DNA from: Acidimicrobiales bacterium
GTDB taxonomy: Bacteria; Actinomycetota; Acidimicrobiia; Acidimicrobiales; SZUA-35
NCBI GenBank assembly: GCA_020629695.1
Contig: JAHDCV010000003.1
Span: 1-45,586 of the forward strand
Direction: 5' to 3'
Length of the DNA: 45,586 bases
A program made the translations under genes and the position numbers. The notes below the pieces were generated by a model, which made no database searches, was not told the origin of the DNA, and was given only the letters and a program-made list of their open reading frames with translations. Positions 1 through 45,586 of this stretch are shown here, piece by piece. Each line of letters starts with the position of its first letter. Position 1 is the first letter of the stretch.

Positions 1-78
1 GTCGTCGTCGTCCGCTGCGTCGTCGTCGTCCGCTGCGTCGTGGTCGTGCGCTCCGACGTGGTCGTCGTCGTCCGCTGC
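1..78. repeat. 18-bp repeat encoding Thr-Gln-Arg units
   Basis: Three exact copies of an 18-base unit lie at 1-18, 19-36 and 61-78, with degenerate spacing between the second and third. On the minus strand they encode TTTTQR-like units in the threonine-rich stalk. The array may continue beyond the left edge. Confidence 0.75.
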
Positions 79-683
79 GTCGTCGTCGTCGACTCTCGAT
101 CGCTCGAGCTCGAGGTCACACCGTCGGTGGTCGCCGTGGTCGCCGGGCGAGCCGTGGAGGCTGTGCCATCGGTTCCGGTGTCTGTCGAGGTCGGAGCAAC
201 CGTCGACACCGGTCCGGCGCCGGTGGTCGTGGCCCCACCACCAGCCGCCTCCTCGCTGCTCCCCGTCGTCTCCGGCGCCACACCGTCCTCCGGGTCGGGC
301 CCGGACGTGGACGTCACGAACGCACCGTCGAACGTCGACAGGGTCGTACCGCCGAGGCGCTCGACCGAGGCACCCTCGACGGCAGCCTCACCACCCTCTT
401 CGAGCACCGAGGTTCCGGAGACGAGCGAGACGCCGGTCTCCGGCACGGCGACGCCCTCGAGCGGAGCCGGCTGTGTCACCAGGCCGCGGATCGTGTAGCC
501 GAGGATCCCGAGTGCGATCACCGCCAGCGTCACCGAACCGAGCCGAGCGAGGAACAGCCAACTGAAGAACCCGGCCCGCCGACCGGTGCGTCGGTCTTCC
601 AGCGGCTCGAACGCCACGGGGCGCCGTTCCAGATCCGACAGCCGGATGATGCGCGGCTGCCGCGCGCGCTCGCCCGGCTTCAT
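1..683 (-). CDS. Threonine-rich membrane-anchored surface protein, 3' end beyond window
   Basis: I do not recognise a named family. Read from ATG at 683, the frame stays open to the left edge, giving at least 227 residues. Residues 1-38 are basic and predicted cytoplasmic, about 39-65 form one hydrophobic segment, and the rest is a low-complexity Thr/Ser/Pro/Gly/Glu stalk ending in TTTTQR-type repeats at the edge. The layout matches the protein at 9502-10242, so the two look like paralogs. No Shine-Dalgarno is evident. A TAGGCT -10-like box ends 8 nt before the ATG, suggesting a leaderless mRNA. The gene lies 80 bp downstream of rfbF on the same strand. A mucin-like, perhaps glycosylated, extracellular stalk is inference. 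The opposite strand gives a valine-rich open frame that I treat as a shadow. Confidence 0.72.
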   Translation of the reverse strand, partial: MKPGERARQPRIIRLSDLERRPVAFEPLEDRRTGRRAGFFSWLFLARLGSVTLAVIALGILGYTIRGLVTQPAPLEGVAVPETGVSLVSGTSVLEEGGEAAVEGASVERLGGTTLSTFDGAFVTSTSGPDPEDGVAPETTGSSEEAAGGGATTTGAGPVSTVAPTSTDTGTDGTASTARPATTATTDGVTSSSSDRESTTTTQRTTTTTSERTTTTQRTTTTQRTTT

Positions 684-691
684 GAGCGCCG

Positions 692-697
692 AGCCTA
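692..697 (-). promoter_or_regulatory. Candidate -10 box for leaderless transcript
   Basis: TAGGCT on the minus strand ends 8 nt before the ATG at 683. A TCGACG hexamer about 16 nt further upstream is a weak -35 candidate. The spacing would put transcription start at or next to the start codon, which fits the missing Shine-Dalgarno. Confidence 0.35.
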
Positions 698-763
698 GGA
701 CCCCGACGGCGACCGTCGAGGATCACCCCCCGGTTTCAGGGGCTCGAGGGGGAAGCGGCGATC

Positions 764-1552
764 TCAGGTCTCGGCCGCGAGGGGCGTCCACATCCGCCAC
801 GGCGGCTCGCCACCGTCCCAGAGCGATTCCAGTCGCTCCCGATCGCGGATCGTGTCCATGCACTGCCAGAAGTCATCGTGCTTGTAGGCCATGAGCTGGC
901 CGTCCTTGGCCAGATTCTGGAGCGGTTCCTTCGAGAAGTCGATGTGATCGCCCTCGATGTAATCCACGACCTCGGGTTCGAGCACGAAGAACCCACCGTT
1001 GATCCAACCCTCACCGGCCTGGGGCTTCTCGGTGAACTCGGTGATCTGGTCGCCCTGGATGTCGAGTGCGCCGAATCGAGCCGGCGGGCGGACGGCGGTG
1101 AGTGTGGCCAGCTTGCCGTGCGAGCGATGGAACTCGAGGAGCTTCTCGAGGTCCACGTTCGAGACGCCGTCGCCGTAGGTGGCCATGAACGTGCCGTCCA
1201 GGAACTTCGCGACGCGGAGGAGCCGACCACCCGTGTGCGGAGTCTGACCGGTGTCGATCAAGCCGACCTTCCAGCGATCCTCCGGCGCCGCCGAGTGCCG
1301 GATCACCTTGTTCTCGGCCAGGTTCACCGTGAGATCGGACGCGAGATGCGCGTACTCGGTGAAGTACCGCTTGATCGTGTCGCCCCGATAACCGAGCGTG
1401 ACGAGGAAGTCGTCGAAGCCCTGCGATGCGTACAACTTCATGATGTGCCAGAGGATCGGGCGACCGCCCACCTCGACCATCGGCTTCGGCTTGTCGCCCG
1501 TCTCCTCCTGGAGTCGGGTTCCGAGTCCACCTGCCCAGATGACGACCTTCAT
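764..1552 (-). CDS. rfbF: Glucose-1-phosphate cytidylyltransferase
   Basis: This enzyme makes CDP-glucose and pyrophosphate from CTP and glucose-1-phosphate, the first step towards CDP-3,6-dideoxyhexoses. The 262-residue length is normal for RfbF. The nucleotidyltransferase signature GGLGTRL is at residues 8-14, KPKPMVEVG at 21-29, and the metal-binding YGDGV at 126-130. The C-terminal FWQCMDTIRD segment is typical of the RfbF branch rather than RmlA. The start is set by AGGAG 6 nt upstream of ATG. The gene is divergent from the glycosyltransferase at 1946 and precedes the threonine-rich gene. No CDP-glucose 4,6-dehydratase (RfbG) is in the window, so the pathway partner must lie elsewhere or the CDP-sugar has another use. 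Confidence 0.93.
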   Translation of the reverse strand: MKVVIWAGGLGTRLQEETGDKPKPMVEVGGRPILWHIMKLYASQGFDDFLVTLGYRGDTIKRYFTEYAHLASDLTVNLAENKVIRHSAAPEDRWKVGLIDTGQTPHTGGRLLRVAKFLDGTFMATYGDGVSNVDLEKLLEFHRSHGKLATLTAVRPPARFGALDIQGDQITEFTEKPQAGEGWINGGFFVLEPEVVDYIEGDHIDFSKEPLQNLAKDGQLMAYKHDDFWQCMDTIRDRERLESLWDGGEPPWRMWTPLAAET

Positions 1553-1598
1553 GTCACGCTCCTGCGAATGCTGCCCGGCTCAAGTCAAGCAGGCCTGC

Positions 1599-1613
1599 GG
1601 GCCCGTCGGGCCC
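1599..1613 (-). other. GGGCCC hairpin in rfbF leader
   Basis: Two GGGCCC hexamers separated by GTC can pair with each other. The hairpin would lie in the 5' leader of rfbF if transcription starts further upstream. Its role is unknown; it could be an attenuator or mRNA stabiliser. Confidence 0.3.
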
Positions 1614-1655
1614 CAACGTCGCTGCATCCATCGGCCGATCGCCACCCGAATTCAA

Positions 1656-1722
1656 GTGAACACGCCCGGTTCGCCGCGACTCCGACACCCGGCCAGGCGT
1701 CTCCACTACGCTCCGTGTTCAC
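1656..1722. promoter_or_regulatory. Inverted GTGAACACG / CGTGTTCAC pair between divergent genes
   Basis: GTGAACACG at 1656-1664 and its exact reverse complement at 1714-1722 flank 49 bp between rfbF and the rightward glycosyltransferase. TACGCT at 1707-1712 resembles a -10 box for the rightward direction. The same GTGAACACG core occurs at 10304-10312, upstream of the second threonine-rich gene. A regulator binding site is inference. Confidence 0.3.
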
Positions 1723-1945
1723 CTGACTCGGGGCAGTGGCGGGCAACCCACTCCGAGGTACGGCACCCACGATGACGACCATTCACGCTGCGCACGGCCC
1801 GATCTCCGATCTCGAGATCATTCCGCCGCGACGCGTCGCCTGGCAGGCGACGGCACCGATCATCGATCTTCGTTCAACCTCGCCGGGCTTCGCGCCGAAG
1901 ACCACGACAGACCGGGATCAACCCGGCGGCGAGCGAGGCGACACG

Positions 1946-2782
1946 ATGCTCAAGACCGACGTGACCGTCGACAACGAAGTGCTCCGCACCACCCGGCGCG
2001 CCGAACGATTCCGCCGGGTGTGGCTGTTCGACCTGCCGTTCGTCGATGCCGAGACCGCCGCCGAGGTCGCCGCGGCGCTGTCGAAGACCGACACCGCCGA
2101 CGGGGACCTCCGACTGCCGATCGTCGTGACCCCCAATGTCGACCACATCGTCCAGCTGAGCGAACCCGACTGCGATCCGGCCATCGCGGAGACCTTCCGC
2201 AACAGCCGTTGGGTCTTGCCCGACGGCCAGCCGATCGTCGCCCTGTCGAAGCGCATGGGCACCCCGTTGTCGGCCCGACTGCCCGGATCGACCCTGTTCG
2301 AGTTCCTCTGGAACCGCGTCGCCAGCGAAGGCGCGCCGTCGGTCGTGATCGCCCCCCGCCGCGACGTTGCCGAAGGCCTCGCCGCCGAACACGAACTCTG
2401 CCGCTTCATCATCCCTCCGCTGTTCTCGATGGACGACGACGTCGCCATCAAGGCCATCGCCGATGCCTGCATCGAACACGCGATCGAGGAGCGGCCGCGC
2501 TTCATCTTCTCCGGGTTGTCGTTCGGGAAGGATCAGCTCCTCGCGAAGCAGATCCTCGAGCAGTGGCCGGTCGCCGCCGGAAGCCCGCCGATCGTGTTGT
2601 GTCTCGGTGCGTCGTTCGAGATGTACCTGGGTATGAGGAAGCGGGCACCCGAGATCGTGCAACGCCTCGGGATGGAATGGCTGTACCGCTTCACCCAGGA
2701 ACCCAAGCGACTCTTCCACCGGTATTTCGTGCGGGACCGCGCCTTCTTCGGATTGGCCCGGGCCGAACTCAAGCGCCGCTGA
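1946..2782 (+). CDS. WecG/TagA/CpsF-family glycosyltransferase
   Basis: Members of this family (GT26) transfer ManNAc, ManNAcA or glucose onto undecaprenyl-diphosphate-linked sugars at the inner face of the membrane. With ATG at 1946 the protein has 278 residues. TPNVDHIVQL is near residues 62-71 and LPDGQPIV near 91-98, the position of the family's conserved Asp. The C-terminal block contains CLGASFEMYLG and GMEWLYRFTQEPKRL, matching the usual G-EW-R-EP-R pattern. The frame is open back to 1736, with another ATG at 1772. I prefer 1946 because GCGAGG lies 7 nt upstream and the longer N-terminus looks unlike the family. This is the first gene of the rightward block, followed by a hairpin. The exact donor sugar is unknown. 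Confidence 0.85.
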   Translation: MLKTDVTVDNEVLRTTRRAERFRRVWLFDLPFVDAETAAEVAAALSKTDTADGDLRLPIVVTPNVDHIVQLSEPDCDPAIAETFRNSRWVLPDGQPIVALSKRMGTPLSARLPGSTLFEFLWNRVASEGAPSVVIAPRRDVAEGLAAEHELCRFIIPPLFSMDDDVAIKAIADACIEHAIEERPRFIFSGLSFGKDQLLAKQILEQWPVAAGSPPIVLCLGASFEMYLGMRKRAPEIVQRLGMEWLYRFTQEPKRLFHRYFVRDRAFFGLARAELKRR

Positions 2783-2847
2783 ACGAGGCGTTTCCGGACG
2801 TCCGAGGCCGTCCTGGTCGGGACGATTCACCCACGAGCTTCCACGGT

Positions 2848-2865
2848 TGAGGCCGAAGGGCCTCA
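2848..2865 (+). terminator. Hairpin after WecG/TagA-type gene
   Basis: TGAGGCC and GGCCTCA form a 7-bp stem with a GAAG loop 65 nt after the stop at 2782. There is no T-tract, as is common in high-GC actinobacteria. A TAGGCT at 2868-2873 could be a -10 box for the next gene. A second small hairpin (CGTCC-GATA-GGACG) is at 2880-2893, so the region may combine termination and re-initiation. Confidence 0.45.
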
Positions 2866-2966
2866 CCTAGGCTGACCAACGTCCGATAGGACGACCCACG
2901 ACCCGCCGCAGCGCCTGATCCGCGCCGCCACGGTCCCTCACCCGCACCCACGCCGAAAGGCCCGAC

Positions 2967-4679
2967 GTGGAACTCTCGTTCATTCTCATCGCCCTGCGCC
3001 GCCGCTGGTGGCTCGTTGCGCTCGGCGCCATCCTCGGCGCCCTCCCCGGTCTTCTCGCGGGGCCGGGTGGACCCGGCACCTTCGAGTCGACGGCGACGCT
3101 GTCGGTCGAACCCCCGACACCGATCGGTGCCGGCACCGTGTTCAACTCCGCGCCCGACCGCTACGTCGTGTCGCAGGTGAACGTGATCGGCTCGGCGGGC
3201 CTCGCCCAGCAGGTCGCCGACGAGATCGGCGACGGCGCGACCGTGGTCGGGGTGCTCGCGAGCATCTCGATCGAACAGGAGCCCGAGACCGACATCGTCA
3301 ACGTGACCGCGTCGGCGGACTCCGCCGCCCGGGCACAGGAGATCGCCCAGGCCTATGTCGACATCTACCTCGCCAACCTGATCGCGCAGAACGACACCTC
3401 GCAGGACGGCGAGATCTCCCGCCGCGAAGCCCGTCTGACCGAGATCCAGGACCAGCTCGGCGTCATCAACGACGAGATCCGGGACACGATGGCGCCGCTG
3501 ATCCAGGACGCCATCGACGCCCAGATCTCCCCACCCGTCGCCAGCCAGGTCGTTCCCGGTCTCGTCTCCCAACGTGACCTGCTCCAGACCGAGTACTCGA
3601 GCGTGCTCCAGGCCAAGACCCAGCTCGAACTCTCCGCCCGGCTGAAGGTGAACACCCGCATCGTGCAGAACGCGACGCTCCCCAGCCTGCCCCAGACCGG
3701 CAACGGCAACCTGGCGCTGCTCGGCGGCATCGTCGCCGGAGCCATGCTCGGTGTCGCCGCTGCGGTCATCTCGGCACAGTTCTCGAACAAGGTGCTCGAC
3801 GAGGTCGCTGCGAGCGAGATGCTCGCCGTCCCGGTGATCGGCGATCTCCCGAACACCCGGGCGCTGACCCGACACCCCGAGGCCGGATTCGAGAACCTCC
3901 CGGCGCCGCTGACCTCCACCGTCGACCAACTCTGTGTGCACGCCGAAGCCCGGGCCGCGATCGATCGCCCCCTCGTGGTCACCGTCATCGGCACCCAGCG
4001 CGGTGCTGGCGCGACGACCACGGCGGTCGCCATGGCCGGACGATTCGCCGACGCCGGCCACAAGGTCCTCCTGGTGGACGCAGACGCCCGCGACCCCTGG
4101 ATCACCCAGAGCTTCAACGCCACACGCCACGGGGGTGTCCCCGCACTGCTCGGCGCCAAACGCGCCGGCAACAACGCCACCTTCACCGCCTCGAGCCTCC
4201 CGAACGTCGACGTGCTCGGCCTCGGTCGTGAGCCGAGCAGCGCGACGCTCCGCCGAGACGCCGTGCCGGCGCTTCTCCAGGGCGCCCGCCGTCATGCCGG
4301 CGTCGTGATCATCGATGCCGGCCCGCTGCTCGACGCCGCCGTCACGGTGCAGCTCTGCCACGCCTCCGATGCCGTGGTGCTGTGTGTGCCGCTCGCCGAC
4401 CAGCGCGCCGACGCGCTCGCCACCGTCCGTCGTCAGCTCGACGCCATCTCGGATCGGCTGCTCCCCGTCATCACGAACCCGAGCGCCAAGCCGGCCGCAG
4501 CGACCAAACTCGCCCAGGTCGGCCGCGTCGTCGCCGAACCGGCCGCCGAGCCGAAGCCCCGGGCCGAAGCCGTGCCGGTCAGTGAGCCGGCCAACGGCTC
4601 GGATTCGTCGAACGGGTCCGGTGGCGCGAACGACCGACCAGCCCGACGTGACGGCGGGACCACCACCCCTCAACGCTGA
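2967..4679 (+). CDS. Wzz/Wzc-like polysaccharide chain-length and export protein with degenerate P-loop
   Basis: The 570-residue protein has the architecture of a membrane co-polymerase fused to a BY-kinase/ParA-like ATPase. An N-terminal membrane segment lies near residues 12-32 and an extracytoplasmic, partly coiled-coil Wzz region at about 40-240. A second membrane segment follows at about 247-268, then a cytoplasmic P-loop domain from about 335. Walker A' is VLLVDADARDP, with Asp371 and Asp373, and Walker B is VVIIDAGPLLD. The Walker A position reads GTQRGAGATTT, with Ala349 where the catalytic Lys should be. The C-terminal tail has no tyrosine cluster. It probably controls chain length or assembly of the Wzx/Wzy product, but kinase activity is doubtful. 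GTG start, with AAGG 6 nt upstream. It heads the rightward sugar operon. Confidence 0.82.
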   Translation: MELSFILIALRRRWWLVALGAILGALPGLLAGPGGPGTFESTATLSVEPPTPIGAGTVFNSAPDRYVVSQVNVIGSAGLAQQVADEIGDGATVVGVLASISIEQEPETDIVNVTASADSAARAQEIAQAYVDIYLANLIAQNDTSQDGEISRREARLTEIQDQLGVINDEIRDTMAPLIQDAIDAQISPPVASQVVPGLVSQRDLLQTEYSSVLQAKTQLELSARLKVNTRIVQNATLPSLPQTGNGNLALLGGIVAGAMLGVAAAVISAQFSNKVLDEVAASEMLAVPVIGDLPNTRALTRHPEAGFENLPAPLTSTVDQLCVHAEARAAIDRPLVVTVIGTQRGAGATTTAVAMAGRFADAGHKVLLVDADARDPWITQSFNATRHGGVPALLGAKRAGNNATFTASSLPNVDVLGLGREPSSATLRRDAVPALLQGARRHAGVVIIDAGPLLDAAVTVQLCHASDAVVLCVPLADQRADALATVRRQLDAISDRLLPVITNPSAKPAAATKLAQVGRVVAEPAAEPKPRAEAVPVSEPANGSDSSNGSGGANDRPARRDGGTTTPQR

Positions 4680-4811
4680 GGAAGCTCGGAGTGATCGCTC
4701 CACCCGAGCCCGAATCCGTCCGATGAACCATGCAAGGCCCGCCTCGACCGACATCGCTCGGGACCGGACGGCCACCTCCAACCATCCCGCCGCTCCACCG
4801 GAGTCCATCCG

Positions 4812-5930
4812 ATGACCTCATCCAGCGCGACCAACGCGACCAGACGAACCGCTGCGACGTCCACGCTGCGAGCTGCGGTGATCGGCTCCGGCGGCATCTC
4901 CGCCCAACACCTCGGGTACCTGCGGGACTCCGCACGCGCCGACCTCGTCGGTGTCTGCGACCTCTCCCCGATCACCGCTCGGTATGCGGGTGAGTTCTAC
5001 GGCACCGCGGGGATCTTCACCGATGCCGCCCAGATGATCGCCGAGACCCGACCCGACGTCGTCCACGTGCTGACGCCGCCGTCGAGCCATGTCGGCCTCG
5101 CCCTGTCGTGCCTCGACGCCGGCGCCCACGTGCTCGTCGAGAAGCCCGCGGCCCCGACCCTGCCGGAGCTCCACACCCTGCTCGACAAGGCCGCCGCCGC
5201 CGACCGCCACGTGATCGAGAACCACAACTACCGGTTCAACGACGGCGTGGTCGCGCTCGCCGACGCCGTCGCAGCCGGGCGGCTCGGCACGGTCCGCGAG
5301 GTCGAGATCCGCATGGCCCTCGACATCCGCTCCCCCGGCGGCCGGTTCGCCGACGAGAACCTGCCGAACGGCATCCACAAGATGCCCGCGGGTGTCGTGC
5401 ACGACTTCATCACCCATCTCACGTATCTGCTCGACCACTTCACGAGCCACGTCGATTGGCAGCGGATCGCCGCCGGCTGGTCGAACCACGGCGGTGGCGA
5501 CCTTTTCACCGTCGACGACCTCGACTGCACACTGATCGGCCACGGGCCCGAGGGTGCGGTCCACGGCAAGCTCCGTTTCTCGGCGCTGACGGGCCCGGAG
5601 CAGTTCATGGTGACGGTCCGCGGCTCCGAGGGATTCGGCGTGACCGAGCTCTTCCAGCCCTACGTCGAGCTCAACGTTCCCCGAGCCGGCGGCGGGCAGC
5701 TGTCGCCGATCGCCAACCACATCGCCAACGGTCGCACTCGCTTCGGCGAGGGCTTCCGCAACGTCGGCCGCAAGCTCATGCAGCGATCCCCGTATCACGG
5801 CCTCCACCAGCTCCTCGACGACACCTACGCCGCATTGGCCGACGGGACCGAGCCGCCGGTGACCCCCGAGCAGATGATCCGCACGGCATCGATCATCGAC
5901 GCCATCCTCGACCCGGAGGTCCGAGTGTGA
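4812..5930 (+). CDS. Gfo/Idh/MocA-family NAD(P)-dependent oxidoreductase
   Basis: Enzymes of this family oxidise or reduce sugars or nucleotide sugars using NAD(P). The 372-residue protein has the Rossmann motif GSGGIS at residues 25-30, EKPAAPT at about 110-116 and the family's catalytic-helix region AGVVHDFITH near 195. A polar tail of about 20 residues precedes the Rossmann fold. ATG is preceded by GGAG with an 8-nt spacer. The stop codon overlaps the GTG of the next gene by 4 bp, so the two are translationally coupled. In this context it probably makes or modifies a sugar precursor for the polysaccharide. The substrate cannot be told from sequence. Confidence 0.88.
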   Translation: MTSSSATNATRRTAATSTLRAAVIGSGGISAQHLGYLRDSARADLVGVCDLSPITARYAGEFYGTAGIFTDAAQMIAETRPDVVHVLTPPSSHVGLALSCLDAGAHVLVEKPAAPTLPELHTLLDKAAAADRHVIENHNYRFNDGVVALADAVAAGRLGTVREVEIRMALDIRSPGGRFADENLPNGIHKMPAGVVHDFITHLTYLLDHFTSHVDWQRIAAGWSNHGGGDLFTVDDLDCTLIGHGPEGAVHGKLRFSALTGPEQFMVTVRGSEGFGVTELFQPYVELNVPRAGGGQLSPIANHIANGRTRFGEGFRNVGRKLMQRSPYHGLHQLLDDTYAALADGTEPPVTPEQMIRTASIIDAILDPEVRV

Positions 5931-7018
5931 GCTCGCCACGTCTCGTCATCACCGGCGCCAACGGCTTCGTCGGCCGCTACGTCGTGGCCGAGGGCCTTCG
6001 CCGCGGATTCCGCGTCGGCGCCGTGCTCCGACCGACGACGGCCACCTCGAGCCTCGGGTCCCTCGCCGATCATCCGGCACTCGAGATCCTGCGTGGTGAT
6101 CTCCGCCATCCGAAGGGCCTCGACGGCCAGCTGCATCACGACGACGTCGTGCTGCATCTCGCCGCGTCGAAGGGCGGTGACTTCGGCACCCGGTTCGCCG
6201 GCACCGTGCTGGCGACCGAACACCTCCTCGCGAACGCCGACGCCGCCGGGGTCCGCGATCTCGTCGCCGTCTCGACGTTCAGCATCTACGACCAGTCGGC
6301 GGTCAAGGCCGGTTCGGCCTTCGACGAGAACGTGCCGCTCATCGCCGAGCCGAACAAACGCGATGATTACGCCAAGACGAAGCTCGTGCAGGAGACCCTG
6401 TATCGCGAGTGGGGCGATGCAACCGTCGCGGTCGGGCCCGACGCCGGTTCACCGCACCGGATGGTGATCGTCCGGCCGGGCATGATCTGGGGCCGAGAGG
6501 AACTGTGGCACGCACTGCTCGGTTCGCCGCTCGGTCCTCGCTTCCTGCGTATCGGCAAGTCCGCGACGCTGCCGTTGATCTACACCGAGAACGTGGCTGA
6601 CGCCCTCATCACCGCCGCCGAAGCGCTGATCGACCCCGATCGGGCCGCCGACGCCCACGGCCAGACGGTCAACCTGGTCGACGATGACCTGCCGACCCAG
6701 GACGCCTACGTCGATGCACTCGCGGCGCGCGGGTTCGACGTGCCGGCTTCGGTCACGGTGCCGTGGAGCATGTGGCGAGCAGCCGCCGGCGCTGGTGACC
6801 TGGTCAACCGAGCGCTGTTCGACGGCAACATGAAGCTGCCCGGCATCGTCGTGCCCGAACAGCTCGACGCACGGTTCAAGCCGTTCCGCTATCCCAACGA
6901 GCGAGCGAAGCACGTGCTGGGGTGGCGCCCACGCCACGACTTCCACACGGCGATGGACCGAGCGATGTCGACCGACGACCTGCTCTCGATCGACACCACG
7001 GTGAACGCGGCGTCATGA
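5927..7018 (+). CDS. NAD-dependent epimerase/dehydratase (extended SDR)
   Basis: This is an extended short-chain dehydrogenase of the nucleotide-sugar epimerase/dehydratase type, 363 residues from GTG at 5927. The Rossmann signature TGANGFVG is at residues 9-16, VSTFSIY provides the family's Ser region, and the catalytic YAKTK has Tyr148 and Lys152. GGAGG lies 7 nt before the GTG, which shares GTGA with the previous stop. The frame is open far upstream but that part is antisense-like shadow of the preceding gene. It overlaps the next gene by ATGA. The likely role is nucleotide-sugar conversion for the polysaccharide; an SDR acting on another substrate is possible. Confidence 0.88.
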   Translation: MSSPRLVITGANGFVGRYVVAEGLRRGFRVGAVLRPTTATSSLGSLADHPALEILRGDLRHPKGLDGQLHHDDVVLHLAASKGGDFGTRFAGTVLATEHLLANADAAGVRDLVAVSTFSIYDQSAVKAGSAFDENVPLIAEPNKRDDYAKTKLVQETLYREWGDATVAVGPDAGSPHRMVIVRPGMIWGREELWHALLGSPLGPRFLRIGKSATLPLIYTENVADALITAAEALIDPDRAADAHGQTVNLVDDDLPTQDAYVDALAARGFDVPASVTVPWSMWRAAAGAGDLVNRALFDGNMKLPGIVVPEQLDARFKPFRYPNERAKHVLGWRPRHDFHTAMDRAMSTDDLLSIDTTVNAAS

Positions 7019-8280
7019 CCCTCGAACGTGTCGCCTACGTGACCGGGGAGTACCCCCGGGCCACCGACACCTTCATCCAGCGCGAGGTCGCGGCCCTCCG
7101 CGCCGGCGGTCTCGACGTGCACACCTTCGCCGTTCGCCGCACCGGCGACGAGCACATGGTCGGACCGGAGCAGCGGGCCGAACGTGACCGCACCACCTAT
7201 CTGTTGCCGCCCTCGATCGGTGGGCTGGCACGGGCACACGCCCGTCTCTTCGTGGCATCACCGCGCCGCTATCTGGGCGCGCTCGGCCTCGCCTGGAACA
7301 CCCGCCGAGAGGGGCTCCGAGGCACCCTCAAACAGCTCGCCTACGTCGCCGAAGCCGGTCTGCTGGCCGACGAACTCCGCCGTCGGGACATCGAACACCT
7401 CCACGCCCACTTCGCCGACTCGGCCACCTCGCTCGCCATGCTGACCGCGGCCATCGGGGGGCTGCGATACAGCTTCACCCTCCACGGCCCGGGCATCTTC
7501 TTCGAGGCCGACACCTGGCATCTCGGCACCAAGTGTGACCGCGCCGACTTCGTCGCCTGCATCTCGTACTTCGCCCGCTCCCAGGCGATGGTCTTCGCGT
7601 CACCCGACACGACCGACCGCCTGAAGATCGTGCACTGTGGCATCGACGCCGCCGCGTCGCTCGTGGCCGACCACGTGGGAGCCGATCGAAGCCAGATCGT
7701 GTTCGTCGCACGAGTCGCCCAACTCAAGGGGCTCGGCGTGCTGCTCGAGGCGATGCCCGAGGTCGTGTCCCGGAACCCAGAGGCGACCCTGGTCGTCGTC
7801 GGCGACGGCCCGGACCGGGCTCGCTACGAGAAGCGGGCCCGCCAACTCGGCGTCGGCGACGCCGTGCGATTCGTCGGCTACCAGTCCCAGGACGAGGTGC
7901 GCGCCCACCTCGCCGACTCGGCGGTGTTCGCTCTGCCGAGCTTCGCCGAAGGTGTGCCGGTCTCGCTCATGGAGGCCATGGCCGCCGGCCTGCCGGTCGT
8001 GACGACCCAGGTGGGCGGGATCACCGAGCTGGTGACCGACGGGGTCAACGGCGACGTGCTCCGACCCGGTGATGTCGACACCCTCGCCGACCGGCTCGTC
8101 AAACTCCTCGCCGACGCCGACCTGCGCCACGCACGCGGCGTGAACGGCCGCGCCGTCGTCGCCAGTGAGTTCGACTCGATGACCGAAGCCGGTCGGCTCC
8201 GTGCACTGTTCGAGGCCGCCGCCTCCGGAAGCACGACACCGACCCGCCCCGAACCCTGGACCGCGGAGGTCTCGACATGA
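7015..8280 (+). CDS. Glycosyltransferase family 4 (WcaL-like)
   Basis: A retaining GT-B glycosyltransferase of 421 residues that adds a sugar to the growing lipid-linked repeat unit in the cytoplasm. The N-terminus TGEYPRATDTFIQREV resembles the colanic-acid WcaL group (YPR-S/T-ETF pattern). The donor domain contains VVVGDGPDRARYEKRA and the E-x7-E element within FAEGVPVSLMEAMAAGLPVV near residues 311-330. ATG at 7015 overlaps the upstream stop (ATGA) and the gene overlaps the acyltransferase in the same way. The sugar specificity is unknown. Confidence 0.9.
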   Translation: MTLERVAYVTGEYPRATDTFIQREVAALRAGGLDVHTFAVRRTGDEHMVGPEQRAERDRTTYLLPPSIGGLARAHARLFVASPRRYLGALGLAWNTRREGLRGTLKQLAYVAEAGLLADELRRRDIEHLHAHFADSATSLAMLTAAIGGLRYSFTLHGPGIFFEADTWHLGTKCDRADFVACISYFARSQAMVFASPDTTDRLKIVHCGIDAAASLVADHVGADRSQIVFVARVAQLKGLGVLLEAMPEVVSRNPEATLVVVGDGPDRARYEKRARQLGVGDAVRFVGYQSQDEVRAHLADSAVFALPSFAEGVPVSLMEAMAAGLPVVTTQVGGITELVTDGVNGDVLRPGDVDTLADRLVKLLADADLRHARGVNGRAVVASEFDSMTEAGRLRALFEAAASGSTTPTRPEPWTAEVST

Positions 8281-9476
8281 AGACCGTGACCCGCCCGGCC
8301 CACGACGATCCGTCGAAGCAGACCGGGGCCGACTTCAGCCGCAAGCTCGGCTATCGCCCCGGACTCGACGGCCTCCGGGCGATCGCCATCGGCCTCGTGC
8401 TCGTCGAGCACTCGGGCATCAACCTGTTCAACGGTGGCCGCAACGGCGTGCAGGTGTTCTTCGTCCTCTCGGGGTTCCTCATCACCAAGCTGATGCTCGA
8501 GGAATGGGACCGGGACGACACCGTCAACATCAGGGCCTTCTACGGACGCCGCACCGTTCGCATCATGCCGGCGCCACTGTTCATGCTCGCCCTGTTGGCG
8601 ATCTTCTCCGGACACCTCGTGACGGAGGAGAACAAGGTCAGCGACCTCTTCCGCGAGATCGTGTGGTCCGGCACCTACGTCTACAACATGCGCCCGGCGC
8701 TGTCGCACGTGAGCGACTTCTTCGCCGCTCCGGAGAGCACCACCTGGCTCGCCCACACCTGGTCGCTCGCCACGGAAGAACAGTTCTATCTCCTGTGGCC
8801 ATCGCTGCTGGTGTTCGCCAAGATCCCGGAGCGGTCACCGAAGTTCGTCGCCCGAGGCCTCCTGCTGTTCGCCTTCGCGACGCTGCTCATCCGCTGGTTG
8901 CTCGTCGGTATCGGTGCCGGCGACGCCGTGTCGTTGGCGTTCTTCACGTTCGACGGGTTCGCCGTCGGCATCGCCCTCGCCTGGGCGCTGCACCACGGGA
9001 TCTGGCCCCGGCTGGAGAAGATCCTCGGCCACCCGGCGATCTTCTTCGCTGCCCTCGCCCTGCTCGCCCTCGACATGTTCGACCCCTACGGCCAGCACCT
9101 CGAACCCCACAAGGGTGGAACGCCGTGGCAGCCGTGGTTCGAAGCCGGCCAGGAGTCGTCGCTGCCGTACCTCTACTGGACCTACATCTCGTTCGCCTCG
9201 GCCGCCATGATCGGTCATGTGTTCGTCAACGGCGACTCGATGTGGTCGCGGCTCATGGCCTGGGGCCCGGCGGTCTACGTCGGCAAGCTCTCGTACTCGC
9301 TCTACCTCTGGCACGTTCCGGTCCAGGTCTATTTCAGCCGTGACCGGTTCCCCGACGTCGGCCTCGTGTGGATCATCCTCGCCGAGCAGTCCCTGACGAT
9401 CGTCGTGGCGATGACCAGCTACTACGCGATCGAGAAACCCTTCGCCAAGCTGCGGAAGCGGTTCGTCACCCACTGA
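8277..9476 (+). CDS. Acyltransferase family 3 (OafA-like) membrane O-acyltransferase
   Basis: These multi-spanning membrane proteins acetylate or acylate sugars of surface polysaccharides. The 399-residue protein carries YRPGLDGLRAIAIGLVLVEH at about residues 26-45, including the conserved Arg34 and candidate catalytic His45. GVQVFFVLSGFLIT is near 57-70, an RRTVR element follows near 93, and TWSLATEEQFYLLWP is near 160. Many hydrophobic segments follow. There is no C-terminal SGNH domain, so it is the transmembrane-only form. The start overlaps the upstream stop by ATGA and it closes the rightward operon, 25 bp from the converging threonine-rich gene. O-acetylation of the repeat unit is the likely job. 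Confidence 0.92.
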   Translation: MKTVTRPAHDDPSKQTGADFSRKLGYRPGLDGLRAIAIGLVLVEHSGINLFNGGRNGVQVFFVLSGFLITKLMLEEWDRDDTVNIRAFYGRRTVRIMPAPLFMLALLAIFSGHLVTEENKVSDLFREIVWSGTYVYNMRPALSHVSDFFAAPESTTWLAHTWSLATEEQFYLLWPSLLVFAKIPERSPKFVARGLLLFAFATLLIRWLLVGIGAGDAVSLAFFTFDGFAVGIALAWALHHGIWPRLEKILGHPAIFFAALALLALDMFDPYGQHLEPHKGGTPWQPWFEAGQESSLPYLYWTYISFASAAMIGHVFVNGDSMWSRLMAWGPAVYVGKLSYSLYLWHVPVQVYFSRDRFPDVGLVWIILAEQSLTIVVAMTSYYAIEKPFAKLRKRFVTH

Positions 9477-9501
9477 GTGACGGCGAGGGCGGCGCCGCCG
9501 A

Positions 9502-10242
9502 TCAGTTCGGTGGCCCGCCGTTGCCGGGAGCGGCCACCGTCGTGGTGGTCGGGGCTGCGATCGTCGTGGTCGTCGGCGCCACCGTCGTCGTGGTGGTCGG
9601 AGCGAGCGTCGTCGGCGGTGCCGTCGTGGTCGGCGCCACCGTCGTCGTGGTGGTCGGAGCGAGCGTCGTCGGCGGTGCCGTCGTGGTCGGCGCCACCGTC
9701 GTGGTCGGCCGGGTCGTCGTCGTCCAGGCGAACGTCGTCGTGGTGAGGCGGGTGGTCGTCGTCCGGCGTGTCGTCGACGTCGTGGCCCGGGTCGTGGTCG
9801 TCGAGATCGACGTGGTCGGCGCCGTCGTCGGGGCGATGCGCGTCGTCGAGATCCGACGGGTGGTGGTGGTCGTGGCGACAGGGTCGTCGGTGGTCGAGGT
9901 CGACGGCGCCTCGGTCGAGCTCGTCGGTGCGGAGATCACGAACGTCGGTGCCACCGCGTCGGAGGTCGACGATGCGCCGATGCGCATCGTGGTGACCGCG
10001 GCGCCGAGGGCGACCTCGTCGGTTGCCGGCCCCGATCGGGCCTCGACGCGGACGTCGCCGGCGATGTCGGGCGTCGCCAGACGGATGGCGGTGAAGCCGA
10101 CGAGCGCAACCGTCGCGACGAGGAGCAGCACTCGGGCGTACGTGCGACCCTCACCATGTCGCCACCACCATCCGAGGCGCGCTCGACGGGACTCGTCCTC
10201 ATCGACCTCCTGGGTGACCCACTCGACCTCGACCTGCTCCAC
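9502..10242 (-). CDS. Threonine/proline-rich membrane-anchored stalk protein
   Basis: No named family is recognised. The 246-residue protein has an acidic then basic cytoplasmic N-terminus, one membrane segment at about residues 36-55, a short linker and a long Thr/Pro/Ala stalk from about residue 115 to the end. The stalk includes two perfect copies of a 19-residue unit built on APTTTAPPTTLAP. There is no LPXTG sorting motif. It resembles the protein starting at 683. The start is GTG at 10242, with no Shine-Dalgarno but a TACCGT box 7 nt upstream, consistent with a leaderless transcript. The opposite strand also shows long open frames because of the GTC-rich repeat. I prefer this strand because only it gives a sensible N-terminus and membrane anchor. 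A surface stalk linked to the polysaccharide is inference. Confidence 0.7.
   Translation of the reverse strand: MEQVEVEWVTQEVDEDESRRARLGWWWRHGEGRTYARVLLLVATVALVGFTAIRLATPDIAGDVRVEARSGPATDEVALGAAVTTMRIGASSTSDAVAPTFVISAPTSSTEAPSTSTTDDPVATTTTTRRISTTRIAPTTAPTTSISTTTTRATTSTTRRTTTTRLTTTTFAWTTTTRPTTTVAPTTTAPPTTLAPTTTTTVAPTTTAPPTTLAPTTTTTVAPTTTTIAAPTTTTVAAPGNGGPPN
9572..9702 (-). repeat. 57-bp tandem repeat, two full copies and one partial
   Basis: Two identical 57-base units occupy 9572-9628 and 9629-9685, followed by 17 matching bases at 9686-9702. On the minus strand each unit encodes 19 residues of the Thr/Pro-rich stalk. The unit keeps the reading frame, so copy-number change would only alter stalk length. 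Confidence 0.9.
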
Positions 10243-10249
10243 AACGGAA

Positions 10250-10255
10250 ACGGTA
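10250..10255 (-). promoter_or_regulatory. Candidate -10 box for threonine-rich gene
   Basis: TACCGT on the minus strand ends 7 nt before the GTG at 10242. This spacing would start transcription at the start codon. A GTGAACACG motif shared with the 1656-1722 region lies about 50 bp further upstream at 10304-10312. Confidence 0.35.
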
Positions 10256-10361
10256 GGACGAGCCGTGCATCACGACCTGAGTGAGCCGCCCCGTCGGGTG
10301 TGGGTGAACACGCCCATCTCAACGGCCTGACCAGGGAAAACACCGACCGGACACGGGGGTG

Positions 10362-10384
10362 GACCCCCTCCGCTCGAGGGGGTC
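10362..10384 (-). terminator. Strong hairpin terminator of leftward polysaccharide operon
   Basis: GACCCCCT and AGGGGGTC form a perfect 8-bp stem around a 7-nt loop. The stem begins within the stop codon of the GH74-like gene, the last gene of the operon. No T-tract follows, in line with actinobacterial I-shaped terminators. Confidence 0.7.
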
Positions 10385-12734
10385 AGCCGAGCTGATCGCC
10401 CTGCATGATGCCGTTGCCCTCGAAACCGACGTAGACCCGGCCGGGCACCTCGGGATCACCAGCGACCGCATCGATGCCGGCGTAGTTCCCGCCGGGCGCT
10501 TCCGCGAGCAGTTCGAACGTCGCGAGATCGTCGGTCGACCGGAAGACCCCGTTGATCCCGTCGACCTCGCCGGCGAGGAACACCACCGGTGGCCCGCCGT
10601 CGACCATCGGCGCACCGAAACCGATGGCTCGAATGGCGGCTGTGCCCGGCACCGGCGACCAGTCGATGCCGCCGTTGTCCGACTCGTAGAGCGGGGTCAA
10701 CGTCTCCTCGAGCGGACCCGTGGTGAACAGCAGCCGACCTTCGGATCCGGGCACGGCTTCGAGACGGGCGTTGAAGAATCCGTTGCCGGCGAACTCCATG
10801 GCGTCCCCGGACCGCTGCTCCCAGGTGGCGCCCCCGTCGGTCGAGGCCATCAGCCCCAGTTCGACGTGGTACAGGTAGAAGGTGTCGGGCAGGACGGGAT
10901 CGGCCGTGAGCACATGACGCCGCAGGAAGTAGGCGAAGTGCGAACCGCCTTCGAGATTCCCGTCGTCGTTGAACCGGCTCTCCATACCCGGCATGGGAAC
11001 GACGGCCCACGTCGCTCCCCCATCGGTCGAGCGATGCAACGGCCGATTGAACGTCGGGAGCCAGACGATCACGTCCGGGTCCGAGGAGGACACGGCGAGA
11101 TTGCCGAAGCGGAGATCGTAGGGATGTGTGCCATCGGCGAACGAGCCGAACGGTGTCCAGGTCAGGCCGTCATCGTCGGAGAACCCGGCCCAGTAGGCCT
11201 CGCCATCGCCCTCGCAGCAGAATCGGTGGTCGCCGACGATGCCATAGACACGGCCGGGTGCGGCGGGGGTCGTCGCCAACGCCCAAGCCGAGTTGAACCG
11301 GGGGTCGGGGCCCTGGACCGCGGTCGCGGCGCCGCCCGGCGGGTGGGCGAAGAACGCTCGGTCCCAGTGGGCCGAGACGGGCAACCCGGTCGTGGCGACC
11401 GCGATGTCGTTCGTGACGAGCTCCTCGATCCCGAGCGTGTCACACACGAACGTCAGATCGCCGTCGGCCACACCCTCGGCCCGCCAGACGGCGAATCCCT
11501 CGGGAAACCAGATCCGGCCGGGCACGGCGGGATCGAACTCGATGGACGCAGCGGAGAGGAACGCCGAGCCATAGATCTCCAGCCACGGCGGCACGGCACA
11601 CGACACGTCGATGTCGAGGCCGTCCCAGCTCGCTCCCCCGTCGTTCGATCGCCAGATGGCCTGGTCCTGCACACCCTGGTCGGTCACGATCACCCGGTCG
11701 GCGTCGAACGGGTCGGTGGCCACGGTACTGAAGGTGCGATTGCCCGACGGCTGGATCGACGTCGTCTCGCCAGTCGCCGGATCGAACCGTTGCACTCGGG
11801 TGTCCTGCGGCTCAGCCACCCAGAGTCGTCCGGCGGCGTCGGTCTCGGCGTCGAAGGGCAGCCCGGTCGTGGTCCACAGTTGGGTCCACGACGCGCCGTC
11901 GTCGGTGCTGCGCCACACGCCGGAGGCGGCCACCCCGACACTGACGGCGTCAGCGGTGACCTCGACGAACGTGACGCCGGCTCGGTCGAGCCCCGGCTCC
12001 CAGCCGGAGCCGTCGGGTACACCGGACACCGGTTCGAACGTCATCGCGCCGTCGGTCGAGCGCCACAACGTGCCCGCCCGGGTCCCCAACCAGACCACGT
12101 CGGGGTCGGCAGGATGCACCGACAACCGCTCGCCCCCGGTGCGGAACTCGGCGTTGCCGTCGATCGGGAACCGTTGGCTGCCCGATGTCCAGGTCGCTCC
12201 CCCGTCGCTCGACACGAGGACCCGACCGGCGTCGCGGTCGAAGCTGTTCCCGCCCGAGAGGTAGAGACGATCCGGATCCGACGGTGCGATCGCGACCGCC
12301 TCGACCTGATAGTCGGGTTCCACGGGGTCGGTGACCGACCCGTGGAGCAACACCTGGTTCCAGCGCGAGGTGGTCTCGTCGTAGAGGAAGGCGCCTCCGA
12401 CGTCGGTGCGGGCGAACCGCACCCCCGCGGCATGGACCTCCATCCCCGTGACGTAGCCACCGCCGCCGATCTCGAGTGCCTGCCACTGATACCCGTCGTG
12501 CAGATCGGGGACCTCGGCCTCGGCGGGTTCGATCGCCACCGTGGTCTCGGGGGGCACGAACGACACCGACGGGATCGAGGGTGTGCCGGGACCGGCGTCC
12601 CCACCACGGCCCATCAATGCGATGGCCAGACCGCCGACTCCGAGCAGTGCCACGACCACCACGGCAGCGGCGATGAGGCCGGAACGGGAGCCCGTGCCGG
12701 ACGGCCCGGGCGAGGGCGAAGCGATCTCGTCCAT
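10383..12734 (-). CDS. Membrane-anchored GH74-like beta-propeller (Asp-box) protein
   Basis: The 783-residue protein has a short cytoplasmic tail, one membrane segment at about residues 19-41, a Thr/Pro/Glu linker and a large extracellular domain. It opens with GGGGYVTGMEV near 91-100 and ARTDVGGAFLYD near 108-119. Both match the start of family GH74 (xyloglucanase type), where the Asp of T-D-x-GG (here Asp111) is a catalytic residue. At least seven S-x-D-G-x-(T/S)W-type Asp boxes follow, as in two seven-bladed propellers. It is the last gene of the leftward Wzx/Wzy operon, 7 nt after the flippase, and its stop lies in a terminator hairpin. A role in trimming or binding the exported polysaccharide is inference; a non-enzymatic sortilin- or sialidase-like propeller is the alternative. 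Confidence 0.75.
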   Translation of the reverse strand: MDEIASPSPGPSGTGSRSGLIAAAVVVVALLGVGGLAIALMGRGGDAGPGTPSIPSVSFVPPETTVAIEPAEAEVPDLHDGYQWQALEIGGGGYVTGMEVHAAGVRFARTDVGGAFLYDETTSRWNQVLLHGSVTDPVEPDYQVEAVAIAPSDPDRLYLSGGNSFDRDAGRVLVSSDGGATWTSGSQRFPIDGNAEFRTGGERLSVHPADPDVVWLGTRAGTLWRSTDGAMTFEPVSGVPDGSGWEPGLDRAGVTFVEVTADAVSVGVAASGVWRSTDDGASWTQLWTTTGLPFDAETDAAGRLWVAEPQDTRVQRFDPATGETTSIQPSGNRTFSTVATDPFDADRVIVTDQGVQDQAIWRSNDGGASWDGLDIDVSCAVPPWLEIYGSAFLSAASIEFDPAVPGRIWFPEGFAVWRAEGVADGDLTFVCDTLGIEELVTNDIAVATTGLPVSAHWDRAFFAHPPGGAATAVQGPDPRFNSAWALATTPAAPGRVYGIVGDHRFCCEGDGEAYWAGFSDDDGLTWTPFGSFADGTHPYDLRFGNLAVSSSDPDVIVWLPTFNRPLHRSTDGGATWAVVPMPGMESRFNDDGNLEGGSHFAYFLRRHVLTADPVLPDTFYLYHVELGLMASTDGGATWEQRSGDAMEFAGNGFFNARLEAVPGSEGRLLFTTGPLEETLTPLYESDNGGIDWSPVPGTAAIRAIGFGAPMVDGGPPVVFLAGEVDGINGVFRSTDDLATFELLAEAPGGNYAGIDAVAGDPEVPGRVYVGFEGNGIMQGDQLG

Positions 12735-12741
12735 GGCGGGG

Positions 12742-14097
12742 TCAGGCTACCGGAGCCGGCTCGGGCGTCGGGGTCGGCCCGGCCGCCACCGATGCGTCGT
12801 GGCGACGCTGGAAGTAGACGAGCGTGCCCCACCCGATGGCGGCGAGATAGATCTCGCCGACGATCGTGCCGATGATGGCGCCTCGCCAGCTCATCGATTC
12901 GATGAGGGTGATGTAGATGATGAGGCTCAGCACAGCCGAGCTCGCGTAGTTCGCGGCCCGCACGCCGGTGCGACCGAGGCCGAGCAGCCCGTTGTTGGGG
13001 GCCGTCGAGACCGAGATCAGCGGGAGGAAGAGGATCAACCAGCGGATCATCTCGGTCGCCCCGCTGAAGTCGGCAGACCCGGGCACGAGCTTCGGCAGGA
13101 TCGGGGCCGTCACGTAGAGCACGATGGCGATCGGGATCATCAGCACGGTGGACAACTTGATGAAGCCGAGCGAGCGGCGGAGGTGGACACCGGTGGCCTG
13201 TTCATCATGGGGAAGGAACCGCTGGAACGCTGCGAAGTCGAGCGCCTTCAGCGGAAGGAGGCCGAACATCACGAACCGGAACGCGGCACCGTATTCGCCT
13301 GCGGTGTCTTCCTGCCCGAAGTAGTTCATGACGACCTTGTCCCCGTCGGTCTGGATCAACGACGCCGACATCGGGAAGGCGAACGCCGCCGAGGCGCCGG
13401 CGAAGTCACGCCGGGGAAGCCCGAACGACACCGGGATGCCGTGCCGAGGGAGGACCACCGTCAGGGTGATCGTCGCGAGGATCGAATAACAGACGAGCAG
13501 CGTCGCACCGAGGTTCGTGATGTTCAGCGCTCCGAGGCCCCAGAGGCTCGTGACGACACAGAAGCGGATGATCGACATGCAGATCCGCAGCTTCGACGCG
13601 GCGGGAAGGCCGGCCACGGTCTGCAGCAGCGACGCCGAGATCCACACGGTCGCCGCGGCGAGCAGTTCGGCCGCAGCGATGAGCGCCATCTGCGTGACGG
13701 AGAGGCCGTCGATCGTGAACGACGCGATGGTCACCGCAGCCGTCGCCATGACCGACCCGGCCAGGAGTCCGAGCGACAGCGACGAACGAGCGACGCTGGT
13801 CGCGCCGTCACCGTCACGGATCGATCGTTGGAGCACCGCCAGGGTCGTGCCGGCGAAGGCGGCACCGCCGAGCGGTCCGATGACGCCGTACAGCCCGGCG
13901 TATTCGCCGTAGCCATCCGTGTCGAGCTCGGACGCGAGCAACAGGAACGAGGCCATGGTGGCCACGAGCAGGAACGCGTCGTTGGCGAGGGCCCAGAGGG
14001 TGTCGACGCCGAGGCTCCGCAGCCCGCCGCCGTCGAGGGCGTCGCCTTCCGCAGGGTCTCCCGGCTCGCGCGGTTCGGCCTCGACCTGCGGCTTCAT
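12742..14097 (-). CDS. Wzx-like polysaccharide flippase (MOP superfamily)
   Basis: This 451-residue integral membrane protein probably flips the undecaprenyl-linked repeat unit across the cytoplasmic membrane. It consists of an acidic N-terminal tail of about 30 residues followed by hydrophobic segments throughout, with MOP-type features such as ALANDAFLLVATMASFLLLA near the first helix and MNYFGQEDTAGEYGAAFR in the middle. The start at 14097 is chosen because ATGA overlaps the stop of the polymerase gene; an ATG at 14109 is in frame but less likely. Its position between polymerase and GH74-like genes supports an export role. Specific substrate unknown. Confidence 0.85.
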   Translation of the reverse strand: MKPQVEAEPREPGDPAEGDALDGGGLRSLGVDTLWALANDAFLLVATMASFLLLASELDTDGYGEYAGLYGVIGPLGGAAFAGTTLAVLQRSIRDGDGATSVARSSLSLGLLAGSVMATAAVTIASFTIDGLSVTQMALIAAAELLAAATVWISASLLQTVAGLPAASKLRICMSIIRFCVVTSLWGLGALNITNLGATLLVCYSILATITLTVVLPRHGIPVSFGLPRRDFAGASAAFAFPMSASLIQTDGDKVVMNYFGQEDTAGEYGAAFRFVMFGLLPLKALDFAAFQRFLPHDEQATGVHLRRSLGFIKLSTVLMIPIAIVLYVTAPILPKLVPGSADFSGATEMIRWLILFLPLISVSTAPNNGLLGLGRTGVRAANYASSAVLSLIIYITLIESMSWRGAIIGTIVGEIYLAAIGWGTLVYFQRRHDASVAAGPTPTPEPAPVA

Positions 14098-15413
14098 CGA
14101 CGGATCCACGGGGCGAGCTCGTCACCGCTCGTGCGGGCCTCGCGTCGGAGCGAGAGCGTGCGCATGATGGCGAGCACACCGAGCCACGGGCCGAGGAACA
14201 CCGGCTCCGACAGCGACATCCAGATCTGGGCGATCACGACCATCAGGATCCAGATGCCGAGTGGAGGTGCCGAGCGGAGCAGCCGGGCACCCGAGGCGAA
14301 GTTGGAGAGGAAGACCACCGAGAACAGGACCATGCCGACGATGCCGAGCTGCAACATCAGGTCGAGCGTGCCGGAGTGGGCGTGGGGCACGTTGAACCCG
14401 ATCGCCCGCCACAGCGCCGCCGTGGTCGGCGACGGAGCGATGCCGCCGCCGCCCCAGAACACGCCGCCGAGCCCGTAGCCGAGCAATGGTTCGGCACTGA
14501 TGAACTCGAGGGCCGCGGTCCAGATCTCGGTCCGACCGGTGAACGTGAGGTCCTTGCCTGCGGCCGACAGCAGCGTCGCAAGCGATGCCAGGGTGGCGAA
14601 CAGGCCGCACAACCCCAACGCGAGACTCGTGACCACGTAGCCCGTCGACCAGCGGCCCTCCTGGCGGAGATAGGTGGTGAGCCACCAGTACAGCCCGAAC
14701 GACAACATGGCGGCGGTGAGGCCGGTCGCCGACTGGGAGCCGATGAGCATGACGCCGATACCCGCGATCGACAGCGTCTTCGACCACCCCGGACGGTCGA
14801 ACACGAGCAGGGTGATGAGCAGGAACACGAGGAACGGCGCCATCTCGTTCTTGTGAAAGAACAACCCGTGCCACCCGTCGATCGGCAACCCACCGTTGAC
14901 GGCCTCGTGGGTGCGGGTCGACGGGGAGACCGCCGTGGCGAGCAACGAAGCGACCAACACGAGCCGACCACCGAGGATCATGCCGTCGATCACGTCCCGG
15001 AGCGCCATCACGCCGGTGAGCAGGATCAGCCCCACCATCAGAGGCACGTACTGCTCGATCCGATAGGCGGTGATGTCGGGTTGGTAGCTCCACGTCAACG
15101 ACACGATGAGGAACGGCACCAGCAGAAGCAGTCCCATCGAGATGGGTAGGCGCCGCACCCGCTGCTGCGGGCTGAGGATCACCACGCCGAAGGCGCCCAG
15201 GAGCACGAGCCACCGGGCCCGGAACGGCAGGAAGGGAGCACCACCCCACGCCGTGGCCATGAACAACACGAGGGAGGTCAGGCCGGCGAAACGTGCCAGC
15301 GGAGCGAGCTCGCCACGATCGCCACCCCAGCCGCCGTGACGCCGCAGAACCGCGCCGCGCTCAGCGGGGGCGGGTCCGAGACTGGACGACGGGCGTGGGA
15401 GCAGATCGGTCAA
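14094..15413 (-). CDS. Wzy-like O-antigen polymerase/ligase family protein
   Basis: The 439-residue multi-spanning membrane protein belongs to the O-antigen ligase/polymerase (Wzy_C) group. The diagnostic stretch is FTGRTEIWTAALEFISAEP followed by LLGYGLGGVFWG and NVPHAHSGTLDLMLQLGIVG, which includes the conserved Arg and His of the large extracytoplasmic loop. LFFHKNEMAPFL is also typical. It would join repeat units after flipping. The start is a TTG at 15413 sharing TTGA with the upstream stop; no better start is near. An actinobacterium has no lipopolysaccharide, so polymerase is more likely than ligase. Confidence 0.87.
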   Translation of the reverse strand: MTDLLPRPSSSLGPAPAERGAVLRRHGGWGGDRGELAPLARFAGLTSLVLFMATAWGGAPFLPFRARWLVLLGAFGVVILSPQQRVRRLPISMGLLLLVPFLIVSLTWSYQPDITAYRIEQYVPLMVGLILLTGVMALRDVIDGMILGGRLVLVASLLATAVSPSTRTHEAVNGGLPIDGWHGLFFHKNEMAPFLVFLLITLLVFDRPGWSKTLSIAGIGVMLIGSQSATGLTAAMLSFGLYWWLTTYLRQEGRWSTGYVVTSLALGLCGLFATLASLATLLSAAGKDLTFTGRTEIWTAALEFISAEPLLGYGLGGVFWGGGGIAPSPTTAALWRAIGFNVPHAHSGTLDLMLQLGIVGMVLFSVVFLSNFASGARLLRSAPPLGIWILMVVIAQIWMSLSEPVFLGPWLGVLAIMRTLSLRREARTSGDELAPWIRR

Positions 15414-16357
15414 TGGTGCGAAATCCGGACGCCGAGCGGCCCGATCATCATGCCCGCGGCACGGGCCGACATGGCCAGAGCGAAGCGGAACTGGGGCGAC
15501 TCCCCCTTCGACAACCGGATGAACGGCCGGGACCCGTACTCGACGAGGCGTCGACCGCCTCGCAGCACGAGCCGTCCCGGACCGGTCTGGCCCGACTCGA
15601 TGTTGGTCACGTATTCGGTGTTGCCCATCCAGAACGCCGATCGGAGTTGGTAGGCCCAGGTCGCACGCTCGGGGCCCTCGACACCGTAGGCGATGCCCCC
15701 GGTCGAGTGACGGGCGTCCATGCCCGCCGCCATCGCGGTCATGTAGAAGACCATGTCCTCGCCACCGATGGTGCCGAGATCCTCCCGGAAGCGGATGTCG
15801 GGGTGGTCGAGCAGGAACTGTGCTCGGATCATCGAGTTCCCGGTCGAACAGACGGGCACCTGCTCACCGTCCGCGTGCACGGGCGGCGCCCCGATCTGGG
15901 CGAAGGGCTGATCGCTCAACCACTGTGGCGCGTCCTCGGGGTAGCGGATGTAGACCGGGCCGGTCACGGCGTCGGCACCGGTGCGACGCTGGACGTCGAA
16001 GAACGCATCGAACCAGCTCGGCACGACGACCTCGTCGTCGTCGACCATGCCGACCCAGTCGGCGATCTCCAGCCCGGCTTCGAGGCCGGTGTTCCGGGCG
16101 ATCGAGATGTTGCCCGAGCCGGTGTGCCGATAGTGCAGCCCGAGTTCGAACTCGTGCGGGAAGTCGGTCACGACCTGCTTGGCCCGACCATCGACGTTGT
16201 CGTCGACGACCACGATGCCGACCCGGCAACGCTGGCCCGCGTGCTTGGCCGCGGTGTGGAACGAATCGAGCAGCCGTCGGAGCTTGTCGTTTCGCTTGTA
16301 GGTGCAGATGTACACCGCGATGGACGCGGGTTCGGATGCGGCACGGGGGTGGTTCAC
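15410..16357 (-). CDS. Glycosyltransferase family 2
   Basis: A GT-A inverting glycosyltransferase of 315 residues. The N-terminal IAVYICTYKRNDKLRRLLDS (from about residue 13) is the classic GT2 opening. VVVDDN at about 49-54 is the nucleotide-binding Asp region and VDDDE at 105-109 the metal-binding DxD. TGNSMIRA near 170 and a GGEDM motif near 200 form the acceptor/catalytic part. GTG at 16357 overlaps the stop of the acetyltransferase (GTGA). It lacks membrane segments and presumably works at the inner membrane face on the lipid-linked repeat. Sugar specificity unknown. Confidence 0.88.
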   Translation of the reverse strand: MNHPRAASEPASIAVYICTYKRNDKLRRLLDSFHTAAKHAGQRCRVGIVVVDDNVDGRAKQVVTDFPHEFELGLHYRHTGSGNISIARNTGLEAGLEIADWVGMVDDDEVVVPSWFDAFFDVQRRTGADAVTGPVYIRYPEDAPQWLSDQPFAQIGAPPVHADGEQVPVCSTGNSMIRAQFLLDHPDIRFREDLGTIGGEDMVFYMTAMAAGMDARHSTGGIAYGVEGPERATWAYQLRSAFWMGNTEYVTNIESGQTGPGRLVLRGGRRLVEYGSRPFIRLSKGESPQFRFALAMSARAAGMMIGPLGVRISHH

Positions 16358-16938
16358 GAGACGGCGCCTTCCTGCGTGGGAGCTGAGATGACACGAGCTG
16401 GCACTCCAGCGACGGTCGAACCAGCAGGAACGTCGCGAACGACGACGGCATTTGCCCCGATGCGGGAACCTTCTCCCACGAGAATCCCCCCGAGAATGAC
16501 GGCGCCCACACCGACCTCGACGCCATCGGCGAGGATCGGGAGTTCATCGACCTCGTTCACCCCACGCACGCCGATGGTCACACCGTGGCGCACCACACAA
16601 TCGTTCCCGATCCCGGCCCAGCCGTTGATCACGATGCCGCCGTGGTGGGCGAACTCGACCCGACGGCCGACCCGCACCGTGTACGGGAGCTCGATGCCGT
16701 AACGCAGCGTCGCCCAGTGCCAGACGGGGTTGTACAGCGCCGAGGCGAGCTTGCGAGCCGGACCGGGCAGGTCCATCCGGGCATTGCCGAGGCGATGGAG
16801 GACGAGAATCCGGAATCCCGCTCGCCGGCGGTCGCTCTGGTGGGATCGGAGATCCTCACGCAAGAGGGCGAGCAGGCCGATGCCGGCCGGGTTGTGGTTC
16901 TCACCGGCCGTGTGCTGCTCGGGTCGCCGCCCGTTCAC
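16354..16938 (-). CDS. Serine-O-acetyltransferase-like hexapeptide acyltransferase
   Basis: The protein has 194 residues from GTG at 16938. A helical N-terminal part of about 90 residues precedes a left-handed beta-helix, with repeats such as IVINGWAGIGNDCVVRHGVT and VEVGVGAVILGGILVGEG and the C-terminal VVVRDVPAGSTVAGVPARVI. This is the CysE/serine acetyltransferase-like layout, and HHGGIVINGWA is close to the active-site region of that group. Embedded between two GT2 genes with 4-bp overlaps on both sides, it is more likely an O-acetyltransferase for a polysaccharide sugar or amino-acid decoration than the housekeeping CysE. The reading frame is open further upstream, but that part overlaps the previous gene. 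Confidence 0.83.
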   Translation of the reverse strand: MNGRRPEQHTAGENHNPAGIGLLALLREDLRSHQSDRRRAGFRILVLHRLGNARMDLPGPARKLASALYNPVWHWATLRYGIELPYTVRVGRRVEFAHHGGIVINGWAGIGNDCVVRHGVTIGVRGVNEVDELPILADGVEVGVGAVILGGILVGEGSRIGANAVVVRDVPAGSTVAGVPARVISAPTQEGAVS

Positions 16939-17924
16939 GATCCACGCAGCCGGGTGATCACGGTGTGACGCAACCGTCGACTCGCGGCCAGAGTCTCCCA
17001 GGCCGGCGCCGACGACGCGGCGGCGCGTGCCATCACGCGCCGCGTGCCGTGGAGGTCGGGAGCGATCTCGTCGAGGAGGTCGCGTGAGTCCTCCATGAGC
17101 GACCGGTCGGCCATCATGCGAGTCGCACGGCCCCAGCGGAGCCATGCCCACCGGTCCCGGATCTCGGCGCATGCCTCCGGTTCATCGGCCTGGTGCGCCT
17201 CGAGCACGGTCTGGAAGATCCAGTCCTCCGGACGGGCGAAGCCGGCCTTCGTGGTCTGCCCCACATGGATCCGATAGTTCGCGAGACGGCGGGCGTCGTA
17301 GCGGAAGTGACCGCCACGCCGCACGATCTGGTAGCTGAACCAGATGTCGTAGAGCGGCTCGGCCTCCGGCGGGAACTCGATCGGGACGAGGGCGTCCTTG
17401 CGGAAGATCGCCGCGTAGGCGGGCTGGGGTGCGTTCCAGGCCATGACGAGGCGGAGCCCCGTGGCCAGGTCGTTCGGCACACGACCCGGGGCGAGCTGAG
17501 CCCGACGATTGATCGCCGACTCCTTCTCCGTCGCCTCGGTCAGTCGGACCCCGTCGCCGTCCATCAGCCAGTAATCGCTGAAGACCATGTCGATGTCGGG
17601 CTCGACCAGCAGCTGGGGAACGAGCGCTTCGAGGAAGTCGGGTTCCCAACGATCGTCGTCGTGGAGCGAGGCGACGAGGGGTGTTTCGGCCCTGCGAGCG
17701 AGATCGAGCCAGTTGCCCTGTGGCCCGAGGTTGACCTCGTTGCGGTGGTAGCGGAGCCGAGGATCCCCGTAGCTCTCGACGATCCGCTCGGTCTCGGGGT
17801 TCGAGCCGTTGTCGCCGATGGTGAGCACGAAGTCGCCATAGGTCTGTGCGAGGGCCGACTCGATCGCCTCACCGATCAGGTCGGTGCGGTCGTACGTGGG
17901 CATGATGATCGTGACGGTGGCCAT
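16935..17924 (-). CDS. Glycosyltransferase family 2
   Basis: First gene of the leftward polysaccharide operon. From ATG at 17924 it has 329 residues, opening with MATVTIIMPTYDRTDLIGEA as expected for GT2. LTIGDNGSN (near residue 35-43) is the nucleotide-binding Asp region and LHDDD at about 88-92 the DxD-type metal site. The C-terminal third (from about 210) is helical and basic. An in-frame ATG at 17975 has a G-rich stretch upstream and would add 17 residues; homology favours the shorter form. It shares GTGA with the acetyltransferase. The sugar transferred is unknown. Confidence 0.87.
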   Translation of the reverse strand: MATVTIIMPTYDRTDLIGEAIESALAQTYGDFVLTIGDNGSNPETERIVESYGDPRLRYHRNEVNLGPQGNWLDLARRAETPLVASLHDDDRWEPDFLEALVPQLLVEPDIDMVFSDYWLMDGDGVRLTEATEKESAINRRAQLAPGRVPNDLATGLRLVMAWNAPQPAYAAIFRKDALVPIEFPPEAEPLYDIWFSYQIVRRGGHFRYDARRLANYRIHVGQTTKAGFARPEDWIFQTVLEAHQADEPEACAEIRDRWAWLRWGRATRMMADRSLMEDSRDLLDEIAPDLHGTRRVMARAAASSAPAWETLAASRRLRHTVITRLRGS

Positions 17925-17988
17925 GAGGGGGCGAGTCTCTCGGTCAGACGGCGGGCGGGTGGGCTCCGATCCCATCGGCCCCCCAGGG

Positions 17989-18004
17989 CCGACCTTGAGG
18001 TCGG
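17989..18004 (-). other. Hairpin upstream of leftward polysaccharide operon
   Basis: CCGACC and GGTCGG form a 6-bp stem with a 4-nt loop, 14 bp upstream of the longer possible start of the first GT2 gene. It could be a leader element or part of dnaE termination. Confidence 0.3.
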
Positions 18005-18064
18005 GAACCGCCCTCAGTCTGGCCGTTCGTCACGTCAGGTGGGTCCCGCTCGGTGGGTCAACCC

Positions 18065-18084
18065 GCCCACACATCTGCGTGGGC
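18065..18084 (-). terminator. Possible dnaE terminator hairpin
   Basis: GCCCAC and GTGGGC pair around an 8-nt loop, about 47 nt after the dnaE stop at 18131. No T-tract is present. The 155 bp between dnaE and the polysaccharide operon contain no gene. Confidence 0.4.
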
Positions 18085-18130
18085 TCACCTCATGCCGAGT
18101 CGATGCCGACGACGCCGACACGCCAGACGT

Positions 18131-21100
18131 CTAGAGCACCACCGAATCGGCCCCGAGCAGGACGCGGAGCTGTGGGATCAGACCATTGGACGTGTCGACC
18201 GCGAAACCGTCGGCGAGGCGCACCCGGTGCTCGTTCAGGTTGATCACGACCTGGCTGTCGCCGGGGTGGGTCGACAGCACCGATTTCAGGTCCTCGATGA
18301 GGCGCTCCGAGAGCTGATCCGGGCGCAACTCGAGCGTGAGTGGCATCGCCGATCCGAGCGAGGAGACATCGACCAGCTCGATCGTCTGGGCCATCAGCTT
18401 CGGCTCGTCGTCACGCCCGTCGACCCGGCCGCGGACCACGACGATCCGGTCGTCTTCGAGCAGGTGCCCGAAGTCGTTGAACGTCCGTGGGAAGACCATC
18501 ACCTCGACCGAGTGGGTGAGGTCTTCGAGGAGGAAGACCCCCATCAGATCGCCCTTCTTGGTCCACTTCCGCTGCAAGCCGGTGACGACGCCTCCCACGA
18601 CCGACACCGAGCCGTCCTCCGCCTCGGCGAGGTCGCCGATCGCGGCCTCGGCGCGCCGGGAGAGGGCGGCTTCGGCCCCCATGAGCGGATGGTCCGACAC
18701 GTAGAGCCCGAGCATCTCCTTCTCGAAGGCGAGCTTCTGGGTCTTGTCGAACTCCTCGCCGCCGGGGGTCGGTCGGTCGTCGAAGCCGCCGGCGCCGTCG
18801 TCGGCCGCGGCCTCACCGAACAGCGTCATGACACCCATGTCCGCCTCCTTGCGGGAGGCCACGGTCTTGTCGATGATCTCCTCGAAGACGAGCAGGAGCC
18901 CCTTGCGGGCATACCCGAGGTTGTCGAACGCACCGGCCTTGATCAGCGACTCGATGGAGCGCTTGTTCAGCACCTGGTAGTCGACCCGCTCCACGAAGTC
19001 GATGAAGTCGCGGAACGGCCCGTTGGCTCGCCGCTCCTCCAGGATCAGTCGGACCAGGCTCTCGCCGACGTTGCGGATCGCCGAGAGTCCGAACGGGATG
19101 ACGTTCAGCGCCTCGGGGTCCCGTTCGTCGTCGGCGACGGCCGGATCCGGGATCGAGGTGAAGTCCAGCTCGGAGACGTTCACGTCCGGCACCAGCACGT
19201 GGATACCGAGCTGACGACACTCGTTGAGGTAGATCGCCGCCTTCTCCAGCGACGACTTCACACTCGTGAGCAACGAGGCGAGGTACTCGACCGGATAGTT
19301 GGCCTTCAGATAGGCCGTCTGGAACGACACGAAGCCGTAGCCGTACGAGTGCGACTTGTTGAACGCGTAGTCGGCGAAACCCTCGATCTGGTCGAAGAGC
19401 TTCTCGCCGAAGGCGGCGCCGTAGCCGTTCGTGTCGCAGCCGGCGATCAGCTTCTCCCGCTCCTTCGCCATCAGCTCGCGCTTCTTCTTGCCGGCGGCCT
19501 TCCGGAGCGAGTCGGCCTCGGCGAGCGTGTAGCCGCCGAACTTCTGCGACATCCGCATCATCTGTTCCTGATAGATCATCAGGCCGTACGACTCGCCGAG
19601 GATGTCCATGGCGTCGTCGTGGATCGGGATGATCTCCTTGCGCCCGTTCTTCCGGTCGGCGTAGTCGTTGTGCATGTTCGCCGCCATCGGACCGGGCCGA
19701 TACAGCGCCACGAGCGCGGCCACGTCCTCGAACTCGGTGGGAGCGAGCGAGCGCATCAACGCCCGCATCGGACCGGACTCCAGCTGGAACACGCCGATCG
19801 TCTGCCCGGCACGCAGCAACTCGTAGGTCTTGGCGTCCTCGAGGTCGACCCGGTCGATGTCCGGGGCCTCGCCGTGCACCTGCTCGATCAACGCCATCGT
19901 GTCGGAGATGACGTCGAGGTTCCGCAACCCGAGGAAGTCCATCTTCAACAGGCCGAGGTCCTCGACGCCGTGCATCTCGTACTGGGTGACGACGGGGGCG
20001 TCCTCGGGGTCCTGCCCCGACTCGGGCTTGCGCTGGATCGGCAGGTAGTCGGTGAGCGGATCCTTGGTGATCACCACCGCGGCGGCGTGGATCCCGTCGG
20101 ACCGACGCAGGCCCTCCAGGCCACGTGCGACCTCGACGACCTTCGCGACGTCGGGCTCGGCATCGACCATGGCCCGCAGCTCACCGGCCATCTTGTAGCC
20201 GTCGGCGTACTTCTCGGACTCCTCGAAGCAGTACTGCAGCGGTGTGTCCCTGCCCATGATCAGCGGCGGCATCGCCTTCGCGATCTTGTCGCCGACCGCG
20301 TAGGGGTAGCCGAGCACCCGGGCACCGTCACGAACCGCGGCCCGGGCCTTGATCTGGGAGAACGTCACGATCTGGGCGACGTGATCCCGGCCGTAGGTGT
20401 CGGCCGAGTACCGGATCATCTCGTCGCGGTAGCGGGAGTCGAAGTCCATGTCGATGTCGGGCATCGAGATGCGTGACGGGTTGAGGAACCGTTCGAACAG
20501 CAGGTCGTACTTGATCGGGTCGAGATCGGTGATCCAGAGGGTGTAGGCCACGGCACAGCCGGCCGCGGAGCCTCGGCCCGGACCGACCCGGATGCCGGAG
20601 TCCCGAGCATGGCGGATCAGATCCCACGTGATGAGGAAGTACGACGAGAACCCCATGTCGGAGATGACCTTGAGCTCGAAGTCGAGCCGCTCCACGGCCT
20701 CGTCCGACAGCTGGGTCCCCCAGCGTCGATACGCCCCCTCGTAGGTCAGGTGACGGAGGTAGTCGTCCGCCCCCTCGAATCCGTCGGGGATCGGGAAGTC
20801 GGGCAGCTGCGGCGCACCGAACTCGATCTCGACGTTGCACCGCTCGGCGATCCACAGCGTGTTGTCGCACGCCTCGGGCAGCTCGGCCCAGTCTCGTCGC
20901 ATCTCGGCCGCGGTCTTGAGGTAGTGCTGATCGCCGTGGAACTTGAAGCGGTCCGGGTCCGACATCAACGACCCGGTCTGCACACAGAGCAGCGCGTCGT
21001 GGGCGGTGTGGTCCTCACGATGGGTGTAGTGGGAGTCCTGCGTGGCGACGAGCGGTGCGTTGAGCCGCTTCGCGATGTCGACCAGCATCGGGTTGGTCGC

Positions 21101-21748
21101 CCGCTGCTCGGGGATGCCGTGGTCCTGGAGCTCGATGAAGAGGTTGTCGCGCCCGAAGATGTCCTGCAGACGGCCGGCGAGTTCGAGCGCCGCCCGGCTG
21201 TCGCCGTTCATCAGCGCCTGGAGCACCCGACCGCCGAGGCAGCCGGTCGTGGCGATGACGCCCTCGGAGTGATCCGACAGCAGCTCCCAATCGACCTTGG
21301 GCTTCATGTAGTAGCCCTCGAGGTAGGCCCGAGAGGCGAGCTGGATCAGGTTCTTGTAGCCGATGTCGTTCTCGGCCAGCGTGATCAGGTGGTAGTAGAG
21401 CTTCCGGCCGCCGTCGGTCGAGCCGCCCGAGTCGTCCATCCGGCCCCGGCGAGCCGGACGTTCGAATCGTGACTCGTACGCCATGTAGAGCTCGCACCCG
21501 ATGATGGGGTTGACGTCGAGCTTCTTGCAGGCGCGATAGAAGTCGAGCGTGCCGTACATGTTGCCGTGATCGGTGATGGCGAGCGCCGGCTGGCCGTCGC
21601 TCGCCGCCTTCGCGACCAACTCCTCGAGGCGGCTTGCCCCGTCGAGCATCGAGTACTCGGTGTGCACATGCAGATGGGTGAACGACGACCCCACGAAGCC
21701 CCCTGAACCGGCGCGAGCGGGAGGTCCCGGATCGGCGTCGGTCGCCAT
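18131..21748 (-). CDS. dnaE: DNA polymerase III alpha subunit
   Basis: The replicative polymerase catalytic subunit, 1205 residues, a normal DnaE1 length. The N-terminal PHP domain is intact in its visible metal motifs: HLHVHTEYSMLDG with His27 and His29, ITDHGNMYG, and QDSHYTHREDH. In mycobacteria this PHP domain is the proofreading exonuclease, so the same may hold here. The polymerase active site contains PDIDMDFDSRYRDEMI near residue 430, and GPGRGSAAG upstream binds the incoming nucleotide. YAFNKSHSYGYGFVSFQTAY marks the later palm/fingers region. Helix-hairpin-helix and OB-fold regions fill the C-terminus (VVGGVVTGLQRKWTKKGDLM). The start is ATG at 21748, with a -10-like TAGGGT about 25 nt upstream. 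Confidence 0.97.
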   Translation of the reverse strand: MATDADPGPPARAGSGGFVGSSFTHLHVHTEYSMLDGASRLEELVAKAASDGQPALAITDHGNMYGTLDFYRACKKLDVNPIIGCELYMAYESRFERPARRGRMDDSGGSTDGGRKLYYHLITLAENDIGYKNLIQLASRAYLEGYYMKPKVDWELLSDHSEGVIATTGCLGGRVLQALMNGDSRAALELAGRLQDIFGRDNLFIELQDHGIPEQRATNPMLVDIAKRLNAPLVATQDSHYTHREDHTAHDALLCVQTGSLMSDPDRFKFHGDQHYLKTAAEMRRDWAELPEACDNTLWIAERCNVEIEFGAPQLPDFPIPDGFEGADDYLRHLTYEGAYRRWGTQLSDEAVERLDFELKVISDMGFSSYFLITWDLIRHARDSGIRVGPGRGSAAGCAVAYTLWITDLDPIKYDLLFERFLNPSRISMPDIDMDFDSRYRDEMIRYSADTYGRDHVAQIVTFSQIKARAAVRDGARVLGYPYAVGDKIAKAMPPLIMGRDTPLQYCFEESEKYADGYKMAGELRAMVDAEPDVAKVVEVARGLEGLRRSDGIHAAAVVITKDPLTDYLPIQRKPESGQDPEDAPVVTQYEMHGVEDLGLLKMDFLGLRNLDVISDTMALIEQVHGEAPDIDRVDLEDAKTYELLRAGQTIGVFQLESGPMRALMRSLAPTEFEDVAALVALYRPGPMAANMHNDYADRKNGRKEIIPIHDDAMDILGESYGLMIYQEQMMRMSQKFGGYTLAEADSLRKAAGKKKRELMAKEREKLIAGCDTNGYGAAFGEKLFDQIEGFADYAFNKSHSYGYGFVSFQTAYLKANYPVEYLASLLTSVKSSLEKAAIYLNECRQLGIHVLVPDVNVSELDFTSIPDPAVADDERDPEALNVIPFGLSAIRNVGESLVRLILEERRANGPFRDFIDFVERVDYQVLNKRSIESLIKAGAFDNLGYARKGLLLVFEEIIDKTVASRKEADMGVMTLFGEAAADDGAGGFDDRPTPGGEEFDKTQKLAFEKEMLGLYVSDHPLMGAEAALSRRAEAAIGDLAEAEDGSVSVVGGVVTGLQRKWTKKGDLMGVFLLEDLTHSVEVMVFPRTFNDFGHLLEDDRIVVVRGRVDGRDDEPKLMAQTIELVDVSSLGSAMPLTLELRPDQLSERLIEDLKSVLSTHPGDSQVVINLNEHRVRLADGFAVDTSNGLIPQLRVLLGADSVVL

Positions 21749-21775
21749 CCGATCACCGCCCGGTGACGAGTTTCG

Positions 21776-21781
21776 ACCCTA
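21776..21781 (-). promoter_or_regulatory. Candidate dnaE -10 box
   Basis: TAGGGT on the minus strand lies about 27 nt upstream of the dnaE ATG. No convincing -35 is visible. A small hairpin (CGGGTG-TGA-CACCCG, 21788-21802) is just upstream. Confidence 0.3.
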
Positions 21782-21810
21782 GCGGTTCGGGTGTGACACC
21801 CGGGGCGCTC

Positions 21811-21830
21811 GACCGCGGTTCGCGGCGGTC
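21811..21830 (-). terminator. Hairpin after the CAP-DUF4214 gene
   Basis: GACCGC and GCGGTC form the stem of a hairpin that begins 5 nt after the stop codon at 21836. It would separate the secreted-protein gene from dnaE. Confidence 0.45.
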
Positions 21831-21835
21831 GCCCG

Positions 21836-22744
21836 TCAGTTGGTCGACTGACGGAACTCGGCCGACTCGGAGAAACCGACCATCAGGTCGCCGCGGGTGA
21901 GGCCACGGCGCAGCTGATCGACCCAGTAGCCGTTGCCGGCGCGGTCCGGCAACCGTCCCAGCACGTTCTCGTAGACGAGATCGACGAAGTCGGCGTTGTT
22001 CAACTGGCCGTACCGGCTGCGGAACTCCGCCGAATCGGCGAAGACGTCGGACACGATCTCGAGCCGTGTGCCCGAGGCCACCTCGCCAGCCCAGTACTGC
22101 AGACCGGTCAGGTCCGGCTCCCGCTCGAAGTACGCGAGGTAGAGGCGGCGCACGGGATCGATGTCCGGTGCGGGCGGCAGGCTGTCGGGCACGGAGCCCC
22201 CGCACGACAGGCCACTGCCCGAGCCGATGATCCTGGGCGTCGCCGAGGACGACTGCTGCGTGCCGAGCGTGACGTCGGCACGAGCGAACTGCACCGCGAC
22301 CCACATCCGTGTCGACGACTCACACGACACGCCGATGCCGGCGATCGTCAGATTCGGATCGGTGATCAGGTGGCGGTGCGATGGGGACCGCATCCAGGCG
22401 TTGGTGATCGACCCGGTGTTCGGCCCGTAGCCGATGATCTCGATCGTGCCGTTCGAGTGACGCAGATCGTTGCGGGCGTCCATCGTCTCGGCCCAGTCGT
22501 CGGCGGCGACGGACATGGCGCCCGAGTAGAGCAGCGGCGGCAGATCGCGGGCGGCTCGTTCGATGTTCAGCTCGGCGACGAAGGCGGCCACCAGCCAGGA
22601 CTCCTCGACGGTCTCGGCGGCGTCGGCCGGTGCGGCGACCCAGAGCGTCAGCGAGAGCAGGGTCGCCAGCGAAGCGGCGACCGAGCGTCGGAGGGCAGCA
22701 CCGACGCGGCGCTGCGATGTCTCTCCCCACATCACGGCTGACAT
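21836..22744 (-). CDS. Secreted CAP/SCP-domain protein with C-terminal DUF4214 domain
   Basis: The 302-residue protein starts with a signal peptide: a basic region, then a hydrophobic stretch ending in APADA at about residue 42. A CAP/SCP domain follows at about 50-165, with ELNIERAARDLPPL, WAETMDARNDLRHSNG, NTGSITNAWMRSPSHRHLI and the closing MWVAVQFA. The His in RHSNG and in SHRHLI fit the usual CAP cavity. After a proline linker, residues about 200-300 match DUF4214 (RLYLAYFEREPDLTGLQYWA, VYENVLGRLPDRAGNGYWV). DUF4214 is common in secreted, surface-associated proteins. Start choice is uncertain: GTG 22753, ATG 22744 and ATG 22732 are in frame and none has a Shine-Dalgarno. Function is unknown; a surface or wall-associated role is inferred. 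Confidence 0.83.
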   Translation of the reverse strand: MSAVMWGETSQRRVGAALRRSVAASLATLLSLTLWVAAPADAAETVEESWLVAAFVAELNIERAARDLPPLLYSGAMSVAADDWAETMDARNDLRHSNGTIEIIGYGPNTGSITNAWMRSPSHRHLITDPNLTIAGIGVSCESSTRMWVAVQFARADVTLGTQQSSSATPRIIGSGSGLSCGGSVPDSLPPAPDIDPVRRLYLAYFEREPDLTGLQYWAGEVASGTRLEIVSDVFADSAEFRSRYGQLNNADFVDLVYENVLGRLPDRAGNGYWVDQLRRGLTRGDLMVGFSESAEFRQSTN

Positions 22745-22892
22745 GTGTAGCACGTCACGGAACTGTCACATTGACCGGGGCGAAAGTTTTCCACGGGATG
22801 GATCGAGGCGAGGATCGGCGACACTCGTCCAGGTGCCTCGTCGATCTCCGGGGCGAACTTCACCTTCCCCCATCGGAGCCGACAGGGAATTC

Positions 22893-23792
22893 ATGACCGA
22901 CGCCATCTCGGACACGCCCGAGCCGACCGTGTCGGCGCCGCGCCCCGGCACCGCCTGGGCCTCCGTCATCATCCCGGCACACAACGAAGCGACCGCCATC
23001 GACCGTTGTCTCGATGCGGTCCTCGCCGACCCGCGTGCCGACGAACTCGACATCGTCGTGGTCGCCAACGGCTGTGACGACGACACCGCGGCCCGTGCCC
23101 TCCGCCGCGGGGCTCCGATCCGGGTGATCGACACACCGGTGGGATCGAAGTCCGGCGCGCTCGAACTCGGCCGAACCCACACCGCTCCCGGCCCACGGAT
23201 CTATCTGGACGGCGACATCGAGATCTCTCCCGGGGCGCTGTCAGCGGCGATCGAGTTGCTCGAGCGGCCCGGGATCCACGGCAGCGCCCCGAGCATCCGC
23301 CTGACGCCACCGCCGACGGCGACGTGGTGGCTTCGCCGTTACACCGATGTGTGGCGCCGGGCGCCGTATTTCGATCGGAACCTGATCGGATCGGGCTTCT
23401 TCGCCCTCTCCCAGGAAGCCTCGGAACGGATCGGGAGCTGGCCGTCGATCATCGCCGACGATCTCGTTGCGCTCTGCCATCTGGACGAGCACGAGCGGGC
23501 GACGGCGCGAGACCACTGGTTCGTCCACGAGTTGCCGTCTCGCCTGCGCGACGTCGTCACCATGGAGATCCGGCGTGAAGCCGGGCGCACCGAGTTCGAA
23601 GCGTGGGCCGCCGACACCGGTCGGGACATCGCCGAGGAGGCGCCCGGAGGGCGCTGGTTGATCGACGTCGCACGTGACCCCCGACAGTGGCCCGGCGTCG
23701 CTGCGTTCGTGGGCGCGAAGTTCGTGGCGAAGCGCAAGGCCGGCGCGGCACTCGCCGCAGGCCGGGTCGGATGGAATCAGGTGCGGGGCTGA
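22893..23792 (+). CDS. Glycosyltransferase family 2
   Basis: A 299-residue GT2 enzyme lying apart from the main polysaccharide locus. SVIIPAHNEATAIDRCLDAV begins near residue 24, VVVANGCDDDTA provides the nucleotide-binding Asp region near 55-66, and YLDGDIE at 104-110 the metal-binding DxD. The C-terminal quarter is helical and basic, with no obvious membrane segments. AGGGA precedes ATG at 22893. The reading frame is open upstream to 22563 but that overlaps the divergent CAP gene and is not credible. The stop is 22 bp from the converging hypothetical gene. Acceptor unknown. Confidence 0.87.
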   Translation: MTDAISDTPEPTVSAPRPGTAWASVIIPAHNEATAIDRCLDAVLADPRADELDIVVVANGCDDDTAARALRRGAPIRVIDTPVGSKSGALELGRTHTAPGPRIYLDGDIEISPGALSAAIELLERPGIHGSAPSIRLTPPPTATWWLRRYTDVWRRAPYFDRNLIGSGFFALSQEASERIGSWPSIIADDLVALCHLDEHERATARDHWFVHELPSRLRDVVTMEIRREAGRTEFEAWAADTGRDIAEEAPGGRWLIDVARDPRQWPGVAAFVGAKFVAKRKAGAALAAGRVGWNQVRG

Positions 23793-23814
23793 CGCCGCGC
23801 ACCACCCCCGAGGC

Positions 23815-24468
23815 TCAGCTCACCGGCTGGGTGTAGGGCTCCAGGAACTCCGCCATCGCCCATCCGAAGGCGAGCAGATGGCGGTCCTCACCGACCAGTT
23901 GCTCGGTGAGCTCGGGCGCCTGCGGAGCCGTGTCCGACTCGTGGTCGAGCACCAGAGCCGGACCGTCGAAGTCGGCCAGCAGGGCCCGCTCGTCGAGCGA
24001 GACCGAGCCGTACCGTTTCGCGAGGCGGCGACCCCACGCCCGATCTTCGCCGTTGACCCGCTCGCCGGGCCACGGACGATGACGATCGAGGCCGGCGAAG
24101 GCTTCGAAGGCGGCAACGGACCGCATCCGCGCCGCGACGACGACGTCCTCGTCGGGAAAGGCCATCAAGGCCTTGTGGAACTGGTCGGACATGAGACCGT
24201 TGAGCACCGAGCGAGCGTCGTCACCGCCACCCGTGGTTCCCAGTCCGATCACCACCGCCGGCGTCCCACCGATGCGCTCCAGCGTCGTGAACACGAACCC
24301 ACGGAGCTGGCCGTCGACGAAGGCCTGGCTGACCAGCACCCACTTCTCGGCTTCCTTCGAGAGCAGACCCGCCTCCCAGCCGGTCCGCGCGGCGACGAGA
24401 TCCGCCATGTCGCCCAGTTCGGCATCCGTCAATGCCGTGCAGTCCTTCGTCGTGACCTCGATGGCCAT
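23815..24468 (-). CDS. Hypothetical protein, GNAT-like
   Basis: Not recognised with certainty. The 217-residue soluble protein begins MAIEVTTKDCTALTDAELGD. The stretch AFVDGQLRGFVFTTLERIGG followed by TPAVVIGLGTTG and VVVAARMRSVAAFEAFAGL has the strand-strand-helix rhythm of GNAT acetyltransferase folds. The usual Q/R-x-x-G-x-G/A acetyl-CoA loop is not clear. ATG at 24468 is preceded by GGGGGA. A longer frame to 24726 exists but would read back through bpa. A promoter-like TTGCCG-17-GACAAT lies within the inverted-repeat region between it and bpa. Function cannot be assigned; a divergent acetyltransferase is a guess. Confidence 0.7.
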   Translation of the reverse strand: MAIEVTTKDCTALTDAELGDMADLVAARTGWEAGLLSKEAEKWVLVSQAFVDGQLRGFVFTTLERIGGTPAVVIGLGTTGGGDDARSVLNGLMSDQFHKALMAFPDEDVVVAARMRSVAAFEAFAGLDRHRPWPGERVNGEDRAWGRRLAKRYGSVSLDERALLADFDGPALVLDHESDTAPQAPELTEQLVGEDRHLLAFGWAMAEFLEPYTQPVS

Positions 24469-24508
24469 CTTGCGTCCCCCGCAGATCTGTCGTCGAGCGC
24501 CGTCCCCT

Positions 24509-24573
24509 GGCGCACCCACAATTGTCTCGCAGTCGGGAAGTTTCGGCAAACAGCGCTCCCGACCGGGTGCGCC
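24509..24573. promoter_or_regulatory. Nested inverted repeats between bpa and GNAT-like gene
   Basis: An outer perfect 9-bp inverted repeat (GGCGCACCC / GGGTGCGCC, 24509-24517 and 24565-24573) encloses an inner perfect 7-bp one (GTCGGGA / TCCCGAC, 24532-24538 and 24557-24563). It starts 2 nt after the bpa stop. It could be a bpa terminator, an operator, or both, because a promoter lies inside it. Confidence 0.5.
24521..24549 (-). promoter_or_regulatory. Candidate sigma70-type promoter for GNAT-like gene
   Basis: TTGCCG at 24544-24549 and GACAAT at 24521-24526 on the minus strand are separated by exactly 17 bp. Transcription would start about 45 nt upstream of the ATG at 24468. Confidence 0.45.
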
Positions 24574-24575
24574 AC

Positions 24576-25076
24576 TCAGAGGTAGACGCCGCCACCCGAT
24601 GCCGGAGGTGTACCCGACGGCAGCTCGTTGCCACGCTGGGCCTTCATCTGCATCAACTGCTGCTGTGCGGTCGCCTGCTGGGCCATGAGGGTCGCCTGGA
24701 TGCCGTGGAAGAGGCCTTCGAGCCACCCCACGAGCTGCGCCTGGGCGATCCGGAGCTCCGATTCGCTCGGCGCCTCGTTCTCGTCGAACGGCGGGGTCAG
24801 TCGGTCGAGCTCTTCCTGCAGGTCCGGCGAGAGGGTCTCGGAGAGTTCGGCCACCGACGTCTCGTAGATCTCCTTCAACCGGTCGCGCCCCGCGCCGTCG
24901 AGGTCGGTCGTGCGGACCTCCTCGAGCAGTTGGCGGATCATCGCGCCGATCCGCATGACCTTGGCCGGTTCGCTGATCGCGTTCGTGGGCGGCGTCGGCT
25001 CGACGTCGGCCTCGGCGGCCGGGTGCTCGACGATCTCGGGCTCGGAAGGGGGCACATCGCTCATGCCCCCCATCAT
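24576..25076 (-). CDS. bpa: Bacterial proteasome activator Bpa (PafE)
   Basis: An ATP-independent ring-forming activator of the actinobacterial 20S proteasome. The 166-residue protein matches the family along the core: SEPAKVMRIGAMIRQLLEEV near 36-55, LQEELDRLTPPF near 85-97 and ELRIAQAQLVGWLEGLFHGI near 105-125. The Gln/Met-rich helix and flexible Gly/Pro tail follow. The last residues, GGGVYL, provide a hydrophobic-Tyr-X (VYL) ending used to open the proteasome gate; Mycobacterium Bpa ends GQYL. GAGG, which overlaps the stop codon of the upstream gene, lies 6 nt before ATG 25076; an internal ATG at 25064 is possible. It is probably co-transcribed with the upstream phosphodiesterase-family gene. 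No prcB/prcA is in the window. Confidence 0.93.
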   Translation of the reverse strand: MMGGMSDVPPSEPEIVEHPAAEADVEPTPPTNAISEPAKVMRIGAMIRQLLEEVRTTDLDGAGRDRLKEIYETSVAELSETLSPDLQEELDRLTPPFDENEAPSESELRIAQAQLVGWLEGLFHGIQATLMAQQATAQQQLMQMKAQRGNELPSGTPPASGGGVYL

Positions 25077-25084
25077 GCCGTGCC

Positions 25085-26200
25085 TCAGACGACCGCCGTC
25101 AGCACGGGGACGAACATCTCGTCGGCGGTGAGCGATCCGTGCCGACCGACGAGTCGGCTGGCGCCGGGATCCGCCGGATCGGTGAACCCCAAGGGCGCGT
25201 GCGCGACGACGGCGACATCACCGAGTCGGGCCCGGGCCTCGGGGCCGACAACCGGGCCGAACCAACGCTCGTCGAGCACCTGCTCGACGGAGGCGACCCA
25301 GGCGATGTCGCCGTGGGCCGATGTCGCCGCATCGTGGATCTCGGCCGCCCGACCGGGGCGGGCGTGGAGCCACACGAAACGACCCTCACCCGAGCGGGTC
25401 CGTGCGCCGGCCACGACGTCCTCGTCGAGATCGACCGCACCGAGGTCACCGCAGTCGACGAGACCGTGATCGGCGGTGACGGCGAGCGCGACGCCGGACG
25501 GCAACGCCTCGAGCAGTCGTCGGACGAGGTCGTCCAACGCTCGCAGCTCGTGGTCCGAGGCGTCGCCCAGGCCGTACTCGTGGGCGACGGTGTCGAGCCC
25601 CGAGTCGTACGCGTAGACGAGACGGTCACCCGCGGCCAACGCCTCGACGACGCGATGGACGAGCGCACCCCGGCTCCGGTAGCCGCGGAACACGCCACCG
25701 CGGAGATGCGCCTCGGTGAACCCGGTGGTCTCGAACTCGGCCTTCGTCACGACGGTCGGAGCGGTACCCAGGAACGGCTGGATCGGCTGGATCGACTCGG
25801 CCGGCAGCGAACGCCGGACATCACCGCTCTCGTCGGTGCGCCAGCGGAGGCTCTGCAGGTGCTCCCCCTGCACGAGCATCCGGTACCCCACCACGCCGTG
25901 CTCCCCGGGAGCGGTGCCGGTCGTGATCGAGGTGAGCCCCGCCGCGGTCGTCGACGGTGCCACCGTCCGCACGCGCGCTCGCCGCAGGCCAGCGAGCGTC
26001 GGCACGATCCCCGCTCGTGCCTCGAGCAGCTCGGCGCCGAGCCCGTCGAGCACGAGCACGACCACGGCCGCGGCGTCGACCACGTCGGCCCCCAGGATCT
26101 CCACGCCCGGACCGTGGCCGGTGACCAGGGCGGGCATGAGGTCGGTCACGCTCGGGTGGCCCGTGGGAAGCACCATCTCGGGCACCGGCGTGGACGGCAT
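25085..26200 (-). CDS. Type I phosphodiesterase/nucleotide pyrophosphatase (alkaline phosphatase superfamily)
   Basis: The 371-residue protein has the alkaline-phosphatase-superfamily metal and nucleophile motifs. VLVLDGLGAELL near 45-56 gives the first metal Asp, APSTTAAGLTSITTGTAPGEHG near 80-100 gives the nucleophile Thr/Ser region, and AYDSGLDTVAHEYG gives a D-x3-H-type metal site. TADHGLVD and GRHGSLTADE contribute further His/Asp ligands. It would hydrolyse phosphodiesters or nucleotide pyrophosphates; no signal peptide is seen. ATG at 26200 is preceded by GGGAG with no spacer, so this is not a usable Shine-Dalgarno. A TACGGT -10 box ends 6 nt upstream, indicating a leaderless transcript. 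It is divergent from the Rrf2 gene and leads into bpa. Confidence 0.87.
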   Translation of the reverse strand: MPSTPVPEMVLPTGHPSVTDLMPALVTGHGPGVEILGADVVDAAAVVVLVLDGLGAELLEARAGIVPTLAGLRRARVRTVAPSTTAAGLTSITTGTAPGEHGVVGYRMLVQGEHLQSLRWRTDESGDVRRSLPAESIQPIQPFLGTAPTVVTKAEFETTGFTEAHLRGGVFRGYRSRGALVHRVVEALAAGDRLVYAYDSGLDTVAHEYGLGDASDHELRALDDLVRRLLEALPSGVALAVTADHGLVDCGDLGAVDLDEDVVAGARTRSGEGRFVWLHARPGRAAEIHDAATSAHGDIAWVASVEQVLDERWFGPVVGPEARARLGDVAVVAHAPLGFTDPADPGASRLVGRHGSLTADEMFVPVLTAVV

Positions 26201-26202
26201 CT

Positions 26203-26235
26203 CCCGACCGTACCGGGCGGGTCGGTACAGTCGGG
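26203..26235. promoter_or_regulatory. Palindromic divergent promoter/operator
   Basis: CCCGACCGTACC (26203-26214) and GGTACAGTCGGG (26224-26235) are inverted repeats matching at 11 of 12 positions, with a 9-bp GC-rich spacer. Each arm contains a -10-like box: TACGGT leftward for the phosphodiesterase gene and TACAGT (26226-26231) rightward for the Rrf2 gene. They lie 6 and 8 nt from the respective ATGs. The site fills nearly the whole 39-bp gap. It is a good candidate for autoregulation by the adjacent Rrf2 protein. Confidence 0.65.
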
Positions 26236-26239
26236 CCCG

Positions 26240-26686
26240 ATGAAGGTGTCGACCCGAGGTGACTACGCCAGCCGTGCGCTGCTCTCGTTGGCCCTCGGCG
26301 ACGACGCGGGGCCGACGACGGTCCGCCACCTGGCCGAGCGCACCGGACTCCCCCAGCCCTACCTCGAACAGATCCTGCTGTCGTTGAAGGGCGCCGGTCT
26401 GGTCCGCTCCAAGCGCGGCGTCGGCGGCGGGTACATCCTCGCCCGACGCCCCGAGGACATCACGCTCGCCGACGTGGTCCGAGCCGTCGACGGACCCATC
26501 ACACTCGGCGACTTCGGCCAGCCCCACACCGAGGGTGCGTGCGACCACGAGGGCCAGTGTGTGCTGCTCTCGGTGTGGAACACCGTCGGTGACCACATGC
26601 GTCGCCACCTGGAGGGCTACACCCTCGCCGATGTCGCCTCGATGTCGCGTGGCGACATCGAGTGGCCCACCTCCGCTCACCCGTGA
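26240..26686 (+). CDS. Rrf2-family transcriptional regulator
   Basis: A 148-residue winged-helix regulator of the IscR/NsrR/CymR family. MKVSTRGDYASRALLSLAL opens the first helix; the HTH is around residues 30-55 (TVRHLAERTGLPQPYLEQIL) and the wing contains VRSKRGVGGGYILAR. The sensory loop has ACDHEGQC, two cysteines spaced by five residues instead of the three seen in most Fe-S Rrf2 proteins. A cluster would need another ligand, such as His or Glu; thiol sensing is an alternative. It is divergent from the phosphodiesterase gene across a palindrome and overlaps the nitroreductase by GTGA. Control of a redox or nitrosative response is inferred from family and neighbour. Confidence 0.93.
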   Translation: MKVSTRGDYASRALLSLALGDDAGPTTVRHLAERTGLPQPYLEQILLSLKGAGLVRSKRGVGGGYILARRPEDITLADVVRAVDGPITLGDFGQPHTEGACDHEGQCVLLSVWNTVGDHMRRHLEGYTLADVASMSRGDIEWPTSAHP

Positions 26687-27351
26687 CCCGATCGGGATCT
26701 CCTCCTCAGCGGAACCCGGGCGGTCGCGGCTTCACCGAGCTCGTGCGGGCCCGCCACATGGTCCGGGCCTTCACCGACGAGCCCGTTCCCGCCGAACTCG
26801 TCGACGGGCTCGTCGATCTCGCACGACGTGCGCCGTCGGCCGGCAAGAGTCAGGCGCTCGACGTCGTCGTGCTCGACCGACCCGACCAGGTCGACACCTA
26901 CTGGGCGACCACCATGACCCCGGCGGTGCGGGCACGGTTCCGATGGCGAGGCCTGCTCACCGCTCCGGTGCTGATGATCATCGTCACCCGACCCGATGCC
27001 TACGTCGAGCGGTACGCCGAGTCGGACAAGGCGCGGCCCGGGCTCGGTGAACACACCGATGCCTGGGCGGTGCCGTACTGGTTCGTCGACGCCGGCGCGT
27101 CGATCGAACACGTCTTGCTGGGTGCGGTCGACGTCGGCCTCGGCGCATGTGAGTTCGGTCTGTTCGACCACGAACCCGCCGTCCGGGCGAGGTTCGGCAT
27201 CCCCGAGGACCGCCGCCTCGTCGCCACCATCGCGCTCGGTTGGCCGGACCCCGATCGTGACGAGCCGGCCCGGTCGTCGTCTCGACCGCGGCGATCACTC
27301 GACGAGATCGTGCATCGTGGTGGGTGGGACTCAGCCCATCTCGACCACTGA
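26683..27351 (+). CDS. Nitroreductase-family flavoprotein
   Basis: An FMN-dependent oxidoreductase of 222 residues from GTG at 26683, coupled to the Rrf2 stop through GTGA. FTELVRARHMVRAFTDEPVP and LVDLARRAPSAGKSQALDVV are the usual FMN-binding N-terminal blocks. SIEHVLLGAVDVGLGACEFG lies in the core helix, and FGIPEDRRLVATIALGWPD is the standard C-terminal signature. Such enzymes reduce nitroaromatics, quinones or other substrates with NAD(P)H. The operon with Rrf2 suggests stress-responsive expression. Its 3' end overlaps that of the converging pseudouridine synthase gene by 21 bp. Confidence 0.9.
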   Translation: MTRSGSPPQRNPGGRGFTELVRARHMVRAFTDEPVPAELVDGLVDLARRAPSAGKSQALDVVVLDRPDQVDTYWATTMTPAVRARFRWRGLLTAPVLMIIVTRPDAYVERYAESDKARPGLGEHTDAWAVPYWFVDAGASIEHVLLGAVDVGLGACEFGLFDHEPAVRARFGIPEDRRLVATIALGWPDPDRDEPARSSSRPRRSLDEIVHRGGWDSAHLDH

Positions 27352-28320
27352 GGTCCGCTCCAGCAACGCCGTCAGGTCGCCCGCCAGGTCGGACTCGAAC
27401 TCGACCTCGTCCCCCGACCCCGGGTGGATGAAGCCCAACGCCTCGGCATGGAGGAAGGGGCGGCCGATCGGCTCGACCCCCACGAGTTCGCGTCCGCCGT
27501 ACACCGTGTCGCCGACCACCGGGTGATCGATCGCGGCCAGATGCACGCGGATCTGGTGGGTCCGACCCGTCTCCAACTCGCAGCGGACCTCGGTCACGAG
27601 TTCGTCGGCCGCATCGCCGATCCCGGGCACCGATCGCCACTCCTGCACCGAGTACCACGTACGGGCCTCACGACCGTCCGCGACCACGGCCTGCCGGAGG
27701 GGGTCGCGAGGTGAACGACCGAGCGGGGCGTCGATCACGCCGTCCGACGAACTGACGTGGCCGTGCACGAGCGACCGATACCGACGATGCACGGTGCGTT
27801 CGACCAGTTGGTCGACGAGATCGGCGTGGGCGGCCGCCGTCCGGGCCACGACGAGGAGGCCCGACGTCCCCTTGTCCAGTCGGTGGACGAGCCCCGGCCG
27901 GGTCGGATCACCGACGTCGGCGACGTCGGGGAATCGAGCGAGGAGCCCGTGGACGAGGGTCGACGCCGTCGTGCCGGCGCCGGGGTGGACGACCAGTCCG
28001 GCGGGCTTGTCGATCACGATCACGTCGCGGTCCTCATGGACCACACCGAACTCGACGGTGTCGTCGGCGACCAGCGTCGGGGCGAGCTCGGGCACGCTGA
28101 TGCGCACCCGCTCGCCCTCGTTGAGCTTCCGCGAAGCCTTCGTCACGGCACGGTCGCCGATCGACACCGCGCCCCCGGCGATCAGCTCGGCGGCCTCCCG
28201 ACGGCTGATGTCGGCGAGCATCGAGACCACCCGGTCGAGACGCTCACGAGCCAGGGCGTCGGGCACGCGTTCGTCCACCGAACGGCCGGGCCGACCGGCG
28301 ATCGGATCGACGTCGCTCAC
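27331..28320 (-). CDS. RluA-family 23S rRNA pseudouridine synthase (RluD-like)
   Basis: This enzyme converts uridines to pseudouridine in large-subunit rRNA. From GTG at 28320 it has 329 residues. An S4 RNA-binding domain (ERLDRVVSMLADISRREAAE) occupies about residues 20-85. The catalytic domain carries HRLDKGTSGLLVVAR, whose Asp is the nucleophile, as well as VIDKPAGLVVHPG and LETGRTHQIRVHLA. It overlaps lspA by GTGA. The lspA-rluD pairing is the standard order beside division genes in actinobacteria. RluD (helix 69) is the closest match by layout, but RluC-like specificity cannot be excluded. Confidence 0.92.
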   Translation of the reverse strand: MSDVDPIAGRPGRSVDERVPDALARERLDRVVSMLADISRREAAELIAGGAVSIGDRAVTKASRKLNEGERVRISVPELAPTLVADDTVEFGVVHEDRDVIVIDKPAGLVVHPGAGTTASTLVHGLLARFPDVADVGDPTRPGLVHRLDKGTSGLLVVARTAAAHADLVDQLVERTVHRRYRSLVHGHVSSSDGVIDAPLGRSPRDPLRQAVVADGREARTWYSVQEWRSVPGIGDAADELVTEVRCELETGRTHQIRVHLAAIDHPVVGDTVYGGRELVGVEPIGRPFLHAEALGFIHPGSGDEVEFESDLAGDLTALLERTSVVEMG

Positions 28321-28829
28321 GATGTGGCCCGGCTCGTCAACAACGACCGGGCGGCGAACAGGATGACGCCGCCGACGATGCCGATGTCGGCGATGTTGAA
28401 CACCGGCCACCATCCGAAGTCGATGAAATCGACGACCTCGCCGCCGAGGAAGCCGTCATCGGATCGGAAGAGTCGATCGACGAGATTGCCGATCGCCCCA
28501 CCGGCGATGGCTCCGAACAGCACCGCACCCCCGCGGTCGGTGTCGCGGACCATCCAGCCCAGCACGCCGACCATGACGATGGCGAGCACGCCGAACAAGG
28601 GACCGAGCGACGTGCCCGTCGAGAACGACGCCCCCGGGTTGAACACGAGGCGCCACTGCAACGTCCAGAACACCTCGATCGGACCGTCGACGAGCGCGTC
28701 GAGCGCCCAGGCCTTCGTGATCTGATCGAGGCCGAGCACGACCGCGAGCGTCTCGGCGAAGCGCCGGTACCGCTCGGCGAGGGGTGTCGGCGCCCCGATC
28801 AGAACATCTGCGTCTTGTACTCGGGGCAC
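28317..28829 (-). CDS. lspA: Lipoprotein signal peptidase II
   Basis: The membrane aspartyl protease removes signal peptides from diacylated prolipoproteins. From GTG at 28829 it has 170 residues, the usual length. All family motifs are present: LGLDQITKAWA in the first helix, VFNPGASFS, GGAIGNLVDRLFR with the first catalytic Asp, and VFNIADIGI with the second. The start is chosen from GAGG 7 nt upstream of the GTG, so the gene begins 31 nt inside the DksA-like gene. A start after that gene's stop would cut into the first membrane helix. It overlaps the pseudouridine synthase gene by GTGA. Confidence 0.92.
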   Translation of the reverse strand: MPRVQDADVLIGAPTPLAERYRRFAETLAVVLGLDQITKAWALDALVDGPIEVFWTLQWRLVFNPGASFSTGTSLGPLFGVLAIVMVGVLGWMVRDTDRGGAVLFGAIAGGAIGNLVDRLFRSDDGFLGGEVVDFIDFGWWPVFNIADIGIVGGVILFAARSLLTSRATS

Positions 28830-29332
28830 ACCGTCGCCTCGGGGATGGCCTCGAGGCGTTCCTTCTGGATGAAGTCGCCCGACACCTTGCAGATGCCGTA
28901 GGTCCCGTCCGCGAGACGCTCGATGGCTTCTTCGGCCTCTTCGATCGCGGCGCGGCTCGACAGGATCTGCGAACGCAGCTGGTCGAGTTCGACCACCATC
29001 GGATCGCCCTCGCCCGACTCGTCGTCGAACTGGGTGTCGCCTGCGTCGCGGTCCAGCATGAGCTGGGTGATGTCGGCCGTCGCGGCCGTGATGATGTTCC
29101 GCCGGCTCTCGATCTCGCCTTCGAGCGAGGCGCGGCGCGCGGCCAGCCACTTCTCGTCGGTCAGATACTTCGGCTTGGCTGCGCCTGCCGACGACTTCTT
29201 GGCCGTCGACTTCTTCGGTGCCGGCTTCTTCGCTGCGGGCTTCTTGGCCGCCGGCTTCTCTTCGGCCGGCTTCTTCGCTGCCGGCTTCTTCGCCGGAGCA
29301 GACTTCGCCGTCGACTTCTTCGCTGTCGCCAT
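28799..29332 (-). CDS. DksA/TraR-family protein with lysine-rich N-terminal tail
   Basis: Proteins of this family bind in the RNA polymerase secondary channel. The 177-residue protein has a Lys/Ala/Pro-rich tail of about 53 residues built from KKPAAKKPA-type repeats. A coiled-coil region follows at about 60-140, then the globular end. The zinc-finger block reads YGICKVSGDF, then RLEAIPEATVCPEY, so only the first Cys of each CxxC pair remains (Ser and Tyr replace the others). AGGAG lies 4 nt before ATG 29332. The position beside ileS and lspA matches the Streptomyces dksA-like locus. Whether it still acts with ppGpp is unknown; the tail could bind nucleic acid. Confidence 0.9.
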   Translation of the reverse strand: MATAKKSTAKSAPAKKPAAKKPAEEKPAAKKPAAKKPAPKKSTAKKSSAGAAKPKYLTDEKWLAARRASLEGEIESRRNIITAATADITQLMLDRDAGDTQFDDESGEGDPMVVELDQLRSQILSSRAAIEEAEEAIERLADGTYGICKVSGDFIQKERLEAIPEATVCPEYKTQMF

Positions 29333-29361
29333 GGGGCTCCTCTCGGCCGAACGGATGCGGC

Positions 29362-29389
29362 AGTCTAAGGCCGCACCGGGGCCGTCCAA
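29362..29389 (-). promoter_or_regulatory. Promoter of the DksA-like gene
   Basis: TTGGAC (29384-29389) and TAGACT (29362-29367) on the minus strand are 16 bp apart. Transcription would start about 25 nt before the ATG, leaving room for the AGGAG Shine-Dalgarno. Confidence 0.55.
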
Positions 29390-29551
29390 CGCTTCAGACG
29401 CACGAAAGCTGCCCGGAGTTGCAACCGACGCCCCTCTGCCCTGCCCGGGAGCCGGACGAAACCCCTTCGGCTGGCGTGGGAGGAAACGGTACCCTCCGAA
29501 GCCACTTCGATCGGCCCGACCCCGAGGCCGAACGACCACCGGAGCAGCACC

Positions 29552-32500
29552 GTGAGCACCGAATCCACCCCGTATCGAGATCTGTCGGGCCGTGCCGACT
29601 TCCCCGCCATCGAGCAGGAGATCCTCGGGCGCTGGAAGGCCGAGGGCACGTTCGAGCGGTCGATCGCCGAACGGCCGGCGGACGACGAGTTCGTCTTCTA
29701 CGACGGGCCTCCGTTCGCCAACGGGCTCCCGCACCACGGCCACCTCCTGACCGGTTTCGTGAAGGACGTCGTGCCGCGCTACCAGACCATGCGGGGCAAG
29801 CGCGTCGACCGCCGGTTCGGCTGGGACTGCCACGGCCTTCCCGCGGAGATGGAGTCCGAGAAGCAGCTCGGTGTCTCCGGCCGGGCCGCGATCACCGAGT
29901 ACGGCATCGAGAAGTTCAACGACCACTGCCGCACCTCGGTCATGCGGTACACCAACGAGTGGGAGACCACCGTCGAGCGCCAGGCCCGCTGGGTCGACTT
30001 CGAGAACGACTACAAGACCATGGACCTGCCCTACATGGAGTCGGTCATGTGGGCGTTCAAGCAGCTCTACGACAAGGGCCTGATCTACCAGGCCCACCGG
30101 GTCATGCCGTACAGCTGGGGTGCCGAGACGCCGTTGTCGAACTTCGAGATCCGGCTCGACGACGCCACCCGCCCCCGGCAGGATCCGGCGCTGACCGTCG
30201 CCTTCCGACTCACCGACGACGCCGCGTCCGCCGCTGACGTGCCGTCGGGGACCGCCGTGTTGGCCTGGACCACCACGCCGTGGACCCTTCCCTCGAACCA
30301 GGCACTCGCCGTCGGACCGGATCTGGCCTACGTGGTCGTCGCCACGCCCGACGGACTCGCCAGCCCGCTCGACGGTTCGATCACCCACGTGCTGCTCGCC
30401 GAGGCCGCGCTCGGGCGCTACGCCCGGGAGCTCGGCGACGATCCGGAGATCGTCACGACCGTGACGGGAGCCGACCTCGTCGGCGCCACCTACACGCCGC
30501 TCCTGCCCTACTTCGCCGACCACGAGGACTCGTTCCGTGTGCTCGGCGGCGACTTCATCGAGACCTCCGACGGGACGGGTGTGGTCCACATGGCGCCGGG
30601 TTTCGGCGAGGACGACCAGCGGGTCGGTGAGGCGAACGGCATCGCTCTCGTCGTGCCGGTGGACGACGAGGGCAAGTTCACCGACGAGGTCCCCGACTTC
30701 GCCGGGATGAACGTCTTCGACGCCAATCCCGAGGTGATCGCCCGGCTGAAGACCGACGGTGTCGTGGTCCGTCACGAGACCTACGACCACAACTATCCCC
30801 ACTGCTGGCGGACCGACACCCCGATCATCTATCGGGCGATGCCGTCCTGGTACGTCGAAGTCACGGCCATCCGCGATCGTCTGATGGAGCTCAACCAGGA
30901 GATCAACTGGGTTCCGGGTCACATCCGCGACGGTCGATTCGGCATGTGGTTGGACGGCGCGCGGGACTGGTCGATCTCCCGGAACCGGTTCTGGGGCTCA
31001 CCGGTGCCGGTCTGGATGTCGGACGATCCCGCGTATCCCCGGATCGACGTGTACGGCTCGCTCGACGAGCTCGAGGCCGACTTCGGGGTGCGTCCCGACG
31101 ACCTCCACCGTCCGTCGATCGACCGACTGACGCGGCCGAATCCCGACGATCCCACCGGCAACTCGACGATGCGTCGCGTGCCGGAGGTCCTCGACTGCTG
31201 GTTCGAGTCGGGCTCCATGCCCTTCGCCCAGGTGCACTATCCGTTCGAGAACGCCGAGTGGTTCGAGTCCCACTTCCCGGCCGACTTCATCGTCGAGTAC
31301 ATCAACCAGACCCGCGGCTGGTTCTACACACTCCACGTGTTGGCCGGGGCGCTGTTCGATCGACCGGCGTTCCAGAACGTGATCTGCCACGGGATCCTGC
31401 TCGCCGAGGACGGGGCCAAGCTCTCGAAGAAGCTGCGGAACTACACCGAACCGACCGAGATCTTCGAGGCGCAGGGAGCGGACGCGCTCCGTTGGTACTT
31501 CATGTCCTCCAACATCGTGCGCGGCGGCGACGCCCGCATCTCCGATCAGGGCATCGACGAGGTCACCCGGCAGGTGCTGTTGCCGATCCGCAACGCCGTG
31601 TCGTTCTTCACCCTCTACGCGAACGCCGAGGGATACACCGCGTCGGAGCGGACGGACTCCACCCATGTGCTCGACCGCTACCTCCTGGCGAAGACCCACG
31701 CGATGGTCGTCGATGTCACGACCGCGATGGAGGCGTATGACCTTCCGGGTGCATGTGCGTCGCTCCAGGGGTTCATCGACGCGTTGAACAACTGGTACAT
31801 CCGTCGTTCCCGTGACCGGTTCTGGGGAACCGCCGACACCGGTGACGGCGACACCGCCGCGGCGATGGACACGCTCTACACGGTGCTCCGGGCGTTCGTG
31901 TCGGCTGCCGCGCCCTTCCTCCCGATGATCACCGAAGACCTGTGGGACGTGCTCTCCGGTTCGGACGCCGGCGACGCGAACGCCGACTCGTCGTCCGTCC
32001 ACCTGCAGCCGTGGCCCGACGCCGACGCCTTCCCGGCCGATCCGGCGTTGGTCGCCGCCATGGACCGGACCCGGGACGTCGCATCCGCCGGTCTCGGCCT
32101 CCGCGAAGCCGGTGGCCTCCGAGTGCGTCTGCCGCTCGCGTCGGCCACCGTCGCCGGCCGCGGCGTCGAGGCGCTCGCGCCATTCGTCGATCTGATCGCG
32201 GACGAGCTCAACGTGAAGACGGTCGAGCTGACCGAGGACGTCGCCCGGTTCGGCACGTTCTCGCTCCGACCGAACGGCCGCCTGCTCGGGCCGAAGCTCG
32301 GGGGCACGGTCCAGCACGTCATCAAGGCGGCCAAGACCGGCAACTGGACGGCCTCCGCCGACGGCTCCACGGTCGCCGTCAGCCTCGAGGACGGCTCGAC
32401 GGTCGAGTTGACCGGTGAGGAGTTCGACCTCGGGCTCGACCCGGTCGAGGGAGTCACCGCTGCGCCGCTGCCCGGGAACGACGCCGTCGTCGCCCTCGAC

Positions 32501-32743
32501 GCCGTCGTCACCCCCGAGCTCGAAGCCGAAGGGCTCGCGCGGGACATCGTGCGCCACGTCCAGCAGGCCCGGCGCGACGCCGACCTGGTCGTGACCGACC
32601 GGATCGACCTCTCGTTGACCGCACCGGCGGACGTGCTCGCCGCCGTGGAGTCACACCGGGACTGGGTGATGGAACAGGTGCTGGCGACCGAGATGTCCGC
32701 CGAACAGGGCGAGCAGCTGGCCGTGGTGGTCCAGCGGGTCTGA
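29552..32743 (+). CDS. ileS: Isoleucyl-tRNA synthetase (IleRS2, eukaryote-like type)
   Basis: Charges tRNA-Ile in the cytoplasm. The 1063-residue length, HHGH at residues 61-64 within GLPHHGHLLTGFVKDVVPRY, and KLSKK (in AKLSKKLRNY, near 623) mark the IleRS2 class. That class includes eukaryotic cytosolic and mycobacterial enzymes and is generally tolerant of mupirocin. The editing domain (GDFIETSDGTGVVHMAPGFG) and anticodon-binding helices are present. Start GTG is preceded by GGAG with a 7-nt spacer. The 219-bp divergent region shared with the DksA-like gene contains a possible TACCCT -10 (29490-29495) but no recognisable T-box. The gene is opposite in orientation to all dcw genes around it. 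Confidence 0.97.
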   Translation: MSTESTPYRDLSGRADFPAIEQEILGRWKAEGTFERSIAERPADDEFVFYDGPPFANGLPHHGHLLTGFVKDVVPRYQTMRGKRVDRRFGWDCHGLPAEMESEKQLGVSGRAAITEYGIEKFNDHCRTSVMRYTNEWETTVERQARWVDFENDYKTMDLPYMESVMWAFKQLYDKGLIYQAHRVMPYSWGAETPLSNFEIRLDDATRPRQDPALTVAFRLTDDAASAADVPSGTAVLAWTTTPWTLPSNQALAVGPDLAYVVVATPDGLASPLDGSITHVLLAEAALGRYARELGDDPEIVTTVTGADLVGATYTPLLPYFADHEDSFRVLGGDFIETSDGTGVVHMAPGFGEDDQRVGEANGIALVVPVDDEGKFTDEVPDFAGMNVFDANPEVIARLKTDGVVVRHETYDHNYPHCWRTDTPIIYRAMPSWYVEVTAIRDRLMELNQEINWVPGHIRDGRFGMWLDGARDWSISRNRFWGSPVPVWMSDDPAYPRIDVYGSLDELEADFGVRPDDLHRPSIDRLTRPNPDDPTGNSTMRRVPEVLDCWFESGSMPFAQVHYPFENAEWFESHFPADFIVEYINQTRGWFYTLHVLAGALFDRPAFQNVICHGILLAEDGAKLSKKLRNYTEPTEIFEAQGADALRWYFMSSNIVRGGDARISDQGIDEVTRQVLLPIRNAVSFFTLYANAEGYTASERTDSTHVLDRYLLAKTHAMVVDVTTAMEAYDLPGACASLQGFIDALNNWYIRRSRDRFWGTADTGDGDTAAAMDTLYTVLRAFVSAAAPFLPMITEDLWDVLSGSDAGDANADSSSVHLQPWPDADAFPADPALVAAMDRTRDVASAGLGLREAGGLRVRLPLASATVAGRGVEALAPFVDLIADELNVKTVELTEDVARFGTFSLRPNGRLLGPKLGGTVQHVIKAAKTGNWTASADGSTVAVSLEDGSTVELTGEEFDLGLDPVEGVTAAPLPGNDAVVALDAVVTPELEAEGLARDIVRHVQQARRDADLVVTDRIDLSLTAPADVLAAVESHRDWVMEQVLATEMSAEQGEQLAVVVQRV

Positions 32744-32766
32744 GCGACCTTCGTTCTCGGGTCGGA

Positions 32767-34206
32767 TCAGCTCTTCCGTCGACCGAACCAGCCGCGCTTC
32801 TCGTCGTCCTCGGCATTGAAGAACGCGTGGAGGGCTTCGTCGTCCGACGAGGCGGCGTCGTCGGAGGTGACCCGGCGGAGCTCCTCGAGGAACGGGTCGG
32901 CAGACGGGCTGCCGGACGACGACGCCGACGGTGGTGTCGCGTCGTCGGCGGGCGCCTCATCCGCCCAGAGCGGGCCGTCCGGAACCACGTCGGCGTCGCC
33001 GAGCGCCTCGACGACGCCGGTGTCCGCGAGTGCCGGGTCGGGAATCGGCAGACCACCGGTCACCAACGACGAGCCCGGGGCCCGATCCGGTGTGGCGAAG
33101 GCGGACGTCGCGTCGTCGGCACCACGCTCGGCCGATGTCTCGACGGGACCGTCGGCCAGTTCATCAGCACCGGCGTCGGTGACCAGTTCGACCATCTCGG
33201 TGGGCGCACCGTCGTCCATCCGTACCGTCGGCTCGTCATCGGTGAGCACGATCTGCTCCGTCGATGCCGGGGTCGGGTCGGCGTCGGGATCCGGCGCCGC
33301 CCAGGCGTCATCGGCATCGTCGTCGGCCACGACCACCGCGACCTCGTCCGGCGAAGCATCGGCGGCGTCGGCGTCGACCGTCGTGCCGTCACTCGCCGTC
33401 GCGGCATCCCGATGCAGCGCATCGATCGCGTCGACCTGGAGCGGCGCAGCCGACTCGTCGGCCGGGATGGCCACCTCCGACACCGCCGGCGGCATCGCCG
33501 GGCGCAGCTTCGCCGGATCGTCGAGTGCGACGCCGAGCTCCTGCATCGCCTGCCGGATCGTCTCCCTCCGGATGGCGAGGTGCCCCTCGAGGGTCTCGAC
33601 ATCGGTCACGAGCCGCTCACGAGTGGTGACGAGGTTCGTGACCTCGCTCCGCAGCATGTTGCGCTCGGCTCCCTCGACCTCGGCCAGCGACTGACGCACC
33701 TGCTGGAGTCGGGTGTCGGCCTCGGCGGCGATCTCGGACAGTCGCCGCGCCCGTTCGGCGGCCAGCTCTGCGTCGAGATCGGCTCGGGCCTGGTCCGCCT
33801 GCGCCTGGATCTCGGCCGCCTCCGTGCGGGCCGAGTCGAGCGCCGCAGCGGCATCGGCTTCGGCCTGACGACGCACGTCGGTGGCCTGGGTGTTGGCGTC
33901 CGCCACGACCTGATCGGCGGTCTGTTGGGCGAGCAGCAGCGTCTTGCGCAGCGTTTCGTCGTAGTCCGCCGTCGGCTCTCCGGCTGCCGCCGGTTCAGTC
34001 GACTGGGTCGCCTCGACGAGCCGTGCCTCGGCCGCCGCCGTCCGGGCTTCGGCATCCGCGACCCGCTGCTGCAACGACTCGAGTTCGTCCGCCACCGGGG
34101 CGACGAGTGTCAGCACACGGCGGACCTGGTCTTTGCGATACCCGTGCTCTTCCTCATCGAAGACCAGCTCGGGCAGCGTGCGCAGTTTTTCCGGAGGCAG
34201 AGCCAT
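32767..34206 (-). CDS. divIVA: DivIVA/Wag31-like polar growth protein with long acidic tail
   Basis: DivIVA binds curved membrane and organises pole or septum growth in actinobacteria. The 479-residue protein starts with a short DivIVA-type domain: LPELVFDEEEHGYRKDQVRRV near residues 10-32 keeps the family's G-Y and D-x-V pattern. A long Ala/Glu/Gln/Arg coiled coil follows at about 35-230. Residues about 250-465 are Asp/Ala/Pro-rich, acidic and probably disordered, and the extreme end is basic (KRGWFGRRKS). ATG at 34206 lacks a Shine-Dalgarno; TACGTT ends 6 nt upstream, suggesting leaderless transcription. GTG at 34209 is the alternative. The ileS stop converges 23 bp away. Confidence 0.88.
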   Translation of the reverse strand: MALPPEKLRTLPELVFDEEEHGYRKDQVRRVLTLVAPVADELESLQQRVADAEARTAAAEARLVEATQSTEPAAAGEPTADYDETLRKTLLLAQQTADQVVADANTQATDVRRQAEADAAAALDSARTEAAEIQAQADQARADLDAELAAERARRLSEIAAEADTRLQQVRQSLAEVEGAERNMLRSEVTNLVTTRERLVTDVETLEGHLAIRRETIRQAMQELGVALDDPAKLRPAMPPAVSEVAIPADESAAPLQVDAIDALHRDAATASDGTTVDADAADASPDEVAVVVADDDADDAWAAPDPDADPTPASTEQIVLTDDEPTVRMDDGAPTEMVELVTDAGADELADGPVETSAERGADDATSAFATPDRAPGSSLVTGGLPIPDPALADTGVVEALGDADVVPDGPLWADEAPADDATPPSASSSGSPSADPFLEELRRVTSDDAASSDDEALHAFFNAEDDEKRGWFGRRKS

Positions 34207-34212
34207 CACAAC

Positions 34213-34218
34213 AACGTA
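34213..34218 (-). promoter_or_regulatory. Candidate -10 box for divIVA
   Basis: TACGTT on the minus strand ends 6 nt before ATG 34206, placing transcription start at the start codon. No clear -35 is seen. Confidence 0.35.
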
Positions 34219-34258
34219 GTGAAGACGCGGCCGGATCGTGAGGATCTCGCGACGCGAC

Positions 34259-34510
34259 TCAGCAGATCGCGCGGATCAGCACCGACAACACGATCAGTGC
34301 GATGAGGTCCGCGACGGGGAACATCCCGCCCATCGCCGACGGCACGGCCTGACGAACCGGCAGCAGCACCGGGTACACGATGGCGTTCGCCGCGTTGCGG
34401 ACCGCCGCACCGGTGGTGCCCGGCTCGTTCGGGAAGTAGGTGGTCACGATCGAGAGGAAGAACGCCGCCTGGAAGACCAGGAGCGCCACACAGATGAGGG
34501 TCGTGATCAT
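34259..34510 (-). CDS. YggT-family membrane protein
   Basis: A small 83-residue membrane protein with two hydrophobic segments (about 3-24 and 62-82) flanking PNEPGTTGAAVRNAANAIVY and PVLLPVRQAVPS, the conserved YggT loop. The family sits between sepF and divIVA in many Gram-positive genomes, and its exact role in division or osmotic tolerance is not settled. ATG overlaps the sepF stop by ATGA, so it is translationally coupled to sepF. A 52-bp gap separates it from divIVA. Confidence 0.9.
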   Translation of the reverse strand: MITTLICVALLVFQAAFFLSIVTTYFPNEPGTTGAAVRNAANAIVYPVLLPVRQAVPSAMGGMFPVADLIALIVLSVLIRAIC

Positions 34511-35130
34511 CGTTCGAAGCCTCGCTCCTCGAGTCGACGACGGTCGTCGTCGGACACCGTGACCGACTTGGGCACGAGCAGGTACACGTGGGGTGCGAGC
34601 TTGTCCATCGCCCCACCGAGTCCGTAACAGAGCCCGCTCGAGAAGTCGATCAGTCGGCGTTCGAGCTCACGCTCGACACCGATCAGGTTCATCACGACCG
34701 GCACCTGGCGGCGGAAGTCGTCGGCGACGACCTTCGCGTCGCCGAAGCTCTGCGGTGACAACGAGCGGGGCTTCGCCCGGCTGGCGGCCACGGGCCTGAT
34801 CACCTCGGCGACGGCATCGTCGTCATCGGCGTTCCGGCCACCACTGTTGATCGGGCGCACGGCCGTCACCCCACCATCGTCTTCGTCCAGGTCGGGCACG
34901 GGACGCAGCGGACGCACCGGCGACACCGTCATCTCGTCGTCAGAGGCGGCACGACTCACTCGTCCATCACCCAACGGGTCGCCGTTGCGGCGACCACCGG
35001 GCGACGACACCGCACCGTAGGTCGGACGACCGTCGGCGTCGTTCGCACCATCGTCGTACAGGTAGCCGTCGTCGTACTCTTCGTCGGATCCGAGTCCGAG
35101 ATAGACCAAGACGGTGCGGAACATGGACAT
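34507..35130 (-). CDS. sepF: Cell division protein SepF
   Basis: SepF tethers and bundles FtsZ at the membrane; in actinobacteria without FtsA it is the main anchor. The 207-residue protein has an N-terminal amphipathic helix (MSMFRTVLVYLGLG), an acidic low-complexity linker to about residue 120 and the SepF core: SLSPQSFGDAKVVADDFRRQ, VVMNLIGVERELERRLIDF, LCYGLGGAMDKLAPHVYLLV. AGGAGG lies 9 nt before ATG 35130. The longer frame upstream has no homology. A possible promoter (-10 TACGCT) lies just upstream. Confidence 0.94.
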   Translation of the reverse strand: MSMFRTVLVYLGLGSDEEYDDGYLYDDGANDADGRPTYGAVSSPGGRRNGDPLGDGRVSRAASDDEMTVSPVRPLRPVPDLDEDDGGVTAVRPINSGGRNADDDDAVAEVIRPVAASRAKPRSLSPQSFGDAKVVADDFRRQVPVVMNLIGVERELERRLIDFSSGLCYGLGGAMDKLAPHVYLLVPKSVTVSDDDRRRLEERGFER

Positions 35131-35154
35131 AGGTGCGGGCCTCCTCGCCGGTCG

Positions 35155-35160
35155 AGCGTA
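35155..35160 (-). promoter_or_regulatory. Candidate sepF -10 box
   Basis: TACGCT on the minus strand lies about 25 nt upstream of the sepF ATG, just before the AGGAGG ribosome binding site. It would give sepF-yggT its own promoter, separate from ftsZ-yggS. Confidence 0.3.
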
Positions 35161-35200
35161 GTGGGCGTCCCGTCCCGGGCGACGGCAAACCCCGAGAGCG

Positions 35201-35869
35201 TCAGCCGTCGCGTGGTGGTCGGGGCCCGAACAGGTCGGTGCCGACCCGCACCATCGTCGACCCCTCGCGCACGGCCGCATCCAGATCGCGACTCATCCCC
35301 ATCGACGCCTCGTCGAGCGCCAGCTCGTCCACCAGGGAGCGGACGAGTGCGAACCCCGGCCTCGGATCCGTCGACGCATCCGTGGGTCCGAGACTCATGA
35401 GGCCGCGCACGTCGAGACCGAGCGAACCCACGGCGTCGACGAGGGCCGGCACCGCTGCCGGGTCGACGCCGGACTTGGTGACCTCTCCGGTCGCGTTCAC
35501 CTGGACCATCACCGCGGCGCCCGGATCACGGCGGGCGAGCACCTCGGCGAGTTCGATCCGATCGACGGTCTGGTAGCAGGCGACCCGGCCGACGAGCAGC
35601 TTGACCTTGTTGCGTTGGATCGGACCGATCATGTGCCAGTCGGCGGGCACCGAGCGCGACGACAGCATCTCGGCCTTGTCGGCGAGCTCTCGTGCGTAGT
35701 TCTCCCCGAGCATGCCGATGCCCGCCGCGACGGCGTCGGCGGCGAGACCGGCGTCGAAGACCTTGGTCACGCCGAGCACCGCGACCCGTTGCCCGGGTGA
35801 CGCGGCGGCATCGATGCGTGCCCGAAGCACGGCGAGGCGGTCGCGGATCACCGCGACCCGATCGGTCAC
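35201..35869 (-). CDS. yggS: YggS-family pyridoxal phosphate homeostasis protein
   Basis: A PLP-binding protein of the alanine-racemase-like fold that maintains free PLP and amino-acid balance. The 222-residue protein has the PLP lysine at Lys36 in [47 protein letters not shown] and [20 protein letters not shown] are all YggS signatures, as is the closing [14 protein letters not shown] at 35869 shares GTGA with the ftsZ stop. It directly follows ftsZ with no pgeF (YlmD) gene between. Confidence 0.95.
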
Positions 35870-36957
35870 TTCAGGAAGCTCGGAACGTCGAAATCGTCGT
35901 CGGGATCGTCGTCATCGGCGAAGAGGTCCACCGGTTCGTCGCGTTCGCCGTCGCCGTCGCCCGAGGCACTGGCCTCGAGGTCGGCGACCGAGGGTGCGGC
36001 GGCCGGGCCGCTGTCCCAGCGATCGAAACCGGCGGCGATCACGGTCACCCGGATCTCCTCGCCGAGGTCTTCCTCGACGACGGTGCCGAAGATGATGTTC
36101 GCGTCCGGATGGGCGACGTCGTGGATGATCTCCGCGGCCTCGTTGACCTCGAACAAGCCGAGCTCGGACGACCCGGCGATCGAGAGCAGGATGCCACGTG
36201 CCCCTTCGATGGACGCTTCCAGCAACGGGCTGGCGATGGCGGCACGAGCGGCGGCGAGTGCCCGCCCCTCCCCTTCGGCCTTGCCGATGCCCATGAGTGC
36301 CGAGCCGGCGTCGTGCATGATCATGCGGACGTCGGCGAAGTCGGTGTTGATCAGGCCCGGCGTCGTGATCAGGTCGGTGATGCCCTGCACACCCTGGAGC
36401 AGGATGTCATCGGCCATGTTGAACGCATCGACCATGGAGGTCTTGTCGCTCGCGATCGACAGGAGCCGATCGTTCGGGATCACGATCTGGGTGTCGACCT
36501 TCTCCCGGAGCTTGGTGATGCCGTTGTCGGCCTGCGTCGCCCGGCGACGGCCCTCGAAGCCGAACGGACGGGTGACCACGGCGATGGTCAGCGCACCCAT
36601 CGTCTTCGCGATCTCGGCGATCACCGGTGCGGCGCCGGTGCCGGTGCCACCACCCTCGCCGGCGGTGATGAACACCATGTCCGCGCCGTCCAGGACCGCG
36701 GCGATCTCGTCCCGGTGGTCTTCGGCCGCCTGACGGCCGATGTCGGGGTCGGAGCCGGCCCCGAGCCCGCGGGTCAGTTCGCGTCCGATGTGGATCTTCG
36801 TCTCGGCGTCATTGGTCAGCAACGCCTGGGCGTCGGTGTTGACGGCGACGAATTCCACACCGCGGAGTCCGGCGTCGATCATGCGGTTGACGGCGTTGCA
36901 CCCGCCGCCTCCGACACCGACGACCTTGATGACGGCTACGTAGTTCTGAGTACTCAT
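35866..36957 (-). CDS. ftsZ: Cell division protein FtsZ
   Basis: The tubulin-like GTPase that forms the Z-ring. From ATG at 36957 it has 363 residues. [17 protein letters not shown] near 10-30 and the tubulin signature [10 protein letters not shown] near 100-110 bind [13 protein letters not shown] and the T7-loop region [20 protein letters not shown] follow. The tail ends [13 protein letters not shown], the conserved C-terminal peptide that binds SepF. An in-frame TTG at 36969 is possible but ATG is preferred. The 88 bp between the ftsQ stop and this ATG may carry a separate promoter. GTGA overlap couples it to yggS. Confidence 0.97.
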
Positions 36958-36999
36958 GGTCGAAATCAACGTCCAGATCGGGCTGCGGGTGACCAGCTG

Positions 37000-37005
37000 A
37001 GGCTA
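37000..37005 (-). promoter_or_regulatory. Candidate ftsZ -10 box
   Basis: TAGCCT on the minus strand is about 42 nt upstream of the ftsZ ATG, in the only sizeable gap of the ftsI-yggS run. A weak TTCGTT lies 17 nt upstream. Confidence 0.35.
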
Positions 37006-37045
37006 GGGGAAGTCGGGCACGAAACGAATCGAGCGTGTCCGACAC

Positions 37046-37939
37046 CTATTGACAGGTTTCCAGATCCGTCACCGGCTGGTGGGGATCCGTGCCGGCGTTC
37101 CGTCGGGTGAGCGACGGTGCGCTGGCGACCCGGAGGTCGATCTCGTGCAGGCAGCGCAGGTCCACCCGGGCCAACATCGTCTCCAGAGCGACCATCTTCG
37201 CCTCGAGGCCGGTGTGGTCGCCAAGGCGAACTCGCCCACCTTCGGCCAGCGTGAGGAAGATGGTGCCCTCGTCGAGGATCACCTGCGACGCGGCCTCGCC
37301 GACGTCGGTGGAGAGTCCGTCCAGCACACGGAGCACGCGCTGCGCGTCGGCGTCGACGGGCTGACCGAGCCGACCGTCGAGACCGATGCCTGCGACGGGA
37401 ATCGAGCCGACCGGCGGCGCTTCCACCCGTTCGAGCTGACGACCACTCACGTCCACCAGAACCCAGCCGCCCCCGGCGGCCGGCAGGACCTGTCCGGGGG
37501 TGCGCTCGACCACGACCACGGCGACCTCGCCACCGATGGAACGTTCGACGGCGACCGACGCGATCCACGGCAGGTCGGCGACACGGTCCGCCGCTCCCTG
37601 GAGATCGACATCGAGCAGCGGTGTGCCGGGCGTGATCGCGGCGACCTCCCGCAGCACGTCGGCGTCGACCCGGTCGTTGCCGACCACGACCACGTCGTCG
37701 ACATCGAACAGGGGCGAGTCGACCGCCCAGAACCCGGCGAACACGCCGACCGTCACGACGGTGAGGGCGACCACGATCCGCAGGCGACGTCGCCCTTCGG
37801 CCCGGGCGACCTCGGCCCGCCGGGCACGCAGCCGCGGGTCCATCGCCGCGCGGTTCTTCGCCTCGGTCCGGGATCGGCCGGAGGGTCGCTTGGTCGTGCC
37901 GCGCGAGGTCGGGGTCCGGGTGTCGGTGCGGGTGGTCAC
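37046..37939 (-). CDS. ftsQ: Cell division protein FtsQ/DivIB
   Basis: A bitopic membrane protein of the FtsQLB complex. From GTG at 37939 it has 297 residues. It has a basic cytoplasmic tail to about residue 45, a membrane helix (IVVALTVVTVGVFAGFWAV) and a POTRA domain (PLFDVDDVVVVGNDRVDADV, DLPWIASVAVERS). The FtsQ beta domain follows, with GGGWVLVDVSGRQLERV and LEAKMVALETMLA. GTG overlaps the murB stop (GTGA). The longer upstream frame is shadow of murB. Confidence 0.93.
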   Translation of the reverse strand: MTTRTDTRTPTSRGTTKRPSGRSRTEAKNRAAMDPRLRARRAEVARAEGRRRLRIVVALTVVTVGVFAGFWAVDSPLFDVDDVVVVGNDRVDADVLREVAAITPGTPLLDVDLQGAADRVADLPWIASVAVERSIGGEVAVVVVERTPGQVLPAAGGGWVLVDVSGRQLERVEAPPVGSIPVAGIGLDGRLGQPVDADAQRVLRVLDGLSTDVGEAASQVILDEGTIFLTLAEGGRVRLGDHTGLEAKMVALETMLARVDLRCLHEIDLRVASAPSLTRRNAGTDPHQPVTDLETCQ

Positions 37940-38889
37940 GAGGTCTCCCAGCGGGTGGGGTCGGGCTCGGGACGGAGATGGTTCTCGATCCGGAGCGTGA
38001 TGCCGTGGCGGGCTTCGATCTCGGCACGGACGTGGCGCATCACGGCCGCGACGTCGTCGGCCGATCCGTCGGGGTCGGCCTGGATGAAGTTGGCGTGCTT
38101 CGTCGACACCGCCGCGGTGCCGACCCGGAAACCCTTGAGCCCGGCGGCGTCGATCAGACGACCGGCGGAGTCGCCCTCCGGATTGGCGAACACCGAGCCG
38201 GCGTTCGAACCTCCCGGCTGGTTGGCCCGTCGCCACGCAACGATCTCCGAGAGTTCCGCCTTCAACTCGGCGACGTCACCGGCCGGGAGCGACAACGCGG
38301 CCGCCAACACGAGGTGATGGGCCTCCAGGGCGGAGTGGCGGTAGCCCGGGTCGAGCTGCGCGAGGCTCCACGCCTCCGGGCCACCGGTGCGGAGATCGAA
38401 CACCGAGACCTCCGTGAGGGCATCGGCCATCTCGGCACCGTGACCCCCCGCGTTCATGCGGACCGCGCCGCCGACCGAGCCGGGCACCCCGACGGCCCAG
38501 GCGAATCCGGCGAGACCCGCGGCCACGGTGCGGCGGGCCACGACGGGCAGCAGTGCCGCACCCCCGGCGACGACCCGGGTCCGCCCGTCGGCATCAGGGC
38601 GCTCGTCGATCTCGATGTGTGCGAAGTCGTTTCCGAGTCGGACCACGACGCCGTCGAACCCGGCGTCGGCGACGAGCATGTTGGAGCCCCGACCGACGGT
38701 GAGCACGGGCAGATCGTGGGTGGCCACCACGTCGCGCACGCGTTCGAGGGTGGCGACGGAGTTCGCCTCGACGAAGATCGCCGCCGGTCCGCCGACGCGA
38801 TAGGTGCACATCGGGCCCATCGGCGCGCCGACGACGGCCAGTGGGCCGAGGTCGGCCGCAGCGGAGGTCAGGCGGTCGGCGAGCGTCAT
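37936..38889 (-). CDS. murB: UDP-N-acetylenolpyruvoylglucosamine reductase
   Basis: The FAD enzyme that reduces enolpyruvyl-UDP-GlcNAc to UDP-MurNAc. The 317-residue protein has TYRVGGPAAIF near 30-40, VGRGSNMLVADAGFDGVVV in the FAD site, GVPGSVGGAVRMNAG, and the GSVFANPEGDSAGRLIDAAG block with the catalytic Ser of the family, then STKHANFI. The Glu near the end (RIENHLRPEP) is at the usual catalytic place. ATG shares ATGA with the murC stop. murB at this position, between murC and ftsQ, is unusual among well-known actinobacterial clusters. Confidence 0.96.
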   Translation of the reverse strand: MTLADRLTSAAADLGPLAVVGAPMGPMCTYRVGGPAAIFVEANSVATLERVRDVVATHDLPVLTVGRGSNMLVADAGFDGVVVRLGNDFAHIEIDERPDADGRTRVVAGGAALLPVVARRTVAAGLAGFAWAVGVPGSVGGAVRMNAGGHGAEMADALTEVSVFDLRTGGPEAWSLAQLDPGYRHSALEAHHLVLAAALSLPAGDVAELKAELSEIVAWRRANQPGGSNAGSVFANPEGDSAGRLIDAAGLKGFRVGTAAVSTKHANFIQADPDGSADDVAAVMRHVRAEIEARHGITLRIENHLRPEPDPTRWETS

Positions 38890-40301
38890 CCGTCGTCTCG
38901 GATCCCGAGCCCGTCGAGCACGCGGTCGGGGATCCGCGTCAGGTCCCCGGCGCCGAGGGTCAGACAGAGGTCTCCGTCTCGGAGTTCGTCGACGAGATGG
39001 GCGACGACGTCATCGAGTGACTCGATGTGGCGGACGTCGGCCTCGGGGTGCGCCGCTCGGATGTCGTCGGCGATCAACGACGACGAGATACCAGCGCGTG
39101 GCGACTCGCCCGCGGCGTAGATGCCGGTGAGGATCAGGACGTCGGCGTCGACGAACGCATCCGTGAACGTCGCCCAGAGCTGTTCGGTGCGGGAATAGCG
39201 GTGCGGCTGGAACACCGCGACCAGACGATCCGCCTCGAGCGAGCGGGCGGCCTGGAGCGCCGCCGCGACCTCGGTCGGGAGATGGGCGTAGTCGTCGACC
39301 AGGTCGATGCCACCGATCGATCCGCGGCGTTCGAACCGGCGGCCGACACCGCCGAAGCGTCCGATGGCCGCCACGGCGTCGTCCACCCCGGCGCCGAGTT
39401 CGACCGCGGTCACCACGGCGGCAGTGGCGTTGCGCAGGTTGTGCATGCCGGGCTGCGCGAGGCGGATCGGGATCGGCCCGGCATCGGGCCCGGTGAGCGT
39501 CGCCGCGACCCCATCGGGGGTGGGCAGGATCTCGGTCAGACGCCAGGTGGCATCGGGGGACGTCCCGTAGGTCACCACGCCGGCATCGGTTCCCGCCGAG
39601 CGGAGGCGCTGCACGAGCTCGGCGGTGAGCGGATCGTCGACGCACATCACCTTCGGGCCGTCGGCCTGGATGACGAATCGATCGAAGGCGGCGCGAAGGC
39701 CGTCGAACCCGCCGTAGTGCTCCAGGTGGTCCGGTTCGATGTTGGTGACGATCACGGCGCTCGTGTCGAGCTCGACGAAGGTGCCGTCGGACTCGTCGGC
39801 CTCCACCACCAGCCACTCGCCCGAGCCGACGGCGGCGCCCGTGCCGAGGTCGGTGAGATCCCCACCCACGATGAACGAGGGGTCGAAGCCGGTGCCCCGC
39901 AGCACCATCGTGAGCATCGCCGACGTCGTGGTCTTGCCGTGGGTGCCGGCGACCGCGATCGACCGGTACTGGCGGGTGATGGCCGCGAGGACGTCGGCAC
40001 GACGCAACATCGGGAGCTCGGCTGCCCGAGCCGCGACGACTTCGGGATTGTCGGGCCCGATGGCCGTGGAGGCGAACACCAGCTCGGCGCCGGCGACATG
40101 GGCGGCGTCATGACCGACGTGGGTGACCACGCCCCGCTCAGCCAGGCGACGGAGGGGGACCCCGTCGGCCTGGTCCGATCCCGACACGTGGTGACCGTTG
40201 CCCGCGAGGATCTCGGCGATGGCGCTCATCCCCGTGCCGCCGGCCCCGATGAGATGGATGCGCCGAGGGCGGCTCAGGTCGACGTCGATGCCGGGGTCCA
40301 T
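38886..40301 (-). CDS. murC: UDP-N-acetylmuramate--L-alanine ligase
   Basis: Adds L-Ala to UDP-MurNAc using ATP. From ATG at 40301 it has 471 residues. HLIGAGGTGMSAIAEIL near 15-31 is the N-terminal nucleotide-sugar fold, VAGTHGKTTTSAML near 115 the ATP P-loop, EADESDGTF the Mg/carbamate region, and FQPHRYSRT and TGIYAAGE the C-terminal domain motifs. AGGAGG is 7 nt before the ATG; a GTG one codon earlier (40304) overlaps the murG stop. It lies between murG and murB. Confidence 0.96.
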   Translation of the reverse strand: MDPGIDVDLSRPRRIHLIGAGGTGMSAIAEILAGNGHHVSGSDQADGVPLRRLAERGVVTHVGHDAAHVAGAELVFASTAIGPDNPEVVAARAAELPMLRRADVLAAITRQYRSIAVAGTHGKTTTSAMLTMVLRGTGFDPSFIVGGDLTDLGTGAAVGSGEWLVVEADESDGTFVELDTSAVIVTNIEPDHLEHYGGFDGLRAAFDRFVIQADGPKVMCVDDPLTAELVQRLRSAGTDAGVVTYGTSPDATWRLTEILPTPDGVAATLTGPDAGPIPIRLAQPGMHNLRNATAAVVTAVELGAGVDDAVAAIGRFGGVGRRFERRGSIGGIDLVDDYAHLPTEVAAALQAARSLEADRLVAVFQPHRYSRTEQLWATFTDAFVDADVLILTGIYAAGESPRAGISSSLIADDIRAAHPEADVRHIESLDDVVAHLVDELRDGDLCLTLGAGDLTRIPDRVLDGLGIRDDG

Positions 40302-41503
40302 CACGAAGCCTCCTGGTCGGTCGGACCGGACGGTTCCGCCCGGTCGAGCACGAGATCGGCGACGGCGGACGCCGCGTCCGGTCGCGCCACCGACGCGGCG
40401 GCCGCCGCTCGGCGAGCCCGATCGGCATCGTCCGCGAGCAGAGGAGCGACCAGGTCGAGCAGACGGTCGCCGACCTCGGCGTCGTCGAGGATCACCGCGG
40501 CACCGACCGCCGAGAGCTCCTCGGCGTTGGCACGCTGATGGTCCCGCGGGGCGATCGGCAACGGGACGATCACCGCAGGCAGGCCGGCGAGGGCGAGTTC
40601 GGCGACGGTCGACGCACCACCCCGGGTCACGGCGAGATCGGCGCCGACGAGCACCGAGGCCATGTCGTGTTCGTACTCCTGGCGGCGCCAGTCGAGGTCA
40701 CCGATCCGACGGCCTGGATCACCGTCCCAGTCACGCCGTCCGATCACGTGATGCACGATCACCGGACGGCCGGCGGTGCGGGAGGCCAGCGTCTCGATCG
40801 TGTCGGCGACGGCGGTGTTGATGCTGCGTGCCCCGAGCGATCCGCCCCACACGGCCAGCACCACGGCGTCGGTCGGCCAGCCCCGCTCGGCCCGGGCCCC
40901 TTCGCGGTCGGCAGAGCGAACGGCGTCGATCACCGTGTGGCGGGTGGGGTTGCCCGTGACGACGCCGTTCGGGAGATCGGTGTCGGGAAACGGGAGGGCG
41001 CACACGGCGGCGAATCGCGAGACGAGCCGATTCGTGGCGGAAGACCGGGCGTTCTGTTCGGTGACGACGACCGGGATGCCGGCGGCTCGGGCGGCGAGCG
41101 AGGCGGCCACCGCCGCATACCCACCGAGACAGACGACCACCTCGGGCTGCCAGGCGGCGAGCAGCGATCGGGCCCGCACGCCGGCCTTCACCAGACCGAT
41201 GACGGCCCCGACGTTGTCCCGAACACCCGCGGGCGACAGCGTGCGCTTGATCCCGCGCCCGGGCAGCACCTCGATCTGGAATCCGGCTGCAGGCACCAGC
41301 TCGGACTCGCTGCCCCGCTCCGCTCCGACGAACCGGATCGCCGAGGCGTCGAGGCCACGACGGACCAGCGCTTCGGCGACGGCGATCCCGGGATTCGTGT
41401 GCCCTGCGGTGCCGCCACCGGTGATCACGACCCTCGGTCGATCGGACGCGTTCCAGCGGTCGATGGTGGCCTCGCGGGCTGCGGCGTGACCGTCGGCCAG
41501 CAT
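40301..41503 (-). CDS. murG: Lipid II synthase (UDP-GlcNAc transferase)
   Basis: Transfers GlcNAc to lipid I at the inner membrane face. The 400-residue GT-B protein has ITGGGTAGHTNPGIAVAEAL near 27-46, PAAGFQIEVLPGRGIKR, GYAAVAASLAA and the donor-site AVTRGGASTVAELALAGLPA, then VPLPIAPRDHQRANAEEL. The G-loop His is present. The N-terminus is about 25 residues longer than in E. coli. ATG overlaps the ftsW stop by one base (TGATG). Confidence 0.97.
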   Translation of the reverse strand: MLADGHAAAREATIDRWNASDRPRVVITGGGTAGHTNPGIAVAEALVRRGLDASAIRFVGAERGSESELVPAAGFQIEVLPGRGIKRTLSPAGVRDNVGAVIGLVKAGVRARSLLAAWQPEVVVCLGGYAAVAASLAARAAGIPVVVTEQNARSSATNRLVSRFAAVCALPFPDTDLPNGVVTGNPTRHTVIDAVRSADREGARAERGWPTDAVVLAVWGGSLGARSINTAVADTIETLASRTAGRPVIVHHVIGRRDWDGDPGRRIGDLDWRRQEYEHDMASVLVGADLAVTRGGASTVAELALAGLPAVIVPLPIAPRDHQRANAEELSAVGAAVILDDAEVGDRLLDLVAPLLADDADRARRAAAAASVARPDAASAVADLVLDRAEPSGPTDQEAS

Positions 41504-42687
41504 CAGTTGGCCGACCGCCGGGCGATCGAGACCAGCAGACCGGTGCCGGCGAGCATCACGATCAAGCTGGAGCCACCGGCCGAGACGAACGGGAGCGCTT
41601 CACCCGTCACCGGGGCGCGCCCGAGCGTCATGGCGATGTTGAGAAACGACTGGAACATCACGAGCGCCGTGACACCGGCAGCCACCGAAGCGTGGAACGG
41701 ATCGACGGCCCGCATGGCGGTGACCATGCCGAGATAGCAGAACATCACGAAGGCGAGGACGACACCGAGCGCACCGAGGAAGCCGACCTCCTCGGCGATG
41801 ACGGCGAAGATGAAGTCGGTGTGGGCGAACGGGAGGAACCCCCACTTGGCCCGGCTCGCACCGAGCCCGACCCCGGTGAGACCGCCGGAGGCGATGCCCA
41901 CCTTCGACTGGATCGTCTGCCAACCGGCACCCGTCGGATCCGCTTCGTTGGACAGGAACGAGAGCAGGCGTTGCCGCTGATAGGTGGACGCCCACGCCAT
42001 CGCGAGACCGCCGGAGGCCAGCGCGACGGTCCAGCCGAGCAACGGCAGGAGCCGGACCCCGGCGAGGAACAGCATCGTGAGTGCCGTGGCGGTCAAGAGG
42101 ATGACCGTGCCCATCTTGGGCTGGAGCAACAGCAGCAGACCCAGCGCGGCGAGCACACCCATGACCGGGTTGACCACCGCCGTCGCCCGATGGATCAGAT
42201 GTCGGCGGCGAGCCAGCAGGTCGGCGACGAACAACACGAAAGCGAGCTTGGCGAACTCCCCCGGCTGGACGTTGATCGGACCGAGGCGGAGCCAACGCTG
42301 AGATCCGTTGACCTCGACGCCGACGATGAGCACGGCGATCATCGACACGATCACGACACCGAGACCCGGCAGCACGAGCCGGCGGAAGACGGTCGGGTCC
42401 AGGCGGGACGTGACCACGAAGCCCGCCACCCCGAGCACGAAGAACGTGACCTGTTTCCCGAAGGTGGCGAACGGTGAGGCGTCGAGCTGGTGGAAGTCGC
42501 TGACCGAAGAGGCCGACAGCACCATGACGAGGCCGAACAACGACAGCACGAGCGCCAACAGGGTCAGGATCGCGGCACGCCGCTCGCCCGCATTGACGAC
42601 CGCGACCCGCTGGGCCCGGCCGGCGGCCCGACGGGCCGAGCGGGTTCGACGACGGCTGAGCCGTCCCAGTTGCACCGATGCCGTCAT
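41503..42687 (-). CDS. ftsW: Septal peptidoglycan polymerase FtsW (SEDS family)
   Basis: A SEDS glycan polymerase that works with FtsI at the septum. The 394-residue protein has a basic N-terminal tail, about ten hydrophobic segments and the SEDS motifs: GSQRWLRLGPINVQPGEFAK, LLQPKMGTVI, SSFAHTDFIFAVIAEEVGF-like FAHTDFIFAVIAEEVGFLG, and FVSAGGSSLIVML. The catalytic Asp candidate lies in the FAHTDFIF loop region. One base separates it from the mraY stop; it overlaps murG. Confidence 0.95.
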   Translation of the reverse strand: MTASVQLGRLSRRRTRSARRAAGRAQRVAVVNAGERRAAILTLLALVLSLFGLVMVLSASSVSDFHQLDASPFATFGKQVTFFVLGVAGFVVTSRLDPTVFRRLVLPGLGVVIVSMIAVLIVGVEVNGSQRWLRLGPINVQPGEFAKLAFVLFVADLLARRRHLIHRATAVVNPVMGVLAALGLLLLLQPKMGTVILLTATALTMLFLAGVRLLPLLGWTVALASGGLAMAWASTYQRQRLLSFLSNEADPTGAGWQTIQSKVGIASGGLTGVGLGASRAKWGFLPFAHTDFIFAVIAEEVGFLGALGVVLAFVMFCYLGMVTAMRAVDPFHASVAAGVTALVMFQSFLNIAMTLGRAPVTGEALPFVSAGGSSLIVMLAGTGLLVSIARRSAN

Positions 42688-42688
42688 C

Positions 42689-43792
42689 TCAAGGTGTCTC
42701 CGGGGTCAGGGCATCACCGGATCCGAGTCCGGTCGCGCCGTCGATGAGGTCGGCCTGGTTCACCCAGTCGGCGTAGAACAGGCCGACGGCCACGGCGGTG
42801 AGGGCACCGGCGATCATCCAGAAGCGGATGATCACCTTCGTCTCTTTCCAGCCGGCGAGTTCGAAGTGGTGGTGGATGGGGGCCATGCGGAACAGCCGCT
42901 TGCCGCCCGTCGCCTTGAACCAACCGATCTGGAGCATCACCGACAGCGTCTCGGCGACGTAGATGCCGCCGAGGATCGGCAGGAGCAGGTGGGTGTTGGT
43001 CGTGAGCGCCAGCGCGGCGAGGCCCGTTCCGATCGCCAGCGAGCCCGTGTCTCCCATGAAGATCTCGGCCGGTGCCGAGTTGAACCACAGGAAGCCGATG
43101 CAACCACCGAGCATGGCGACCGCGACCACGGCCAGGTCGAGCGCGTGCGGAACGTCGTAGAGGCCGGCCAGTTCGCCGGTCTCCTGACGGAAGATCCAGA
43201 ACCCGACCAAGCCGTAGGCGGCGAAGGTGAAGGCCCCCGAGCCGGCGGCGAGTCCGTCGAGTCCGTCGGTCAGGTTGACCGCATTCGACGCGCCGACCAC
43301 GAGCAGCACCGCCCACAGGATCCACCCGATCGAGCCGAGGTCGATGCCGAGGGCGCCCGAACGGGTGAAGCTGAGCTCGGTCGAGACCTCCGTGGTGCGT
43401 TCGGTCAGGATGGCGAAGCCGAACGCCACGGTCAGCAGGCCGAACGACTTCATCCGTTTGTTCAGACCGAGGTTCCGTTCACGCAGCACCTTCGTGGCGT
43501 CGTCCGCGAACCCGACGACGGCGGCGGCGCAGATCGCCCCCATGACCAGCAGGCCGGTGTCGGTGAACACACCGCCGGCGAGCAGGTCGGACAGCACGTA
43601 GCCACCTGCCGCACCACCGACGATCGCCAGCCCACCCATCGTCGGGGTGCCGGCCTTCACCTGGTGGCCCTGCGGGCCGTCCTCGCGGATCGGTTGGCCG
43701 ATCCGGTTCCTGGTCAGGATGTCGATCAGGATCCGGGTGCCGAGGGCCGAGATGAGGGTCGCGAGTGCTGCGGCGATCAGGAGGCGGATCAT
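42689..43792 (-). CDS. mraY: Phospho-N-acetylmuramoyl-pentapeptide transferase
   Basis: Makes lipid I from UDP-MurNAc-pentapeptide and undecaprenyl phosphate. The 367-residue membrane protein begins MIRLLIAAALATLISALGTR and has GPQGHQVKAGTPTMGGLAIV, FADDATKVLRERNLGL (the DDxxK motif), NAVNLTDGLDGLAAGSGAF, FMGDTGSLAIG and RMAPIHHHFELAGWKETKV. ATG at 43792 overlaps the murE stop (ATGA). A longer reading frame upstream is only a shadow of murE. murF normally precedes and murD normally follows; neither is here. Confidence 0.97.
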   Translation of the reverse strand: MIRLLIAAALATLISALGTRILIDILTRNRIGQPIREDGPQGHQVKAGTPTMGGLAIVGGAAGGYVLSDLLAGGVFTDTGLLVMGAICAAAVVGFADDATKVLRERNLGLNKRMKSFGLLTVAFGFAILTERTTEVSTELSFTRSGALGIDLGSIGWILWAVLLVVGASNAVNLTDGLDGLAAGSGAFTFAAYGLVGFWIFRQETGELAGLYDVPHALDLAVVAVAMLGGCIGFLWFNSAPAEIFMGDTGSLAIGTGLAALALTTNTHLLLPILGGIYVAETLSVMLQIGWFKATGGKRLFRMAPIHHHFELAGWKETKVIIRFWMIAGALTAVAVGLFYADWVNQADLIDGATGLGSGDALTPETP

Positions 43793-45252
43793 GGTGCGGG
43801 AGTCTCGCCGTCTCGGAGACCGGATGGGTCTCGCCCCGCGAGGACCTCGTAGGCGACCAGGCGATCGTCGAAGTCGAACTGTTCGTCGCCGACGATCTGG
43901 TAGGTCTCGTGCCCCTTCCCGGCGATGAGCACGAGATCGCCGGGTTCGGCCAGTCCGAGCGCGGCCGCGATGGCCTCGGCGCGATCGTTGACGATCGTCG
44001 CCGCGGCGGCGTCGGTCATCCCGGCGGCGATCTCGTCGATGATCCTGCGCCGGTCCTCGGTCCGGGGGTTGTCGTCGGTCAGCACCACCCGATCGGCGAG
44101 TCGTTCGGCGAGGGCTCCCATCTCGGGACGCTTGCCCCGATCCCGGTCGCCACCGCAGCCGAAGACCACGATGAGGCGAGCCCCGGGATCGATCATGTCG
44201 CGCCCCGCGAGCAGGGCGGCCTCGAGCGCCTGGGGTTTGTGGGCGTAGTCGACCACGACCGTGAACGGCTGGCCCCGCTCGACGAGTTCCATCCGGCCCC
44301 GCACGGGTGAGACCCGCCCGATGCCATCGGCCAGATCCGCACTGTCGAGGCCGAGTACGAGCCCGACGGTCGCTGCGGCGAGGGCGTTGACGACGTTGTG
44401 GCGCCCGACGAGATGGAGCGTGACCTCGTGGCCCTGCCACCGGAAGCGGCTGCGGGCGCCGCGGGATTCGAGCTCGCCGACGTCGTCGAGGCCGTACTCG
44501 ACGACCTCCACACCCGCGGATCGGGCCTGGTCGGCGATGCGGCGCCCCGCGGGATCGTCGCGGTTGATGACGGCCGACGGGGCGAATCCATCGGTGAACA
44601 ACCGGGCCTTGGCCGCTTCGTAGGACGCCAGGTCGCCGTGGAAGTCGAGATGGTCTCGGCCGAGGTTCGTGAACACCGTGCAGGCCATGTCCGTGCCGTC
44701 GACCCGGTACTGCTCGAGCGCGTGACTCGAGACCTCGAGCACCGCGGTGTCGTGCCCGACACGGGAGGCGGCGAGCGATGCCTGCAGGTCCGGCGCCTCG
44801 GCCGTGGTCAACGCACCGGTGAGCGTGCCCATCACGCTCACGCGGCGGCCGGCGGCGCCCAGGATGTCCCGAGACAGCTCGGCGACGGAGGTCTTGCCGT
44901 TCGTCCCCGTCACACCGATCACGTCGAGCTGGTCGGCCGGTCGTCCGTAGACGACGGCGGCGATCGGACCGAGACGTCGTCGCACGTCGTCGACGACGAT
45001 CTGCACCGCGTCGACGTCGAGCCGACGTGGGGTGATGACGACCGGGGAGCCGCTGGCCACGGCGGCGGCAGCGAAGTCGGCGCCGTCGACCCGGGTGCCG
45101 GGTACGGCGGCGAAGGCGACACCGGGCCCGGCCCGTCGGGAGTCGAGTGTGCATCCGTCGATCCGGCCGTCGACGACGCCGGAGCGCCGGTCGACGATCT
45201 CGAGCAGGCCATGGCCGGCGGCGGCAGCGAGGTCCGCGACGGCGACGCTCAC
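43789..45252 (-). CDS. murE: UDP-MurNAc-L-Ala-D-Glu--meso-diaminopimelate ligase
   Basis: Adds the third stem-peptide residue. The 487-residue protein has VIGVTGTNGKTSVAELSRDI near 108-127 (ATP site), EVSSHALEQYRVDGTDMACT, TNLGRDHLDFHGD and the specificity motif DNPR within LTDDNPRTEDRRRI, which marks meso-diaminopimelate rather than lysine. AGKGHETYQ closes the active site. GTG at 45252 shares GTGA with the ftsI stop and the gene overlaps mraY. No murF follows, so D-Ala-D-Ala ligation must be encoded elsewhere. Confidence 0.97.
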   Translation of the reverse strand: MSVAVADLAAAAGHGLLEIVDRRSGVVDGRIDGCTLDSRRAGPGVAFAAVPGTRVDGADFAAAAVASGSPVVITPRRLDVDAVQIVVDDVRRRLGPIAAVVYGRPADQLDVIGVTGTNGKTSVAELSRDILGAAGRRVSVMGTLTGALTTAEAPDLQASLAASRVGHDTAVLEVSSHALEQYRVDGTDMACTVFTNLGRDHLDFHGDLASYEAAKARLFTDGFAPSAVINRDDPAGRRIADQARSAGVEVVEYGLDDVGELESRGARSRFRWQGHEVTLHLVGRHNVVNALAAATVGLVLGLDSADLADGIGRVSPVRGRMELVERGQPFTVVVDYAHKPQALEAALLAGRDMIDPGARLIVVFGCGGDRDRGKRPEMGALAERLADRVVLTDDNPRTEDRRRIIDEIAAGMTDAAAATIVNDRAEAIAAALGLAEPGDLVLIAGKGHETYQIVGDEQFDFDDRLVAYEVLAGRDPSGLRDGETPAP

Positions 45253-45586
45253 GGCCCTTCCCCGGCAGCGGCTTCGACGGCGGACGCCCCCGCATCATCG
45301 ACCTCGACGGTCCCCGTTTCGGTGACCGGTGTGGCCGCGGGCGTCCCCCGCACCAGATCGCCGGTCTCGGACCGATCCGACGAACCGGACGGCGGGATGT
45401 TCAGGATGCGCAGTGCGTACTGGGCGATGTCGTGGAACGCCGGCGCCGCGATCTTGCCGGCGGTGTTGGCCGAGGTCGGTTCGTGCACGACCACCACGAT
45501 CGACAGTTCCGGATTCTCGGCCGGCATGAAGCCGGCGAAGCTGACCGTGTAGACCCGGTTCGACTCGTCGCCGTAGCCCAGTTGAC
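45249..45586 (-). CDS. ftsI: Peptidoglycan transpeptidase FtsI (PBP3), C-terminal part
   Basis: Only the last 112 residues are in the window; the 5' part lies beyond the right edge. The visible sequence includes VYTVSFAGFMPAENPELSIV and VVHEPTS, then AAPAFHDIAQYALRILNIPP, which is the end of the penicillin-binding transpeptidase domain of the FtsI/PBP2 group. A tail of about 45 residues rich in Ser/Thr/Ala/Glu follows. The gene position immediately upstream of murE supports FtsI rather than another class B PBP. It overlaps murE by GTGA. Confidence 0.92.
   Translation of the reverse strand, partial: QLGYGDESNRVYTVSFAGFMPAENPELSIVVVVHEPTSANTAGKIAAPAFHDIAQYALRILNIPPSGSSDRSETGDLVRGTPAATPVTETGTVEVDDAGASAVEAAAGEGP

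Follow-up and report, generated by a model that had tools for sequence, protein, structure and literature searches.

A close described counterpart of the locus considered here is the RsrR/NmrA pair of Streptomyces venezuelae, in which an Rrf2-family regulator is divergent from another gene and two inverted-repeat sites lie in the 107-bp gap between them (PMC5015018). An 11-3-11 inverted repeat has been called characteristic of full Rrf2 sites, and binding of RsrR to half-sites (class 2) is also known (PMC5015018). In Corynebacterium glutamicum, the MarR-family regulator CrtR, whose transcript is leaderless, is encoded divergently from the crt operon and represses both genes (PMC5401885). The leaderless promoters of Actinobacteria are typified by a TANNNT box located some 12 bp ahead of the start codon (PMC3160421). 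Bacteria commonly have symmetric promoters; in the published bidirectional promoters a single -10 element is shared by both directions, with starts mostly 10-23 bp apart (Warman et al., PMC12825309), and at symmetric promoters of Escherichia coli competition between the directions has been shown when one of them is activated (PMC12825309).

The window, a stretch of 45,586 nucleotides from an Acidimicrobiales bacterium, contains a divergent gene pair with features of several of these systems. On the plus strand lies a gene for an Rrf2-family regulator of 148 aa, with the winged helix-turn-helix domain of that family (26240..26686; Pfam PF02082, E 6.7e-40; TIGR00738 above cut-off), followed by a gene for a nitroreductase-family protein (26662..27351, plus strand; PF00881, E 7.1e-21). 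The start of the latter is ambiguous, being either a GTG at 26662, which overlaps the end of rrf2, or an ATG at 26758, which does not. On the minus strand are encoded a type I phosphodiesterase/nucleotide pyrophosphatase family protein of 371 aa (PDE; 25085..26200; PF01663, E 7.2e-28) and, 8 bp downstream of its gene, a bacterial proteasome activator of 166 aa (bpa; 24576..25076; PF10759, E 5.1e-60). The identities that an earlier note on this DNA had assigned to all four genes are thus matched by Pfam. Pup is also encoded in the same genome, and the proteasome system is therefore likely to be present.

The minus-strand ATG of the PDE gene (26200-26198) and the plus-strand ATG of rrf2 (26240-26242) are separated by 39 bp (26201-26239). 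As the earlier note had claimed, this gap holds a palindrome: the left arm at 26203..26214 (CCCGACCGTACC, reading GGTACGGTCGGG on the minus strand) and the right arm on the plus strand at 26224..26235 (GGTACAGTCGGG) are complementary at 11/12 positions across a 9-bp spacer, GGGCGGGTC (26215..26223). A repeat search widens this 12-9-12 repeat to one with 13-nt arms (92% match) and a 7-nt spacer (13-7-13). The further claim that each arm contains the -10 box of one gene also holds, both boxes being of the TANNNT form: the left arm contains TACGGT of the phosphodiesterase gene on the minus strand (26212-26207), 6 nt from its ATG, and the right arm contains TACAGT of rrf2 on the plus strand (26226-26231), 8 nt from its ATG. 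The two boxes are in opposite orientation and 13 bp apart, and neither promoter has a recognisable -35.

To place these boxes in the context of the genome, -10 statistics were gathered from a 405-kb sample, using predicted starts or nearby in-frame ones; the genes were called with a purpose-written gene caller that misplaces some starts, that of the PDE gene among them. TANNNT occurs at 37, 17, 6 and 8 sites at 6, 7, 8 and 9 nt before starts, respectively, against a background of about 1-2 per spacing at other distances. Both boxes in the gap end 6-9 nt before their start codons, at genome-enriched spacings, and thus appear to represent the routine leaderless promoter type of this genome; the compact divergent leaderless-type promoters proposed in the earlier note are to this extent borne out. 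They resemble the leaderless promoters described in Actinobacteria (PMC3160421) in box sequence, distance to the start codon, high-GC pattern and uninformative middle positions, but differ from the usual situation in that two of them face apart within 39 bp and are nearly identical over 12 bp. No -35 motif was found at a fixed distance from the -10 box in 58 leaderless-type promoters of the genome. Further divergent leaderless-type pairs occur in the 405-kb sample, one of them with a 29-bp gap (locus L130, 11036-11066), in which the -10 boxes are about 5 bp apart.

With a probability that we put at about 0.78, these sequence features are best explained by a back-to-back pair of ordinary leaderless promoters, the palindrome being lineage-specific, mostly fortuitous and not a conserved operator. 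Each promoter would consist of a TANNNT -10 box, at 6 or 8 nt from the start codon, without a recognisable -35, and the inverted repeat would result from the two boxes sharing one type of GC-rich flank (GGTANNNTCGGG), with the likeness reaching 11/12 in this genome mostly by chance and in one lineage. With 13 bp between the oppositely oriented boxes, two RNA polymerases should be unable to occupy both at once, and the promoters would probably compete. We infer, accordingly with this arrangement, start sites at the ATGs themselves and the absence of a symmetrically binding protein.

Simulation provides a measure of how far chance might account for the repeat. In random 39-mers with both -10 boxes fixed (i.e. 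the six TA..T bases), an 11/12 palindrome arises in 0.16% (at 69% GC) to 0.30% (at 74% GC) of cases, as against 0.06-0.17% at 69-74% GC when the boxes are not fixed. Similarly, when leaderless -10 regions of this genome are paired at random, about 0.2% of the pairs match at 11/12 positions or more. It counts against a chance origin that, even with the two -10 boxes given, such a match is expected in only 0.16-0.3% of gaps. Repeats with 12-bp arms at 11/12 and spacers of up to 20 bp number 136 in 404 kb, i.e. about one per 3 kb. The palindrome is thus locally improbable for one gap, yet it is not exceptional once the many gaps and windows in which it might have been noticed are taken into account.

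Comparison with relatives bears more directly on the role of the palindrome, which the earlier note had read as a possible symmetric operator while naming its loss in close relatives as grounds for abandoning that view. The conservation set comprised 95 distinct orthologous divergent PDE-Rrf2 loci, including that of the window, and the same-genus comparison is with one relative (genome G001, loci L008 and L038; Rrf2 88% identical). At L038 both spacings are unchanged (6 nt for TACGGT, 8 nt for TAGTCT), in a gap of 84 bp whose arms match at 5/12 positions; this relative has kept the promoters but not the palindrome. Of 297 other genomes of the order, none contains the exact 12-9-12 palindrome. 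Nor is there covariation between the arms: among 24 relatives with both boxes, their mean identity is 5.54/12, versus 5.77 (sd 0.26) for arms permuted among the genomes. The operator reading was thus not upheld: none of the relatives examined has the palindrome, which therefore probably does not act as a conserved switch. It could nevertheless be a recent species-specific operator, the relatives compared coming no closer than the one same-genus genome. A TANNNT -10 box is present 6-8 nt before rrf2 in 82 of the 95 orthologs, and in 81 relatives it forms the sole strongly conserved set of columns upstream of the gene. For the PDE gene a leaderless box was recognised in 27/95 loci, and the two-sided leaderless arrangement is not general among relatives.

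A search within the genome itself likewise recovered no sign of a regulon of the arm sequence: the arm GGTACNGTCGGG has 3 occurrences in the 4.17-Mb genome versus 3 for its reversed control, the third genomic copy is without an inverted partner, and the full palindrome has no second copy. The possibility that a conserved Rrf2 operator lies in another part of the gap was also considered and rejected. Dyad enrichment is weak and involves mostly TA-containing pairs, which fits scattered -10 boxes or shared ancestry, and symmetry about a fixed centre reached z values of up to 4.4 only at positions overlapping the start codon and the N-terminal coding sequence.

The pseudo-symmetric DNA, divergent transcription and expected polymerase exclusion at this locus are reminiscent of the bidirectional promoters of PMC12825309, and each arm overlaps the place where a -35 of the opposite promoter would be expected. 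This raises the alternative that the gap is one symmetric element, in which each arm serves as the -10 for one gene and the -35 for the other. However, there are two separate -10 boxes here, 13 bp apart, with inferred starts about 38 bp apart as opposed to 10-23 bp; because each direction has a -10 element of its own, the gap falls outside the strict definition of a bidirectional promoter used there. The placement of -35 elements in the opposite arms was rejected given the lack of a positioned -35 motif at the leaderless promoters of this genome, and we regard such a dual-purpose element as highly improbable.

The regulator itself deserves consideration as a potential ligand of the gap. It scores under the equivalog cut-offs of IscR (97.7 vs 207.55 bits), CymR, RirA and NsrR. 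Across the 95 orthologs its DNA-binding region (e.g. T35, L37-L47, K50 and S57-G60) is invariant or nearly so, while C101, H103 and C107 are kept in all of them within a PHxxGxCDHEGQC-like stretch. As there are just two such conserved cysteines, an iron-sulphur cluster would need non-cysteine ligands; from what is known of the family, such conservation suggests a sensor that binds an Fe-S cluster or a metal. The invariance of the DNA-binding surface would lead one to expect a conserved operator.

That the neighboring Rrf2 protein binds the palindrome symmetrically, repressing its own gene and the PDE-bpa operon, would agree with the precedent of RsrR as a regulator of its divergent neighbor and with the retention of the divergent PDE-Rrf2 pair in relatives. 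The locus is like that of RsrR in that a short gap separates the regulator gene from a divergently transcribed one. However, RsrR has 11-3-11 repeats at several loci (PMC5015018), whereas here the repeat is of the 12-9-12 (or 13-7-13) type, single-copy in the genome and present in no relative despite the near-invariant DNA-binding region, which makes such an operator very unlikely. The CrtR/crt system offers a further parallel, as an actinobacterial regulator that has a leaderless transcript, is encoded divergently from its target operon and represses both genes, but there the gap is 200 bp, binding has been shown experimentally, the motif is TTAA and the protein belongs to another family (PMC5401885).

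A different possibility, which we consider unlikely, is that Rrf2 controls its own gene, and perhaps PDE-bpa, through the rrf2 -10 region, which may be a half-site, the palindrome being incidental. In relatives CCTACGATG is the favoured form of the rrf2 box, which is more tightly constrained than other leaderless-type boxes of the same loci; this form is seen, for instance, in L040, L046 and L062, where it may constitute an autoregulatory half-site. TACGATG is found at 28% of rrf2 promoters versus 0/58 of these other leaderless-type sites, conservation upstream of the start rises mainly in the columns around the box, and the class 2 binding of RsrR provides a precedent. On the other hand, the excess among orthologs is not independent evidence because they share ancestry, the box of the window, TACAGTCGG, departs from this consensus, and neither the dyad nor the fixed-centre symmetry searches recovered a symmetric partner site. 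Back-to-back leaderless promoters remain the preferred explanation of the gap.

The gene neighborhood, as distinct from the palindrome, is well conserved. PDE adjoins Rrf2 in 77 of 80 loci and bpa is present in 73 (some contigs stop short). The nitroreductase occurs in 12/80 and lies outside the conserved core. Of the linkage claimed in the earlier note, then, the placement of Rrf2 opposite PDE-bpa holds in relatives, and the inclusion of the nitroreductase in the unit does not. In 30 BPA loci sampled from the phylum, PDE and Rrf2 lie beside bpa in 9/9 from the same order and in 0/21 from outside the class. PDE and bpa divergent from Rrf2 (24576-26686; loci L038-L117) thus appear to define a conserved arrangement of the Acidimicrobiales-type lineage. 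Given this conservation, control of PDE-bpa by Rrf2 is a reasonable hypothesis irrespective of the palindrome, and gene order makes regulation of both operons by this protein plausible; the palindrome adds no support for it. In the literature library searched, no paper was found that joins Rrf2 and the bacterial proteasome activator.

More generally, these observations imply that in high-GC actinobacterial genomes leaderless -10 boxes placed back to back may give rise to apparent operators at about twice the chance rate. A more elaborate scenario, to which we assign little credence, combines the above elements: an Rrf2 of the Acidimicrobiales, possibly metal- or Fe-S-binding, would control the divergent PDE-bpa operon from a site that recently turned into a palindrome over both promoters in the species of the window. 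Were this the case, expression of the proteasome activator would be tied to redox or iron-sulphur status. Control of bpa by Rrf2, if true, would be the first case known to us in which a bacterial proteasome activator is linked to a sensor of the Rrf2 type.
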